A stretch of DNA of 53,742 nucleotides from Actinomycetota bacterium. Lineage in GTDB: Bacteria > Actinomycetota > Actinomycetes > Mycobacteriales > Pseudonocardiaceae. Below the pieces are notes generated by a model, which had not been told where the DNA came from, searched no databases, and worked only from the letters and a program-made list of their open reading frames with translations. Each line of letters opens with the position of its first letter. Position 1 is the first letter of the stretch. The position numbers and the translations under genes are program-made. Shown in pieces: positions 1 through 53,742 of the stretch. The stretch is from NCBI GenBank assembly GCA_021324675.1, contig JAJPIR010000249.1:1-53742 (forward strand), in the 5' to 3' direction.

Positions 1-1960
1 CGTCGTCGGCCATCACGGTGACGTAGTCGGCGCACAGTTCCTCGACCACGCCAGCCTTGTCAGCCACCACGACGTCACCGGCGTCCACCGCAGCCCGCAG
101 CTCCATACCGGTACCCACCAGCGGAGACTCACTGCGCAGCAGGGGCACGGCCTGGCGCTGCATGTTGGCGCCCATCAGGGCCCGGTTGGCGTCGTCGTGC
201 TCCACGAACGGGATCATCGCGGTGGCTACCGAGACCATCTGCTGCGGCGAGACGTCCATGTAGTCAACGCCGAGCGGATCGATGGAGTCGACCTCACTGC
301 CGCCCTTGCGCCGCACCAGCACCCGGTCCTCGGCGAAGGAACCGTCCTCGTTGAGAACCGCGTTGGCCTGCGCGATGACGTGCCGATCCTCCTCGTCGGC
401 GGTCAGGTAGTCCACCTGTTCGGTGACGAAACCGTCGACGACCTTGCGGTAAGGCGTCTCGATGAAACCGAAAGGATTGACCCGGGCGTAGGACGACAAC
501 GACCCGATCAACCCGATGTTCGGACCCTCAGGTGTCTCGATCGGACACATCCGGCCGTAGTGCGAGGAGTGCACGTCGCGGACCTCGAAGCCGGCCCGCT
601 CGCGGGACAGACCACCAGGACCCAGCGCGGACAGGCGCCGCTTGTGGGTCAACCCGGCCAACGGGTTGGTCTGGTCCATGAACTGGGACAGCTGCGACGT
701 ACCGAAGAACTCCTTGATCGCCGCAACCACCGGACGGATGTTGATCAACGTCTGCGGCGTGATGGCCTCGACGTCCTGCGTCGTCATCCGTTCCCGGACG
801 ACCCGCTCCATCCGGGACAGCCCGACCCGGATCTGGTTTTGGATCAACTCGCCGACGGTACGCAGGCGACGGTTGCCGAAGTGGTCGATGTCGTCGGTCT
901 CCACCGGCACCGACTCATCGGGGAATCCGGGAGCGGCCGGCATCGTCGCTTCACCCGCGTGCAACCGGACCAGGTAGTCGATCGTGGTGACGATGTCGTC
1001 CTCGCTGAGCACCCCGTTGTTGTAGGGCAGCGTCAGGCCCAGCTTCTTGTTGGCCTTGTAGCGACCAACCTTGGCCAAGTCGTAGCGCTTGACCTTGAAG
1101 AACAGGTTCTCCAGCAGCGCCTGCGCGCTTTCCTTGGTGGGTGGCTCGCCAGGGCGCAGCTTGCGGTAGATGTCCAGCAGCGCCTCGTCAGGGCCACCGG
1201 TGTGATCCTTCTCCAAGGTGGCAAGCAGCGTTTCCGAGTGCGCGAACCGCGCAGCGATCCGGTCGGTTGTCCAGCCCAGCGCCTTGAGCAGCACAGTCAC
1301 CGGCTGGCGGCGCTTACGGTCGATGCGCACGCCTACCGTGTCGCGCTTGTCGACGTCGAACTCTAGCCACGCGCCGCGGCTAGGGATGATCTTGACGCTG
1401 TAGACGTCCTTGTCGGTGGTCTTGTCGACCGCGTGGTCGAAGTACACGCCGGGCGAACGAACCAGCTGCGATACCACCACTCGCTCGGTGCCGTTGATGA
1501 TGAACGTGCCCTTGCTGGTCATCATCGGGAAATCACCCATGAACACCGTCTGGGACTTGATCTCCCCGGTGTTGTTATTGGTGAACTCGGCGGTGACGAA
1601 CAGCGGCGCGGCGTAGGTCATGTCCTTGTCCCGGCACTCCTCGACCGAAGCCTTGACCTCGTCGAAGCGGGGATCGGAGAAGGACAGTGACATGGAGCCG
1701 GAGAAGTCCTCGATCGGAGAGATTTCCTCGAGCACCTCGGCAAGACCGCCGATGGGGTCTTCGTCACCGGCGTCGATACGGCGCTGGTACCACTCGTCGG
1801 CACCGATCAGCCACTCGAAGGATTGAAGCTGCAGGTCCAGAAGATCGGGCACCTGGAGCGGCTCACGGATCTTCGCAAAGGAGGGCCGGGCGGGGGCTCC
1901 CGGGAGGCGGGGTACTGAGTTGTTCGCAGCAGAGGTCTTGGGCGGGCGGGAGACTGCCAA
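1..1960 (-). CDS. rpoB: RNA polymerase beta subunit (5' part, runs off window start)
   Basis: Beta subunit of DNA-dependent RNA polymerase; about 653 N-terminal residues are present and the 3' part lies outside the window. The translation carries the actinobacterial signatures [38 protein letters not shown] and the rifampicin pocket [11 protein letters not shown]...[14 protein letters not shown]. Asp516, His526 and Ser531 (E. coli numbering) are the drug-sensitive residues. I place the start at a TTG (LAVSRPPK...) with AAGGA about 8 nt upstream, matching the mycobacterial LADSRQSK start. The upstream GTG often used in mycobacterial annotation is out of frame here, so it cannot be the start. 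Transcribed with downstream rpoC presumably (not visible). Confidence 0.98.
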
Positions 1961-2717
1961 GATTGCGTCCTTCCGAACACTAGCGCTGCCGAGCGCAGGA
2001 CGGTGGGTCTTCCCGGAGGATTCCTGGCGGGTCACCTGGAGACCACACTCCCGGCGCGGTGTTGGTGCATTTGCTGATGGAGTTGTGAGAGGGTGTGCGT
2101 GTCTGGTCGATGAAGTTGTCGTTGGAAACTGCGACCCCGGTTACCACGGTTACCCCGAGGCACAGTGACCATCGACGCTGCACAGCTCGACGCGCCCCGC
2201 GCAGAGGACACTCGGTTACCAGCGCCATGCGGGCAGGGGCGTGAAAAGGGCAGCGCAAAGAGGCAGTCTAGCCGCTAGGACGGCGACTGTCTAGCACCGA
2301 ATTTAAGTCGGCGTAAGCGTGGTCCTAGAGTGACCTGCCGGACGGCCCCAGTCAAGAGTTCATCGTCCGATCAGTGGTCGGATGCGCACGATCAGCGGCT
2401 ATTTTGTGATCGGTTCGACCGATCAGCGCAAAATTAGCCGCTATCGCCGCACCGTTACCCCTACCGACCAGCTCACCGCGAGCAGGACCCTGCCGACACG
2501 TCGCCAACCGGAGAACGTCCGGACTGGCGTGTTCATTCCCTACCCGGAAGGGCTTGCCGAGCTACCCGAGGATCGCGCGCCAGCCATCTCCCCGGATTCG
2601 GCCGACCGCCTGTGTGGTGACCCCGCAGCCTACCCGCTGCCGGTGGGCCGATCGCCAGATCACCCCACCCCTGCAAGCAGAGCCTGGCGCACCCCTGGGC
2701 TCACCCGGTGCCGACCC
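1961..2717. other. Intergenic region upstream of rpoB
   Basis: A 757-base gap between rpoB and the Mce-associated gene. It must hold the rpoB promoter/leader, but I cannot pick convincing -35/-10 hexamers. A large imperfect inverted repeat sits at 2394-2442 (listed separately). Reading frames here have no recognisable protein content. Confidence 0.6.
2394..2442. repeat. Large imperfect inverted repeat (hairpin)
   Basis: Left arm 2394-2414 (AGCGGCTATTTTG then TGATCGGT), three-base loop, right arm 2418-2442 that is its complement apart from a one-base and a three-base bulge. It lies about 275 bases beyond the stop of the Mce-associated gene and about 435 bases upstream of rpoB on the same strand. 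A terminator or a structured leader/operator element are both possible. Neighbouring GATCAG/GGTCGG words (2367-2382) extend the symmetry. Confidence 0.5.
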
Positions 2718-3287
2718 CTAAAACGACTCCGCGTCGGCGATTTTCCAGCGGCCGCCGACCCGTTGCGCGGTGATGGACAGCCTGCCGGTGGCAACCAGTG
2801 GCTTGCTCTGACCTGCCTGGTGCGCCTGCTGATCCAGGAATACCAGCACGATGGCCCGGTCACCATCGAGGCTCTTGACAGCAATGGCAGGCACGGACGC
2901 CACTACCACAGCCTGCTGGGGCGGCGCCAGCTGCCTTATCTTCGCGAATTGTTGACGGAAGTTGTCGACGAACGCGCCGGTGACCACCTCGCTGGCGGCC
3001 CGCTCATTATCGTCGAGCCGGGCGAAATCGTAAGAGTAGACGCGTTTGACGGCATCGCTGATCTGAGCAGATACCTGCGCGGTGACATCCTTATCGATCA
3101 GCGCCTTGTTGGTCGCTGCCGGCGAACCGGCCAGCTGGTTGGCCTCGCCGCGGAACCAGGCCGCCAAACCGACAGCCATCACCAGCGCGGCGACCAATGC
3201 CACCAGGGTGGCCACGCCCGTCAAACGTCGAGGCGGCGTGGCTACCTCTTCGGTCTCGACAATCTGTGGTGGTGCCGGGATAGTCAT
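2718..3287 (-). CDS. Mce-associated membrane protein
   Basis: 189-aa protein with a short cytosolic N-terminus, one membrane helix at about residues 24-46 (VATLVALVAALVMAVGLAAWF) and an extracytoplasmic domain ending in GRLSITAQRVGGRWKIADAESF. This is the usual build of Mce-associated (Mas/NTF2-like) proteins of Mycobacteriales, which are thought to stabilise Mce lipid-import complexes. It follows a second protein of the same kind (3365-3961) by 77 bases, so the two are probably one operon. No mce genes are visible. The assignment rests on architecture and the C-terminal W-K-[IV] pattern. Confidence 0.75.
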   Translation of the reverse strand: MTIPAPPQIVETEEVATPPRRLTGVATLVALVAALVMAVGLAAWFRGEANQLAGSPAATNKALIDKDVTAQVSAQISDAVKRVYSYDFARLDDNERAASEVVTGAFVDNFRQQFAKIRQLAPPQQAVVVASVPAIAVKSLDGDRAIVLVFLDQQAHQAGQSKPLVATGRLSITAQRVGGRWKIADAESF

Positions 3288-3364
3288 TCGTCAGCTCTCA
3301 CTTCGGGGTGCTGTCTGTCCGGGATCTTGTGTTGGATCTGCTGTGGCGACTCGCGTGGAGCGAC

Positions 3365-3961
3365 TCACTTGGGCGAGGCGGGCGGGGGGCAGGGGCCAGG
3401 CTCCGAGTAGGTCTCCCCGACCGGCGTCAAGTTGCTGACCTTCCAGCTATGGCCGGCGCGAACCATGTCGAGGTGGACCCGCCGGTGCACACAACCCGGG
3501 TCACCCTTGTCGACCTGAGAGGTCACGTCCAGCGCGACGAGCGCCTGCGCGGTCCCGGCCTGCTGGTCTAGCGCAGCCACTGCGGCGTCCACCACGTTGC
3601 CGTTGGTGACCGTGGCCGAGTCGGTGATGGCGTGCGCGTACGAGTCGCGGTTGGCCCGCAGCTGAGCGAGCAATGGCCCTGTTGCGGACTGCTCCCACAA
3701 GCTCAACCCGTCCTGCACGTGGCGGTAGTCGATGTTGTTCAGGGTGAGGGTGGCCTGTGCGGCCTCGCGCACCACCGTGTCGCGCTCCGCACTCCCGGCG
3801 AGAGACTTGTCGTGCGCGGCCATATACCAGGAAAGGCCGAACCAGCCCGCGGTGACGAGAGCGACCACGGTCAGCGCCGCGACCGCGAGTATCGCCTTCT
3901 GCAACGGACCGCCCTGGAGGGTCTGCGACTGGAGGGTGGGCTTTGTGGCGATGCTGGTCAT
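3365..3961 (-). CDS. Mce-associated membrane protein
   Basis: 198-aa protein: polar N-terminus, one transmembrane segment at about residues 24-50 (AILAVAALTVVALVTAGWFGLSWYMAA), then an extracytoplasmic domain with LALDVTSQVDKGDP and HSWKVSNL, the pattern seen in Mce-associated proteins where the final strand carries W-K-V. It ends in a Pro-rich tail. First gene of a probable two-gene operon with 2718-3287; divergent from the hydrolase at 4060. Spacing before the ATG shows no strong Shine-Dalgarno. I infer a role with Mce transporters encoded elsewhere; I see no enzyme motif. Confidence 0.7.
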   Translation of the reverse strand: MTSIATKPTLQSQTLQGGPLQKAILAVAALTVVALVTAGWFGLSWYMAAHDKSLAGSAERDTVVREAAQATLTLNNIDYRHVQDGLSLWEQSATGPLLAQLRANRDSYAHAITDSATVTNGNVVDAAVAALDQQAGTAQALVALDVTSQVDKGDPGCVHRRVHLDMVRAGHSWKVSNLTPVGETYSEPGPCPPPASPK

Positions 3962-4059
3962 TGTCGTCTGTCGTCCAAAATTTGAGGGGGCGGTGACGGG
4001 GACGCATGAGGATGCCTAGGGGTTGTCTAAGGTCCACCTCGCGCGCGGCAATGAGGTAG

Positions 4060-4953
4060 GTGAGGCAGGCCCTGAACGCCATACATCAACAGGGGCACCG
4101 GGAGATCACCACTGGACGTTCTGCGTACTGGCAGGCCTGGCTTCCCGGGGACAAAGCCCGGGCCGTGGTAGTCGTGGTGCACGGCCTCCACGAGCACTCC
4201 GCCCGCTACGCCCATGTCGGTACCCGGCTGGCTGCGGAGGGCTTTGCGGTCTATGCCACTGACCACCGTGGACACGGCCGATCCGACGGGCGACGGGCCA
4301 ACATCGAGCGGATGGCGTTGCTTGCGCAGGATCTGAAGTCCTTCGTGCGGTTCGCCGCCGAGCGGCATCCTGGGCCGGTATTCATGGTTGGCCACTCGCT
4401 TGGCGGGCTGATCGCGCTGGATTATGCGCTTGATAGCGGACAGGACACACTGGCCGGGCTGGTGCTGTCCGGGCCGGCGGTAACCGCAACCGCTGGCTCG
4501 GCGCTGGCCAAGCGGCTGGCCCCGGTGCTCTCGGCGCTGGTTCCCGACCTTGGCGTGGCGAGCCTCAACGCCGAGCAGAAGATCTGCCGTGACCCGGACG
4601 TAGTCCGCTCCTACCGGGATGACCCGCTGGTGTACCAGGGAAGGATCAAAGCTCGGACCGGAGCGGAGATACTCGGGGTGATCCAGCGCCTGCCCGCCGC
4701 CCTGCCGCAACTCCGGGTGCCGCTGTTGATCTTGCACGGCACCGATGACCAGATTTCCCCGCTGGCCGGATCCGTCATGGTGCATGAAGCCGTGTCTTCG
4801 CCAGACAAGACCCTGCGCCAATACCCCGGCCTGTACCACGAAGTGTTCAACGAGCCGGAGCGCGACCAGATCCTCACCGACCTCATCTCCTGGCTCAACG
4901 ACCGGTCCTACCCGCCTTCGACCGGCGCAGCGGGGCTCCCACCATGCGGCTAA
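4060..4953 (+). CDS. Monoacylglycerol lipase-like alpha/beta hydrolase
   Basis: 297-aa serine hydrolase closely resembling mycobacterial monoacylglycerol lipase (Rv0183 type). Visible: oxyanion motif HGLHEHSARY near residue 41, DHRGHGRSDG at 68-77, nucleophile elbow GHSLGG with Ser113, catalytic Asp in HGTDDQ (about 229) and His260 inside PGLYHEVFNEPER, a stretch almost word-for-word that of the family. It would hydrolyse monoacylglycerols, probably in the cytosol or at the membrane face. Start is a GTG preceded by GAGGTAG. No signal peptide. It converges on rplL; the C-terminal tail after the catalytic fold is short and Pro/Gly-rich. Confidence 0.85.
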   Translation: MRQALNAIHQQGHREITTGRSAYWQAWLPGDKARAVVVVVHGLHEHSARYAHVGTRLAAEGFAVYATDHRGHGRSDGRRANIERMALLAQDLKSFVRFAAERHPGPVFMVGHSLGGLIALDYALDSGQDTLAGLVLSGPAVTATAGSALAKRLAPVLSALVPDLGVASLNAEQKICRDPDVVRSYRDDPLVYQGRIKARTGAEILGVIQRLPAALPQLRVPLLILHGTDDQISPLAGSVMVHEAVSSPDKTLRQYPGLYHEVFNEPERDQILTDLISWLNDRSYPPSTGAAGLPPCG

Positions 4954-5000
4954 CCCCGCTGCACGCGGCTGCTGGACTCAGCTGAGCGCGGCTGCCCGGC

Positions 5001-5390
5001 TCAGGTGAGGGAAACCTTGGCGCCGGCTTCCTCGAGCTTGGTCTTGGCGGCATCGGCCTGGTCCTTGGGCACGCCCTCCAGGACCGGCTTGGGGGCGCTT
5101 TCGACGAGGTCCTTGGCTTCCTTGAGGCCCAGCCCGGAGACGATCTCCCGAACGACCTTGATAACCTGGATCTTCTTCTCGCCGACGGCCTCGAGAACGA
5201 CGTTGAACTCGTCCTTCTCCTCCGCGACCGGGGCTTCGGGCGCACCCGCGGCAGGACCCGCAGCAACGGCAACTGGTGCTGCTGCGGTGACGTCGAAGGT
5301 TTCTTCGAACTTCTTCACGAACTCGCTGAGCTCAAGCAAGGTCATGTCCTTGAAGGCGTCCAGCAGCTCGTCGGTGCTCAACCTCGCCAT
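5001..5390 (-). CDS. rplL: 50S ribosomal protein L7/L12
   Basis: 129-aa stalk protein that recruits translation factors. N-terminal dimerisation domain ([27 protein letters not shown]), an Ala/Pro-rich hinge at about 35-57 and the C-terminal factor-binding domain with [25 protein letters not shown]. Normal length. It follows rplJ by 68 bases on the same strand, the standard rplJL pair. Confidence 0.98.
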
Positions 5391-5458
5391 GGTGGCGGCT
5401 CTCTTCCTATGGTCGGGGATCGTCTGGTGTTTCAGTCAGTCAGTCAGTGCTGTTTCAA

Positions 5459-5995
5459 TCAATCCTGGGCGGACTCGCCGGTGGGTTGCTGCTTGTCACG
5501 CAGCGCCGCGGCTAGCCGGGCAACCTGGGACGCCGGCTCGGCGAACAGCCTGGCGGCCTTGGACAGGTTCGCCTTCATCGCTCCGGCCAGCTTGGCCAGC
5601 AACACCTCACGAGAGTCGAGATCGGCAATCTGGGTGACCTCGGCAACGGTCAGCGGCCGACCGTCCAGGTACCCCCCTTTGATCACGAGCGCGGTGTTAT
5701 CCCGGGCGAAGTCACGCAGCGCCTTCGCGGCCACCACCGGCTCACCATGAACGAAGGCGATCGCGGTAGGTCCGACGAACAACTCCTCGAGGCCTTCCAC
5801 GCCGGCATCCCGCGCGGCTCGCGACACCAAGGTGTTCTTCGCCACCCGGTAAGTGGTCTCGGACCCGAGACTGCGACGCAGGCTGGTCAATTGCGTCACG
5901 GACAGGCCGCGGTATTCGGTCACCAGCGTGGCCGTGGCGGTGCGGAACTGCTCTGCGATATCGGCAACGGCTTCGACCTTGTCCGGTCTAGCCAT
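5459..5995 (-). CDS. rplJ: 50S ribosomal protein L10
   Basis: 178-aa ribosomal stalk base protein; begins [17 protein letters not shown] and carries the L10 core ([35 protein letters not shown]). Anchors L7/L12 dimers on 23S rRNA. The ATG is preceded by AGGAGGCGAT. L10 usually represses its own operon through the leader RNA, and the roughly 360-base untranslated stretch upstream is consistent with that. Confidence 0.98.
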
Positions 5996-6357
5996 AGATC
6001 GCCTCCTTACTGTCGAAACTGTCGAACCGGAGTGTCAGTCGTGCCGGCCGGCCGGCGCGCTAGACGTGTTCTGCCCAAGCCGGCCGGGCGGTGTGCTCCA
6101 GCACCAGGCCCTGAAATGACGAACGCCCCGGCGCAGCAGGCGCGGGGCGGAGCCAACCGGCGCGCGACAGCGCAGCACGGCGGCACGACCACGTCCTCCT
6201 GCGCGGGCCGCCCGCTGCTCGCGGGACCTTCGTGGGCGCCAGCGGCGCACCAGACCAGCGGTCTTCGGTGGAACTTTGCTCAGCGTAGGTCACCCATACC
6301 GCTGCGACCAAACCGGCCCGATCCCGGACACCCGTCGCAACGGATGTTTGATCATTT
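5996..6357 (-). promoter_or_regulatory. rplJL promoter/leader region (probable L10 leader)
   Basis: Untranslated stretch between the rplA terminator and rplJ. It contains several GC-rich inverted segments (for example GCCGGCCGG near 6040-6055 and CCCGC...GCGGG words near 6190-6230). Position upstream of rplJ and length fit an L10 autoregulatory leader, but I could not verify the conserved leader fold. Confidence 0.4.
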
Positions 6358-6402
6358 ATGTGTGTGCTCAGGCGACATGGCAAGTCGCCTGAGCACACAC
6401 AT
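6358..6402 (-). terminator. Terminator hairpin after rplA
   Basis: Perfect 19-bp inverted repeat: arms 6358-6376 and 6384-6402 with a seven-base loop (arm word ATGTGTGTGCTCAGGCGAC). It begins about 40 bases beyond the rplA stop. No T-run follows, as is common for actinobacterial terminators. Confidence 0.85.
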
Positions 6403-6443
6403 GGGCGGACACCTGGCTTACTGGCGTCCCGGTCACTGCGCGG

Positions 6444-7163
6444 TCAGGCGGTGGCTGGTTCGTCGACCAGGAGGTTGCGGGTGCGGTTCGGGTCAACCGG
6501 GATACCGGGGCCCATAGTGGTGGAGAAGTGCACCTTTTTCAGGTAACGGCCCTTCGCGGCCGAAGGCTTGCTGCGCATCACCTCGTCGAGCGCGGCAGCA
6601 TAGTTCTCCACCAGCTTCTCGGTGTCGAACGAGACCTTGCCGATAACGAAGTGGAGATTGGCCTGCTTGTCGACCCGGAAATTGATCTTCCCACCCTTGA
6701 TGTCAGTCACGGCCTTAACAACGTCAGTGGTGACGGTACCGGTCTTCGGGTTGGGCATCAGGCCGCGAGGACCCAAGATCCTGGCTATCCGCCCGACCTT
6801 GGCCATCTGGTCCGGTGTCGCGATGGCAGCATCAAAGTCGAGCCAACCACCCTGGATCCGGGCGATCAGGTCATCCGAACCCACCGCGTCAACACCAGCG
6901 GCTTCGGCTTCGGCAGCCCGATCACCGGTGGCGAAGACGATGACGCGGACTGTCTTGCCGGTACCGTGTGGCAGGTTCACCGTGCCGCGCACCATCTGAT
7001 CGGCCTTGCGGGGGTCAACACCCAGCCGCATGGCCACCTCGACGGTGGCATCCATCTTCGTGGGTGAAGTCTCCTTGGCCAGCGCCGCAGCCTCGAGCGG
7101 GCTGTACAGCCGGCTGCGGTCGACCTTCTCGATGGCCTGACGGTAGGCCTTACCGCGCTTCAT
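6444..7163 (-). CDS. rplA: 50S ribosomal protein L1
   Basis: 239-aa L1 stalk protein, with [37 protein letters not shown] and [10 protein letters not shown] near the end. I start it at MKRGKAYRQ because an AGAGGA box sits 7 bases upstream; a longer frame opening 54 bases earlier lacks such a site and adds no family sequence. Follows rplK at about 100 bases and is probably cotranscribed. Confidence 0.97.
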
Positions 7164-7262
7164 GTCACTGTCCTCTCTGGGAGCAGCCGTGGTGCGGACC
7201 AGCGCCGGTCCTCCCACATCTTCCCGTTTTCTCTGTTCTGCTGTCGCTGGGACAGCAATGAT

Positions 7263-7697
7263 CTAGTCGGCGATCGTGATGCCCATGGATCGGGCAGTGC
7301 CAGCGATGATCTTGATTGCCGCGTCGATGTCGTTGGCGTTGAGGTCTTCGCGCTTGCGTTCGGCGATGGCCCGCAGTTGGTCACGGCCGATCTTGGCGAC
7401 CTTCATCTTGTGCGGCTCGGCCGAGCCCTTGGCGATCCCGGCAGCCTTGAGCAGTAGCACCGAGGCCGGCGGGGTCTTGAGCACGAAGTCGAACGAGCGG
7501 TCCTCGTAAACCGAGATCACCGCAGGCACCACCTCACCACGATTGTTCTGCGTCGCAGCGTTGTAGGCCTTGCAGAACTCCATGATGTTCAGACCGTGCG
7601 GACCCAGTGCCTGGCCGACCGAGGCCGGGTTCGCGGTACCAGCCTCCAGCGCCAGCTTCACCGTGGCCGCTAGCTTCTTGCGTCTCTTCGGGGGCAT
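7263..7697 (-). CDS. rplK: 50S ribosomal protein L11
   Basis: 144-aa L11 with the N-terminal Pro-rich region ([21 protein letters not shown]) that contacts release and elongation factors and thiopeptide antibiotics, and the rRNA-binding C-terminal domain ending [10 protein letters not shown]. Follows nusG by 47 bases. Confidence 0.98.
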
Positions 7698-7744
7698 GAT
7701 CCCTTCCTGTGGATATGACCGGCACCAGGTGATACTGGATCGGT

Positions 7745-8506
7745 CTAGATCTTGGCAACCTGACTGAACGAGAGCTCGACCGGTGTCTCCCGACCGAAGA
7801 TGGACACCAGCACTTTGAGCTTCTGGGCGTCGACGTTGACCTCGCTGATCGTCGCGGGCAACGTGGCGAACGGCCCGTCCATGACGGTGACGGACTCACC
7901 CACCTCGTAATCGACCTCAATGGTGGGCTTGGTGCCGGCAGCACTCCCAGCATGCTTACCGGCGCCGACCGGCACCTTGGGCTGCGCCACCCGCGGCGCC
8001 AGGAACTTCAGCACCTCATCAAGGGTCAGCGGAGAAGGTCTGGAGGTGGCACCGACGAATCCGGTGACCCCCGGGGTGTTGCGCACAGCGCTCCAGGAAG
8101 CGTCGTTCAGATCCATCCGGACCAGGATGTAGCCGGGCAGCACCTTGCGCTGCACCTGCTTGCGCTGGCCGTTCTTGATCTCGGTAACTTCTTCGGTGGG
8201 CACCTCCACCTGGAAGATGTAGTCCTCGACGTCCAGCGTCTGGATCCGAGTCTCCAGGTTGGCTTTCACCTTGTTCTCGTAGCCGGCGTAGGAGTGCACG
8301 ACGTACCACTCACCGGGAGCGGCGGCGAGCGCGGAGCGCAGCTCGTCAACCGGGTCGGGTGAAGCGGACTCTGTGCCGACGGTATCGTGCTCGGCATCAT
8401 CAAGGACCTCACTGCCGTGCGAGGTCTCGACGTCGGGTGGGACGTCACCGAACAACCCCGTCAGCTCCTGCCCGTCGTCCGGGGAAGTCCCTCCGGGGAA
8501 AGTCAC
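7745..8506 (-). CDS. nusG: Transcription termination/antitermination factor NusG
   Basis: 253-aa NusG. The first about 70 residues are an acidic extension typical of actinobacteria; the NGN domain starts at [19 protein letters not shown], and the C-terminal KOW domain is visible as [23 protein letters not shown]. Couples RNA polymerase to the ribosome and Rho. GTG start; it follows secE by about 70 bases in the conserved secE-nusG-rplK-rplA order. Confidence 0.98.
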
Positions 8507-8574
8507 TGTCTATCTCGCTTTCTGTTCTTACGTCTTGCCGTGCTCGCTCTGCGCCGGCGCTTGGGTACTCCGCA

Positions 8575-8913
8575 TCAGCCGAACACGCTTAGCACAAGCC
8601 TGGCCAGGCCCAAGTCCAGCAGGGCGACAAACGCCACCATGAAGCTGACGAAGACGAGCACGACTGACGTGTAGACCACCAGCTCCCGGCGGGTGGGCCA
8701 GATGACCTTGGCGAGCTCCGAGACAACCTCCCGGAGAAACCGATTCAGCCGGCTGACTACTCCCACCTTGGCATCGGAATCCCCCCGAGCCCGGGTTGGA
8801 TGGCCCTTGCCCGCACTCGGCTGGACCTGGGTGAGCCGGGTCCGGCGCATGGCGTGCGGAGCGTCGGCTTCATCCAGCCGGTCGTCCATCTCGTGGGCGG
8901 GTTCCTCGCTCAC
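8575..8913 (-). CDS. secE: Preprotein translocase subunit SecE
   Basis: 112-aa SecE with an actinobacterial charged N-terminal extension, the amphipathic helix FLREVVSELAKVIWPTRREL and a single C-terminal membrane helix (VVYTSVVLVFVSFMVAFVALLDLGLARLV). Clamps SecY in the translocon. GTG start with GGAGGATC just upstream. Confidence 0.97.
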   Translation of the reverse strand: MSEEPAHEMDDRLDEADAPHAMRRTRLTQVQPSAGKGHPTRARGDSDAKVGVVSRLNRFLREVVSELAKVIWPTRRELVVYTSVVLVFVSFMVAFVALLDLGLARLVLSVFG

Positions 8914-8976
8914 GCTGTGATCCTCCGCTCCGCCGTCCCGCGGCGGTTAGCTTGTACTCGCCAGTTCATGTCAGCG

Positions 8977-9049
<73 letters not shown>

Positions 9050-9093
9050 ATTACTCGACGTCTCGTTGAGGCGCCGCGCGACGAGCACCACCT

Positions 9094-9115
9094 GATAGCC
9101 CGCGCGACGGCTATC
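9094..9115 (-). terminator. Possible terminator of the lanthipeptide operon
   Basis: Seven-base perfect arms GATAGCC / GGCTATC around an eight-base GC spacer, about 130 bases beyond the stop of the last exporter gene and before tRNA-Trp. No T-run. Confidence 0.35.
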
Positions 9116-9246
9116 GCCGAGCACGAGAGATCCGCTGGTAACCCAGCCGCACAGAGTGTAGGGCAACCGGGCCGGCGCCCTCCAACCGCCCAGTGTAGGA
9201 GCCGAAAACGGGGCTGGCCACCCTAGTGGGTGACACGAACTTGCCG

Positions 9247-11031
9247 TCACACCCGGGTTCCCATGGGTGAATCATGAGCGGGCATCGGCTGCCAATGCCC
9301 TACCAGGTCCCGGTACAGCGGCGAGCAGTCCAGCAACTCCTCGTGGGTACCCAGCTCAGCCCTGGTGCCATCCAGCACGAGAACTCTCCTGGCGTGCAGC
9401 GCTGAGCTGATCCGGTGAGCCATCACCACCAGTGTGCCCGGGCGCTCGGCGAAGGCCCGCTCCACCCGCGCATCCGCCGCCGGATCCAGGTGGCAGGTGG
9501 CCTCATCCAGGATGACTAACCGCGCGGGTGACAGGTAGGCGCGAGCCAGGGTGATCAGCTGCCGCTCACCCGCCGACAGCGCCGCCGGATCCACCTCGGC
9601 GCGATACCCGCCGAGGCGCTCGACCAGTTCCCGACCCCCGACAGCGTCGATTGCCTGTTCAACCTCGGCAACCGGGGCGCCGTCGCGCAGATAGGTCAGG
9701 TTCTCTTCGACTGTGCCGGCGAAGACGTAGGCCTCCTGCGGAATCAGCACGCGGCACCGGGCCAGTTCCTGGCTTTCCCATGAGCGCAAGCTGGCGCCAC
9801 CGAGAAGTGCCTGACCGGCCTGTGGCTCGAGCAAGCCCGCCATGATTCCCGCGAGGGTCGACTTGCCGACCCCACTGGGCCCCACGATGGCCAGGTGATC
9901 GCCGTCGGGCACCACCAGGTCCAGGTCACGGATCACGGGATCGGCCTGGCGACCGTAGGCGAAGGTGACGCCGCGCAGTTCCAGGACCGACCCGCCAGGG
10001 CAAGCGTCGGGTGGTAGATCACCGCAGGCATGACCATCGCTGGTCGCCGCGGCGGGAAGTTCCGCAGCCTCCACGATACGGCGCAACGTGACCAGCAACC
10101 ACAGACCGTTGCCGCCGACGCCGCGGATCAGGGTGCGCAGAGCGGGCTGAAGTGCCATGGACACGTAGGTGATGGCACCCAGCAGCGTGCCGGTCGTGGC
10201 GCCGCGCGACATCAGCCAGGGCGATCCGACAAGAATGAGCAGGAGCGGAACCCACATGCCGATACCCATGGCCGCGGTTCGCATCGTGGTGACCTGAGCC
10301 AGGCGAGTCGCCGCGTGCTCCTGCACATTGATACTGCGACCTGCCATGACACGTATGTGGTCCTCGGCTCCGCACGCGACGACGTCCCGCAAGCCGCTGG
10401 TCACCGTGGTGATCGCCTCGGCGATGCCCTCGTCCGCCAGAAGCGCTTCGCGCTGGGCGGTGGCCATGGCCCGCAGTGCCCCGAGAAAGAACCCGAGGCC
10501 GAGCAACAGCGGGGGCAAGACCAAGGCAACGGCAAGCGGGGCAAGAGCAAACAAACCGAGTAGCGCGCTCGTCGTGGTGACCAGGAATACCTGCGTCACC
10601 ATGATCACGCTGGCGAATGACTCCCGGACCATGTCCACTTGGTGAGTCAGCCTGGCCACCGCAGCGCTACCGGCCGATTCACCACCGATGGTGCATCGAT
10701 TCAGTACACCACTCACGACGAGATCAACCAGATCGTTTCGGAACGGCTCGACGAGTTCCGCGAGCCGCAGGTAGGTCTGGCGAATCCCGACCGCACCAAC
10801 GAGCGCGGCCAGCATGAGCAACCCCAACCAGCCAAAACCTAGGATGGGCCGGCCAGCCAGGAAACCCCGGTCAACGGCTGCGGCGACCAGGCGGCCGGAC
10901 AGGAAGGCCGGGACCGCGGCCACGGCGGACCAGGCGAGGACGCGGGCCATCAACCCGCGCTGCCGCCGGAGCACACCGTATAGCAGCCGCCAGTGCGTGG
11001 CCTGTGACGAGCCCGACTTCTTGACCGTCAT
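9247..11031 (-). CDS. Class III lanthipeptide ABC exporter, half-transporter 2
   Basis: 594-aa fused membrane/ATPase half-transporter. About six membrane helices span residues 30-310; the nucleotide-binding domain has Walker A GPSGVGKST, Q-loop IPQEAYVF, signature LSAGERQ (a variant of LSGGQ), Walker B RLVILDEAT with the catalytic Glu, and switch His in VMAHRIS. It overlaps the upstream exporter gene by four bases (ATGA), so the two proteins are translationally coupled and very likely form a heterodimer, like RamA/RamB and AmfA/AmfB of the SapB/AmfS operons. Its partner has a weakened catalytic site, so this subunit probably supplies the competent one. Inferred substrate: the modified product of the precursor at 12833-12958. 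Confidence 0.88.
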   Translation of the reverse strand: MTVKKSGSSQATHWRLLYGVLRRQRGLMARVLAWSAVAAVPAFLSGRLVAAAVDRGFLAGRPILGFGWLGLLMLAALVGAVGIRQTYLRLAELVEPFRNDLVDLVVSGVLNRCTIGGESAGSAAVARLTHQVDMVRESFASVIMVTQVFLVTTTSALLGLFALAPLAVALVLPPLLLGLGFFLGALRAMATAQREALLADEGIAEAITTVTSGLRDVVACGAEDHIRVMAGRSINVQEHAATRLAQVTTMRTAAMGIGMWVPLLLILVGSPWLMSRGATTGTLLGAITYVSMALQPALRTLIRGVGGNGLWLLVTLRRIVEAAELPAAATSDGHACGDLPPDACPGGSVLELRGVTFAYGRQADPVIRDLDLVVPDGDHLAIVGPSGVGKSTLAGIMAGLLEPQAGQALLGGASLRSWESQELARCRVLIPQEAYVFAGTVEENLTYLRDGAPVAEVEQAIDAVGGRELVERLGGYRAEVDPAALSAGERQLITLARAYLSPARLVILDEATCHLDPAADARVERAFAERPGTLVVMAHRISSALHARRVLVLDGTRAELGTHEELLDCSPLYRDLVGHWQPMPAHDSPMGTRV

Positions 11032-12725
11032 GCTGGTTTCCTGCCGTCAGGGCCGCCTGGCGAAAGTCCCTCGTCGAACACCTCGCGGTAGCCCGGCTGT
11101 TTCCACAGCTCGTGGTGCGGCGCCAGGCAACGCACCCGGCCGCCGTCAAGCCAGGCGACGAGGTCGGCATGGGCCGCGGTCGAGGCCCGGTGCGCGACGA
11201 CGAGGCGGGTGCGGTCTGCCAGCGCGCCGGTCAGTACCTGCCTGATGTGATGCTCGGTGACGGTGTCCAGGCTTGCGGCGACATCATCGAGCACAAGTAC
11301 TCGTGCGGGGTGGGCGAACGCGCGCGCGAGCCCGATCCGCTGGATCTCGCCGCCGGACATCCGCGCGTCGGCCAGCCTGGTTTGGTATCCCCGGGGCATC
11401 CGCCGGATGAAGCCGTCAGCGCACGCTGCCCGCGCCGCAGCAGCCACTTCACGCTGAGTCGGTATGCGCTCGCCGAGGGCGATCACGTCCGTAAGGGTGT
11501 CCCCGATGAGTGCCGGGCGTTCGAAGCCGTAGCCCACGGCGCGGCGCAGTTCGTGCCGATCCAGTTCGGGCAACGGCACCCCATCGAGCAACACCTGTCC
11601 CTCGTCCGGATCCACGAGCCGGCCAACGAGCGCGGCGAGGAGGGACTTGCCACTACCGCTGCGTCCCACCACCGCGACGAGAGCACCGCCGGGAACCACG
11701 AGATCAAGATCTTGGAGGACCGGAATCCCTCGCTCCCGGACCGTGACCGCACGAAACTCCACCCGACCTCTGCCCTCCGGCAGCGGTATGGCCCCGTACT
11801 TCGCCCCAGGTTCGGCCAAGACCTCCGCGGTCCGCCCTGCAGCGGCACGTACCCGGGCGAGTCGTGCTATCGAGTTCACCGCTGAGCCGATCCCGGCAGC
11901 CAGCCCGACGTACTGCGTGGCCGCCAGCACTTCTCCTGCGCTGATCAGTCCCCGTCCGAGCTCAATGCCCGCAATCGCGAGCACGGCGACCTGGAGCACG
12001 GGAACCAGCACCGCCTGCTGAGCGGCCAGACGCGTCTGTACGCGCCACATACCCATTCCCGCGCTGTGCAGATCGGGCAACGGGGCGAGCACGCGCCGGC
12101 GTTCGCGGGCCGTGGTCTGGGCGGCGGCGATGGAGCGTGCGCCGGCCAGCGCATCGACCAGCCGGACGGCGATACGGCCCTGCGCCCGCAGGTAGCGCTC
12201 GGCCAGCTCTGAGGCGTTCCGGACGTTGCTGCGCACCATCACCAGCAGCACCGGGGCACCAGCGAGAAAGGTCAGGCACAGCGCGGGGTCAATGAGGGCA
12301 AGCGCAACGATGCCGCCAAGCGCAGGTAACAATGCCGCGACCGCCCGAACCATCACGGTGCCTGCCCGCCCAGCCTCAGCGGCGTTGCCGACCATGCGGG
12401 TCGTGATGTCTCCCACCTGGAACTGGCGCGTTGCGTGCATGCCCAGGGCAAGGATGTGATCGAGGACAGATCTGCGCAACCACGCCGTAGCCCGCGCGGT
12501 GCCCACACCGCTAGCAAGATCATCAACAGCGCCGCTGGCGATGAGCAACCCCACCAACAGCCCGCAGCCCACCAGCCACGGTGTGGGGTCATGACCCCCC
12601 AAGACGGCGTCGACGGTGCCACCGAGCACCGCTGGGAACACCGTTTCGACACCGGCAAGGGTCAGCGACGCGATCAGGAGTATCGCGGTCCAGGGTCCAC
12701 CGCGCCGCACGGCTCGCAGGATCAT
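11028..12725 (-). CDS. Class III lanthipeptide ABC exporter, half-transporter 1
   Basis: 565 aa from the chosen ATG (MILRAVRRGGPW). Membrane domain of about six helices, then an ATPase domain with Walker A GRSGSGKS, signature MSGGEIQR, Walker B VLVLDDVA and switch His VVAHRAS. The residue after Walker B Asp is Asp instead of Glu, the usual mark of the degenerate site in heterodimeric ABC exporters. The frame is open further upstream to 12977, but that part merely reads through the precursor gene out of frame; the ATG at 12725, after the two hairpins, or a GTG at 12767 are the realistic starts. Neither has a strong ribosome-binding site, so coupling or hairpin control is possible. Confidence 0.85.
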   Translation of the reverse strand: MILRAVRRGGPWTAILLIASLTLAGVETVFPAVLGGTVDAVLGGHDPTPWLVGCGLLVGLLIASGAVDDLASGVGTARATAWLRRSVLDHILALGMHATRQFQVGDITTRMVGNAAEAGRAGTVMVRAVAALLPALGGIVALALIDPALCLTFLAGAPVLLVMVRSNVRNASELAERYLRAQGRIAVRLVDALAGARSIAAAQTTARERRRVLAPLPDLHSAGMGMWRVQTRLAAQQAVLVPVLQVAVLAIAGIELGRGLISAGEVLAATQYVGLAAGIGSAVNSIARLARVRAAAGRTAEVLAEPGAKYGAIPLPEGRGRVEFRAVTVRERGIPVLQDLDLVVPGGALVAVVGRSGSGKSLLAALVGRLVDPDEGQVLLDGVPLPELDRHELRRAVGYGFERPALIGDTLTDVIALGERIPTQREVAAAARAACADGFIRRMPRGYQTRLADARMSGGEIQRIGLARAFAHPARVLVLDDVAASLDTVTEHHIRQVLTGALADRTRLVVAHRASTAAHADLVAWLDGGRVRCLAPHHELWKQPGYREVFDEGLSPGGPDGRKPA

Positions 12726-12752
12726 CCGGTCCCGTCCGGACGCCAGCCAGGA

Positions 12753-12781
12753 CCCTGCTCCGGCCACTGGCCGGAGCAGGG
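12753..12781 (-). terminator. Strong hairpin between precursor and exporter genes
   Basis: Perfect 13-bp arms (CCCTGCTCCGGCC / GGCCGGAGCAGGG) with a three-base loop, located after the precursor stop and before the exporter start. RiPP operons often carry a partial terminator here so that the precursor is made in excess of the exporters; that role is inferred. Confidence 0.7.
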
Positions 12782-12794
12782 CATCATCCCGCTG

Positions 12795-12823
12795 GTGAGG
12801 ATGCGCCGGGCAGCGATCCTCAC
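12795..12823 (-). repeat. Second inverted repeat downstream of the precursor gene
   Basis: Eight-base arms GTGAGGAT / ATCCTCAC around 13 bases, beginning 10 bases past the precursor stop. Probably mRNA 3'-end stabilisation or part of the attenuator with the hairpin at 12753-12781. Confidence 0.5.
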
Positions 12824-12832
12824 TGGCGTTGC

Positions 12833-12958
12833 TCAGCCGCACAGCAGCAGGCTGAGGCCGCTCCCGCCGCCGTGGCTGTCGCTGTCGCCGAAGCTCGCCA
12901 TAAGCGCGCCGTTCTGCGCTTCGGCTACCTCCATCTCCTGCAGGTCGAGCAGTGCCAT
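12833..12958 (-). CDS. Class III lanthipeptide precursor peptide (RamS/AmfS-like)
   Basis: 41-aa ORF starting MALLDLQEMEV, which carries the class III leader motif LLDLQ at residues 3-7 (compare AmfS MALLDLQ and RamS MNLFDLQ as I remember them). The core is GDSDSHGGGSGLSLLLCG; its SGLSLLLC is an exact Ser-x2-Ser-x3-Cys ring motif of the kind that class III synthetases turn into labionin or lanthionine, and SLLLCG matches RamS. It has a near-perfect ribosome-binding site (AAGGAGGTGA, 6 bases before ATG) and begins 15 bases after the synthetase stop. AmfS and RamS have two rings; here there is only one, followed by a stop. It is too short for many gene callers. Confidence 0.92.
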   Translation of the reverse strand: MALLDLQEMEVAEAQNGALMASFGDSDSHGGGSGLSLLLCG

Positions 12959-12973
12959 GTGATCTCACCTCCT

Positions 12974-15577
12974 TCACCGGACAGGTGATGCCGCGGAATC
13001 GAGTAGGGCCGAGGTAGACAGCGGGTGGGCGAAGAACGGTAGGTGGGCTGGTGCTGTATGCAAAGCGGCGCCGGCAGCGAGGAGCACCCCGGCGGTGCCA
13101 GTCGCCAGGTCCATGGACAGCCTGAGCTGCGCGTCGCCCGGGAATGCCGCATAGCCCAGGTAGTCGACGGCATGCCAGGCCAAGCGGCGGATGTGATCGC
13201 TGACAATGCGGTCTCGCCGGCCGCCCGCCGCATGGCTGAGGTACAGGATCATGCCCGCGCGGCCTCGGAAGAGGCCAGCCTGGATGTAGAAGGATGCCGA
13301 CGCCGCGCGCCGGATGCGACTCGCTGCCTCGGTGAATTGGTCATCGGCGCGATGGGCGAGGTACTCGTCAAGGACGAGGCCGATGCCGGCGCTGCCTTCG
13401 GCGAGGTAGCCCATGGTTCGCCAGCCCTCATTGACGTGCAGGCATCCGTCGTCGCGGATAACGCAACACCCGAGCTCTTGCTGCAATGCAGTTCGCGCCA
13501 GGTCGAGCAGGGCTGGCTCGGCGAGTTGCTCGTAGAGGCGGATGAACAGCAGGGCTGGACCGGCGCGACCATGCATGAGCCCAGCCCGGGGACGGGAACC
13601 GCCGCCCACCTCGCCAGCCGTCCCCAGATGCTCGATCCGGTCTGCCACCGTCTGCGCCACGGTCAGGGCCGTGCTGCGCAACGATGGATCTGCGGTGACA
13701 GCGGCAAAATGCGCCAGGTTCAGGCCGATGCCGGCCAACCCGCCGTAGAGGTCCAAACCGAGCCGATCCCACCTGCCGTCCAGCTCGGTAGTGCAGCTAT
13801 CCAGGACCTTAAGCGCATCGGCCCGGTAACCGAGGTGGTCGAGCACGTATGCCACGCCGTGCAGACCGTCGTAGAAGCCCAACCGGGTAGTGCGAGCAGC
13901 CGGATGCGCGACCCGATGCAACAGCCACTCCTCGTGCTCCGGGTATCGGCCCGCACCGGTGACGTCCAGCGCGTAGAGCACCCCGGCTGCGCCGTGCGCG
14001 ATGTTCAGACCGCCAGTGTGGAACTGCTCGATGTCGCCGGGAAAAAGCCGGTCGTCACGCTCCGGGCTGGCACTGGCCAGAATGGCTCCGGTCAGTGATT
14101 CACGGATCCGTTCCCAGCCGTTCCGCTGCGGGTCCAGGGGGAACGAGGGATGAGGCAGTGGGGAGCCTGGCCGACCAACGATGACCTCCACCGCCTCGTC
14201 GAGGAAGGCCTCGGGAACCGGGAACGACTCAGCGATCACCGCGGCGAAGTCCACCGCTTTGGTCCGATCGATCGCGAGCAAGGTGGTCAGCGGCAGGAAC
14301 AAGAACAGGCGTACGCACGCCAGCGCGTAACGGTCAATGTCGAAACCCGTACGGTCCTGAGGCGCGGAGAAACCCGGATTAGCGAGGGTCTGCCGCCGGC
14401 ATTCCTCCACACCGGCCGCAATTTCGAAGTCCACGAGCGCCACCCGGCCGTCGGGCCGGAGCAGAACGTTGAACGGATGCAGATCTCCGACGATCACGCC
14501 ACGGTCGTGAAAGTCGTTGACCGCCCTTTCGAGCTTGGCTTGAATGTCGAGGGCCCATGAGGTGTATTCGGCGATGGTCTGCTCGTCGGCGTCGGGCGTG
14601 ATCAGCGGGTATCGTTCGGTGATCGCTTTGCGCAACGGGATGGCGTCGATGAACTCCAGAGCCAAGAAGTGATGCTCACCTAGCGTGAATGCGCCATGCA
14701 CCGCTGGCACGACGTCCAGCCCAGCCAACCGCCCCAGCATCTCCTGTTCCCGGCGCAGCCGGGCTACCGCGTCTGTGCCGTCGATGTCCAGCCCTGCGTG
14801 CGGCCGGGCCTCTTTGAGGACGACCTGCGCACCAGTCGGAATATGCTGGCCCAGGTAAAGACCCCCGCCATTGGAGAAGTGCAGCGCGCGCTCGATCCGG
14901 TAGGGCAAGTCCCCCACCGTCACACTGTTTCGGGCCGCCAAGTGCGGCTCGAGGAATGTTGGCAGGCGCACCCATTCAGGAACCCGGAAACTCGGGCCCC
15001 GGCGGTCAGGCACTAGTTGCCCTGCTGGGTCCTCGATCGCCAATTCGAGGGAGCCGGTGCCGGACAGGCAGTATCGTTCGAGGAAACCCCCGTAGCGCAC
15101 GTACAGCGGTCCGTCGGCCCACCGCAAGTCGCTGAGCACATAGGGACCTTGGTAGCCGTCCAGCATCTCGCCGAGTTCGGTGAGCACGTCTTTCAGCTGG
15201 GCTTCGTCCGCGGGATATATCGTGACGAACTTCCCGCTTGCTCCCCGGTTTGCATACTTGGCGTTCGCGACCAGCAGCACCTCGAGACTACGCAGAAACT
15301 TGAACGGAATCCCCCGGTCGAAGCAGTAATCCGTGACGACGGCCAGAATCTGCTCGGCGTTGTCAAGGCACGCCGAGACATGCACTTTCCATCCCTGCGC
15401 AGGCAGCTCCCCACCGATTGGGCGAAGGACATGCCAGTTATCACGCTCGCTGGCCGCCCACCCGTCAGGCGCCGGAGCACGACTCAACTCGAATTCTCGA
15501 GGATGCTCGACCAACCTGGATGTGGAGTCGTAAAAATATGCATCGACCAAGCAATACGTCTCGTAGCGCCTGTCCAC
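12974..15577 (-). CDS. Class III lanthipeptide synthetase (LanKC)
   Basis: 867-aa three-domain enzyme in the RamC/AmfT family. It phosphorylates Ser/Thr of the precursor, eliminates phosphate and cyclises onto Cys. Residues 1-220: lyase-like domain, opening MDRRYETYCLVDAYFYDS as in other class III enzymes. About 230-500: Ser/Thr kinase domain with Lys in VVLKEARPHAG, catalytic loop GVIVGDLHPFNVLL and metal-binding VDFEIA. About 530-867: LanC-like barrel (GAAGVLYAL, GFYDGLHGVAYVL, GLMHGRAGPALL, EGSAGIGLVL, GLFRGRAGMILYL), without the Cys/His zinc ligands of LanM/LanC, which defines class III. I start at the internal GTG because GGGGGAG precedes it; a GTG 24 bases upstream is the alternative. 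First gene of the operon. Confidence 0.95.
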   Translation of the reverse strand: MDRRYETYCLVDAYFYDSTSRLVEHPREFELSRAPAPDGWAASERDNWHVLRPIGGELPAQGWKVHVSACLDNAEQILAVVTDYCFDRGIPFKFLRSLEVLLVANAKYANRGASGKFVTIYPADEAQLKDVLTELGEMLDGYQGPYVLSDLRWADGPLYVRYGGFLERYCLSGTGSLELAIEDPAGQLVPDRRGPSFRVPEWVRLPTFLEPHLAARNSVTVGDLPYRIERALHFSNGGGLYLGQHIPTGAQVVLKEARPHAGLDIDGTDAVARLRREQEMLGRLAGLDVVPAVHGAFTLGEHHFLALEFIDAIPLRKAITERYPLITPDADEQTIAEYTSWALDIQAKLERAVNDFHDRGVIVGDLHPFNVLLRPDGRVALVDFEIAAGVEECRRQTLANPGFSAPQDRTGFDIDRYALACVRLFLFLPLTTLLAIDRTKAVDFAAVIAESFPVPEAFLDEAVEVIVGRPGSPLPHPSFPLDPQRNGWERIRESLTGAILASASPERDDRLFPGDIEQFHTGGLNIAHGAAGVLYALDVTGAGRYPEHEEWLLHRVAHPAARTTRLGFYDGLHGVAYVLDHLGYRADALKVLDSCTTELDGRWDRLGLDLYGGLAGIGLNLAHFAAVTADPSLRSTALTVAQTVADRIEHLGTAGEVGGGSRPRAGLMHGRAGPALLFIRLYEQLAEPALLDLARTALQQELGCCVIRDDGCLHVNEGWRTMGYLAEGSAGIGLVLDEYLAHRADDQFTEAASRIRRAASASFYIQAGLFRGRAGMILYLSHAAGGRRDRIVSDHIRRLAWHAVDYLGYAAFPGDAQLRLSMDLATGTAGVLLAAGAALHTAPAHLPFFAHPLSTSALLDSAASPVR

Positions 15578-15601
15578 GACTCCCCCAGCGTCGATAAACA
15601 C

Positions 15602-15801
15602 TACAGTGTTATTCGACTCCCACCCCAGGCCAATATTTGGCGATCTTCGGTGAAGAGTAGGGGTTCATAGGTGGCAACGGAAGACTCCGTACGGGGTAGC
15701 TAGAGTCACGATCCGTATCGACATCATTATCGATCATGAAATACTGCATAATCTTGGCAATTCACCCAAGCAAATCGATAACGCGCCCTTGGAAACAGCG
15801 C
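15602..15801 (-). promoter_or_regulatory. Upstream region of the lanthipeptide operon
   Basis: 200-base gap between hadB and lanKC. It is noticeably AT-richer than its surroundings around 15715-15780 (GATAAT-like word and CGATCATGAAATACTGCAT), so the operon promoter is most likely here, but no clear -35/-10 pair can be fixed. No ramR-type regulator gene is adjacent. Confidence 0.35.
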
Positions 15802-16239
15802 TTAGGTCAAGGCTACGGTAGCCGTAGCCTGGCCGAGGACGGCCTGGCCGGCCGCCCGCGCGGTGATTGCGACCACAACGGTGCCGTCGTCGCGTCGTTT
15901 TGCCACCTTGCCGGAGAATTCGATGAGTGCTCCGTCATTGTCATCCGGTACGACCACCGGGCGGGTGAAGCGGACAGCGCAGTCCACGACCGCGCCTGGA
16001 TCGCCGGCCCAGTCGGTGACCAGGCGGGTGGCCAGTGCCATGGTGAGCATGCCGTGCGCGATGACGCCGGGTAGCCCGGCCTCCTGGGCGGCGCGATCAC
16101 TCCAATGGATCGGGTTGAAGTCGCCAGAGGCGCCCGCATAGCGCACCAGATCGGCACGAGCGAGGCGGACCAGCAGCGCGGGCAGTTGATCGCCAACGGC
16201 GACATCGGTGCCACAGCGCCGGTTTACGGGCCTGCTCAT
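15802..16239 (-). CDS. hadB: (3R)-hydroxyacyl-ACP dehydratase subunit HadB-like (MaoC family)
   Basis: 145-aa single hot-dog protein with the hydratase-2 motif SGDFNPIHWSDRAAQEAGLPGVIAHGML (Asp and His of the catalytic pair at about 40 and 45). In mycobacteria HadB is the catalytic subunit paired with HadA in FAS-II. Its ATG overlaps the hadA stop by four bases. A hadC gene is not present next to it. Confidence 0.88.
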   Translation of the reverse strand: MSRPVNRRCGTDVAVGDQLPALLVRLARADLVRYAGASGDFNPIHWSDRAAQEAGLPGVIAHGMLTMALATRLVTDWAGDPGAVVDCAVRFTRPVVVPDDNDGALIEFSGKVAKRRDDGTVVVAITARAAGQAVLGQATATVALT

Positions 16240-16685
16240 GGTCCAGTTCCCCGGACCACCAGCATGGCCCGCGCGGTGGTCACCGGACCGCCGGCACTGT
16301 CGATGATCTCGCAGCGCAGGGCCACTATGTCGTTGCCCCCCATCGTGCGGATGCTGTCGACATACAGCGTCGCGGCTAGCTCGTCACCGGCTGTGATCGG
16401 TCGATGGTGGGTGAAAGACTGGCTACCGTGCACCATCCTGTGGTAGTCCAGACCGAATTTCGGATCGTTGATCAACTCGTCCTGCGCGCGTAGCGCCAGG
16501 ATCATTGCGAACGTGGGTGGGGCCACCACATCTGCGTATCCCGCAGCTCGAGCGGCCCCAACATCCCGGTAGGCAGCATGGGTATCGCCGATGGCGTCAG
16601 CGAATTCCCGGATTTTCTCGCGCCCGACCTGGTAAGTCGCCGCTGCCGGGTAGCACCGCCCGATGAACGACGCGTCGAGTGCCAT
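16236..16685 (-). CDS. hadA: (3R)-hydroxyacyl-ACP dehydratase subunit HadA-like
   Basis: 149-aa MaoC/hot-dog partner starting MALDASFIGRCYPA, with YQVGREKIREFADAIGD and MVHGSQSFTHHRPITAGDEL as in mycobacterial HadA, the substrate-binding subunit. An ATG immediately after a TTG is chosen as start. It follows rpmG by 15 bases, so rpmG-hadA-hadB form one operon as in Mycobacterium. Confidence 0.88.
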   Translation of the reverse strand: MALDASFIGRCYPAAATYQVGREKIREFADAIGDTHAAYRDVGAARAAGYADVVAPPTFAMILALRAQDELINDPKFGLDYHRMVHGSQSFTHHRPITAGDELAATLYVDSIRTMGGNDIVALRCEIIDSAGGPVTTARAMLVVRGTGP

Positions 16686-16700
16686 CAACCGCTGCGCGAC

Positions 16701-16868
16701 TCAGCGGGTCTCGCGGTGGGCCCGGTGGGTGTTGCAGTTCGGGCAGTACTTGCGAATGGTGAGCCGATCAGGATCGTTACGCCGGTTCTTCTTGGTGATG
16801 TAGTTGCGATGCTTGCATTCCTCGCAGGCCAGCGTGATCTTGGGTCGGATATCGGTGGCGCGTGCCAC
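16701..16868 (-). CDS. rpmG: 50S ribosomal protein L33 (zinc-binding form)
   Basis: 55-aa protein reading [20 protein letters not shown]..., with two CxxC pairs (CEEC and CPNC), so it is the zinc-containing paralogue. GTG start with AGAGAGG upstream. Confidence 0.96.
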
Positions 16869-16890
16869 GGGTGCCTCTCTCTCGCCTCAT

Positions 16891-16970
16891 GCCGTCGATG
16901 GCCGCCGATGGCCGTCGATGGCCATCGATGACAGTCGATGACGCTGTCAATGACGCGGTCGATGGCTATC
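16891..16970. repeat. Tandem decamer repeat (GCCGTCGATG)
   Basis: Five contiguous 10-base units at 16891-16940 (GCCGTCGATG, GCCGCCGATG, GCCGTCGATG, GCCATCGATG, ACAGTCGATG) followed by more degenerate copies to about 16970. It lies between rpmG and tRNA-Met, within the likely promoter region of the rpmG-hadAB operon. Confidence 0.8.
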
Positions 16971-17030
16971 AACGGCGCAGTCGGGGGCTGCCGTCTGCAC
17001 CAGCCAGCGCATCACGCGCCGGACCAATGG

Positions 17031-17103
17031 TAGCGGTGGCCGGACTCGAACCGGCGACACAGCGATTATGAGCCGCTTGCTCTTCCGACTGAGCTACACC
17101 GCC
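17031..17103 (-). tRNA. metT: tRNA-Met (CAT anticodon), elongator type
   Basis: Cloverleaf with acceptor GGCGGTG/CACCGCT, D-arm GCTC/GAGC, anticodon stem AGCGG/TCGCT with loop CTCATAA, T-arm GCCGG TTCGAGT CCGGC, discriminator A; a CCA tail is encoded immediately after (17028-17030). The stem lacks the three G-C pairs of initiator tRNA. The G1-U72 pair is a wobble. A lysidine-type tRNA-Ile is possible, but the position beside tRNA-Thr and rpmG favours metT. Confidence 0.93.
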
Positions 17104-17134
17104 TGGAGCGGGCGTCCTCTCCCACAGTGGACCG

Positions 17135-17207
17135 AGCCCCAATACGGAATCGAACCGTAGACCTTCTCCTTACCATGGAGACGCTCTGCCGTCTGAGCTA
17201 TTGGGGC
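17135..17207 (-). tRNA. thrT: tRNA-Thr (GGT anticodon)
   Basis: Cloverleaf with acceptor GCCCCAA/TTGGGGC, anticodon GGT in loop ATGGTAA, T-arm TACGG TTCGATT CCGTA, no encoded CCA. Forms the thrT-metT pair upstream of rpmG. Confidence 0.95.
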
Positions 17208-17274
17208 AGTGTTCCTCACCGGCCGCACATGCGCGCAGCGACGACCACAGTACACGGTGGCGATCCACCGAGCG

Positions 17275-19845
17275 CTACGGGACCAGGGTAAGCACGGTCT
17301 CGTCCCGCACGCCAGCAGCCCGCACCGTGCGAGCCGCCAACCAGGCGTCGAACCGATCCGGCGCCAGCGGGCGCGAGATCAGGAAGCCTTGCGCGACATC
17401 GCAGCCCATCTCTACCAGCTGATCCCGCGTGGCGTCCTGCTCTACGCCCTCGGCGACAACGCCCAAGCCCAGCGAGTGACCGAGATCGACGATGGCGCGA
17501 ACCACTGCCAGGTCGCCGAGGTCACTGGCCAGTCCGAGCACGAAACTCTTGTCGATCTTGACCTCGTCCACCGGAAGACGTCGCAGGTAGGCAAGCGACG
17601 AATAGCCGGTACCGAAGTCGTCCACGGCAATCCGCACGCCGAGCTCGTGTAACGCACGCAGTACCGGCAGCGCCCGTTCCGGATCGGTCATCACCGCGGA
17701 CTCGGTGAGCTCGAAACCCAGTAGCTCAGCAGGTACCCGGTGTCGTGACAGCGCAAGGGTCACCCGGTGGGGGAACTCGGCATCAGCAAGGTTGCGGACC
17801 GACAGGTTGACCGATACCGATAGCGACAGGCCGCGATCCAGCCAGGTACGGCATTGGGCCAGCGAGCGGTTCAGCACGTAATCGGTGAGCGGATCAATCA
17901 GGCCGGTCGTCTCCACGAGGGTGACGAACTCCGCCGGATCAAGCATCCCGAATTCCGGATGCTCCCAGCGCACGAGTGCCTCTACCCCGATCACCCGGCG
18001 GGTGGGCAACGCGAGCTGGGGCTGGTAATGCACGTCGACTTGCCCAGTTTCCAGGGCCTGGCGGAAGTGGGTGACCAGCTGGAACCTGCGCCCCAGAACC
18101 TGCCCCATGCTCGGCAGGTAGCTGCGGACCGTCTGATCAGTGCCGCGCGCGGACCGCAAGGCCATTTCGGCCCGTTGCAGGAGAGCATCGGCATCCCGCG
18201 TCGGTTCCACCCCGGTCAGCGCGACCCCGACCACCGCGGTGCACTCCACGGCGAGCTTGTCGACCGGATACGGCTTGCTGAGCACGCTCTGCACGCGCTC
18301 CGCTACCCGCAGCGCCTCCTGGCCGTCGACCCCGGTCAGCAGCGCGGCGAACGTGTCACCTTCCAGACGCGCAGTCAGCACCTGGTCTGCCAGGCTGCGG
18401 CAGAGCCGCTCGCCTGCGCCAAGAACCACTCGATCCGCCCACACCTGGCCCAGTGCATCGTTCACCGCGGGCAGCAATCCCAATTCGATCACTATCACCG
18501 CGCCCGGCCGGGAATCTCGGCGCAGTATCTCAGCGGCCGCTTCCCGGAAACCGAGGCGGTTGCGCAGGGTGGTGAGGCTGTCGTGATAGGCGTCATGCCG
18601 CAGCTGGGCCAACAGCCGGCAGTTGTCCAGCGCGGTGGTGAGATGGCTGGCCAGCGTCTCCACTAAGCGCACATCGGCGGCGCCGAAGCCACGCAGGCGG
18701 CTGTGCCGGTCATGAACCTCGATGACGCCCAAGAGTTGATCGGACCCGCGCAGTGCGGCCACGAGCACCTCCGAGGCTCCCCGCACCGCCAGCGCTGCAG
18801 CGACGGCTGGATCCGGATTGCTGTCCAGCAGCCGCATCACTTGACCGGTCCCGGCTGGCAGGTCGGTTGCCAGGATGTCGCCCGGGGTCAACGGACGGGG
18901 TAGTGGCAGGCCCGCTACCACGGTCTGCGGCCCGCTCAGCGCAGGGTTTGCCAGCGTGGGTACCCGCTGCAAGACCACCCGCGTGGCGTTGAGCTGCTCG
19001 CGCGCCAGTTCCATGGCCGCACTCCACGCGCCTTCATCCAGCTCCGGCGCCTCGCCATCACCTTCCCGGCCAACTGCGGCCACCCCGAGGCTGAAGTCGT
19101 TCAGCACTCCCAGATCACGATGATCACGCAGCAGCCCGTAGTAGCCCCGGTACACGCCGGCCAGTGTCACCGCCAACAAAGCGACCAGCACAGCGCCCCA
19201 CGGCACCGTCTCCACCATTTCCGCGGCGGCGAGCCCTAAGGCGGCATTGAGCAGGCCGGTGAGGTAGAGGTGCACCACGGGGCGGGCGCTCTCACCGGGG
19301 CGCCGGCGATCCAGCAGCACAATGAACAGCCAGGTCAGCCAGGACGTCACGGCGTGGGCAATGACGAACCCGGCAAGCACTGCTGCCCACCTGGGTAGGG
19401 CGGACCAGGCCGGCTGGAATACCAGCCGGGCGAGTAGATCGGTGCCCGCGATGGTGAGTGTCGCGTACGAAGCGTTGAACAGCAGCTTGGAGAGTGGGTC
19501 GCGGCGCACCAACCGGGCGATGACGACGACGCCGACGTAGGCCGCCAAGACGACGGGAGCCGGTAGGTACAGCAACCCGATAACCAGCGGGATCTCGGTT
19601 GGAGTGATCCGCGCGCTGTCACGGCGGACCTCGACCTCGATGGCGAGAGCTCGAGCGACCCCGAACGCTGCCGCCAGCCCCAGTCCACCGAGCAGCGTGC
19701 CCATATCGGCCCTGACCGTTGCGGTCGCCACGACGGTCATCCCCGCCACACCCGCGATGACGGTCAGGATGGCTGCGAAGACTTTCGACGCCACCGCTCG
19801 TTCACGCCATGCCGAGACGCCTGACAGACGCCAGGTTGCACGCAC
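17275..19845 (-). CDS. Membrane GAF-GGDEF-EAL protein, likely c-di-GMP phosphodiesterase
   Basis: 856 aa. Residues about 20-235 form a multi-helix membrane sensor region (MASE-like). About 270-410 is a GAF-like domain (EVHDRHSRLRGFGAADVRLVETLA). The GGDEF domain follows (DSLTTLRNRLGF) but its signature reads LEGDTFAAL, so diguanylate cyclase activity is doubtful. The EAL domain is intact: EALVRWEHP, NLSVRNL, ELTESAVM, DDFGTGYSSLAYLRRLPVDEVKIDKSFV, VAEGVE and QGFLISRP, with the acidic metal ligands and Lys. It therefore probably degrades c-di-GMP. GTG start with GGAGG six bases upstream. A 33-aa ORF lies 94 bases upstream on the same strand. Confidence 0.92.
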   Translation of the reverse strand: MRATWRLSGVSAWRERAVASKVFAAILTVIAGVAGMTVVATATVRADMGTLLGGLGLAAAFGVARALAIEVEVRRDSARITPTEIPLVIGLLYLPAPVVLAAYVGVVVIARLVRRDPLSKLLFNASYATLTIAGTDLLARLVFQPAWSALPRWAAVLAGFVIAHAVTSWLTWLFIVLLDRRRPGESARPVVHLYLTGLLNAALGLAAAEMVETVPWGAVLVALLAVTLAGVYRGYYGLLRDHRDLGVLNDFSLGVAAVGREGDGEAPELDEGAWSAAMELAREQLNATRVVLQRVPTLANPALSGPQTVVAGLPLPRPLTPGDILATDLPAGTGQVMRLLDSNPDPAVAAALAVRGASEVLVAALRGSDQLLGVIEVHDRHSRLRGFGAADVRLVETLASHLTTALDNCRLLAQLRHDAYHDSLTTLRNRLGFREAAAEILRRDSRPGAVIVIELGLLPAVNDALGQVWADRVVLGAGERLCRSLADQVLTARLEGDTFAALLTGVDGQEALRVAERVQSVLSKPYPVDKLAVECTAVVGVALTGVEPTRDADALLQRAEMALRSARGTDQTVRSYLPSMGQVLGRRFQLVTHFRQALETGQVDVHYQPQLALPTRRVIGVEALVRWEHPEFGMLDPAEFVTLVETTGLIDPLTDYVLNRSLAQCRTWLDRGLSLSVSVNLSVRNLADAEFPHRVTLALSRHRVPAELLGFELTESAVMTDPERALPVLRALHELGVRIAVDDFGTGYSSLAYLRRLPVDEVKIDKSFVLGLASDLGDLAVVRAIVDLGHSLGLGVVAEGVEQDATRDQLVEMGCDVAQGFLISRPLAPDRFDAWLAARTVRAAGVRDETVLTLVP

Positions 19846-19939
19846 ACGAGCCTCCAGCGGTGGCTTAAGGGCTGCATCCTCTCCCGCCTACAGCCCCGAT
19901 CCACGCATATTCGGTGATTGGGCGGGGTTGGCGGGGAAC

Positions 19940-20041
19940 TCAGCCGACCTGTGCCCCGTACTGGTCGGGCGAATACTTGCCAATCTCGACACCGCCAGGG
20001 TGCGTAGTGGCACTAGGCGCGATGGGGCAGACGGGGGTCAT
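19940..20041 (-). CDS. Small 33-aa peptide, unknown
   Basis: ORF reading MTPVCPIAPSATTHPGGVEI then GKYSPDQYGAQVG. I do not recognise it. Support for expression: a very strong ribosome-binding site (GGGGAGGTGAAG directly before ATG), a preceding AT-rich promoter-like stretch, and an inverted repeat at 20089-20109. It holds one Cys, several Thr/Ser and two Tyr near the C-terminus, so it could be a RiPP-like precursor or a leader peptide controlling the GGDEF-EAL gene 94 bases downstream. No maturase gene is adjacent. A longer open frame upstream to 20173 reads through the promoter and looks unreal. Confidence 0.5.
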   Translation of the reverse strand: MTPVCPIAPSATTHPGGVEIGKYSPDQYGAQVG

Positions 20042-20088
20042 CTTCACCTCCCCAAAACCTCGCTTTCCGGATCCGACAGTAACACAAA

Positions 20089-20109
20089 GTGAGAAATCGA
20101 TTAACTCAC
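20089..20109. promoter_or_regulatory. Operator-like inverted repeat upstream of the 33-aa ORF
   Basis: GTGAG...CTCAC arms around AAATCGATTAA, about 50 bases upstream of the small ORF start. On the minus strand TTAATC and TTACTG could serve as -35/-10 about 17 bases apart. Symmetry suggests a repressor site; the regulator is unknown. Confidence 0.35.
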
Positions 20110-20313
20110 TCGGGTGTAGCGTAGCCGCCTTCGTGTGGTCTCGCCAACTAGACCAATCCCGGTGAGCGACCAACGGTCTCTCGAACGCCTCGAGTGGAAT
20201 ACGGCGTTTTGCCGACTGTTACCGATTGCTGCCGCACTGTCGTCGTAGCACCGGTTCCCCGTTGCGCCGCGCCGCTTACCGCGCCGATGCCGCCGCACAT
20301 CGTGGCGGGGCGA

Positions 20314-22116
20314 TCAGCTGGGGCGCACTACCAGCGCGCTGCCGCCACCACGGCGTACCGGCTCTGCGGCGGCGCATACCTTGCCGGGTTCAAAAAAATC
20401 CAGGCCTGTGGCCGCACCGATCTCCGGATTTGTGATGAATTGGTGGCCACGAGCCTTCAGCGCTGTTTCATACCGATTCAAGAATTCCGGTTCAGCCTCG
20501 GTGGTGGCAGTGTTGCGTTGGCTGGCCCTCGGTGCGGCAATGGCGTCTGGCAAGGTCATGCCGAGATCCAACCGATTCAGCAGGATTTGCAACACGGTCG
20601 TGATGATCGTCGCTCCGCCAGGCGACCCGATGGCCAGCATCGGCAGGCCATTCCGGAGAATGATTGTCGGGGCCAGTGAACTACGGGGACGCTTTCCCGC
20701 ACCAGGCAGGTTCGGGTCCGGTTGTGTCCCTTGCGTCGAGGCGAAATTGAAGTCGGTCAGCTCATTGTTGAGAAGGAACCCGCGGCCGGGGACGACAATC
20801 CCGCTCCCGCCGGTCTGCTCGACGGTGAGGGTGTAAGCCACCACATTGCCCCACCGGTCACTGGCCACCACGTTGGTGGTATTCGGGCCTTCTTTCGTCG
20901 CACCGCCCGCTGATCCGCGGGCCGGCGGGCAACCGTGGTAGCCGCCGTCCAGGTCGCCCGGCGGGACCGGACCGCCTGCCGCGTGCTGCGGATCCAGCAA
21001 GCAGGCCCGTTGCGCGGCGAAACGGGGTGACAGCAGCTGCTCCAAGGGAACCGCAACCTGATCAGGATCCCCGACGTAACGGTTGCGATCGGCGAAGGCC
21101 AGCCGGCTGGCTTCCAGATAGCTGTGCAGCGCCCCCACCGGATCGGCCGCCGACAGGCGGGTGTGAGACAGGATGTTCAGCGCCTCGCCGACTGTTGACC
21201 CTCCTGATGAGGGCGGGCCCATGCTGTAGACGTCCAGACCGCGGTATTGAACGTGCGTTGGATCCCGGACGATAGCCCGGTAAGCGCCTAGATCGGGTGC
21301 TGCGAGCACTCCAGGATGAGCACGGTAAGGGTCACCGGCGACCAGCGGTGGGCGCCGCACGGTGTCCACGATCTCCCCGGCAAGCCGGCCGTGATACAGC
21401 CAATCCACCCCGTGACGCGCAAGCTGGCGGTAGGTCTCTGCCAGGTCCGGGTTGCGCAACGTGCTACCGACTACCGGCGGGCGACCGTGCGGCAGGAACA
21501 ACGCGGTCGTGGAACTGAAGTGGGCAAAGCGGGCGGCGTTGTCCTGCGTCTGGTGGGCGAAGGTTTCATCCACGGTGAATCCGCGATCGGCTACCTGGAT
21601 CGCCGGCTGCAGCATCTGCGCCAAGCTCCGGCTGCCCCAGCGACTGAGAGCCTGCGCCCAGGTGGCCGGCGTTCCCGGGACGCCGACCGATAAACCACTG
21701 GTTACGGCATCGGCGAAAGGCAATGGCTGCCCGGTCGCCGGATCGACAAATGCGGTGGGACCCATTGCCGCCGGTGCCGTTTCCCGGCCGTCCAGGGTGA
21801 ATACGCGGTGCGTGGCGGCCTGAAAGTAGACAAGGAATCCGCCACCACCGATACCGGCGGAATACGGCTCGGTAACTCCCAGGGTTGCGGCTGCCGCGAC
21901 CGCCGCGTCAACGGCGTTGCCACCCTGGCGGAGCACGTCAATGCCAGCCCGGCTCGCGTCTGCGTCGACCGTGGCAACCGCGCCACCGGATCCGGTGGCC
22001 ACGGCACCGGCGGACAGCGGGAGACCTAGCTCAGCCTGCGCCGGAGAAGCCACTCCAGGCATAGCCGCGATCACGACGGCAATGGCAGTCACGGTGATCG
22101 CTCGAAGGGCCCTCAT
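20314..22116 (-). CDS. ggt: Gamma-glutamyltransferase (secreted)
   Basis: 600-aa proenzyme of the Ntn-hydrolase family; transfers or hydrolyses the gamma-glutamyl group of glutathione and related compounds outside the cytoplasm. Signal peptide at residues 1-28 (ends ASPAQA). Typical motifs: GGNAVDAAVAAAATLGVTEP, GIGGGGFLVYF, GRETAP, the autocleavage/nucleophile Thr413 in GPNTTNVVASD, NNELTDFNF, GKRPRSSLAPTI and SPGGATIITTVLQ. Ends close to the 20.3 kb gap; divergent from the GntR gene. Confidence 0.95.
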   Translation of the reverse strand: MRALRAITVTAIAVVIAAMPGVASPAQAELGLPLSAGAVATGSGGAVATVDADASRAGIDVLRQGGNAVDAAVAAAATLGVTEPYSAGIGGGGFLVYFQAATHRVFTLDGRETAPAAMGPTAFVDPATGQPLPFADAVTSGLSVGVPGTPATWAQALSRWGSRSLAQMLQPAIQVADRGFTVDETFAHQTQDNAARFAHFSSTTALFLPHGRPPVVGSTLRNPDLAETYRQLARHGVDWLYHGRLAGEIVDTVRRPPLVAGDPYRAHPGVLAAPDLGAYRAIVRDPTHVQYRGLDVYSMGPPSSGGSTVGEALNILSHTRLSAADPVGALHSYLEASRLAFADRNRYVGDPDQVAVPLEQLLSPRFAAQRACLLDPQHAAGGPVPPGDLDGGYHGCPPARGSAGGATKEGPNTTNVVASDRWGNVVAYTLTVEQTGGSGIVVPGRGFLLNNELTDFNFASTQGTQPDPNLPGAGKRPRSSLAPTIILRNGLPMLAIGSPGGATIITTVLQILLNRLDLGMTLPDAIAAPRASQRNTATTEAEPEFLNRYETALKARGHQFITNPEIGAATGLDFFEPGKVCAAAEPVRRGGGSALVVRPS

Positions 22117-22250
22117 GACGGCTCGACTAGGACCTTTACCGACACTGCCGAGTATGAAGTCGGTGCTTACCGGCGCACAAGGGGCGAGTTCTCACTGCGG
22201 ACGACGGATCTGGCACTGTAAAGAGGCTGGCAGCAACGAGGGAGGCGCCC

Positions 22251-22916
22251 GTGCCAGGTCAGCCCGATCTCGTCGCCAACGGCGCGTTGGCGCCCTCCAG
22301 CCTGGTCGAGCTCGCGGCGCACCGGCTGCGCACCGAGATTCTCAGCGGTGCGCTGGTGCCCGGCGAGCGGCTGATCGAAGAGCAGCTCACCCGGCGCTTC
22401 GGCACCAGCAGGGCGCCGCTGCGCGAGGCGCTGCGGCTGCTTGGCCAGCAAGGTTTGGTGGAGCACTCACCACGGCGCGGGGTGCGAGTGGCTGAGCTCT
22501 CCCCGCGGGATGTCGATGAGCTGTTCGGCCTTCGCGACGTGCTCGAACAGTTTGCCATGCAGATGGCGCCGCCGGCGCCGGACCCGCTGGCGCTGCAGCA
22601 ACTGGCCAGCCGGCTCGATTCGATGCGCAAGGCGGCCACCAGCGCAGCGGCACTCGAGCAGGCCGAGGCGCACCGGCAATTCCACGTCGCGCTGGTGGCC
22701 ATGGCGGGCCGTCGCCACGTGCTGCTGATGTACGAGCCGGTGCTGCTGAAGTTGCAGCTATACATGGCCGCCAACCTGCGACGCGAAGCGCAGGCCCGAA
22801 GCCCGCAGGAGGGTGTCCGGCGCCACCAGATGCTTTTCGACGCGGTGGCGGCCGGCGATCGCGACAGCGTGCTCGCCGCACTGCGCAACCACGGCGCGCG
22901 CTCGTTCTTCCGCTGA
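22251..22916 (+). CDS. GntR-family regulator (FadR/FCD subfamily)
   Basis: 221 aa. Winged-helix domain at residues 15-80 (AAHRLRTEILSGALVPGERLIEEQLTRRFGTSRAPLREALRLLGQQGLVEHSPRRGVRVAEL) then an all-helical FCD ligand domain (LFGLRDVLEQFAMQMAPP ... RHHQMLFDAVAAGDRDSVLAALRNH). GTG start with GGGAGG. It precedes the amidase operon by 56 bases on the same strand and is the obvious local regulator; the ligand may be a ureido compound (inference). Confidence 0.92.
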   Translation: MPGQPDLVANGALAPSSLVELAAHRLRTEILSGALVPGERLIEEQLTRRFGTSRAPLREALRLLGQQGLVEHSPRRGVRVAELSPRDVDELFGLRDVLEQFAMQMAPPAPDPLALQQLASRLDSMRKAATSAAALEQAEAHRQFHVALVAMAGRRHVLLMYEPVLLKLQLYMAANLRREAQARSPQEGVRRHQMLFDAVAAGDRDSVLAALRNHGARSFFR

Positions 22917-22919
22917 AGC

Positions 22920-22937
22920 CGGCGGTGAAAGCCGCCG
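22920..22937 (+). repeat. Small inverted repeat after the GntR gene
   Basis: CGGCGG / CCGCCG arms around six bases, between the regulator stop and the amidase start. Weak attenuator or operator candidate. Confidence 0.3.
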
Positions 22938-22972
22938 TAACAGCGATGTAACAAACGCGACCATCGGGTGAC

Positions 22973-24388
22973 ATGCAGCGGTCGACAATCGACGAAGTGC
23001 GCCGCATTTCCCCCCTGGGGCCACCTTCAATTCACCCTGTCGGGGTGCGCGAGCTCCATGCCGCCTACGCAACGGAACAGCTTCGGCCAACTGACGTCAT
23101 CGAAGCCGTCCTGTCGCGAATCGCGGCCCGCGGCGAGGACTCGATCTGGATATCCCGATGGCCCGACCACGAGTTGCGCCAGCGCGCCGCGGACCTGGAG
23201 CGAATCGGGCAGGACCGCGGCATGGCCGGGATGCCGCTGTTCGGCGTGCCCTGCGCGGTGAAAGACAACATCGACGTGGCCGGGTTGCCCACCACCGCGG
23301 CGTGCCCGGCATTTCGCTACTGGCCAGACCGCAACGCCGGCTGCGTGCAGCGGCTCATCGACGCCGGCGCGATCGTGGTCGGCAAGACCAACATGGATCA
23401 ATTCGCCACCGGGCTGACCGGTACTCGCTCCCCGTACGGCATTGCGCAGAGCGTCTTCGGAGGCGGGTTGATCGCCGGCGGGTCCAGTTCTGGTTCGGCC
23501 GTCGCGGTGGCCACCGGCCTGGTCTGCTTCGCGCTGGCTACCGACACGGCCGGCTCCGGACGCGTGCCGGCCGCGATGAACGGGATCGTCGGCTGCAAGC
23601 CGACCCGCGGCTTGGTCAGCACTACCGGCGTGGTGCCCGCCTGCCGGTCGCTGGACTGCGTGAGCATCCTGGCAACCACCGTGCCCGACGCCGAGACCCT
23701 GCTGGGCGTGATCAGCGGACCCGATGATCGCGACCCCTGGTCACGGGTGCCCCGAGGCAGGACCAACGGCTCGTATCCCCCCTCGCCGGTCCGCTTGGCC
23801 GTGCCTACCGGGCTCGACTTCGAGGGCGACGGCGCGATGCGCGACGCGTTCGACGCCGCGGTGGCGCACGCCGGGCAACACACCACAAACTTGGTGCCGA
23901 CCACCATCGCACCGCTGCTGGAGGCCGGGGAACTGCTCTACCACGGGCCGTGGGTGGCCGAGCGGCTTGCCGAGCTGGAGACGTTCTTCGCGCACCATCC
24001 GGGCGAGGTACTGCCGATCACCCGGCAGGTGATCGAGGATGGCCGCCGGTTCACCGCCGTGGACACCTTCCGGGCCTGGCACCGGCTCAAGGAACTGCAG
24101 CACTGGACCGATCGGCTCTGGCAACGTGCGGAACTACTGATCATGCCCACGGTGCCCACCACGTTCACCGTGGACGAGATCGCCGCGGACCCCCTGCGGC
24201 GCAACACGGTGCTCGGCCGCTTCACGCAGTTCGTCAACTTGCTCGATCTTGCAGCGGTGACCGTGCCGGCCGGGCAGGCCGCCGACGGGCGCCCGGCCAG
24301 TGCCACGTTGATCGGTCCCGCGTTCTCTGAGCCACTGCTGCTGTCTGTCGCAACCCGGCTGGCTCCCACGGTAGGAGGACGTCCATGA
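22973..24388 (+). CDS. atzF: Allophanate hydrolase, amidase domain only (AtzF-like)
   Basis: 471-aa amidase-signature enzyme. The triad Lys97 (VKDNIDVAG), Ser171 (GGSSSGSA) and Ser195 (TDTAGSGRVPA) is intact, each six residues on from K91/S165/S189 of Pseudomonas AtzF as I remember them. The stretch GCKPTRGLVSTTGVVPACRSLDCVSILATTV is diagnostic of allophanate hydrolases. Full AtzF/DUR1 proteins continue for about 130 residues with a C-terminal domain; here the protein stops right after the amidase fold. Its stop overlaps the next ATG by four bases. Converts allophanate to ammonia and CO2, the last step of biuret and urea-carboxylase pathways. Confidence 0.88.
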   Translation: MQRSTIDEVRRISPLGPPSIHPVGVRELHAAYATEQLRPTDVIEAVLSRIAARGEDSIWISRWPDHELRQRAADLERIGQDRGMAGMPLFGVPCAVKDNIDVAGLPTTAACPAFRYWPDRNAGCVQRLIDAGAIVVGKTNMDQFATGLTGTRSPYGIAQSVFGGGLIAGGSSSGSAVAVATGLVCFALATDTAGSGRVPAAMNGIVGCKPTRGLVSTTGVVPACRSLDCVSILATTVPDAETLLGVISGPDDRDPWSRVPRGRTNGSYPPSPVRLAVPTGLDFEGDGAMRDAFDAAVAHAGQHTTNLVPTTIAPLLEAGELLYHGPWVAERLAELETFFAHHPGEVLPITRQVIEDGRRFTAVDTFRAWHRLKELQHWTDRLWQRAELLIMPTVPTTFTVDEIAADPLRRNTVLGRFTQFVNLLDLAAVTVPAGQAADGRPASATLIGPAFSEPLLLSVATRLAPTVGGRP

Positions 24389-25164
24389 CCAGCACTCTTG
24401 CGCGCTTGGCCACCATCGGCCCGGTCGCCGCTGACCCGTACCCGTGGCCTTATGACGGCACCGTCACGACCGACCGGGTCGCGCTGTTCTGCATCGACTG
24501 GCAGGTCGACTTCTGCGGTCGTGGTGGCTACGTCGACCGGATGGGATACGACATCGAGCTGACCCGGGCCGGCCTGCCCGGCGCCGCTCGGATGCTGGCC
24601 CACGCCCGGGACACCGGCATGCTGGTGATCCACACCAGGGAGGGTCACTCCCCGGGCCTGTCCGACCTTCCGGCCAACAAGCGGTGGCGCTCGGCGCGGA
24701 TCGGCGCCGAGATCGGCGGGCCCGGGCCGCAGGGCCGCATCCTGGTCCGTGGCGAACCGGGCTGGGAGATCGTGCCCGAGGTGGGACCGTGGCCCGGTGA
24801 AGTCCTGATCGACAAGCCGGGTAAGGGCGCGTTTTATGCCACCCAGCTGGACTTGGTGCTGCGCACCAAGGGCATCACGCACATCGTGCTGACCGGGATC
24901 ACCACCGATGTCTGCGTGCACACCACCATGCGGGAGGCCAACGACCGAGGCTACGAGTGCCTGATCCTGTCCGACTGCACCGGGGCCACCGAACTGGGCA
25001 ACCACACCGCGGCGTTGCGGATGGTGACCATGCAGGGCGGGGTCTTCGGCTGCGTGGCCACCTCCGAAGCCGTCATCCGTGGAACAGTCCCAGTCACCGT
25101 TCCCGTCACCGTCCCAGCCACTCCGGGGCGGCAAGCCTCCACAGGACAACTCGATGGCGAATGA
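24385..25164 (+). CDS. biuH: Biuret hydrolase (cysteine hydrolase/isochorismatase-like)
   Basis: 259-aa Rossmann-type cysteine hydrolase. Catalytic triad Asp38 (CIDWQVDFC), Lys144 (IDKPGKG) and Cys177 (TTDVCVHTT). It matches Rhizobium BiuH, as I remember it, over nearly the whole length: ADPYPWPY, DFCGRGGYVDRMGYD, HTREGHSPGLSDLPANKRWRS, GRILVRGEPGWEI, TTMREANDRGYECL, MQGGVFG. It hydrolyses biuret to allophanate and ammonia, feeding the adjacent AtzF. A Val/Pro/Thr-repeat tail (TVPVTVPVTVP) at the C-terminus is unusual and overlaps the next gene. Confidence 0.9.
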   Translation: MTSTLARLATIGPVAADPYPWPYDGTVTTDRVALFCIDWQVDFCGRGGYVDRMGYDIELTRAGLPGAARMLAHARDTGMLVIHTREGHSPGLSDLPANKRWRSARIGAEIGGPGPQGRILVRGEPGWEIVPEVGPWPGEVLIDKPGKGAFYATQLDLVLRTKGITHIVLTGITTDVCVHTTMREANDRGYECLILSDCTGATELGNHTAALRMVTMQGGVFGCVATSEAVIRGTVPVTVPVTVPATPGRQASTGQLDGE

Positions 25165-25846
25165 CCAGCTCACGGTACCCGCCGACCCAGGCCCGTTCCG
25201 CTTCCGGCCACCGCATACCGCGCTGCTGGTCATCGACATGCAACGCGACTTCGTCGAACCCGGAGGCTTCGGCGAGACGCTGGGCAACGACGTCAGCCTG
25301 CTCAGGTCAGTCATCCCGCCGCTGCAGAAGGTGCTGGCAGCCAGCCGGGCAGCCGGCATGGTGATCGTCCACACCCGGGAGGGGCACCGGCCGGATCTGA
25401 CCGACTGCCCGCCGGCCAAGCTCAATCGGGGCACACCAACGCTGCGCATCGGCGATACCGGCCCCCAGGGCCGGATCCTGATCCGCGGCGAGTACGGCCA
25501 CGACATCATCGACGAACTGGCCCCGTGCCCGGGCGAGGTCGTCATCGACAAGCCGGGCAAGGGCTCGTTCTACGCGACCGACCTGGATGACGTGCTAGCC
25601 GCCGCCGGTATCACCAGCCTGGTTGTCACCGGGGTCACCACGGAGGTGTGCGTGCACACCACGGTCCGCGAAGCCAATGACCGCGGCTACGAGTGCCTCG
25701 TGCTGTCCGACTGCGTGGGCTCCTACTTCCCGGAATTCCAGCAGGCCGGGCTGGCGATGATCGCCGCCCAGGGCGGGATCTTCGGCTGGGTCGCCCCCTC
25801 AGCGGCTTACCTCGACGCCCTGACGAACGGAGTTGATCAGCAATGA
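25154..25846 (+). CDS. Second cysteine hydrolase, biuret/triuret hydrolase family
   Basis: 230 aa from MANDQLTV, chosen because AGGA lies just upstream and the family fold begins soon after; an earlier frame start would lie inside biuH. Triad Asp28 (VIDMQRDF), Lys133 (IDKPGKG), Cys166 (TTEVCVHTT). It is clearly a paralogue of the upstream biuret hydrolase but lacks the ADPYPWPY opening and the PANKRWRS motif (PPAKLNRG instead), so its substrate differs. Triuret hydrolase (TrtA) is a cysteine hydrolase related to BiuH, making triuret a good candidate; ureidoacrylate or another ureide is the alternative. Overlaps biuH by 11 bases and the permease by 4. Confidence 0.8.
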   Translation: MANDQLTVPADPGPFRFRPPHTALLVIDMQRDFVEPGGFGETLGNDVSLLRSVIPPLQKVLAASRAAGMVIVHTREGHRPDLTDCPPAKLNRGTPTLRIGDTGPQGRILIRGEYGHDIIDELAPCPGEVVIDKPGKGSFYATDLDDVLAAAGITSLVVTGVTTEVCVHTTVREANDRGYECLVLSDCVGSYFPEFQQAGLAMIAAQGGIFGWVAPSAAYLDALTNGVDQQ

Positions 25847-27450
25847 GCATTCAAGCCGGCAGGCGCGTGGCCTGGTGGGTCGGCGGCGACCTCAACGCAG
25901 CGTTCGGTCTCGGGTTCAACGTGCTGGTCAACGTGCTGGTGTTGACCTCGCTGTGCATCGGCGTCGTGCAGATACCGCAGGCCGACGTGTTCGGCGTCAT
26001 CCTGCCCGCGCTGGGCATCCAGCTGCTGATCGGCAACGGGTACTACACCTTCCTGGCGCGGCGGCTGGCCCGGCGCGAAGATCGCAGTGACGTGTGCGCG
26101 ATGCCCTATGGGCCCAGCGTGCCGCACATGTTCATCGTCACCTTCGTGATCATGCTCCCGATCTTTTTGACCACCAGAAACCCGATCCGGGCCTGGGAAG
26201 CGGGGTTGGCCTGGTCGTTCATCATCGGTTTGATCGTGCTGATCGGGGCGTTCGTCGGTCCCTACATCCGCCGTTTCACCCCTCGAGCGGCGCTGCTGGG
26301 CACGCTGGCCGGGATCTCGATCGCGTTTATCTCAATGCGTCCAGCAGCACAGATGTGGCAGGCCCTCTGGATCGCCCTGCCGGTGTTCGCGATCATCGTG
26401 ATTGGCTTTTTCACCGGGCGCAAGCTCCCGGGCAATATTCCGATCGGCCTGGCCGCGCTGCTCGTCGGCACCGCGATCGGCTGGATTGGCGGGTACATGT
26501 CCGTGCCGGACGTCGTCACGGCCGCCAAGGACGTCGCGATTGGTCTCCCGAGCCTCAGCTTCACCCGGTTGGGCCACGGCCTGTCGGCGGTGGCGCCGCT
26601 GCTGGCCACCGCAATACCGCTGGGCATCTACAACTTCTGCGAGGGTATGACCAACGTGGAAAGCGCCGCGGTCGCCGGGGATAGCTACAACCTGCGCAGC
26701 GTGCTGCTGGCCGACGGCACCGGCGCGGTGGTGGGCGCGGCATTGGGCAGCCCGTTCCCACCGGCGGTCTACATCGGGCACCCGGGTTGGAAGGAAGCCG
26801 GCGGGCGCACCTCGTACTCGCTGGCGTCTGGCGTGGTCATCGCCCTGATGTGCTTCCTCGGGCTGTTCGGTCTGCTCGGCGCGCTGATTCCGCTACCAGC
26901 CATCGTGCCGATCCTGCTGTACATCGGGCTGCTGATCGGTGCGCAGGCTTTCGTGTCCGTCCCCAAGGCACATGCCGTAGCCGTCGTTCTGGCGATCATT
27001 CCCAACGTCGCCTCGTGGGCGACCGGCCAGATCGACAACGTGCTCAACGCGGCCGGCACCACCGCGGCCAAAGTGGGCAATGACGCGCTCGCCAAGGCGG
27101 GTGTCGTCTACGACGGCCTCAAAACCCTCGGCGGCGGGGCGATCCTGGCCGGCATGCTGCTCGGCGCGATCGCCGCCTTCGTTATCGACAAGCGCTACTA
27201 CTGGGCGGCGGGGTACTGCGTGGCCGGGGCGGTGCTGTCGTTCATCGGCCTGATCCACAGCGAGCAGGTGGCCTGGGCAGCCAGTCCAGGAGTCACGCTC
27301 GGCTACCTGTTCGCGGCCATGGTCTGCCTGGCGTTCTCCTTCGGCAGCACCCCAGCACCCGCGGATCTGCCCGCCGACGAGCATGCCGCAGCGCGCCCGA
27401 CGGTCCCGCAGACCGCACCCGCAGAAGTCGCCGCCGAGCCAGCCCACTGA
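25843..27450 (+). CDS. NCS2-family (nucleobase-type) permease
   Basis: 535-aa integral membrane protein with about 12-14 hydrophobic segments. AMPYGPSVPHMFI, FCEGMTNVESAAVAGDSYNLRSVLLADGTGAVVGAALGSPFPPAVYIGHPGWKEAGGRTSYSLASG is the NCS2/AzgA-like core. The C-terminal 45 residues are a Pro/Ala-rich cytosolic tail. Last gene of the operon, overlapping the hydrolase by four bases (ATGA). Probable uptake of the ureide or purine-derived substrate degraded by the preceding enzymes; substrate is inferred only. Confidence 0.88.
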   Translation: MSIQAGRRVAWWVGGDLNAAFGLGFNVLVNVLVLTSLCIGVVQIPQADVFGVILPALGIQLLIGNGYYTFLARRLARREDRSDVCAMPYGPSVPHMFIVTFVIMLPIFLTTRNPIRAWEAGLAWSFIIGLIVLIGAFVGPYIRRFTPRAALLGTLAGISIAFISMRPAAQMWQALWIALPVFAIIVIGFFTGRKLPGNIPIGLAALLVGTAIGWIGGYMSVPDVVTAAKDVAIGLPSLSFTRLGHGLSAVAPLLATAIPLGIYNFCEGMTNVESAAVAGDSYNLRSVLLADGTGAVVGAALGSPFPPAVYIGHPGWKEAGGRTSYSLASGVVIALMCFLGLFGLLGALIPLPAIVPILLYIGLLIGAQAFVSVPKAHAVAVVLAIIPNVASWATGQIDNVLNAAGTTAAKVGNDALAKAGVVYDGLKTLGGGAILAGMLLGAIAAFVIDKRYYWAAGYCVAGAVLSFIGLIHSEQVAWAASPGVTLGYLFAAMVCLAFSFGSTPAPADLPADEHAAARPTVPQTAPAEVAAEPAH

Positions 27451-27454
27451 GCGC

Positions 27455-27516
27455 GTGTCGCGCCCCCGCGCACCTTGTGTCGCGCCCCCGCGCACCTTGT
27501 GTCGCACCCGGGTGCA
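27455..27516. repeat. 22-bp direct repeat after the permease gene
   Basis: Unit starting GTGTCGCGCCCCCGCGCACC present at 27455-27476 and 27477-27498, with a third partial copy from 27499 that turns into a GCACCCGGGTGC palindrome. Directly after the permease stop. Confidence 0.75.
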
Positions 27517-27786
27517 CGGCCATCGTCACGCGAGCATTCGGCTCGGGCAAAACGAGTGTGGGAAGCAGGCGCTTCGTATCCCGCCCGCATGCGTGAGACC
27601 ACGCCACTACGTGGAAGCCACCGCCTCTACCTGGAATGTGCCAAGGGTGGCAACTCCGCAACCGGGGCGCTCGGTCCACCAGGCCTGCAGCTCGGGTCCG
27701 AAGGTGCACAAGCATCCATCGATGCCCAGGTCCTGGATGAGTGAGCTATTCCAGCCGTGCAGCGGAGGCAGCCGGGCGCTGCCACC
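27517..27786. other. Intergenic region before malQ
   Basis: No gene recognised. The frames open here look like shadow reading frames. A malQ promoter should lie in this gap but is not evident. Confidence 0.5.
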
Positions 27787-29766
27787 ATGGCAGGCATGGA
27801 TTCCGCACTGGAACAACTTGCGGCAGCGCACGGGGTGGCGACCTGGTACCGGGACGCGAAGCGCCGGCGGGTGGACATCGACGCCGACGTGGTGCGCCGA
27901 GTACTTGGGTTGCTGGGCGTCAGTGCGGACAACCCGGCGGAGATCCGCGACGCGCTGGCGGCCACCCGAGCACCGAGGCTGCCGGGCACCATGGTGCTGC
28001 GCCAGGGCCAGCAGCAGAGGATCAGCGCACCGGGCGTGCTCACTGCGGAAGACGGCAGCGAGCTTCCCGTCACAGACTCGATCCCGGCCGATCTGGCTCC
28101 CGGCTGGTACTCGCTGGCCAGCGGCAACCAGCGCAGTACTGTCCTGGTGGCCCCACCGGCACTGCCCGAGCCGCCGCGCACCTGGGGTTGGATGCTGCAG
28201 CTCTACGCGCTGCATTCGGCGAACTCGTGGGGTCTGGGAGACCTCGGCGACCTACGCGAGTTCGTGACCTGGACAGCTACCACGCACGGCGCCGGTGCCG
28301 TACTGGTCAACCCGTTGCACGCGGTAACACCGACTCACCCGGTGCAGGCCTCGCCGTACAGCCCTTCCAGCCGCCGGTTCGTCAACCCGCTGTACCTGCG
28401 CATCGCCGACATCGCCGCCTACCGGCGCGCGGACCCAGCGGTCCGAGCCGAAGTAGACGCCTTGCGGGTCGCACCGGCCACAGAGCGGATCGACTACGAC
28501 GCGGTGTGGCACGCCAAGCAGGCGGCGTTAGAACTGCTGTGGCAGGCCGATGGCATGCCACGCCCCACGATATCCGGCGGGTTGCGCGACTTCGCGACAT
28601 TCTGCGCACTCGCGCAGCGGCATGGCCGGCGCTGGTCACAATGGCCGGCCGAGCTGCGCCATCCAGCAACAGCCAGCGCCGATCCCCGGCTGGTGGCATT
28701 TCACGCCTGGGTGCAGCAGCAGTGCGCCGAGCAACTGGCCGCCACTCGGGACGCCGCCCGGGACATGGCCATCGGAGTCATTCACGATCTAGCGGTGGGG
28801 GTCGATCCGGAAGGAGCCGACGCCTGGGCGCTGCAGGACGTGCTCGCCACCGGAGTGACCGTCGGCGCCCCGCCGGACACGTTCAACCAGAAGGGGCAGG
28901 ACTGGGGCCTGCCACCGTGGCGGCCGGATCGCCTGGCTGATACCGGGTACGCCGCCTACCGGGACATGATGCGTGCCGTACTCGCCCACGCCGACGGGCT
29001 ACGTATCGACCATGTAGCCGGTCTCTGGCGGTTGTGGTGGGTTCCGCCTGGCGCGTCCCCAGACCAGGGCACCTACGTGCACTACGACGCGGCGGCGATG
29101 GTGGCGGCGCTGGCGTTGGAGGCGCATCGAGCCGGCGCGGTGGTGATCGGCGAGGATCTCGGCACCGTAGAACCCGAGGTCACCGAGACGCTGGCAGCGC
29201 AGCGGATGCTGGGCAGCGCGGTGCTGTGGTTTGCCCGCGACGAGGACGCACCTGGCACGCCGCTGCTACCCGCGCGACGCTGGCCAGCGCGGGCTGCGGC
29301 CAGCATTTCCACCCACGACCTGCCCACGGCGCTGGGCTTCCTGCGTGGCGAGCACGTGCGGGCCCGTGCAGAGCTCGGACTGCTGAACGACGAGACCGCG
29401 GAGTGGGCACAGGCACGCGCAGAACGTGCGGAACTGGTGACCCTGCTGCGCGCCGAGGGCCTGCTCAGCGCTGACAGCGCTGACGGCGAGGACAGCGCTG
29501 ACGGTGACGACGGCGAGCATCAGATCGTGGTGGCAATGCACGAGTTGCTCGCCCGCACACCCTGCCGCCTGGTGCTTGCCTCCCCCTACGACGTGGTGGG
29601 CGAGGTCCGCCAGCCCAACCTGCCCGGCACCGTCGATCAGTACCCGAACTGGCGGCTGCCCTTGCCGGTGACCCTGGAGCAGCTGAGGCGTGACCCTCGG
29701 GTCGAGCGCGTGGTTGCCGCCCTGCAACCGGCTGCCAGCGCGATTGGCAGCAGCATGGAACCATAG
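27787..29766 (+). CDS. malQ: 4-alpha-glucanotransferase (amylomaltase, GH77)
   Basis: 659 aa from the ATG at 27787 (ATG at 27796 is equally plausible; neither has a well-spaced ribosome site). N-terminal domain begins DSALEQLAAAHGVATWYRD as in actinobacterial MalQ. Catalytic core: nucleophile Asp in LRIDHVAGLWRLWWVP, acid/base Glu in VIGEDLGTVEPEV, and STHDLPTALGF. Transfers alpha-1,4-glucan segments between maltodextrins in the cytosol. An Asp/Ser-Ala-Asp repeat (ADSADGEDSADGDDG, about residues 562-580) sits in a C-terminal loop and is probably disordered. Confidence 0.94.
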   Translation: MAGMDSALEQLAAAHGVATWYRDAKRRRVDIDADVVRRVLGLLGVSADNPAEIRDALAATRAPRLPGTMVLRQGQQQRISAPGVLTAEDGSELPVTDSIPADLAPGWYSLASGNQRSTVLVAPPALPEPPRTWGWMLQLYALHSANSWGLGDLGDLREFVTWTATTHGAGAVLVNPLHAVTPTHPVQASPYSPSSRRFVNPLYLRIADIAAYRRADPAVRAEVDALRVAPATERIDYDAVWHAKQAALELLWQADGMPRPTISGGLRDFATFCALAQRHGRRWSQWPAELRHPATASADPRLVAFHAWVQQQCAEQLAATRDAARDMAIGVIHDLAVGVDPEGADAWALQDVLATGVTVGAPPDTFNQKGQDWGLPPWRPDRLADTGYAAYRDMMRAVLAHADGLRIDHVAGLWRLWWVPPGASPDQGTYVHYDAAAMVAALALEAHRAGAVVIGEDLGTVEPEVTETLAAQRMLGSAVLWFARDEDAPGTPLLPARRWPARAAASISTHDLPTALGFLRGEHVRARAELGLLNDETAEWAQARAERAELVTLLRAEGLLSADSADGEDSADGDDGEHQIVVAMHELLARTPCRLVLASPYDVVGEVRQPNLPGTVDQYPNWRLPLPVTLEQLRRDPRVERVVAALQPAASAIGSSMEP

Positions 29767-29803
29767 GGAAAAGGGCGCGGTTTTCGCTTCGCCGGGAGGT
29801 GCC

Positions 29804-29998
29804 ATGAGCGACGATTCTCTCGACAAGATGCGGCAAACACCGGAGGGTTGGGAGCTCGAGCAGGAGATGGAGGTGGCGGCGGAGGTTTACGGTCCTGAGC
29901 CCAAAGGGATTCGTACGGATTGGTCAGAATTGAGCGACGAGGAGCTGGTCGATCGGTACAAGCGGCTGCTCGGTTTCGACATGAAATGGGAAACCTGA
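29804..29998 (+). CDS. Small acidic protein, unknown
   Basis: 64 aa, MSDDSLDKMRQTPEGWELEQ..., acidic and predicted helical, ending KRLLGFDMKWET. Good ribosome-binding site (GGGAGGTGCC before ATG) and 37 bases after malQ, so probably cotranscribed. I do not recognise a family. Confidence 0.65.
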   Translation: MSDDSLDKMRQTPEGWELEQEMEVAAEVYGPEPKGIRTDWSELSDEELVDRYKRLLGFDMKWET

Positions 29999-30011
29999 GC
30001 AAGTGCCGTGG

Positions 30012-30318
30012 GTCTGGTCCCGGTTGGCAGCGCGGGCAGTAATAGGTGAATCACGCGTAGATGTCATCCCCTTGCACGGTGCTGATCACTTTTGCTCCGC
30101 AGCGGCGGCAGGGTTTGCCGCCGCGCTCGAGCACCCAGTGCTGCCTGCAGCGCGCGAGCTCACCGGTGGTGGACTGCTGCGGCAGGTTGGCGTTGGCCAG
30201 CAGCAGCTGCGGGCCAGCATTACCACGGCATCGGCATCCACTTCGCGAACGGGGGTCCACGGCGACACACCCAGCAGGAAGCAGATCTCCGTTCTGTACA
30301 GATTGCCAACCCCGATCA
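30012..30318 (-). pseudogene. Truncated, frameshifted copy of the nei C-terminal part
   Basis: About 305 bases closely matching the 3' third of the intact nei gene (36180-36485 on the same strand). It keeps IGVGNLYRTEICFLLGVSPW, a helix-two-turn-helix region, and the zinc-finger half, but lacks the N-terminal catalytic Pro2/Glu3. A one-base deletion (CTGCGGG versus CTGCCGGG near 30208) breaks the frame after VVMLAR, and an in-frame stop replaces Arg in IYARYTYYC. Non-functional remnant of a duplication. Confidence 0.9.
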
Positions 30319-30634
30319 ACACTGAATTAGTACACACCTGCGACGTGGAACAACGCTACAAACGTTCCCCGCAACCGCCCAACAACCGTCCGGACAGCTC
30401 TGAGGCTACCGCGATCTGCACCCTGCGCTCACGATCCGCCAAGCATGCTCCTTGGAGGAATTGCAGTTGATGGGAGTCCTGCGTCACTAGGTATCGCTCC
30501 AGGGTCTAACCAAGCAGGGTCGCCGACCGTCAGTCGACCAGCCAGTCCAGACGCGTGCGACTAAACGTCCTATTGCGCCTCCAGCGACCGGCGATGATAT
30601 GCGTGGAACAACTGCAATGCAGAAGGGACGGCAC
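30319..30634. other. Non-coding stretch
   Basis: No gene, RNA or clear repeat seen. Codon statistics by eye do not favour any frame; it follows the nei remnant and looks like decayed sequence. Confidence 0.5.
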
Positions 30635-30829
30635 CTACTCGCGTATAGGCTCACGCGAAATCAGCCGCGCGCGGGTAATCATCGCGGTCACGTTGTTCAC
30701 CGTCTCGTCGTCCCGGCCGGCTATCCACTCCAGCGTTCGCCGCTCGGTAGCGGTTAGCTCCACGCCGTCTAGCGCGTCAAGCAGGAGCGCAAGATGTCGC
30801 TGTTCCCTTTGCTGAAACCGGCTAGCCAT
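30635..30829 (-). CDS. Small helical protein, unknown
   Basis: 64 aa: MASRFQQREQRHLALLLDAL..., with LTATERRTLEWIAGRDDETVNNVTAMITRARL. The WIAG-x-(D/E)-x-x-TV-x-N pattern resembles small proteins common on actinobacterial plasmids and integrated elements. Ribosome-binding site TAGGAGG seven bases before the ATG supports reality. It is isolated in a gene-poor stretch. Confidence 0.6.
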   Translation of the reverse strand: MASRFQQREQRHLALLLDALDGVELTATERRTLEWIAGRDDETVNNVTAMITRARLISREPIRE

Positions 30830-31026
30830 GTTGGCCCTCCTAGAACGGCTGAGACTTTCTCATCAGCTCCCAGCCGCGCGACCAACGACGTCAGGACTAC
30901 CTGACGACTCATGCGCACCTTGCCCAGCTCGGCGGCCGCAGCTGAGCACCATTCGAGCCTAACGCCCGGCCACAGGGACTGATGAACCACCCTGCCGCCG
31001 AGAAGGGCGCAGCCCCAGAGGGGTCC

Positions 31027-31322
31027 GTGAACTGTCTCGCCGCCGCTCTGCTCGCCGCTGCCTTCCTGTGGCCTGTGGTCGCCGCAGATCCCGCGGTGTC
31101 GGTAGGCCCCCAACGCTGACGCCGACTCCCAGCCCGACACCGACACCAGCAACCCTGACCGCCGACCTATCCGGCCCGCTACCTCAATGGGGCGGCGCAA
31201 AAGTGACGCTCACAATTCGGGCGCCATGGATCTACGCAGGCGCTGTTTCCTCACCGACGACGGGCAGCGCCTGGTCAGCTCCAGCATCACCCAACTCAGG
31301 GTCCCAGAAGCTGTCTCACTGA
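31027..31322 (+). pseudogene. Frameshifted small secreted protein
   Basis: A GTG start with GAGGGG upstream opens a clear signal peptide (MNCLAAALLAAAFLWPVVAADP). The frame stops ten residues later, but adding one base in the run of five C at 31108-31112 joins it to PTLTPTPSPTPTPATLTADLSG, a Thr-Pro linker and a short extracytoplasmic segment ending at 31322. This is a broken gene or a sequencing error in the homopolymer. No enzyme motif is visible; total about 98 aa. Confidence 0.5.
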
Positions 31323-32155
31323 CGGCGTGCGTGCCTCAGACAAGCTGCGGGCTGCCGCGGCTGCCTACCTGGAGAGGGCGTCCTCAGGTGACGTCGAGTG
31401 CTGGAGGAGGCGGCGTGGAAAGCAACCGCCCGGAAATGCATATGGCTGCTGGCTGGGTACACGCGGCTTGCCGGGTGCTTTGCGCGGTCACGTGCGCCAT
31501 GTCCGCAGAGCACTATCAGGGCTGGTCCCCCTCTTTGATCGCTGCTTGATATTCCGAGCAGCTATCCGGCCGCAAGAGACGGTGTTCTTACAGAGAACTC
31601 GCGCTCCTTGCTGACCTTAACCCAGCGGGATCTCCAGACGACTTGGCTCTGGGCTGGTCCTCGGTTGACACCGGTGACCACAAAATACATCCGGCTATCG
31701 ATTGTCCTCGTCGAAGGGAAACCGCAGTGATCGCATCATCGCCTCATCGCGCCGAGGAGGCCGACGCTGGTGCTCGGCAACTTCGTGGTTAACAGCGTCG
31801 GGAAAAAGATTCCAGGACGGTCGCGAGACTGGTCTCATACGAGCGCGCTCTGACCCTAGCCGCCGCTCCCCTACTGGCCCAGCCACGCGGAACAACCCGT
31901 TGTCCTGGTTGTGCGGTGTTATGTGATCGGTCAAGTTAGCGCCTCTCATAGATCGTCGTTTTGCTGCATAAATACCTCCGGTTCGGCGCCATGCCCGGTG
32001 GCCGACCCTGTTTATCGACCCGCCCATGTAGTCATGGACTCAGCCGACAGCATCTAACAGGCTCGCCTTCCCCGCCTCGCTCATTCGGTCAGAGTCGGTC
32101 AAGACCCAATAAGCAAAACCACTCGGCGTTGTGCATCGGGTTGGTAGCCCGTCAG
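31323..32155. other. Gene-poor stretch
   Basis: 833 bases with no convincing gene. One minus-strand frame at 31695-32027 is open but lacks a ribosome site and family resemblance. Base composition drops toward AT around 31920-32000. Confidence 0.5.
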
Positions 32156-32950
32156 TTACCGAGATCCCGCTTCGGCGTGCGCCCCCGCCTCGAAAGCCAC
32201 CAAGCCCTGCCGGTTGCCCATCAGGGCGGCTGGTCCCCCGGATCCGGCCTGATCCAGCTCTCGAAGCTGGGCAGCCAGGTATGTCTTCAAGCGGGTGCGG
32301 TACTCACGCTCCACTGCGCGCAGGTCCTCGATCTTCTTCTCCAGTGCACACTTCTCCTGATCGAGAGCTCCGATGATCTCAGTGTTCCTGCGTGTCACTT
32401 CGCTCTCCAGCGACGCAACCTTCTCCCGGAACTGCCGCTCAACAGCCTCAGCGCTGGTACGGGCGTCTGTGAGCATAGTCTCGGCACGGGTTGTGGCCTC
32501 ATTGACCAGTCCCTCGGCCTTCATCCTGGCATCACAAAGCACCTGCTCTGCTCTCGTGCGAGCGTCGCCCACCATCGCGTCGGCTTCAGCTTTGGCCTCA
32601 CCGGCCAATTGGTCAGCCATCACCTGGGCCAGACCCAGCACCTTGGCGGCATGAACATTGTGATCACCAGCTGGCGAGGACCGCTCCATCGGTGGCGGCG
32701 CCGGGGCCATCACCGGTCGAGCCGGCTCTACGGGGGAAAGACCAGGCCCAGTATCGACCGGTGTAGCGCGTCGTTGCTGATCGAGCTGCTCAATGTGGTT
32801 GCGGAGATCATTGTTCTCCTTAATCAACCCAGCCAGCTCGGCCTCCAGCAGATCGAGGAAGGCGTCTACCTCGTCCTCGTGATAGCCCCGCTTACCGATT
32901 GGTTGCCTACTGAACGCGACGTTCGCAACGTCGGCGGGGGTCAACGGCAT
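32156..32950 (-). CDS. DivIVA/Wag31-like coiled-coil protein
   Basis: 264 aa. The first 60 residues (MPLTPADVANVAFSRQPIGK, then RGYHEDEVDAFLDLLEAELAGLIKENNDL) are the DivIVA lipid-binding and crossed-loop domain almost as in Wag31. A Pro-rich linker (about 65-90) and a long coiled coil with repeated AE/AR heptads (ADAMVGDARTRAEQVLCDAR...) follow. Ribosome site GAGGTG precedes the ATG. Wag31 organises polar growth in actinobacteria and normally lies beside the dcw cluster; this copy stands alone, so it is probably a paralogue. Confidence 0.9.
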   Translation of the reverse strand: MPLTPADVANVAFSRQPIGKRGYHEDEVDAFLDLLEAELAGLIKENNDLRNHIEQLDQQRRATPVDTGPGLSPVEPARPVMAPAPPPMERSSPAGDHNVHAAKVLGLAQVMADQLAGEAKAEADAMVGDARTRAEQVLCDARMKAEGLVNEATTRAETMLTDARTSAEAVERQFREKVASLESEVTRRNTEIIGALDQEKCALEKKIEDLRAVEREYRTRLKTYLAAQLRELDQAGSGGPAALMGNRQGLVAFEAGAHAEAGSR

Positions 32951-33669
32951 CGAATCACCTCACGTACTCCTCGACCGCTCTGCCCAGGCGGGCAACACCC
33001 TAGGGGTATCAGCGCCGAGCCTGGTGGCAGCGACGGTCTCGGATCGACTACCGGTGTCCGTATGACCACCCCGAGTGACGGAACCCTACAAGTCCACGCC
33101 CGGTGCCTTCGATGCGGATGGGTGCCCGCTCCATCAGGCACACCCGGGCGGAAATTCCGGCCAGCCGCGAGCCACCTACCCGCAACCCCCGCCAGACAAG
33201 GTCAGCGCGGGTGACCATCCGACCGAAGCAAGACAACCATCATGATCACCTTCACCCCGTTCTCCCCGCGACCGCCGCCACCCTGAACCAAGACCTAGCC
33301 GTGTCCACACCGCCGGACATCACGCCGCGGACATCACGCAGCGACGTCGAGAACGACGCGGGTGGTTGTGCGCAGGCCCCCCGGACTTGAACCCCCACAG
33401 CTGGCCTCGTGGGCCTCTCCACATCCCCACAGCTCGAAATCGCTCGACCCATCTACCGACGATGGTGTTGACCAAGTTCAATGTCTTGCAAACAGCTCCG
33501 GCCCTGTGCCACGCCTTGAGCGACGAGGGTAACAACCAATGACAGCCGGCCGTCCCACGCACGCCTTGCAGCAGAAGAGTGGGTTGTCTGGTGTTCGGTG
33601 GCCGCCATGGCGACTTCGGCGGCGGAGGCTAGAATCGCGAGTGAGCCGATCACTTATGCAGCGATCAGA
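32951..33669. other. Gene-poor stretch upstream of the Wag31 paralogue
   Basis: About 720 bases without a recognisable gene. It includes a T-arm-like sequence near 33382-33398 (rejected as a tRNA). The Wag31-paralogue promoter should be at its left edge. Confidence 0.45.
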
Positions 33670-33843
33670 TCATCCCCGACGGCCCACCGCCCGACCGAGG
33701 AAGAATCCCAACAGCCCGCCAGCGAGCAGGCCGACCCCAAAGACCATGGCGAGGAAGGCCACGACAGCCCGGCGCACGGTCTGGAGGAATCCCGCCGCCA
33801 TGAGGTGGTCGGTAATGACCAGCAGCACATGATGGACCAGCAT
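33670..33843 (-). CDS. Small membrane protein, unknown
   Basis: 57 aa: MLVHHVLLVITDHLMAAGFL, then QTVRRAVVAFLAMVFGVGLLAGGLLGFFLGRAVGRRG. One strong transmembrane helix at about 27-49 with Gly-xxx-Gly packing motifs and a basic C-terminus. An in-frame stop just upstream fixes the region of the start; the ribosome site is weak. Function unknown. Confidence 0.4.
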   Translation of the reverse strand: MLVHHVLLVITDHLMAAGFLQTVRRAVVAFLAMVFGVGLLAGGLLGFFLGRAVGRRG

Positions 33844-34113
33844 GCGGACAGCATGTCAGGTAGCACAATGCCCAGGGCAGCAACCGGATTCGGAGCAAAC
33901 TCCGCTAAGCCCACCAATTTTGTCCTGCCGTGCCCACCAGGCCAAAGCACGACGTGATCACTGTTTCGTCCACTTGGCTCAACCATGGACAGGATGGTGG
34001 CGTCCGCCTGCCGGGTCCTGAGCAGCATGGTCGCTGGGAGGTGCTCGCGGCTAGGGCGGGGAGTGCTGTTTAGGTGAGCATCGATGGACGGAAGCACGAC
34101 CAGGAGGGCGATG

Positions 34114-35835
34114 ATGAGTTTGAACGCGTCTAAAGACGCGGTGGGCTTCGCCGATCTGGCGCTGCGGCCGGAGTTGTTGCAGGCGTTGGCTGGGCTTGGC
34201 TATGAGGAACCCACGGCGATTCAGCATGCGGCGATCCCGCCGTTGCTGCAGGGACGTGACCTCCTCGGTCAGGCCGCGACGGGCACGGGAAAGACCGCGG
34301 CGTTCGCGTTGCCGGTATTGCAGCGAATGTCGGCCGACAGGCCAGGTGAGGGGCCGGTGGCGCTGGTACTGGTGCCTACCCGTGAGCTGGCCGTGCAGGT
34401 CTCCCAAGCCTTCCACCGCTATGGTCGCGATCTTGGCGTCGGCGTCCTTCCGATCTATGGCGGGCAACCGATCGGCCAGCAGCTGCGGGGGCTGGAACGC
34501 GGGGTCGACGTCGTGGTGGCTACCCCTGGCCGCGCGCTTGATCATATTGGTCGTGGGAGCCTTGGTCTGCGCGCTGTGGAGACAATCGTGCTTGATGAGG
34601 CGGATGAGATGCTCGATATGGGGTTCGCCGAGGACATCGAGGCGATCCTCGAGGGCATTTCTGGGGATCGGCAGACCGTGCTGTTCTCCGCGACGATGCC
34701 CTCTCGCGTCGACCGGATCGCTCGCCGCCACCTGCGTGATCCGGTCCGGATTGAGATGGGCCGCCAGGCGACGGCCGCCGGTACCGGCCCCTTGGTGCGC
34801 CAGAGCGCCTATGTGGTCACCCGCGTGCAAAAGCCGGCTGCTCTTGGCCGAGTCTTAGATGTCGAGGCGCCCTCGGCGGCGATCGTTTTCTGCCGGACCA
34901 GGGAAGAGGTCGACCAGCTCACCGAGACCTTGAACGGACGCGGCTACCGCGCCGAGGCATTGCACGGTGGGATGAGCCAAGACCAACGCGACCGGGTGAT
35001 GGGGCGCTTGCGCAACGCGACCGCGGACCTGCTCATCGCCACCGATCTGGCCGCTCGTGGCCTCGACATCGAGCACCTGACCCACGTCGTCAACTACAAC
35101 GTGCCTGCAGCGCCCGAGGCGTATGTCCATCGGGTCGGCCGAGTGGGCCGTGCCGGCCGGGAAGGTGTGGCCATCACCTTGGCTGAGCCACGGGAGCACC
35201 GGATGCTCAAGGCGATCGAGCGGGTGACGAAACAGCGGATCCCCGTGGGGAAGGTCCCCACGATCGCCGATCTACGCGCACGACGCCTTGAGCTCACCCG
35301 CGCCGCGCTGCAGGAAAGCCTGCTGACCGACGACCTGGAGCGTTTCCGCGTCGTGGTCGAGACGCTCGCTGACGAGTTCGATGTCATGGAGGTGGCGCTG
35401 GCTGCGGTGAAGTTGGCTCACGAGTCCCTGGGCAGCGAAGCCGACGGCGAGGAGATCCCGGAGATTGCCGAAGTCCCCGTCTGCAAGCGAGCAGATCCGC
35501 GAGCTGCTGAGGGGAGTGATGGGCGGCGCGGCCGTGCCCGGATGGTGGCGATGACGCGCGTCTTCCTCGGCGTCGGGCGCAGCACCGGGATCCGGCCACA
35601 AGATCTCGTCGGTGCGATAACCGGGGAGTCCAGTCTTGGTGGCCGCGACATCGGGGCGATCGAGATCGCCGATCGCTTTTCGCTAGTGGAGGTACCCGAG
35701 TCCGCCGCCGGTGAGGTGATCGCCGCTCTGCGGCGCACCACCATCAAGGGAAAAAAGCCGACCGTCCGCCGTGAGCGCGACCCAGCGAATAGGGCCGATG
35801 GTAAGACAACCGTCCTCCCAACCAAGCGGAAGTGA
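34114..35835 (+). CDS. deaD: DEAD-box RNA helicase (DeaD/CsdA-like)
   Basis: 573 aa from MSLNASKDAV (GGAGGG five bases upstream; ATG three bases earlier possible). Helicase core motifs: Q motif GFADLALRPELLQALAGLGYEEPTAIQ (in two parts), ATGTGKT, PTRELA, TPGR, DEAD in LDEADEMLDMGF, SAT, IATDLAARGLDI and HRVGRVGRAGR. After a helical linker, the C-terminal 75 residues hold a DbpA-type RNA-binding domain (GRSTGIRPQDLVGAITGESSL, then IGAIEIADRFSLVEVP) and a basic tail. Unwinds RNA in ribosome assembly or cold adaptation. Monocistronic as far as visible. Confidence 0.94.
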   Translation: MSLNASKDAVGFADLALRPELLQALAGLGYEEPTAIQHAAIPPLLQGRDLLGQAATGTGKTAAFALPVLQRMSADRPGEGPVALVLVPTRELAVQVSQAFHRYGRDLGVGVLPIYGGQPIGQQLRGLERGVDVVVATPGRALDHIGRGSLGLRAVETIVLDEADEMLDMGFAEDIEAILEGISGDRQTVLFSATMPSRVDRIARRHLRDPVRIEMGRQATAAGTGPLVRQSAYVVTRVQKPAALGRVLDVEAPSAAIVFCRTREEVDQLTETLNGRGYRAEALHGGMSQDQRDRVMGRLRNATADLLIATDLAARGLDIEHLTHVVNYNVPAAPEAYVHRVGRVGRAGREGVAITLAEPREHRMLKAIERVTKQRIPVGKVPTIADLRARRLELTRAALQESLLTDDLERFRVVVETLADEFDVMEVALAAVKLAHESLGSEADGEEIPEIAEVPVCKRADPRAAEGSDGRRGRARMVAMTRVFLGVGRSTGIRPQDLVGAITGESSLGGRDIGAIEIADRFSLVEVPESAAGEVIAALRRTTIKGKKPTVRRERDPANRADGKTTVLPTKRK

Positions 35836-36167
35836 GCTCGCCAACAAGCACGCTGGTATCGATGAACAGCACGAAGGCAACGTCATCCCACACGAGGCTC
35901 TGCGGCGCCTTTCGCAAGATGCCACCGGCCGTCTGAATCTGTTTTTGGTCACCGATCTCGATCGCCTCGGTGATTATCTTCATGACCTTGCTTATCAAAA
36001 CGTTCTGCGACGATGGCGATGATCTCAGCCCTGTTCGCACCGCCGGCGCCAGGAGTTAACGTCTTCGGCCATCTGATTCGGGACAACTATGACCACCAAA
36101 GAAGGTTTTGGGAATCGGGGACGAGTCGAGTAGCGCCCAACAGCTGGGCCTGCACGGAATACCTGAG
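35836..36167. other. Gap after deaD
   Basis: 332 bases. A minus-strand frame around 35840-36010 contains FVLFIDTSVLVGEL, reminiscent of a PIN-domain (VapC) N-terminus, but it decays straight away. Otherwise empty. Confidence 0.4.
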
Positions 36168-36971
36168 CTACCCCAATGGATGGGGACCTGGCTGGCAGCG
36201 CGGGCAGTAATAGGTGTACCGCGCGTAGATGTCGTCTCCTTGCAGGGTGCTGATCACTTTCGTTGCGCAGCGGCGGCAGGGTTTGCCGGTCCGTTCGAAC
36301 ACCCAGTGCTGCCTGCCGCGCGCGAGCTCACCGGTGGTGGACTGCTGCGGCCGGTCGGCGTTGGCCAGCAGCAGCTGCCGGGCCAGCATTACCACGGCAT
36401 CGGCATCCACTTCGCGAACGGGGGTCCACGGCGACGCACCCAGCAGGAAGCAGATCTCCGTTCTGTACAGGTTGCCAATCCCCGCCATGATTCGTTGATC
36501 GAGCAGCGCGATCCCGATTTCTGCATCGGCGCGCTCGGATAGTCGTCTCGCAGCGTGCGCCGCGTCATCGCTGTTCCAATCCGGCTTGAGCAAGTCGGGA
36601 CCCAAATGCCCGACGAGCCGGTGTTCGTCCCTGGTGGCCAGCACAGCCATATCGTGCAGGCAAAAACCGACCGCTTCGCGATCTTGGGTGGTTAACACCG
36701 CTCGAGCTTGGTGATGGGGCCGCCGCCACCGCTGTCCGGGCCGGTAAAGGTGCCAAGCACCGTCCATCCGGAAATGGGTATGCAGGCTGTGCCCATCATC
36801 GAAGCGGGTGAACAAATGCTTGCCGACGCTGCGCACGCCCGCCACGGTGCGCCCGGCCAGATTGTGCTCGATAAGCCGTGGATGCCGAAGCTCCCCGCGA
36901 ATGAGCCGCTCCCCAGTTAACGCGTCACGCAATTTCTTGCCCGCCAGGTACACCACATCCCCCTCAGGCAC
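36168..36971 (-). CDS. nei: Endonuclease VIII-family DNA glycosylase (Nei)
   Basis: 267-aa Fpg/Nei enzyme for oxidised bases. Pro2-Glu3 catalytic pair (MPEGD), beta-elimination Lys51 (SVGKHLF), HTHFRMDGAW, the helix-two-turn-helix GIALLDQRIMAGIGNLYRTEICFL and a C-terminal zinc finger CRRC...CPRC. The spacing between the Cys pairs is 20 residues, longer than the 16 usual in E. coli Nei. Resembles mycobacterial Nei2. Overlaps the PrsW-like gene by eight bases, so they are cotranscribed. A decayed copy of its 3' part is at 30012-30318. Confidence 0.93.
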   Translation of the reverse strand: MPEGDVVYLAGKKLRDALTGERLIRGELRHPRLIEHNLAGRTVAGVRSVGKHLFTRFDDGHSLHTHFRMDGAWHLYRPGQRWRRPHHQARAVLTTQDREAVGFCLHDMAVLATRDEHRLVGHLGPDLLKPDWNSDDAAHAARRLSERADAEIGIALLDQRIMAGIGNLYRTEICFLLGASPWTPVREVDADAVVMLARQLLLANADRPQQSTTGELARGRQHWVFERTGKPCRRCATKVISTLQGDDIYARYTYYCPRCQPGPHPLG

Positions 36972-37800
36972 GGCTCACCTCTGAGCTGGCGGGATGAGGC
37001 TCACGGAGCACATTGCGGTGGGTTTGGTGAAGGAGCAGAGCGAAAGAGACGGCACCGATGATGAGGTACGAGTGCCAGGCGTGAATCGTGTCCCACAAGG
37101 CATGCAGGACTACCACGAGCACGAAGGTACCGACCGCGGTGGCCAGTCCGCGCAATCTCCATCGTTGCGCGTGGGCCCACCACAGCGCGCCGGCGGCGAG
37201 GCCGGTCCAGGCAGCGTGCCCCGCCGGGCTGAGCACGCCCCGCAACAGGACCTCGTTTTCCGCGTCGGACAGGTTGCCGCCGGTGGCGAGCAGGGTCACG
37301 AACCCGTAACCCAGCGTCTCCAGCACAGCAAAGCCCATACCCACCGCGACGCCGACGAGCAGCCCGTCAGCCGGATTGGCCCGGTACCGGGTGAAGATCA
37401 GCACCGCGATCGGCACCAGCAGCTTGGCGCCTTCTTCGATCAACCCGATATACAGCGTGGATAGCGTGCCCGTCCGTCGCATGATGTCGAACTCCGCGAC
37501 GCTGGCCAGCGCGGCGCCGAGCACCCCACCCAACAGCGCGCAGCTCAGCAGCACGCTGAGCGGCACGTCAAAGGCCGGGTTGCGACCTTCGATGTAGACC
37601 ACGAAGCTGACCGGGATTACCAGCGCGGCCAGCACCAGCAGAGATGGCACCAGTCCGGGATTTCCGGTGATCGCCAAAGCTTGCTGGACCGCGATGAACA
37701 GTCCGATCCCCACCAGGAGTACGGGCAGCCACGCCCATCGCCGGGGCCGTGCCGGACGAGACCGGCCCTTCATTTCTGTCCCGTGGTGCACGGTGGCCAT
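36964..37800 (-). CDS. PrsW-family intramembrane metalloprotease
   Basis: 278-aa protein with about eight membrane segments. The family's motifs are present: Glu122-Glu123 in GLIEEGAKLLVP, Glu161 in FAVLETLGYG, His195 in SPAGHAAWTG and His233 in VVLHALWD, which would bind a metal in the membrane. PrsW cleaves the anti-sigma factor RsiW in Bacillus; here the substrate is unknown. Upstream partner of nei (eight-base overlap). Confidence 0.9.
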   Translation of the reverse strand: MATVHHGTEMKGRSRPARPRRWAWLPVLLVGIGLFIAVQQALAITGNPGLVPSLLVLAALVIPVSFVVYIEGRNPAFDVPLSVLLSCALLGGVLGAALASVAEFDIMRRTGTLSTLYIGLIEEGAKLLVPIAVLIFTRYRANPADGLLVGVAVGMGFAVLETLGYGFVTLLATGGNLSDAENEVLLRGVLSPAGHAAWTGLAAGALWWAHAQRWRLRGLATAVGTFVLVVVLHALWDTIHAWHSYLIIGAVSFALLLHQTHRNVLREPHPASSEVSRA

Positions 37801-37853
37801 GACTCCCCTTCTACCTCATCGATCAATCGTCGGCACCACTCCAGACGGTTATC

Positions 37854-38273
37854 TCACCCTCCGGCCGCCGACCAGCCTGACCAGCGCGTGACGTCGATGG
37901 CGACCACCGGGCCGCGGGGCGGTCGGGCACGGTACGGGAAATAGCGCGCCACCAGGCGGGCGATGGCGTCGCGGGCCTCGGGATCGCCGGCGTCGAGAAT
38001 CCGGCCGCTACCGTCGGCCCGCGCCCACCACAGCGCATCCCAGTCGTCGTCATAGTGGTCGACGAGAACAGCGACGCGCGGATTGGCGGCGATGTTGGCT
38101 AGCCGGCGCAGCGAGGTCGAGCGCTTGGGTTTCGCGTCCACCGCGCTATAGATCGTGCCGCCGGCCAGCGCGAAGACCATGGGCACCAGGTGCGGGCGCC
38201 CGTCGGTGTCCGCGGTGGCCAGCCTGGCGACCCGGGCGTCCGCGAAGCGTTGGCGGGCCTGCTCTGGCGTCAC
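37854..38273 (-). CDS. PPOX-class F420-dependent-type oxidoreductase (Rv0121 family)
   Basis: 139 aa, split beta-barrel of the pyridoxamine-phosphate-oxidase class: RFADARVARLATADTDGRPHLVPMVFAL, then KPKRSTSLRRLANIAANPRVAVLVDHYDDDWDALWWARADG. The start is a GTG that overlaps the stop of the upstream LLM-type gene by four bases; longer frames upstream only shadow that gene. Probably uses F420 or flavin; substrate unknown. Confidence 0.85.
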   Translation of the reverse strand: MTPEQARQRFADARVARLATADTDGRPHLVPMVFALAGGTIYSAVDAKPKRSTSLRRLANIAANPRVAVLVDHYDDDWDALWWARADGSGRILDAGDPEARDAIARLVARYFPYRARPPRGPVVAIDVTRWSGWSAAGG

Positions 38274-39103
38274 CCGCCGGTGAACTGGTTGATTGCCGTC
38301 GCCCACTGATCGAGAGCTCGCTCCACGGTGCTCCGGCATCCAGACGGTAACCAGTGGCTGGCCCGCCGCACCCCCGCCCGCGCCACGCGTTCCAGCGCCG
38401 CGGGATTGCATGGCATGCCCAGCATCTGCACCTCGATCGGCCGGTCCGCCCGCGACTGTAGTTCGTCGATGCGCTTGAAAAGCAGCTCATCGTCGCGGTA
38501 GTTCGGGAACCAGCCATCGCCAAGAGCAAGGACCCGATCCAGGACCGTCGGCCCGGTGCCGCCGACGAGGATCGGGGGATGCGGTCGCTGCGCTGGTTTG
38601 GGGTACGACCAGATGCGTTCGAAGTGGACGAACTCGCCGCGATAGCTGGCCTCATGCTGGGTCCAGATTGCTTTCATCGCTTCGACCCGTTCGGCAAGCA
38701 GCTTCATCCGCGTGCGCGGGTCGGTGCCGTGGTTGCGCATCTCCTCGCGGTTCCACCCTGCGCCGACACCGAACTCGAACCGGCCGCCCGACAGGTGGTC
38801 GACGCTGGCCACCTCCTTGGCGGTGGTGATGGGATCACGTTCGACCACCAGGCAGATCCCGCTGCCCACCCGCAATGTGGAGGTCGCGGCAGCAGCAGCT
38901 GTCAGCGCCACGAACAGGTCATAGCAGTGCCAGTACTTGCTCGGCAGTTCACCGCCGTCCGGCCAGGCGCTTTCCCGGCTGGCCGGAATATGGGTGTGCT
39001 CGGCGAAAAACACCGCATCCTGGCCGCTGTCTTCGACCAGACGGGCCAGGGCAGCAGGATCCATACCATCATGTGTCGGGAAGTATCCGACGCCGAAATC
39101 CAT
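38270..39103 (-). CDS. LLM-class F420-dependent oxidoreductase (Rv2161c family)
   Basis: 277-aa luciferase-like TIM barrel. MDFGVGYFPTHDGMDPAALA, then FFAEHTHIPASR, VGSGICLVVERDPITTAKEVASVDHLSGGRFEFGVGAGWNREEM and PPILVGGTGPTVLDRVLALGDGWFPNY, all usual for this family. ATG chosen after GAGGA. Coupled by overlap to the PPOX-class gene; the pair probably acts on one pathway. It follows the ubiquitin-like small gene by 26 bases. Confidence 0.9.
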   Translation of the reverse strand: MDFGVGYFPTHDGMDPAALARLVEDSGQDAVFFAEHTHIPASRESAWPDGGELPSKYWHCYDLFVALTAAAAATSTLRVGSGICLVVERDPITTAKEVASVDHLSGGRFEFGVGAGWNREEMRNHGTDPRTRMKLLAERVEAMKAIWTQHEASYRGEFVHFERIWSYPKPAQRPHPPILVGGTGPTVLDRVLALGDGWFPNYRDDELLFKRIDELQSRADRPIEVQMLGMPCNPAALERVARAGVRRASHWLPSGCRSTVERALDQWATAINQFTGG

Positions 39104-39129
39104 AACAGACAGTCCTCGTTCTCGGTGCG

Positions 39130-39369
39130 TCACCGTTGCCGGAAGTTGACCCGTTTGGTCGGCCTCTTACCCGCGTCGAGTTTGCCTGGACGCAAAACGT
39201 CGTCTTCAGTCAATGCCCTTTCTGTGCCGTCGCGCAGATCCTCTTCCACGACCTGCGCGCCAGAGGGCATGTTGCCGAGCTTGCGAATATCGCTGACCGA
39301 GATGGTGTCCTTACCCCACGGATAGGCCTTCCCCTCGATCATCACCTCGTAATCTGCGGTGTGCGCCAT
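39130..39369 (-). CDS. Small ubiquitin-like (multi-ubiquitin-domain-type) protein
   Basis: 79 aa. VMIEGKAYPWGKDTISVSDI, then RKLGNMPSGAQVVEEDLRDG and TERALTEDDVLRP resemble the beta-grasp fold of the bacterial multi-ubiquitin family (I/V-x-GK-x-Y...TI...I..L......QVV......R.L.DD.V), but only one copy is present. It ends NFRQR, without a terminal Gly-Gly, so conjugation is unlikely. GGAGGG lies about 12 bases upstream. Between the lon terminator and the LLM gene; no E1, E2 or JAB gene is visible. Family call by pattern only. Confidence 0.55.
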   Translation of the reverse strand: MAHTADYEVMIEGKAYPWGKDTISVSDIRKLGNMPSGAQVVEEDLRDGTERALTEDDVLRPGKLDAGKRPTKRVNFRQR

Positions 39370-39394
39370 AGTTGATCCACCCTCCTCGGACGCC

Positions 39395-39430
39395 AAGCGG
39401 GTCCGGCTCGTCGCTGAGCCGGACCCGCTT
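39395..39430 (-). terminator. lon terminator hairpin
   Basis: Perfect 15-bp arms (AAGCGGGTCCGGCTC / GAGCCGGACCCGCTT) with a six-base loop, 58 bases beyond the lon stop. No T-run follows. Confidence 0.85.
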
Positions 39431-39487
39431 CGTATACCCGCAACGGCAGCTTCATACCCGAGCGAGGGAGGTACCAAAGGCGGCCCC

Positions 39488-41875
39488 TCAGGCCGCTGCC
39501 GCGGCTGGAGTCCTCGCCGGTTCCAGGGCGAGGTCGATCACTTCTCGGACGTCACCGACCAGATGCACGGTGAGCTCATCGCGCACCGACTCGGGCACGT
39601 CGTCCAGATCGGGCTCGTTGCGCCGGGGTAGCAACACCGTGGTGATCCCGGCCCGGTGCGCGGCGAGCAGTTTCTGCTTCACACCACCGATCGGCAGCAC
39701 CCGCCCGGTCAGCGACACTTCACCGGTCATCGCCACGTCGGAGCGCACCGGGCGACCAGACAGCAACGATGCCAGCGCGGTGGTCATGGTGATGCCGGCA
39801 CTGGGCCCGTCCTTGGGCACCGCGCCCGCCGGAACGTGCACGTGGACTCCACGTTCGGCGAGGTCACCGACCGGCAACTCGAGCTCCGCGCCATGCGAGC
39901 GCAGGTATGACAGCGCGATCTGCGCGGATTCCTTCATCACCTCACCGAGTTGCCCGGTGAGCGTGACGTCGGTCGATCCGGTCTCCTTGTCGGCCAGCGA
40001 GGCCTCCACGAACAGCACATCGCCGCCGGCGCCGGTCACCGCAAGCCCGGTCGCCACCCCTGGCACAGCGGTGCGCTCCGCTGACTCCGGGGTGTGCTTG
40101 GGCCGGCCCAGGTACTCGCGCAGATCCTCCGGTCCGATGTGCACCGGGGTGGCCTGCTGGTGCAGTGCCAGGCCGGTGGTCACCTTGTGCAGGATCCGGG
40201 CGATCGACCGCTCCAGCTGCCGCACCCCTGCCTCGCGGGTGTACTCACCGGCCAGCCGGTGCAGCACGGCGTCCTCGATCTGCACGTCTTCCGGGTTCAG
40301 CCCAGCCCGGTCCAGCTGGCGAGGCAGCAAGTGATCGCGCGCGATGGCGACTTTCTCGTCCTCGGTGTACCCGTCCAGAGTGACCAGCTCCATGCGGTCC
40401 AGCAGCGGCGCGGGAATCGCTTCCAGCACGTTGGCCGTCGCCAGGAACATCACATCGGACAGGTCCAGCTCGACTTCCAGGTAGTGATCGCGGAAGGTGT
40501 GGTTCTGCGCCGGGTCGAGTACTTCGAGCAAGGCGGCAGTCGGGTCGCCGCGGAAGTCCGCGCCCAGCTTGTCCACCTCGTCGAGAAGCACGACCGGGTT
40601 CATCGAGCCCGCTTCGGAGATCGCCCGCACGATCCGGCCCGGTAGCGCGCCGACATACGTCCGGCGGTGCCCCCGGATCTCGGCCTCGTCGCGCACACCG
40701 CCCAAAGCGACCCGCACGAACTTGCGGCCCATGGCCCGGGCCACCGACTCACCCAGCGAGGTCTTGCCCACGCCGGGCGGACCCACCAGGGCGAGCACCG
40801 CGCCACTACGCCGCCCGCCTACCACACCCAAGCCGCGGTCGGCCCGCCGGCGCCGCACGGCCAGGTACTCGATGATGCGATCCTTGACCTCATCAAGCCC
40901 GTAGTGGTCGGCGTCGAGCACCTCGCGAGCGCCAGCGATGTCGTAGCTGTCCTCGGTGCGGGAGTTCCACGGCATGGCCAGCACGGTGTCCAGCCAGGTG
41001 CGGATCCAGCCGACCTCTGGCGAGGACTCAGCGGTCCGCTCCAGCTTGTCGACCTCGATCATGGCCGCCTTGTGCACGTGCTCGGGCAGCTCGGCCGCCT
41101 CCACCCGTGCCCGGTAGTCCTGCTCCTCGGTCACCGGCTTGCCGTCCAGCTCGGCCAGTTCCTTGCGGATCGCGGCCAACTGCTGGCGCAGCAGGAACTC
41201 GCGCTGCTGGCGCTCCATGCCTTCCTTGACGTCCTTGTTGATCGTCTCAGCGACATCGAGCTCGGCGAGCTGCTCCTGCGCCCAGGTGATGAGCTTTTCC
41301 AGCCGCGCCACCACATCCGGGGTTTCCAGCAGCCAGAGCTTCTGCTCCTGGGTGAAGTACGACGCGTAGCCGGCCAGGTCGGCCAGCGCGCTGGGTTCGT
41401 CCACCTGACGTACCGAGTCGATGACCTGCCAGGCACCCCGGCGCTGCAGGAGCGTGATCACCAAGCCCCGGTACTCCCGGGCCAGCTCTCGCGCACGGTC
41501 CGGTGCCCCCGTCTCATCCAGGACGGTGGCCTGGACCCACAATGCCGCACCCGGACCCGTGGTACCGGCGCCAATGCGCACCCGGGAGGTGCCCCGCACC
41601 ACCGCGGCCTGCTCTCCCCCAGGCAGCCGGCCGATCTGCTCGAGGAGCGCCCAAGTGCCCACGGAGGCGTACTTGCCATCCAGCCGCGGCACCAGCAGGA
41701 TCCCCGGCTGAGCGGCCCGCTGCTGGGTAGGGTCCCCGGCGGCGGCACGAGCGGCATCGATGGCCGCCCGCACCTCGGGGTCGGCCAGCCTCATCGGAAC
41801 TACCATTCCCGGCAACACAACGACGTCGTCGAGCGGCAGGACCGGCAGTTTCAGAGTTTCCGTCAAGATTGCCAC
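39488..41875 (-). CDS. lon: ATP-dependent protease Lon
   Basis: 795 aa from the GTG of [23 protein letters not shown] (TTG three codons later also possible; no strong ribosome site). N-terminal substrate domain, coiled middle, AAA+ module with Walker [12 protein letters not shown], Walker [12 protein letters not shown], and the Ser-Lys protease domain with catalytic Ser in [14 protein letters not shown] and Lys in [14 protein letters not shown]. Degrades misfolded and regulatory proteins. Full-length and unremarkable. Downstream of ppc with 68 bases between. Confidence 0.96.
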
Positions 41876-41942
41876 GCTTTCAAGCGAGAAGATTGCGTAC
41901 AGACGACTCAACTATGCCCGGCGCGGCACTATTCCCCGGCGC

Positions 41943-44741
41943 TCACCCGGTGTTGCGCATGCCGGCGGCAATCCCGTTGACGGTTCGCAGCAGCGCCCGG
42001 CGCAGATCGGGATCGGGCTCGTCAACCTCACGCCGCCGGGCCAGCAACGCGACCTGGAGGTGGTGCAGCGGCTCCAGGTAGGAGGCCCGCACCCGCAGGG
42101 TGTCGCGCAGCAGGTGATGCCGCGCCAGCAGGGTCGACCCGCCGGTCAGCCGCAGTACCTCCCGCTTGGTCAAATCGTGCTCGCGCACGATGACGTCGAA
42201 CAGCGGCTGCAAAGCAGGATCTACCAGCGCCGAAACGTACGTTTCGGCGACCCGTAGGTCGGTCTTGGCCAGCGTCATCTCGACGTTTCCGAGCAAATTG
42301 GTGAAAAACGCCCAGCCCCGCATCTCATCGAGAACCGGGCCAAGGCCAGCGTCTTGGGCGGCTCGCAAGCCGGTGCCCAGCCCGTACCAGCCGGGCACCA
42401 CCATCCGGGTCTGAGTCCAACCGAATACCCACGGGATCGCCCGCAACCCGTCCAGGGTGGTCTTTTTACTGCCCGGTCGCCGTGTCGGCCTTGAGCCCAC
42501 ATTGAGCCAGCTCAGCTCGTCCACCGGGGTGGCGGCGGAAAAGAAATCGCTCAGACCTGGCAGGCTGATGAAGTGGCGGTAAGCCGCATACGCAGCGGAA
42601 CTGACCACGTCCATCGCCTCGTCCCAGCGCTCCAGCACCTCCAGCGGTACGCGGGAGGTCTGGTGCAGCAGGGTCGCCTCCAGCACCGCGGCCAGCAGGA
42701 TCTCCAGGTGGTTACGGGCCAACGCGCTCAGCGAGTAGCGGTCGGAGATGACCTCGCCCTGTTCGGTCACTTTGAGCGTCGCGTCAACCGTGCCGTACGG
42801 GGACGCCGCCACCGCTTCCCCAGCGGGACCGCCACCCCGGCCCACCGAGCCTCCGCGCCCGTGGAAGAGCCGCAGCCGGATCCCGTGCGCGGCCGCGGTG
42901 TCGCGCAGCTGGCGCTGCGCCCGGTGGATGACCCACTGTGACGTGGTGATCCCTGCTTCTTTGTTGGAGTCGGAGTAGCCGAGCATCACCTCTTGCAGGT
43001 CACCGCGGGCACGCACCACCTGCCGGTAGGTGGGGTCGCGCAGCATCGCGTCGAGGAGGTCTCCGGCGCAGCGCAGCTCCGTGGCCGTCTCGAACAGCGG
43101 CACGAGGTCCACCGTGGCGCTGACCCCGGATGCGCCGTAGGTGATCAGTCCAGCTTCCCGGGCTAGCACCGCAGCGGCCAGTACGTCGTCCACCCCCTTG
43201 GCCATCGACATGATGTAGGTGCTTACCGCTTGCTCGCCGAAGGTCTGCTGGCCGCATCGGATGGCGTCAAAGACGGCGAGCACGTCCGCCGCCGCAGTGG
43301 GCAGGTCAGCAAAGCGCGCGGTCAGCGGACGCCGGCCGGCCAGCTCGCGAGACAGCAGCGCCACCCGCTGCCCGCGGTCGAGTTCCGCGTAGGGCGCCGG
43401 CAGCTCACCGAGCGGGTCGTACAGGGCCGCTAGCGCGGCATGATGCTTGCCGGCGTCCTCGCGTACGTCCAGCGCCGCTAGATGCAGGCCCAGTGCTCTG
43501 GCGCTGCGCAGCGCTCTGGCTAGCGTGCCGTCGGCTACACGTTCACCCAGATGCTCGCGCAGGGATACGTCCATGACCTCCAAGTCGGCGAGGTAGGACT
43601 GCGTGCCCAGGTAATCCTGCCCCTCCTGGTGGGCAAGGCCGTCGCGGATCCGCTGCTGGGTTCGGACCAGGCGGGCCCGGATGTACGAGCACTTCAGCCG
43701 GTATGGCTGTTCGGCGTTGAGCCGGATGTAGTGGTCATGGACCTCGGGCATCAGCCGCCGATCCAGCGCCAGGCTGCACCGCAGTGCCTCGGAAACGCCG
43801 ACAATGCGGGTAGACACGCTGAGCTCCTGCACCAGCTGGTCGATCAGCGCGAGCTGGATGGTCAGCGCCCGGTCCGCATACAGCCGCAGGACGTCGAGGG
43901 TGACCTGCGGTGAGACGTTGGGGTTGCCGTCGCGGTCGCCACCGACCCAGCAGCCGAGTACCAGCGGTCGCGACTCTGGAGGCAGGACGAAACCCGCGCG
44001 GGTGAGCTCATCTTCGAAGTCCTCCAGCAGCTGCGGCACCGCGCGGGTACCGAGTTGGTCGAGGTAGTAGGTCACGCTGCGGGCCTCGTCGAGAACCGTG
44101 GGCTTGCCGGGTCGGATCTCGTCGGTCTGCCACAGCAGATCGACCAACGGGGCGAGCCGCCGCTGCACCTGCTCTTCGGGCAGGTCCTGGTCCAGGACAT
44201 CGGCCACCCGCCGCAGGATGCCCTGCACCGCGGCACGGGACGCCTCGGTGGGGTGGGCGGTGAGCACCGGACGCAGCTGCATCCGCGCGAGTACCGCCTG
44301 CACGTCGGCCCGATCGACGTCCTGGACCAGCCGGTCCAGCACCGCGCGCAATGGCCCGTCTCCCCCGGCGGGATGGGCGCGCTGTTCCCGCGAGCGGTGC
44401 AGCTGCTCCGCCACGTTGGCCAGCTGGAAGTACGTGGAAAACGCCCGGGCAAGCTGGACGGCCGTACCGACGTCCAGCGTGGCCAGCAGTGACCTGATCT
44501 CCGCGCTGCCCTCTCGCGGCGCCCCTTTCCCCAGTCGCCGCACCTGTTCGACCAGCTTGAGCAGCTCTTCACCGCCATGGCGGATCAACGTGTCGCCGAG
44601 CAGCGACGACAGCAACCGGATGTCTGCTCGCAGCGCCTGGTACTGCGACTCGGAGATGACTCCCGCCTGGGCTGCCATCGAGTCCAAGCGTTTGCCGTGT
44701 TCAGTCGGTGCAGCCGACACACTCACGCCATTGATGGTCAC
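41943..44741 (-). CDS. ppc: Phosphoenolpyruvate carboxylase
   Basis: 932 aa, near the usual length. Catalytic His in VLTAHPTEASR, GGDRDGNPNV, active-site Arg/Lys loops MLGYSDSNKEAG and LFHGRGGSVGRGGGP, and the invariant C-terminus RNTG. Carboxylates PEP to oxaloacetate (anaplerosis). ATG start. Divergent neighbours none; lon follows on the same strand. Confidence 0.97.
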   Translation of the reverse strand: MTINGVSVSAAPTEHGKRLDSMAAQAGVISESQYQALRADIRLLSSLLGDTLIRHGGEELLKLVEQVRRLGKGAPREGSAEIRSLLATLDVGTAVQLARAFSTYFQLANVAEQLHRSREQRAHPAGGDGPLRAVLDRLVQDVDRADVQAVLARMQLRPVLTAHPTEASRAAVQGILRRVADVLDQDLPEEQVQRRLAPLVDLLWQTDEIRPGKPTVLDEARSVTYYLDQLGTRAVPQLLEDFEDELTRAGFVLPPESRPLVLGCWVGGDRDGNPNVSPQVTLDVLRLYADRALTIQLALIDQLVQELSVSTRIVGVSEALRCSLALDRRLMPEVHDHYIRLNAEQPYRLKCSYIRARLVRTQQRIRDGLAHQEGQDYLGTQSYLADLEVMDVSLREHLGERVADGTLARALRSARALGLHLAALDVREDAGKHHAALAALYDPLGELPAPYAELDRGQRVALLSRELAGRRPLTARFADLPTAAADVLAVFDAIRCGQQTFGEQAVSTYIMSMAKGVDDVLAAAVLAREAGLITYGASGVSATVDLVPLFETATELRCAGDLLDAMLRDPTYRQVVRARGDLQEVMLGYSDSNKEAGITTSQWVIHRAQRQLRDTAAAHGIRLRLFHGRGGSVGRGGGPAGEAVAASPYGTVDATLKVTEQGEVISDRYSLSALARNHLEILLAAVLEATLLHQTSRVPLEVLERWDEAMDVVSSAAYAAYRHFISLPGLSDFFSAATPVDELSWLNVGSRPTRRPGSKKTTLDGLRAIPWVFGWTQTRMVVPGWYGLGTGLRAAQDAGLGPVLDEMRGWAFFTNLLGNVEMTLAKTDLRVAETYVSALVDPALQPLFDVIVREHDLTKREVLRLTGGSTLLARHHLLRDTLRVRASYLEPLHHLQVALLARRREVDEPDPDLRRALLRTVNGIAAGMRNTG

Positions 44742-44813
44742 ATGGTGAGCCGGGCATTCCCTACCAATGCGGGGAAGCTTTTCGCACTGTTAACAGCCGG
44801 GCGCTCAATGTCC

Positions 44814-45938
44814 TCAAGGCCGGCGTGCAGAGCCGGCACTTAGCACATTAGCGGGTAGCCTGGCGTGCATGAGCGACACATTATAGCGGTCATACTGGGT
44901 CATGGTGAAGTAAATGTCGGCGCCTCGTGAATCCGGATTCATGAAACCTCCGTAGAGGTGGGGATACTGGCTGGAGGTAGCGACTGGAATCGGTGTCCCC
45001 CACGGTCCGGTCGGCTGCGGGGCCAGCCGCAGGACAATCGCGCCACGTGACTCATCGAGGTACATCATCTCCCAACTGCGCAGGATCTCGTCATAACGGA
45101 CCGACAGTTCCCCGACCGGCCCAGCCACGATCGGAGCCGCGATTACACTGCCACCCAGCTGCCACGCCGTGCCGGTCCAGTACTGGTATGCCAACGGATT
45201 CAACAGCTGCTGCTCGGGTACTCGAGCGACATACGCGTCGCCAAAACGCCCATTAGGTGTGCCGTAGGCATAGATGAAGCCATCCCGCCGCGCAAAGGCG
45301 ATCATCTGGAATCTGTCGTCACCCGCCGGGGTATTGGGCCGCAGGGTAGCAGGAGCGGCTACCCAGTTCTGCCCACCGTCGTCGGAGTAAGCGATGCCGC
45401 TGTAGTTGGTGGTCCACTGTCCAGGTCCGCCGAAATGCCGCACTGACATGTAGGCCAGGTAATTGCGGCCGTCCACATTGATCCCCCCTGTGGGGATCTT
45501 GGTCATCTCGGTACCGTCCCGCTTGAGCGAGGGCAGTAATTCTTTCGCGTGATCAGCACGGTCGATGATGAAGTCGGTGAAGGACATCCCGCCGGCCGGA
45601 TTGCGATCGCTGCTGCGAGCCAGCGTGTTCGAACGCCAATCCACCGCGGCTGGGTCTTTGAATCCGGTGCCAGGGCCGCCCCAACCAGGTCCAAAAGTAT
45701 CACCGAAGGCCGCCAGGATCTGCCCCCGATCATCGGCCCACATGATGCCCAGGTCGGTGCCCTTAATCTGGTAGCGCGCCTCAGTCGCATTGATCGACTC
45801 CGCGCCAGTGATCACGGCAACCCGGCTTGCCTGGCCTTGCGGCACCGTTTCTGCCGCGCCCACCGGCGCCAGACCTGCCATAACGGACGCGATCAGGACC
45901 GTCAGCGCAATCCCTGCACCAGCTCGATGGCTTAGCAT
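44814..45938 (-). CDS. Secreted DUF4185 protein (GH183-like, possible endo-D-arabinanase)
   Basis: 374 aa with a signal peptide (about 1-28, ending APVGAAE) and a beta-propeller-like body: GTDLGIMWADDRGQILAAFGDTFGPGWGGPG, RSSDRNPAGGMSF, YMSVRHFGGPGQWTTNYSGIAYSDDGGQNW and PHLYGGFMNPDS. The GD-T-x-G, W..N and YGGF.NP motifs are those of DUF4185, a family in which mycobacterial members have been shown to be endo-D-arabinanases (GH183). It would act on cell-wall or environmental arabinan. Start 160 bases from a divergent FAD gene; the enzyme activity here is inferred from family only. Confidence 0.82.
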   Translation of the reverse strand: MLSHRAGAGIALTVLIASVMAGLAPVGAAETVPQGQASRVAVITGAESINATEARYQIKGTDLGIMWADDRGQILAAFGDTFGPGWGGPGTGFKDPAAVDWRSNTLARSSDRNPAGGMSFTDFIIDRADHAKELLPSLKRDGTEMTKIPTGGINVDGRNYLAYMSVRHFGGPGQWTTNYSGIAYSDDGGQNWVAAPATLRPNTPAGDDRFQMIAFARRDGFIYAYGTPNGRFGDAYVARVPEQQLLNPLAYQYWTGTAWQLGGSVIAAPIVAGPVGELSVRYDEILRSWEMMYLDESRGAIVLRLAPQPTGPWGTPIPVATSSQYPHLYGGFMNPDSRGADIYFTMTQYDRYNVSLMHARLPANVLSAGSARRP

Positions 45939-46098
45939 CGTCCCCCCTCACGCAATGAGCAGCATGGGGGTGCGCGGGCATAAGCCAGCGCTGCGCACCT
46001 GCACAAGAGCCCCCAAAAGGACAACGCGCGCCAGCACGTAGTGGTAACGCACCGGTTAAGCGGCGAAAGGGGGCGGAGCCTCGGCTAGCGTCGATGGG

Positions 46099-47232
46099 GT
46101 GCGACCGGATGTGGTGGTGATCGGCGGCGGGATCGCCGGTGTCTCGATTGGCTACGAGCTGGCGGCGCACCGCCGAGTCACGGTGCTGGAGACCGAGCCC
46201 AGTTTGGCTACCCACTCCACCGGTCGATCGGCCGCGATGTACGTGCCGGGCCACGGTGGCCCGCTGGTGCGGTCTTTGATCATGGCGAGCGGTCCGCGGT
46301 TCGCCGCCCTGGCCAAGCAACTCGGTGCACCACCGCTGCTACGGCGCCGCCCAGTGCTGTGGACTGCTTTTGACGATGCGGGACAGCAGGTATTACACGC
46401 CGAACTGGCGGGCCGGGCCGCTGAGCCGGACGTCCCGGTCGAGCTGTCGCCGCAAGAGGCAGTGGCCCGGTGCCCCGTGCTGCGCCGGGACGGGATGCGC
46501 GCCGCAGCTATCACCGAAACCGCGTGCGACCTCGACGCGATGGCCTTGCACCACGCGTATGTCCGCGGGCTGCGCCGGCGGGGCGGGTGCGTGCGGGTTT
46601 CAGCCCAGGTCACCGGATTGGCTGCGGGATCCGGCGGCTGGTGGGTGCGCTGCGGTTCCGGAGAGGTCTTGCACGCCGCCGACGTGGTGAACGCGGCCGG
46701 CGCGTGGGCCGATGTCGTGGCTGGACTGGCCGGAGTGCGGCGGTTGGGCTTACGCCCGCTACGGCGGACGATCGTCGTCGCGCGGGTGCCGGATCCGGCG
46801 CGGCTGACCGCACCCAACACCAACCCGCTGCCCATGGTGGTGGAGGCGCGGGAGCGTTGGTACTTCAAGCCAGAAGGGCCCAACCTGCTGCTGTCACCCG
46901 GTGACGAGACGCCGGTCGAACCCGGTGACGCCCGGCCCGATCCGATCGATGTGGCCGGCGCCCTGCAGCGTGTCGAGGCCGTTACCAGGCTCGGCCTGCG
47001 TTCGGTGCAGTCGAGTTGGTCAGGTCTGCGCTCCTTCGTCGCCGACCGCGCTCCGGTCGTCGGCGCCTGGCCGCAGCATCCCGGTTTCCACTTCTTTGCC
47101 GGACAGGGTGGTTCCGGTATCGAAGCTGCCCCGGCGTTGGCGGAACTCGGCGCGACGATCGTCCTCGGTGAGCCGCCGCCGCGCGACATCCCGATCGACC
47201 CCGCTGCGCTGGCCCCCACCCGGCTGGCCTGA
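46099..47232 (+). CDS. FAD-dependent oxidoreductase, DAO/D-arginine dehydrogenase-like
   Basis: 377 aa. N-terminal FAD site VVVIGGGIAGVSIGYELA with ETEP at the end of strand 2, HSTGRSAAMYVPGHGG, ADVVNAAGAWAD, RYF-like ARERWYFKPEG and FAGQGGSGIEAAPALAELGA at the C-terminus. This is the DadA/DauA-type architecture; likely oxidises a D-amino acid or related amine in the cytosol. GTG start. Divergent from DUF4185; single gene. Confidence 0.85.
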   Translation: MRPDVVVIGGGIAGVSIGYELAAHRRVTVLETEPSLATHSTGRSAAMYVPGHGGPLVRSLIMASGPRFAALAKQLGAPPLLRRRPVLWTAFDDAGQQVLHAELAGRAAEPDVPVELSPQEAVARCPVLRRDGMRAAAITETACDLDAMALHHAYVRGLRRRGGCVRVSAQVTGLAAGSGGWWVRCGSGEVLHAADVVNAAGAWADVVAGLAGVRRLGLRPLRRTIVVARVPDPARLTAPNTNPLPMVVEARERWYFKPEGPNLLLSPGDETPVEPGDARPDPIDVAGALQRVEAVTRLGLRSVQSSWSGLRSFVADRAPVVGAWPQHPGFHFFAGQGGSGIEAAPALAELGATIVLGEPPPRDIPIDPAALAPTRLA

Positions 47233-47344
47233 CCAGCGAATCGACGACTGCGGCATTTTCGCCTTGTCCATCTCTTCTGGCCCATCTCACCGTCGTCCGG
47301 GGCCCTTTGACGGCGCCTTGATCCCGACATGTGTGCCTGCGGGG

Positions 47345-47980
47345 TCAATCAGCGGCAGGCCGGCTAGCCGGTTGGGCCTGGCCTGGCTCGGTGTGCCGGT
47401 AGGTCACGCTGATCCGCGGTCCGCCGTGCACTGCCTTGGGCACGCTATGCAGCCAATCGTGCTGGCTGCGCCCGCCCATCACCAGCAGGTCGCCGCCGTG
47501 CACGGTGAACCACTGCGGGGATCCGCCCCCGCGTGGTCGCATCCCGAAGCGCCGGGGGCTGCCCAGCGAGAGGATCGCCACCCGCGGTCGCTGGAGCGTA
47601 AAGCGCACCCGATCGCCGTGCCAGGCCACCGAGTCCTTGCCGTCGCGGTAGTAATTGGCCCACACCGAGTCGAAGTCGACGCTGTAGTGCAGGGAGAGCA
47701 GGCGGGCCAGATCGTCCAGTGGGGGCGGTGCCTGGGCCGCCGGCCACCCGTAGGTCAACCGCGGCTCTACGACCCGGTGGTCGTACATCCACCGCTCGCG
47801 CTGCTCCCAGGGCACCGGTTCGGCCAGCATGGTGAACAGGGTGTCGGGACCGCGCAACCAGCCGGGCGCGAGATCAACCCACGATTCGGCGTCGAGCTGG
47901 ACCCGGTGCATCGTGCTGAACGAGTCGTCAGCCGACGGATCACCGAGGCCGAACAGTGAGGGCTGGAACGGGACGTTCAC
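47345..47980 (-). CDS. alkB: AlkB-like 2-oxoglutarate/Fe(II) dioxygenase
   Basis: 211 aa. Iron ligands His and Asp in AWHGDRVRF and distal His in HDWLHSVPK, with the 2-oxoglutarate Arg in RISVTYRHTEP. RRFGMRPRGGG and PQWFTVHGGDLLVMGG match the AlkB core. Demethylates alkylated bases in DNA or RNA. Its ATG overlaps the stop of an alpha/beta-hydrolase gene by four bases; the C-terminal 12 residues are a low-complexity tail. Confidence 0.9.
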   Translation of the reverse strand: MNVPFQPSLFGLGDPSADDSFSTMHRVQLDAESWVDLAPGWLRGPDTLFTMLAEPVPWEQRERWMYDHRVVEPRLTYGWPAAQAPPPLDDLARLLSLHYSVDFDSVWANYYRDGKDSVAWHGDRVRFTLQRPRVAILSLGSPRRFGMRPRGGGSPQWFTVHGGDLLVMGGRSQHDWLHSVPKAVHGGPRISVTYRHTEPGQAQPASRPAAD

Positions 47981-48672
47981 CGTGACCGCCTGCCTCGGGC
48001 CATCACCGGCAGCGGCACTCGCAGCCCATCGGGAGGCGGGCGGCGCATGGCGTCTTCGATGAGCGAGTCGGGTTGCTGCACGCCGAGTTCGCCTTCTACG
48101 AACCGGGCGGCCAGGTGCGTCCAGTCGTGCGCCCGGCGAAGCATGGCGTGGCCATCACCGACCACGTCGAACCGGCACACCCGGGAGGTGACCTGCTTGG
48201 CCCGCACCGCGAACCGGAATGACAGCCGCGGGTCGGTAGTGCGTTCCCGGTCTCCGTGCGCGATGAGCACGGACCGTCCAGCGAGCTGGTGCACCGGCTC
48301 ATCATGGGTCGTCCACGGGGCCAACGCGCACACTGCGATCACCGCCGGGTGATCAGCTACCCGCAGCGCCGCCCGCGCACCCATGGAGTGGCCCAGCAGC
48401 GCCACCGGCGTCTCCCGGTGCTGGTCTTGAAGTTGGTTCAAGGCCCACCTCGCGTCCTGGACCGGGTGCCGCTCGGGTTCGTCCCACCCCCGGAAGCGAT
48501 ACCGCAGGATGCGAACGGACATACCGTCACAGCCATCACGCCGGTGGAGGAATTGAGCGAACGGCACCATCCGCAGGTAGCTCAGCTGTGGCCGCCGCCG
48601 GACTGTGATGGGGCTGCGGGCCTGCCCTCCGTGCAAGACCAGCACGATCGACTGGACCGTGGCCGGGTCCAT
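47977..48672 (-). CDS. Small alpha/beta hydrolase
   Basis: 231 aa from MDPATVQSIVLVLHGGQARS (GAGGA about 12 bases upstream; the open frame runs further but shows no family sequence). Oxyanion motif VLHGG, nucleophile GHSMGARAAL, Asp in LIAHGDRERTTDPR and His in VGDGHAML. Probable esterase/dienelactone-hydrolase-type serine hydrolase. Coupled to alkB by a four-base overlap; why these two go together is not clear. No signal peptide. Confidence 0.8.
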   Translation of the reverse strand: MDPATVQSIVLVLHGGQARSPITVRRRPQLSYLRMVPFAQFLHRRDGCDGMSVRILRYRFRGWDEPERHPVQDARWALNQLQDQHRETPVALLGHSMGARAALRVADHPAVIAVCALAPWTTHDEPVHQLAGRSVLIAHGDRERTTDPRLSFRFAVRAKQVTSRVCRFDVVGDGHAMLRRAHDWTHLAARFVEGELGVQQPDSLIEDAMRRPPPDGLRVPLPVMARGRRSR

Positions 48673-48815
48673 TGGCCAGCGATCCTCGATCCAAGGTCTG
48701 ATTGCGTGCACGACATCGTCCTCCACCAACAGACCAAGATACCTATCAATCACTGCGCGGCCAGTTCCTGATTGATTCGCTCCTGGCGAAATGTTGCCGT
48801 GCCACTGCCGCTGCC

Positions 48816-48836
48816 GGCCTGGGGTGACGCCAGGCC
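48816..48836 (-). terminator. Possible terminator of the Ig-repeat gene
   Basis: Perfect 7-base arms GGCCTGG / CCAGGCC around seven bases, about 90 bases past the Ig-repeat gene stop and within the gap to the hydrolase. Confidence 0.35.
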
Positions 48837-48926
48837 ACGCGAACCACACCGGGAGAGGGAATTTCGTGTGCAGTGCACCGGGTATAGGAACCGGAGAACG
48901 GATGCTTGATCGTCAACAAGCACCGA

Positions 48927-49793
48927 TCAGTGGCGCGCGTTGCCGCCCAGAATCCCGCCCAGAATGCCGCCGAGAATCCCGCCGTTGCGCCCGAGGAGGC
49001 CGCGGTTGCCGCCGGGAATGCCACGGTGATTCCGGCTTCCATTTCCGTTAACGGCGTAATCGACAGTGTTGGAGATAGACCCACTGTAGGTGGCATCGGT
49101 GGTGACAAATAAGGCGGTCAATGCATGCTTGCCGGCAGCCAGGGTGGCCGTGGTCGAGGCGGTGCCGTTGGTGACAGTCACGGCATTGCCGAGGAATGTG
49201 CGGCCATCGGTGAACTGGACGATGCCGTCGGCGGTGGTCGGGCTGACCGTGGCAGTCAGCGTTTCGGTGGTAGTGGCGTCAGTAGCCGGCGAGTCAGGTG
49301 TCACCGCCAACGTGGTGGTGGTGGTGTCCGTCGCTCCAGCGGAGGCATCGTTGGGCCCCGTAGTAACGCCGTTAACGGTGTAGTCAACGGTGTTAGATGC
49401 AGACCCGCTATAGCTGGGGTCAGTGGTGGTGAACGTCGCGGTCAGTGTGTGCTCACCCGCAGCGAGCATGGCCGTGGTTGAGGCAGTGCCATCGGTGACG
49501 GTCACCGGACTGCCCAGGGGCGTATCGCCGTCGTCGAACTGGACGGTGCCATCGGCGGTGGTCGGGCTGACCGTGGCAGTCAACGTTTCGGTGGTAGTCG
49601 CGTCAGCGGCGGGCGAGTCAGGTGTCACCGCTAACGTGATGGTGGTTGTCGTAGCGTCGTCGAACTGCCATCCAGTTGTGCTTGGGAGCACCGCGGCACT
49701 GGCCACACCGCCGATTAGCACCGTCATCACCATTGCTGCGGCGACCGCCAGGGTTGGCGGCGCCAGTCGAGTCATAAATCTGTATCCACGCAT
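48927..49793 (-). CDS. Secreted Ig-like repeat protein with Gly-rich tail
   Basis: 288 aa. Signal peptide 1-33 (membrane core LAVAAAMVMTVLIGGVASA). Two near-identical Big_3/Ig-like repeats at residues 50-141 and 160-249 (each with LAVTPDSPA, ETLTATVSPTTADG, VTVT(D/N)GTASTT, LAAG(E/K)H, SNTVDY). The tail (260-288) is a Gly-Ile-Leu repeat (GGILGGILGGILGG) ending NARH. It looks like a cell-surface adhesin or matrix component. Faces away from the large Gly-rich gene at 51137. The first ATG is taken as start; a second ATG six codons on is possible. Confidence 0.82.
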   Translation of the reverse strand: MRGYRFMTRLAPPTLAVAAAMVMTVLIGGVASAAVLPSTTGWQFDDATTTTITLAVTPDSPAADATTTETLTATVSPTTADGTVQFDDGDTPLGSPVTVTDGTASTTAMLAAGEHTLTATFTTTDPSYSGSASNTVDYTVNGVTTGPNDASAGATDTTTTTLAVTPDSPATDATTTETLTATVSPTTADGIVQFTDGRTFLGNAVTVTNGTASTTATLAAGKHALTALFVTTDATYSGSISNTVDYAVNGNGSRNHRGIPGGNRGLLGRNGGILGGILGGILGGNARH

Positions 49794-51136
49794 AATTTAG
49801 CTCACTCTCACTTTATCGATGTCGACCGCCGCAGCGACGATCCGTTGCACGGATTCAAGAATGCGGATGCTTTAGTCGGCGCGACACCACTGCTCCAACC
49901 TCGGGCAATGAAGCCTGGTTCCGCGAGATGAACAACGGTAAAAAAAGAGGCTGCAGTTAACCCCACGAAGGACAACTACCCGCGGAACAGACGTAAACCA
50001 TCCATCGAGAGCAAACTCTCGCGCGCGAGATCACTTCATCCACAAAGCGATCATCCAGCGTCCATGGAGCCATTTCACGGCCCGCATTCAGAGTTTTCAC
50101 AGGGTCTCTAGTTCCTCGCAGGCCGGCCAACGAGAGCCCGGGAGGCTACAGATTACCGAGTCAATCAGCGCCGCAGATGGTGAAAAATGACAGGGCGATA
50201 AGGAGGGCGGGAAGAAAAATATGACGGAACGCGCGCACGCCAATCTCGCGACGATCGACACCTTGCCAAGATGAGCACGCCATACGCCGTCCGATTCGCC
50301 CACCAACGTGTCGGGCAGGTCGGAGGCGGGTCTGCACCACAGGTTCAGCAGCCAGCCACCGTGACGGACGAACTTCTGGCGCCCTGGCCGGAACTCTCGC
50401 CGGGCGGGAGCCACACCATCTCTGCGGCGCTACGGGCGACGGGAAGACAACATGCGCAACAGACGCCAGCTCAAGGGCCGCAAGATTGCCGCCTGACGGC
50501 CGACGGCTTTGAAAAAGTCGGGCTCGTCATCCCGCTGGGAGCCCTCAAGCTGGCTGACGCCAACGTTGACCTCGTGTCCCTACGGCATGTCCTAGGCCCG
50601 TTACGCCTGCATGGTGCCTGCTCCCGGTGGCGGCGCAGTCAACTTTCCACCATCGCCCATGTCCATTAAGGCATTGTCGGCTGACACCCATATCGATGTT
50701 TCAGTAACGGTTCGCGGCATGCAGATCCGCCGTGGCTGCGGGTCCCGCAGGGACGGTGGACGGGCCGGTGAAGGTGACCCGCACCGGCGCACCCAGCGCC
50801 GGCTGAGCGCCCCCAGGCCCGAGGTGCGAAATCGGGTCCGGCCGGCGGCGTGCAGGGTGTGGCCATTTCGGCGTCCGTCGTAGGGCTGGGCGCCATCCCT
50901 TGCTTACTTGCCGGACGTGGAGTGTTGGTCTGCGAGCCCGACGGTGCCTCGCGTGACTTTCGTGCCTGCGGTGAGCGCACCCGATCAGGAACCGCATATG
51001 CAGAGCAATTCGGCTGTTTGGTTGCGCGCATGCCCGAGCCGGGGACAATTGATCTTCTCCCGCGGTGGTGGCGCACGGAAGGACGTGGGTGCCCGCAGCG
51101 CAGCTCGGGCCTGTCGATAAGGCCACGGGAGTAGCC
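49794..51136. other. Long gene-poor region between two surface-protein genes
   Basis: About 1.34 kb with no convincing gene. A minus-strand frame near 50701-50840 reads LGAPVRVTFTGPSTVPAG, which looks like a real protein tail, but neighbouring segments sit in other frames, as in a decayed gene. The divergent promoters of 49793 and 51137 must lie here; none identified. Confidence 0.5.
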
Positions 51137-53742
51137 ATGCCAGATCAACCCGATCGTTTCTTCCGATCATTCCGCCGCCTGGTGCGCAGGAGTGCTCGGT
51201 CACACCGCGAACAACCGCACAGTCCTGACCCCATGTTGCCGGGTCGCCGCAGCATCTCGCTGGTGATCTCGGCGCTGCTGGTGCTGGCCACCGGGGTGGT
51301 GACGCTGACAGCGGGGCCGGCTGACGCCTTGGCAGCCCCCAACCCGGTAGCCACCCAAGATGCCCTCAACGGCCTGCCGGACGTGACCGTGCATGCCACC
51401 AGTGCGGCGATGACCAACCTGACCACCCATACCGGGGTGACCCAGACCGCCGGTTGCCCCACCGGAACGCTGGTAGGCGGAGGCGGCTACCTGCGCAACG
51501 CCTCCAACCCCACCACCGTGCCCACCAACGGACTGGTACTCGGCGGCACCAATCCTTCCACCGGGGCCTCCCCTGTCGATCAGCCAGCAGCCACCGGCGC
51601 CACCAATCCCAGTAACTGGATGGCCATTGCCAATTTCACCGGCGCCTCCGAAACCGGTGACCAGGCCGAAGCATTCGCTCTGTGCGCCACCAACGGCCCC
51701 GCCCACACCGTGGTAGCCACCACCAGCACCACCGGGGCCAATGCCGCCCAAGAAAGCGCACCACCCATCCTGACCACCGCCACCTGCCCGACCGGCACCA
51801 CCCTGGTCGGCGGCGGCGCCTACACCACCACCCCCGACCAGGTCAACGACGGCACCACCGTTGGCAATCTAGGCAACCTCAAACCCATGGGCAGCTACCC
51901 CTCCGACTCCTCCGGAGTGCCTGCCGCCAACGCGTCGACTTCAGCCACCTCGTGGAGCGCCTACGGCTCAGCCGGGAACAAAGCGTCCACCGACACGGTG
52001 ACCGCCGTGGCGTTGTGCACCTCCGACCCGATCGGACCGGTCCAGGTGGCCCGGCAGGACATTTCTTCCACGGCGGGAGGAGTGATCACCGCCACCCCGG
52101 TTTGCCCCACTGGAACCCAACTGCTCGGCGGCGGCTTCCGAGCCGACGAAACCATCGGAACCACCTCAGGCCTGCAACCCCAGCAGGGTTACCACATGCG
52201 CGGCAGCTACCCCTCCACGGGATCGGGAAACCCACCCACTGAAGTTCCCGACGCCACCACCGACCCCACCGCCTGGACCGCTCTGCTCCAGGCCGGTGGC
52301 GCACCCGCCAGTGGCTCCGCCGACCTGCACGCCTTTGCCATGTGCGCCCAACCCACCTCCACTGCAACACCAACACCCTCACCGCAACCGACGGCCACGC
52401 CGGTGCCGTCAGCAACCCCGACACCGGCACCCACGCCAACCCCCGCACCGACGCCGGCACCCACGCCAATTCCGCCGACCTCGGCGACGTGTGGGCACAC
52501 GGGAGTGCTCAATGCCGCCGGCAACATGTGTACCTACACCACCATCGGTTCGGACTCCTTTGCTGTCCCGGATGGGGTGAGCTCAGTGGCCCTAGATGTG
52601 GTCGGCGCCTTGGGTGGGCATTACTTCATTGCCGGTGATGCCGCTCACGGCGGGTCCCCAGCCGGTGACATCACCGGCCGTCCCGGCGGTAACGGTGGCG
52701 AGGCCACCGGGACCCTGAACGGCCTGTCCCCGGGGCAGGTGCTGCAGGTCGATGTGGCCGGTGCGGGAGCCAACGGGACGGCGGCTAGTCGCTCCGGCGG
52801 CATGAACAATGGCCCCTCGGGCGGGCAAGGCGCGCTGGGCGGCTTTGGTGGCTCCAATGGTGGCGTGCCCGGCACGGCGGGTGATGCCAGCGGAGCCGAC
52901 GGCGGCACAGCATTCAACGGCGGCAACGGCTCCGGCGGCGGCGGCTCCTCGGATGTCCGTCTCAACGCCAGCGGCTGCGCCACGCTGACCTGCACGCTCT
53001 CCGATCGTGTCCTGATTGGCGGCGGCGGCGGCGGGGGCGGAGGCGTCGGCGGCCAAGGCAACGCGCTCGGCGGCGCCGGCGGGGATGGCGGCGGAACCAC
53101 CGGAGCCAACGGCGGCGCCATTGTTGATGGCGGCAACGCCGGAGTCTCCGGCACCGGCGGCACCCAGACCGCAGGCGGCACCGGGGGGCTTAACCCCGGG
53201 CTGCACTCTGCAGGCGCAAATCCCAGTGATCCCCGCTACGGCGGTGATGGCGGCGACGGCAGTTCCGGCACCGGCGGTGTCGGCGGGCACGGGAACCTGC
53301 CGTGCACCGGCACCGAAAACCCACCCTGCTCAGGTGGTCAGACCACCACCACCGCAGGCGGCGGTGCCGGTGGCGGCGCGGGAGGTGGCTACTTCGGCGG
53401 CGGCGGGGGCTCCGGCGGAGGCGGCCTCTTCGGCGGCGGCGGTGGCGCCGGCGGGGGTGGCGCCGGCGGCAGCGCGTTTGCTTCCGCGGCCATCACTTCC
53501 CCTGTCCTGAACGCTGGCATCAACACCGGAAACATCAACAACGGCAACGGGCAGGTCACCATCACCTGGACCACAGCCACACCCACCCCGACACCCAGCC
53601 CCACACCAGTAGCAACCCCCCCACCCCACCCCCCCCCACGAACAACCCCCCCAACCCACCCCACACACCGACCGACCCCCCAACCCCCACCCCCACCCCG
53701 TCCCAAACCCCCAACCCCCCCCCCCACCACGCCACCAGACCC
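51137..53742 (+). CDS. Large secreted Gly-rich surface protein (runs off the window end)
   Basis: Continuous frame from ATG (GGGAG seven bases upstream) to the last base; at least 868 aa. It has a long basic N-terminus with twin Arg and a membrane core at about 39-60 (LVISALLVLATGVVTLT), and signal-peptide-like cleavage near ADALA. Residues 107-183, 217-294 and 323-403 are three repeats, each opening CPTGTxLxGGG and closing FALC or VALC, so three probable disulphide-linked modules. A Thr-Pro linker (405-446) leads into a Gly-rich region with SFAVPDGVSSVALDVVGALGG and dense GGxGG and GGGGG runs, closing NINNGNGQVTITW. A second Pro/Thr-rich stretch then reaches the window end. Resembles PE_PGRS- and glycine-rich-domain adhesins in composition only. 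Confidence 0.8.
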   Translation, partial: MPDQPDRFFRSFRRLVRRSARSHREQPHSPDPMLPGRRSISLVISALLVLATGVVTLTAGPADALAAPNPVATQDALNGLPDVTVHATSAAMTNLTTHTGVTQTAGCPTGTLVGGGGYLRNASNPTTVPTNGLVLGGTNPSTGASPVDQPAATGATNPSNWMAIANFTGASETGDQAEAFALCATNGPAHTVVATTSTTGANAAQESAPPILTTATCPTGTTLVGGGAYTTTPDQVNDGTTVGNLGNLKPMGSYPSDSSGVPAANASTSATSWSAYGSAGNKASTDTVTAVALCTSDPIGPVQVARQDISSTAGGVITATPVCPTGTQLLGGGFRADETIGTTSGLQPQQGYHMRGSYPSTGSGNPPTEVPDATTDPTAWTALLQAGGAPASGSADLHAFAMCAQPTSTATPTPSPQPTATPVPSATPTPAPTPTPAPTPAPTPIPPTSATCGHTGVLNAAGNMCTYTTIGSDSFAVPDGVSSVALDVVGALGGHYFIAGDAAHGGSPAGDITGRPGGNGGEATGTLNGLSPGQVLQVDVAGAGANGTAASRSGGMNNGPSGGQGALGGFGGSNGGVPGTAGDASGADGGTAFNGGNGSGGGGSSDVRLNASGCATLTCTLSDRVLIGGGGGGGGGVGGQGNALGGAGGDGGGTTGANGGAIVDGGNAGVSGTGGTQTAGGTGGLNPGLHSAGANPSDPRYGGDGGDGSSGTGGVGGHGNLPCTGTENPPCSGGQTTTTAGGGAGGGAGGGYFGGGGGSGGGGLFGGGGGAGGGGAGGSAFASAAITSPVLNAGINTGNINNGNGQVTITWTTATPTPTPSPTPVATPPPHPPPRTTPPTHPTHRPTPQPPPPPRPKPPTPPPTTPPD

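Follow-up and report, generated by a model that had tools for sequence, protein, structure and literature searches.

A predicted SapB/AmfS-family class III lanthipeptide operon with a single ring motif in an uncultured Pseudonocardiales genus

The window (the whole stretch of 53,742 nt that was analysed) comes from a soil actinobacterium, a relative of Pseudonocardia from an uncultured Pseudonocardiales genus whose members with a named record are MAGs. Four genes follow each other on the minus strand from position 15577 down to 9247: a gene for a class III lanthipeptide synthetase, or lyase-kinase-cyclase (LanKC, here KC; 12974-15577), the gene lanA for a 41-aa precursor of the SapB/AmfS family (12833-12958), and two genes for ABC exporter halves, which by their order are RamA-like (ABC1; 11028-12725, with the start proposed below) and RamB-like (ABC2; 9247-11031). 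A 14-bp perfect inverted repeat (12753-12781, minus strand) lies in the spacer between lanA and ABC1. The sequence-only reading had described a class III operon with the gene order KC - precursor - ABC - ABC, matching ramC-S-A-B; we found this order on the minus strand, and the assignment to class III was borne out by curated profile models for both the synthetase and the precursor. Judged by gene content and profile scores, the locus is a complete predicted class III lanthipeptide operon of the SapB/AmfS family.

The operon is flanked by housekeeping genes. Upstream, the insertion is bordered by a hadB-like dehydratase gene (15802-16239, minus strand), part of a hadA-hadB-like pair, with a MaoC-type domain and a HadB model score below the cut-off; downstream, the border is a tRNA-Trp gene (8976-9049, minus strand), beyond which lie secE (8575-8913) and nusG (7745-8506). 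Further upstream, a gene for a GAF-GGDEF-EAL protein of cyclic di-GMP signalling (17275-19845) adjoins a tRNA-Met/tRNA-Thr pair upstream of hadA. A Lon protease gene is present at 39488-41911, ~24 kb off the operon; we regard it as a housekeeping gene unlinked to the peptide.

The synthetase scored 1101.5 bits against the NCBIfam model of class III LanKC (NF038151, cut-off 575), with the match covering positions 1-831 of 833, and 400.5 bits against the class IV (LanL) model, under the cut-off of 650. The domains RamC_N (PF25816, 271.9 bits), Pkinase and LANC_like all exceeded their gathering scores. A class IV or class II synthetase was thus ruled out by the curated profile scores. The open reading frame extends from 15601; we prefer the GTG at 15577 as start, and the motif VD[KR]RYE is conserved in relatives of the same type. 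To check the active sites, KC was aligned with ThurKC (PDB 8sap) and residues were matched by hand, with the residue list taken from PMC10604976. All eight lyase residues named for ThurKC are retained, and so are the kinase Lys, the helix-C Glu, the catalytic-loop Asp and the DFE motif; the retained residues are equivalents of ThurKC K65, H67, K94, K108, K117, D152, R163, R191, K257, E279 and D364 together with DFE. A loop Asn is present in the KC motif GDLHPFN, where its aligned number differs from the Asn366 printed in the ThurKC paper. The positions aligned to the three zinc ligands of the cyclase are occupied by Ala734, Phe778 and Arg779 (numbering from the 15601 start), as is expected of a metal-independent class III cyclase. 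One substitution counts against activity: the Asp proposed as the base of the ThurKC cyclase is replaced by Arg in KC. Altogether, the synthetase looks active from its residues. Loss of kinase or lyase residues on alignment, which the sequence-only reading had named as evidence that would count against it, was not seen in the comparison with ThurKC, and the search of synthetase and precursor against class III families that it had proposed placed both above the curated cut-offs. A pseudogene or degenerate synthetase was ruled out by the active-site alignment together with the dN/dS values given below.

The precursor, MALLDLQEMEVAEAQNGALMASFGDSDSHGGGSGLSLLLCG, has the leader motif LLDLQ at residues 3-7 and scored above the cut-offs of both Pfam RamS (PF19402, 34.7 over 24.3) and the NCBIfam SapB/AmfS model (NF033212, 43.2 over 25). 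Its core, SGLSLLLC (12839-12862, minus strand), contains the sole ring motif, Ser33-x2-Ser36-x3-Cys40, as found by translation and motif scan; Cys40 is the sole Cys, which limits the peptide to one thioether ring at most. Whether that ring is a lanthionine or a labionin is a matter that cannot be read from sequence (PMC13380574). The leader motif, the exactly one Ser-x2-Ser-x3-Cys ring and the hydrophobic, SapB-like core had all been noticed from the letters alone, and all three stand. The two tandem SxxSxxxC motifs of characterised SapB/AmfS members, a trait that is common in these members and lies outside the curated family rule, are absent, with one motif in their place. The claim that the precursor is very short had to be given up: 41 aa is an ordinary length among the 90 candidates of our survey (27 to 55, median 38.5), of which 55 are shorter, 5 equal and 30 longer.

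Both exporter genes were identified by Pfam domains (ABC_membrane and ABC_tran in ABC1, ABC_tran in ABC2). The frame of ABC1 is open from 12977, across the precursor, and has a candidate ATG near 12725. Similarity to the exporters of a second operon type of the genus (type B, below) begins at residue 72-83 of this longer frame (at residue 41 for locus L098), with loci L104 and L101 contributing partial sequence; ABC1 therefore probably starts near 12725. Walker B ends in LDD in ABC1, with a degenerate catalytic Glu, and in the canonical LDE in ABC2; DD was seen in 51 of 51 aligned loci for the first half and DE in 50 of 50 for the second. Such a pairing is typical of heterodimeric exporters in which one of the ATPase sites is degenerate. 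We also considered TTA (bldA) codons. Most amf-like clusters of Streptomyces have TTA codons, in the ramR-like or the ramC-like gene (PMC4255298); in the window operon ABC2 (9247-11031) has one TTA, and KC and lanA have none, and this lead was dropped.

The gap between hadB and tRNA-Trp holds the operon in the genome of the window (G000) and in two other species (G002 and G006), whose same-site orthologous synthetases have identities of 83% and 76%. Of 11 genomes of the genus, 10 gave a match for hadB and 10 for nusG; G004 gave neither, and in G009 nusG was on a separate contig. In seven of the 10 scorable genomes (G001, G003, G005, G007, G008, G009 and G010) the site is empty: hadB leads straight on to tRNA-Trp and secE, and the hadB and secE matches are ~310-420 bp apart. 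Two of the seven carry a relative of KC elsewhere in the genome (69% identity in G007, 67% in G010). The operon is thus dispensable to the genus.

Between G000 and G002, the closest genome that also has the operon, the dN/dS values were 0.16 for KC, 0.11 for ABC1 and 0.21 for ABC2, with 0.13 for the neighbouring hadB; the three large genes are under purifying selection. The corresponding dS values were 0.57, 0.57 and 0.46, with 0.53 for hadB and 0.27 for the more conserved nusG; between G000 and G006 they were 0.74, 0.66 and 0.75, with 0.74 for hadB. This similarity of dS between the operon and hadB fits vertical descent at the site ever since the three genomes last shared an ancestor. Given the orthologous operons at the same site in two other species and dN/dS of 0.11-0.21 for the three large genes, the operon is not a chance arrangement. 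Integrase-driven insertion into a tRNA gene was rejected as its origin: tRNA-Trp is intact, the insertion is on its 5′ side, no integrase was found among the 20 window proteins scanned, and no flanking repeat was obvious when occupied and empty sites were compared side by side by eye.

To place the single ring among relatives, we scanned 93 LanKC loci, some of which gave no precursor, and obtained 90 distinct precursor candidates, with the ring motif relaxed to S/T-x2-S/T-x2-5-C. Two ring motifs were counted in 55 candidates, one in 32, three in 2 and none in 1, the last being a false entry; the survey misses the real precursors of L034, L096 and G001:C247, and some of its entries begin at a late start codon. 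Fifteen of the one-ring candidates come from this genus and 17 from others, including Nocardia, Nocardiopsis and Saccharopolyspora. Within the genus, precursor-family matches numbered 18 in 11 genomes, with one ring motif in 17 of the 18 and two in a precursor on contig C4 of G000. Tandem precursors also occur: at G055:C100 (L013/L108) three precursor genes stand behind one LanKC, and two of them encode identical peptides. In G001:C247 (L146:7680-7810) a further one-ring precursor shortly follows a small segment that weakly resembles LanKC, and this at the N-terminus only (36% over residues 3-63), possibly a remnant or an assembly artefact.

Precursors related to that of the window form a graded series. 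The region ahead of the C-terminal ring reads SRRSRRC in L034 (then SRLSLALC), SRASKGC in L039 (then SGLSLLLC), RSGSGC in G006 (then SDISLLLC), NSHGGDG in G002 (then SGLSVALC) and SDSHGGG in the window (then SGLSLLLC). Judging from this series, the one-ring state probably arose as the first ring eroded and the second was retained, a direction drawn from the extant sequences. In B-type precursors the serines are gone and at least one Cys is often retained, within an Asp/His/Cys-rich segment. Further small lanthionines may form in the G006 or B-type peptides; a second ring is impossible only where, as in the window, the precursor has a single Cys.

The second class III operon type, B, has a synthetase with ~59% identity to that of the window type, A. 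A KC match with a precursor was found in 11 of 11 genomes of the genus; in G001 the KC is cut by the contig end, with 64% identity over the remainder. The B loci are L090 (G000:C266), L092, L094, L096-L099, L101, L104, L105 and L109. Their precursors have one ring with an Asp/His/Cys-rich segment ahead of it, as in L101, YDDCHDHYDRCDRRC. In a KC tree, made by a quick search in which SH-aLRT was the only branch support and long branches were flagged, the ten B rows formed one clade. Type A and a Pseudonocardia MAG (L039) formed another, to which a Geodermatophilaceae MAG (L034) is sister. G000 may have a third class III operon: N-terminal and C-terminal LanKC fragments are at the ends of contigs C242 (L103) and C4 (L102), and the suggestion comes from the two-ring precursor that adjoins the C-terminal fragment on C4.

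A convergent gene for a LuxR-type response regulator is located behind the B exporters in nine of the nine loci with a long enough stretch (L101 and L104, with shorter stretches, are left out of this count, and the domains were identified for two of the nine); the paralogous locus on contig C266 of G000 is among the carriers. The two B regulators that were scanned stayed below the cut-off of every NCBIfam model, so that the label ‘RamR-like’ refers to position and domains only. Within the 53.7 kb of the window nothing matched the B-locus regulator at E ≤ 1e-10, which agrees with the earlier remark that no ramR-type regulator is adjacent, and the A loci L091, L093, L095 and L145 gave no match either. 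Outside the genus, about 25 class III loci have a match to it on the downstream side of KC; four further matches (L022, L039, L086 and L088) are weaker or otherwise placed, that of L039, the MAG in the A clade, being a 33% match upstream of KC. The cluster of S. coelicolor depends on the adjoining ramR, and a 2013 survey gave ramR as restricted to streptomycetes (both PMC4255298). The upstream regions of the B operons are strongly conserved and contain an inverted-repeat-like block, GTGTGAATCA...TGTGATTC; a regulatory motif common to A and B was rejected, as the A upstream regions, read by eye, showed nothing B-like. By these comparisons the window operon is a regulator-less paralogue of the genus's regulator-linked ram/amf-like operon.

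The inverted repeat behind lanA is proposed to be an attenuator or an mRNA 3′ end. The 101-nt region 12735-12835 folds better than its shuffles (z −4.53). In an alignment of five A-clade sequences, with G010 and L039 cut to windows chosen to hold the hairpin and with G007, whose repeat sits elsewhere in the spacer, excluded, 93.8% of the stem cells are paired (at most 50.8% in slid controls) and 4 of 13 stem pairs are changed on both sides. Among 500 shuffles, a covariation score at least this high came up once, a share of paired cells at least this large 7 times, at least four two-sided pairs 23 times and at least as many pair types 402 times; the shuffle controls are modest. A perfect stem of at least 10 bp within 220 nt of the precursor stop was seen in 50 of 79 loci, compared with 15 of 924 windows inside KC genes; it is missing in the other 29 loci, the 79 loci include duplicates of a single genome, and windows in coding sequence make an imperfect control for intergenic DNA. 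The hairpin likely raises precursor mRNA over exporter mRNA, and, as stems of differing letters occur in 50 of 79 loci, actinobacterial class III operons may often have an attenuator behind the precursor. Among the papers listed by a literature search on this role, none was on class III operons to judge by its title, which is not proof of absence.

No leader protease was found among the six flanking proteins scanned, and in this range the observation that no protease is adjacent holds. Elsewhere in the genome, an M1 peptidase of 857 aa (G000:C89) is a candidate: it scored 1356 bits to PDB 7v9n (‘Alanine aminopeptidase’), which we take to be the lanthipeptide peptidase EryP. Its score of 1176 bits to the ordinary aminopeptidase 8t41 (‘Aminopeptidase N’) counts against a leader-protease role. 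A second M1 protein (G000:C94) is more distant. Actinobacterial class III clusters are usually without a protease (PMC7268733), and leaders are removed by AplP-type M1 peptidases that are often encoded outside the cluster (PMC10885120).

Genes of the SsgA family, a marker of mycelial actinomycetes, are present in 11 of 11 genomes of the genus. Our chaplin search covered 41 genomes, 11 of the genus and 30 others; at E ≤ 0.001 none of the 11 had a match and 7 of the 30 had. The presence of SsgA with undetected chaplins would fit a surface-active or signalling role of the peptide. Tested peptides of the SapB/AmfS family promote aerial growth, and durhapeptin needs a hydrophobic residue (PMC13380574). 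Most likely, on family membership and gene content, the product is a secreted, surface-active or signalling SapB-like peptide.

The reading that we find highly probable is that of a functional class III operon of the SapB/AmfS family making a one-ring exported peptide. LanKC would bind the LLDLQ leader helix, phosphorylate Ser33 and Ser36 and then eliminate the phosphates, and addition of Cys40 would close a single C-terminal lanthionine or labionin ring. The peptide would be secreted by the heterodimeric ABC exporter with its one degenerate ATPase site, and its leader trimmed by a housekeeping AplP-type M1 aminopeptidase encoded elsewhere. The hairpin after lanA would keep precursor mRNA in excess over exporter mRNA. 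The peptide, having presumably lost the N-terminal ring of its two-ring relatives, would probably act at the cell surface, as a surfactant or a kin-specific developmental signal. In this reading the sequence itself shows the gene set, the residues, their conservation, the site and the covariation of the hairpin, from which the ring chemistry, the processing, the attenuation, the direction of ring loss and the biological role are inferred.

The family to which the precursor belongs, with tested members acting on aerial growth (PMC13380574), and the lack of any recognised immunity gene among the six flanking proteins scanned speak against the one-ring peptide being a narrow-spectrum antimicrobial or interference peptide and not a morphogen. 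This alternative, which we consider unlikely, draws on the non-developmental properties of other class III peptides, noursin binding copper (PMC10206099), and on the operon being an extra copy with no linked regulator, its site empty in 7 of 10 scorable genomes. A wider scenario for a genus with SsgA and no detected chaplins seems quite improbable to us: the single-ring SapB-type set would constitute its main surface-active morphogens, ring 1 would have been lost independently in both paralogous lines, one line would have an Asp/His/Cys-rich, possibly metal-binding head in its place, and the window copy would have escaped RamR-type control by moving beside the tRNA-Trp/secE block. We judge it very unlikely that the operon is a decaying duplicate on its way out, with ring 1 lost by drift and not by selection: ring-1 residues are eroded to differing degrees in relatives, the linked regulator is missing and some species have no operon, but three species have the four genes intact, the three large genes have dN/dS of 0.11-0.21, next to 0.13 for hadB, the leader and C-terminal ring motifs are kept, and the B operon, present in all 11 genomes, likewise has one ring motif. 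SapB processing starts just before ring 1, and such processing would remove the hydrophilic pre-ring segment of the window precursor, GDSDSHGGGSGLS, which has a single His and no Cys. It is accordingly very doubtful that this segment is part of a mature peptide whose function is metal binding by an Asp/His(/Cys)-rich tail anchored by the hydrophobic ring, in spite of the Asp/His/Cys-rich segments of B-type precursors (e.g. YDDCHDHYDRCDRRCGSEISLLLCGD in L101) and of the copper binding known for another class III peptide, noursin (PMC10206099).

The preferred reading, a functional operon for a one-ring SapB/AmfS-family peptide, can be set beside known systems. With ramCSAB (SapB, Streptomyces coelicolor) and amfTSAB (AmfS, S. 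griseus) the window operon shares the order KC-S-ABC-ABC, the LLDLQ-type leader and the curated families, and the genus's B operon shares their regulator arrangement, a response-regulator gene behind the exporters; the window operon differs in having one ring and not two, no linked regulator and a genus without a detected chaplin. Durhapeptin and other two-ring SapB/AmfS peptides have the family, the LLDLQ leader and the hydrophobic core in common with the window precursor, whereas their cores carry two tandem SxxSxxxC motifs (PMC13380574). One S-x2-S-x2-5-C motif per core, as in the window, is found in bacinapeptins and paenithopeptins (Pre_24), which are from Firmicutes and lose their leaders to pairs of M16B proteases that cut at a QA(A/V)(D/E) motif; one-ring class III peptides are thus already published (PMC8960859). 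Noursin likewise combines a class III synthetase with one labionin crosslink, and differs by an extra His-to-butyrine crosslink, a clustered S9 peptidase and a separate LanKC subgroup (PMC10206099). Among the papers listed by a search of titles and abstract openings, with subscription journals mostly outside its coverage, none described a one-ring SapB/AmfS-family peptide in Pseudonocardiales.

A location outside the usual Streptomyces context, which the sequence-only reading took as special, is not so: a LanKC match (E ≤ 1e-30) was found in 24 of 49 genera among 61 genomes, class III clusters outside Streptomyces have long been known (PMC4255298), and class III peptides of Saccharopolyspora and Actinomadura are in the reference list of PMC10885120. 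Taken merely as a class III gene cluster, the operon is ordinary. What is new is that the precursors of the genus are nearly all one-ring, that a regulator-less paralogue exists in the same genome as a regulator-linked operon, and that the hairpin covaries. SapB and AmfS have two rings; a genus with precursors that nearly all keep only the C-terminal ring motif, and with intermediate-looking relatives, amounts to a natural experiment on how much of that structure morphogenetic activity needs and on what the minimal active unit is. With a regulator-linked and a regulator-less operon side by side in one genome, the role of the regulator could be told apart from that of the peptide.
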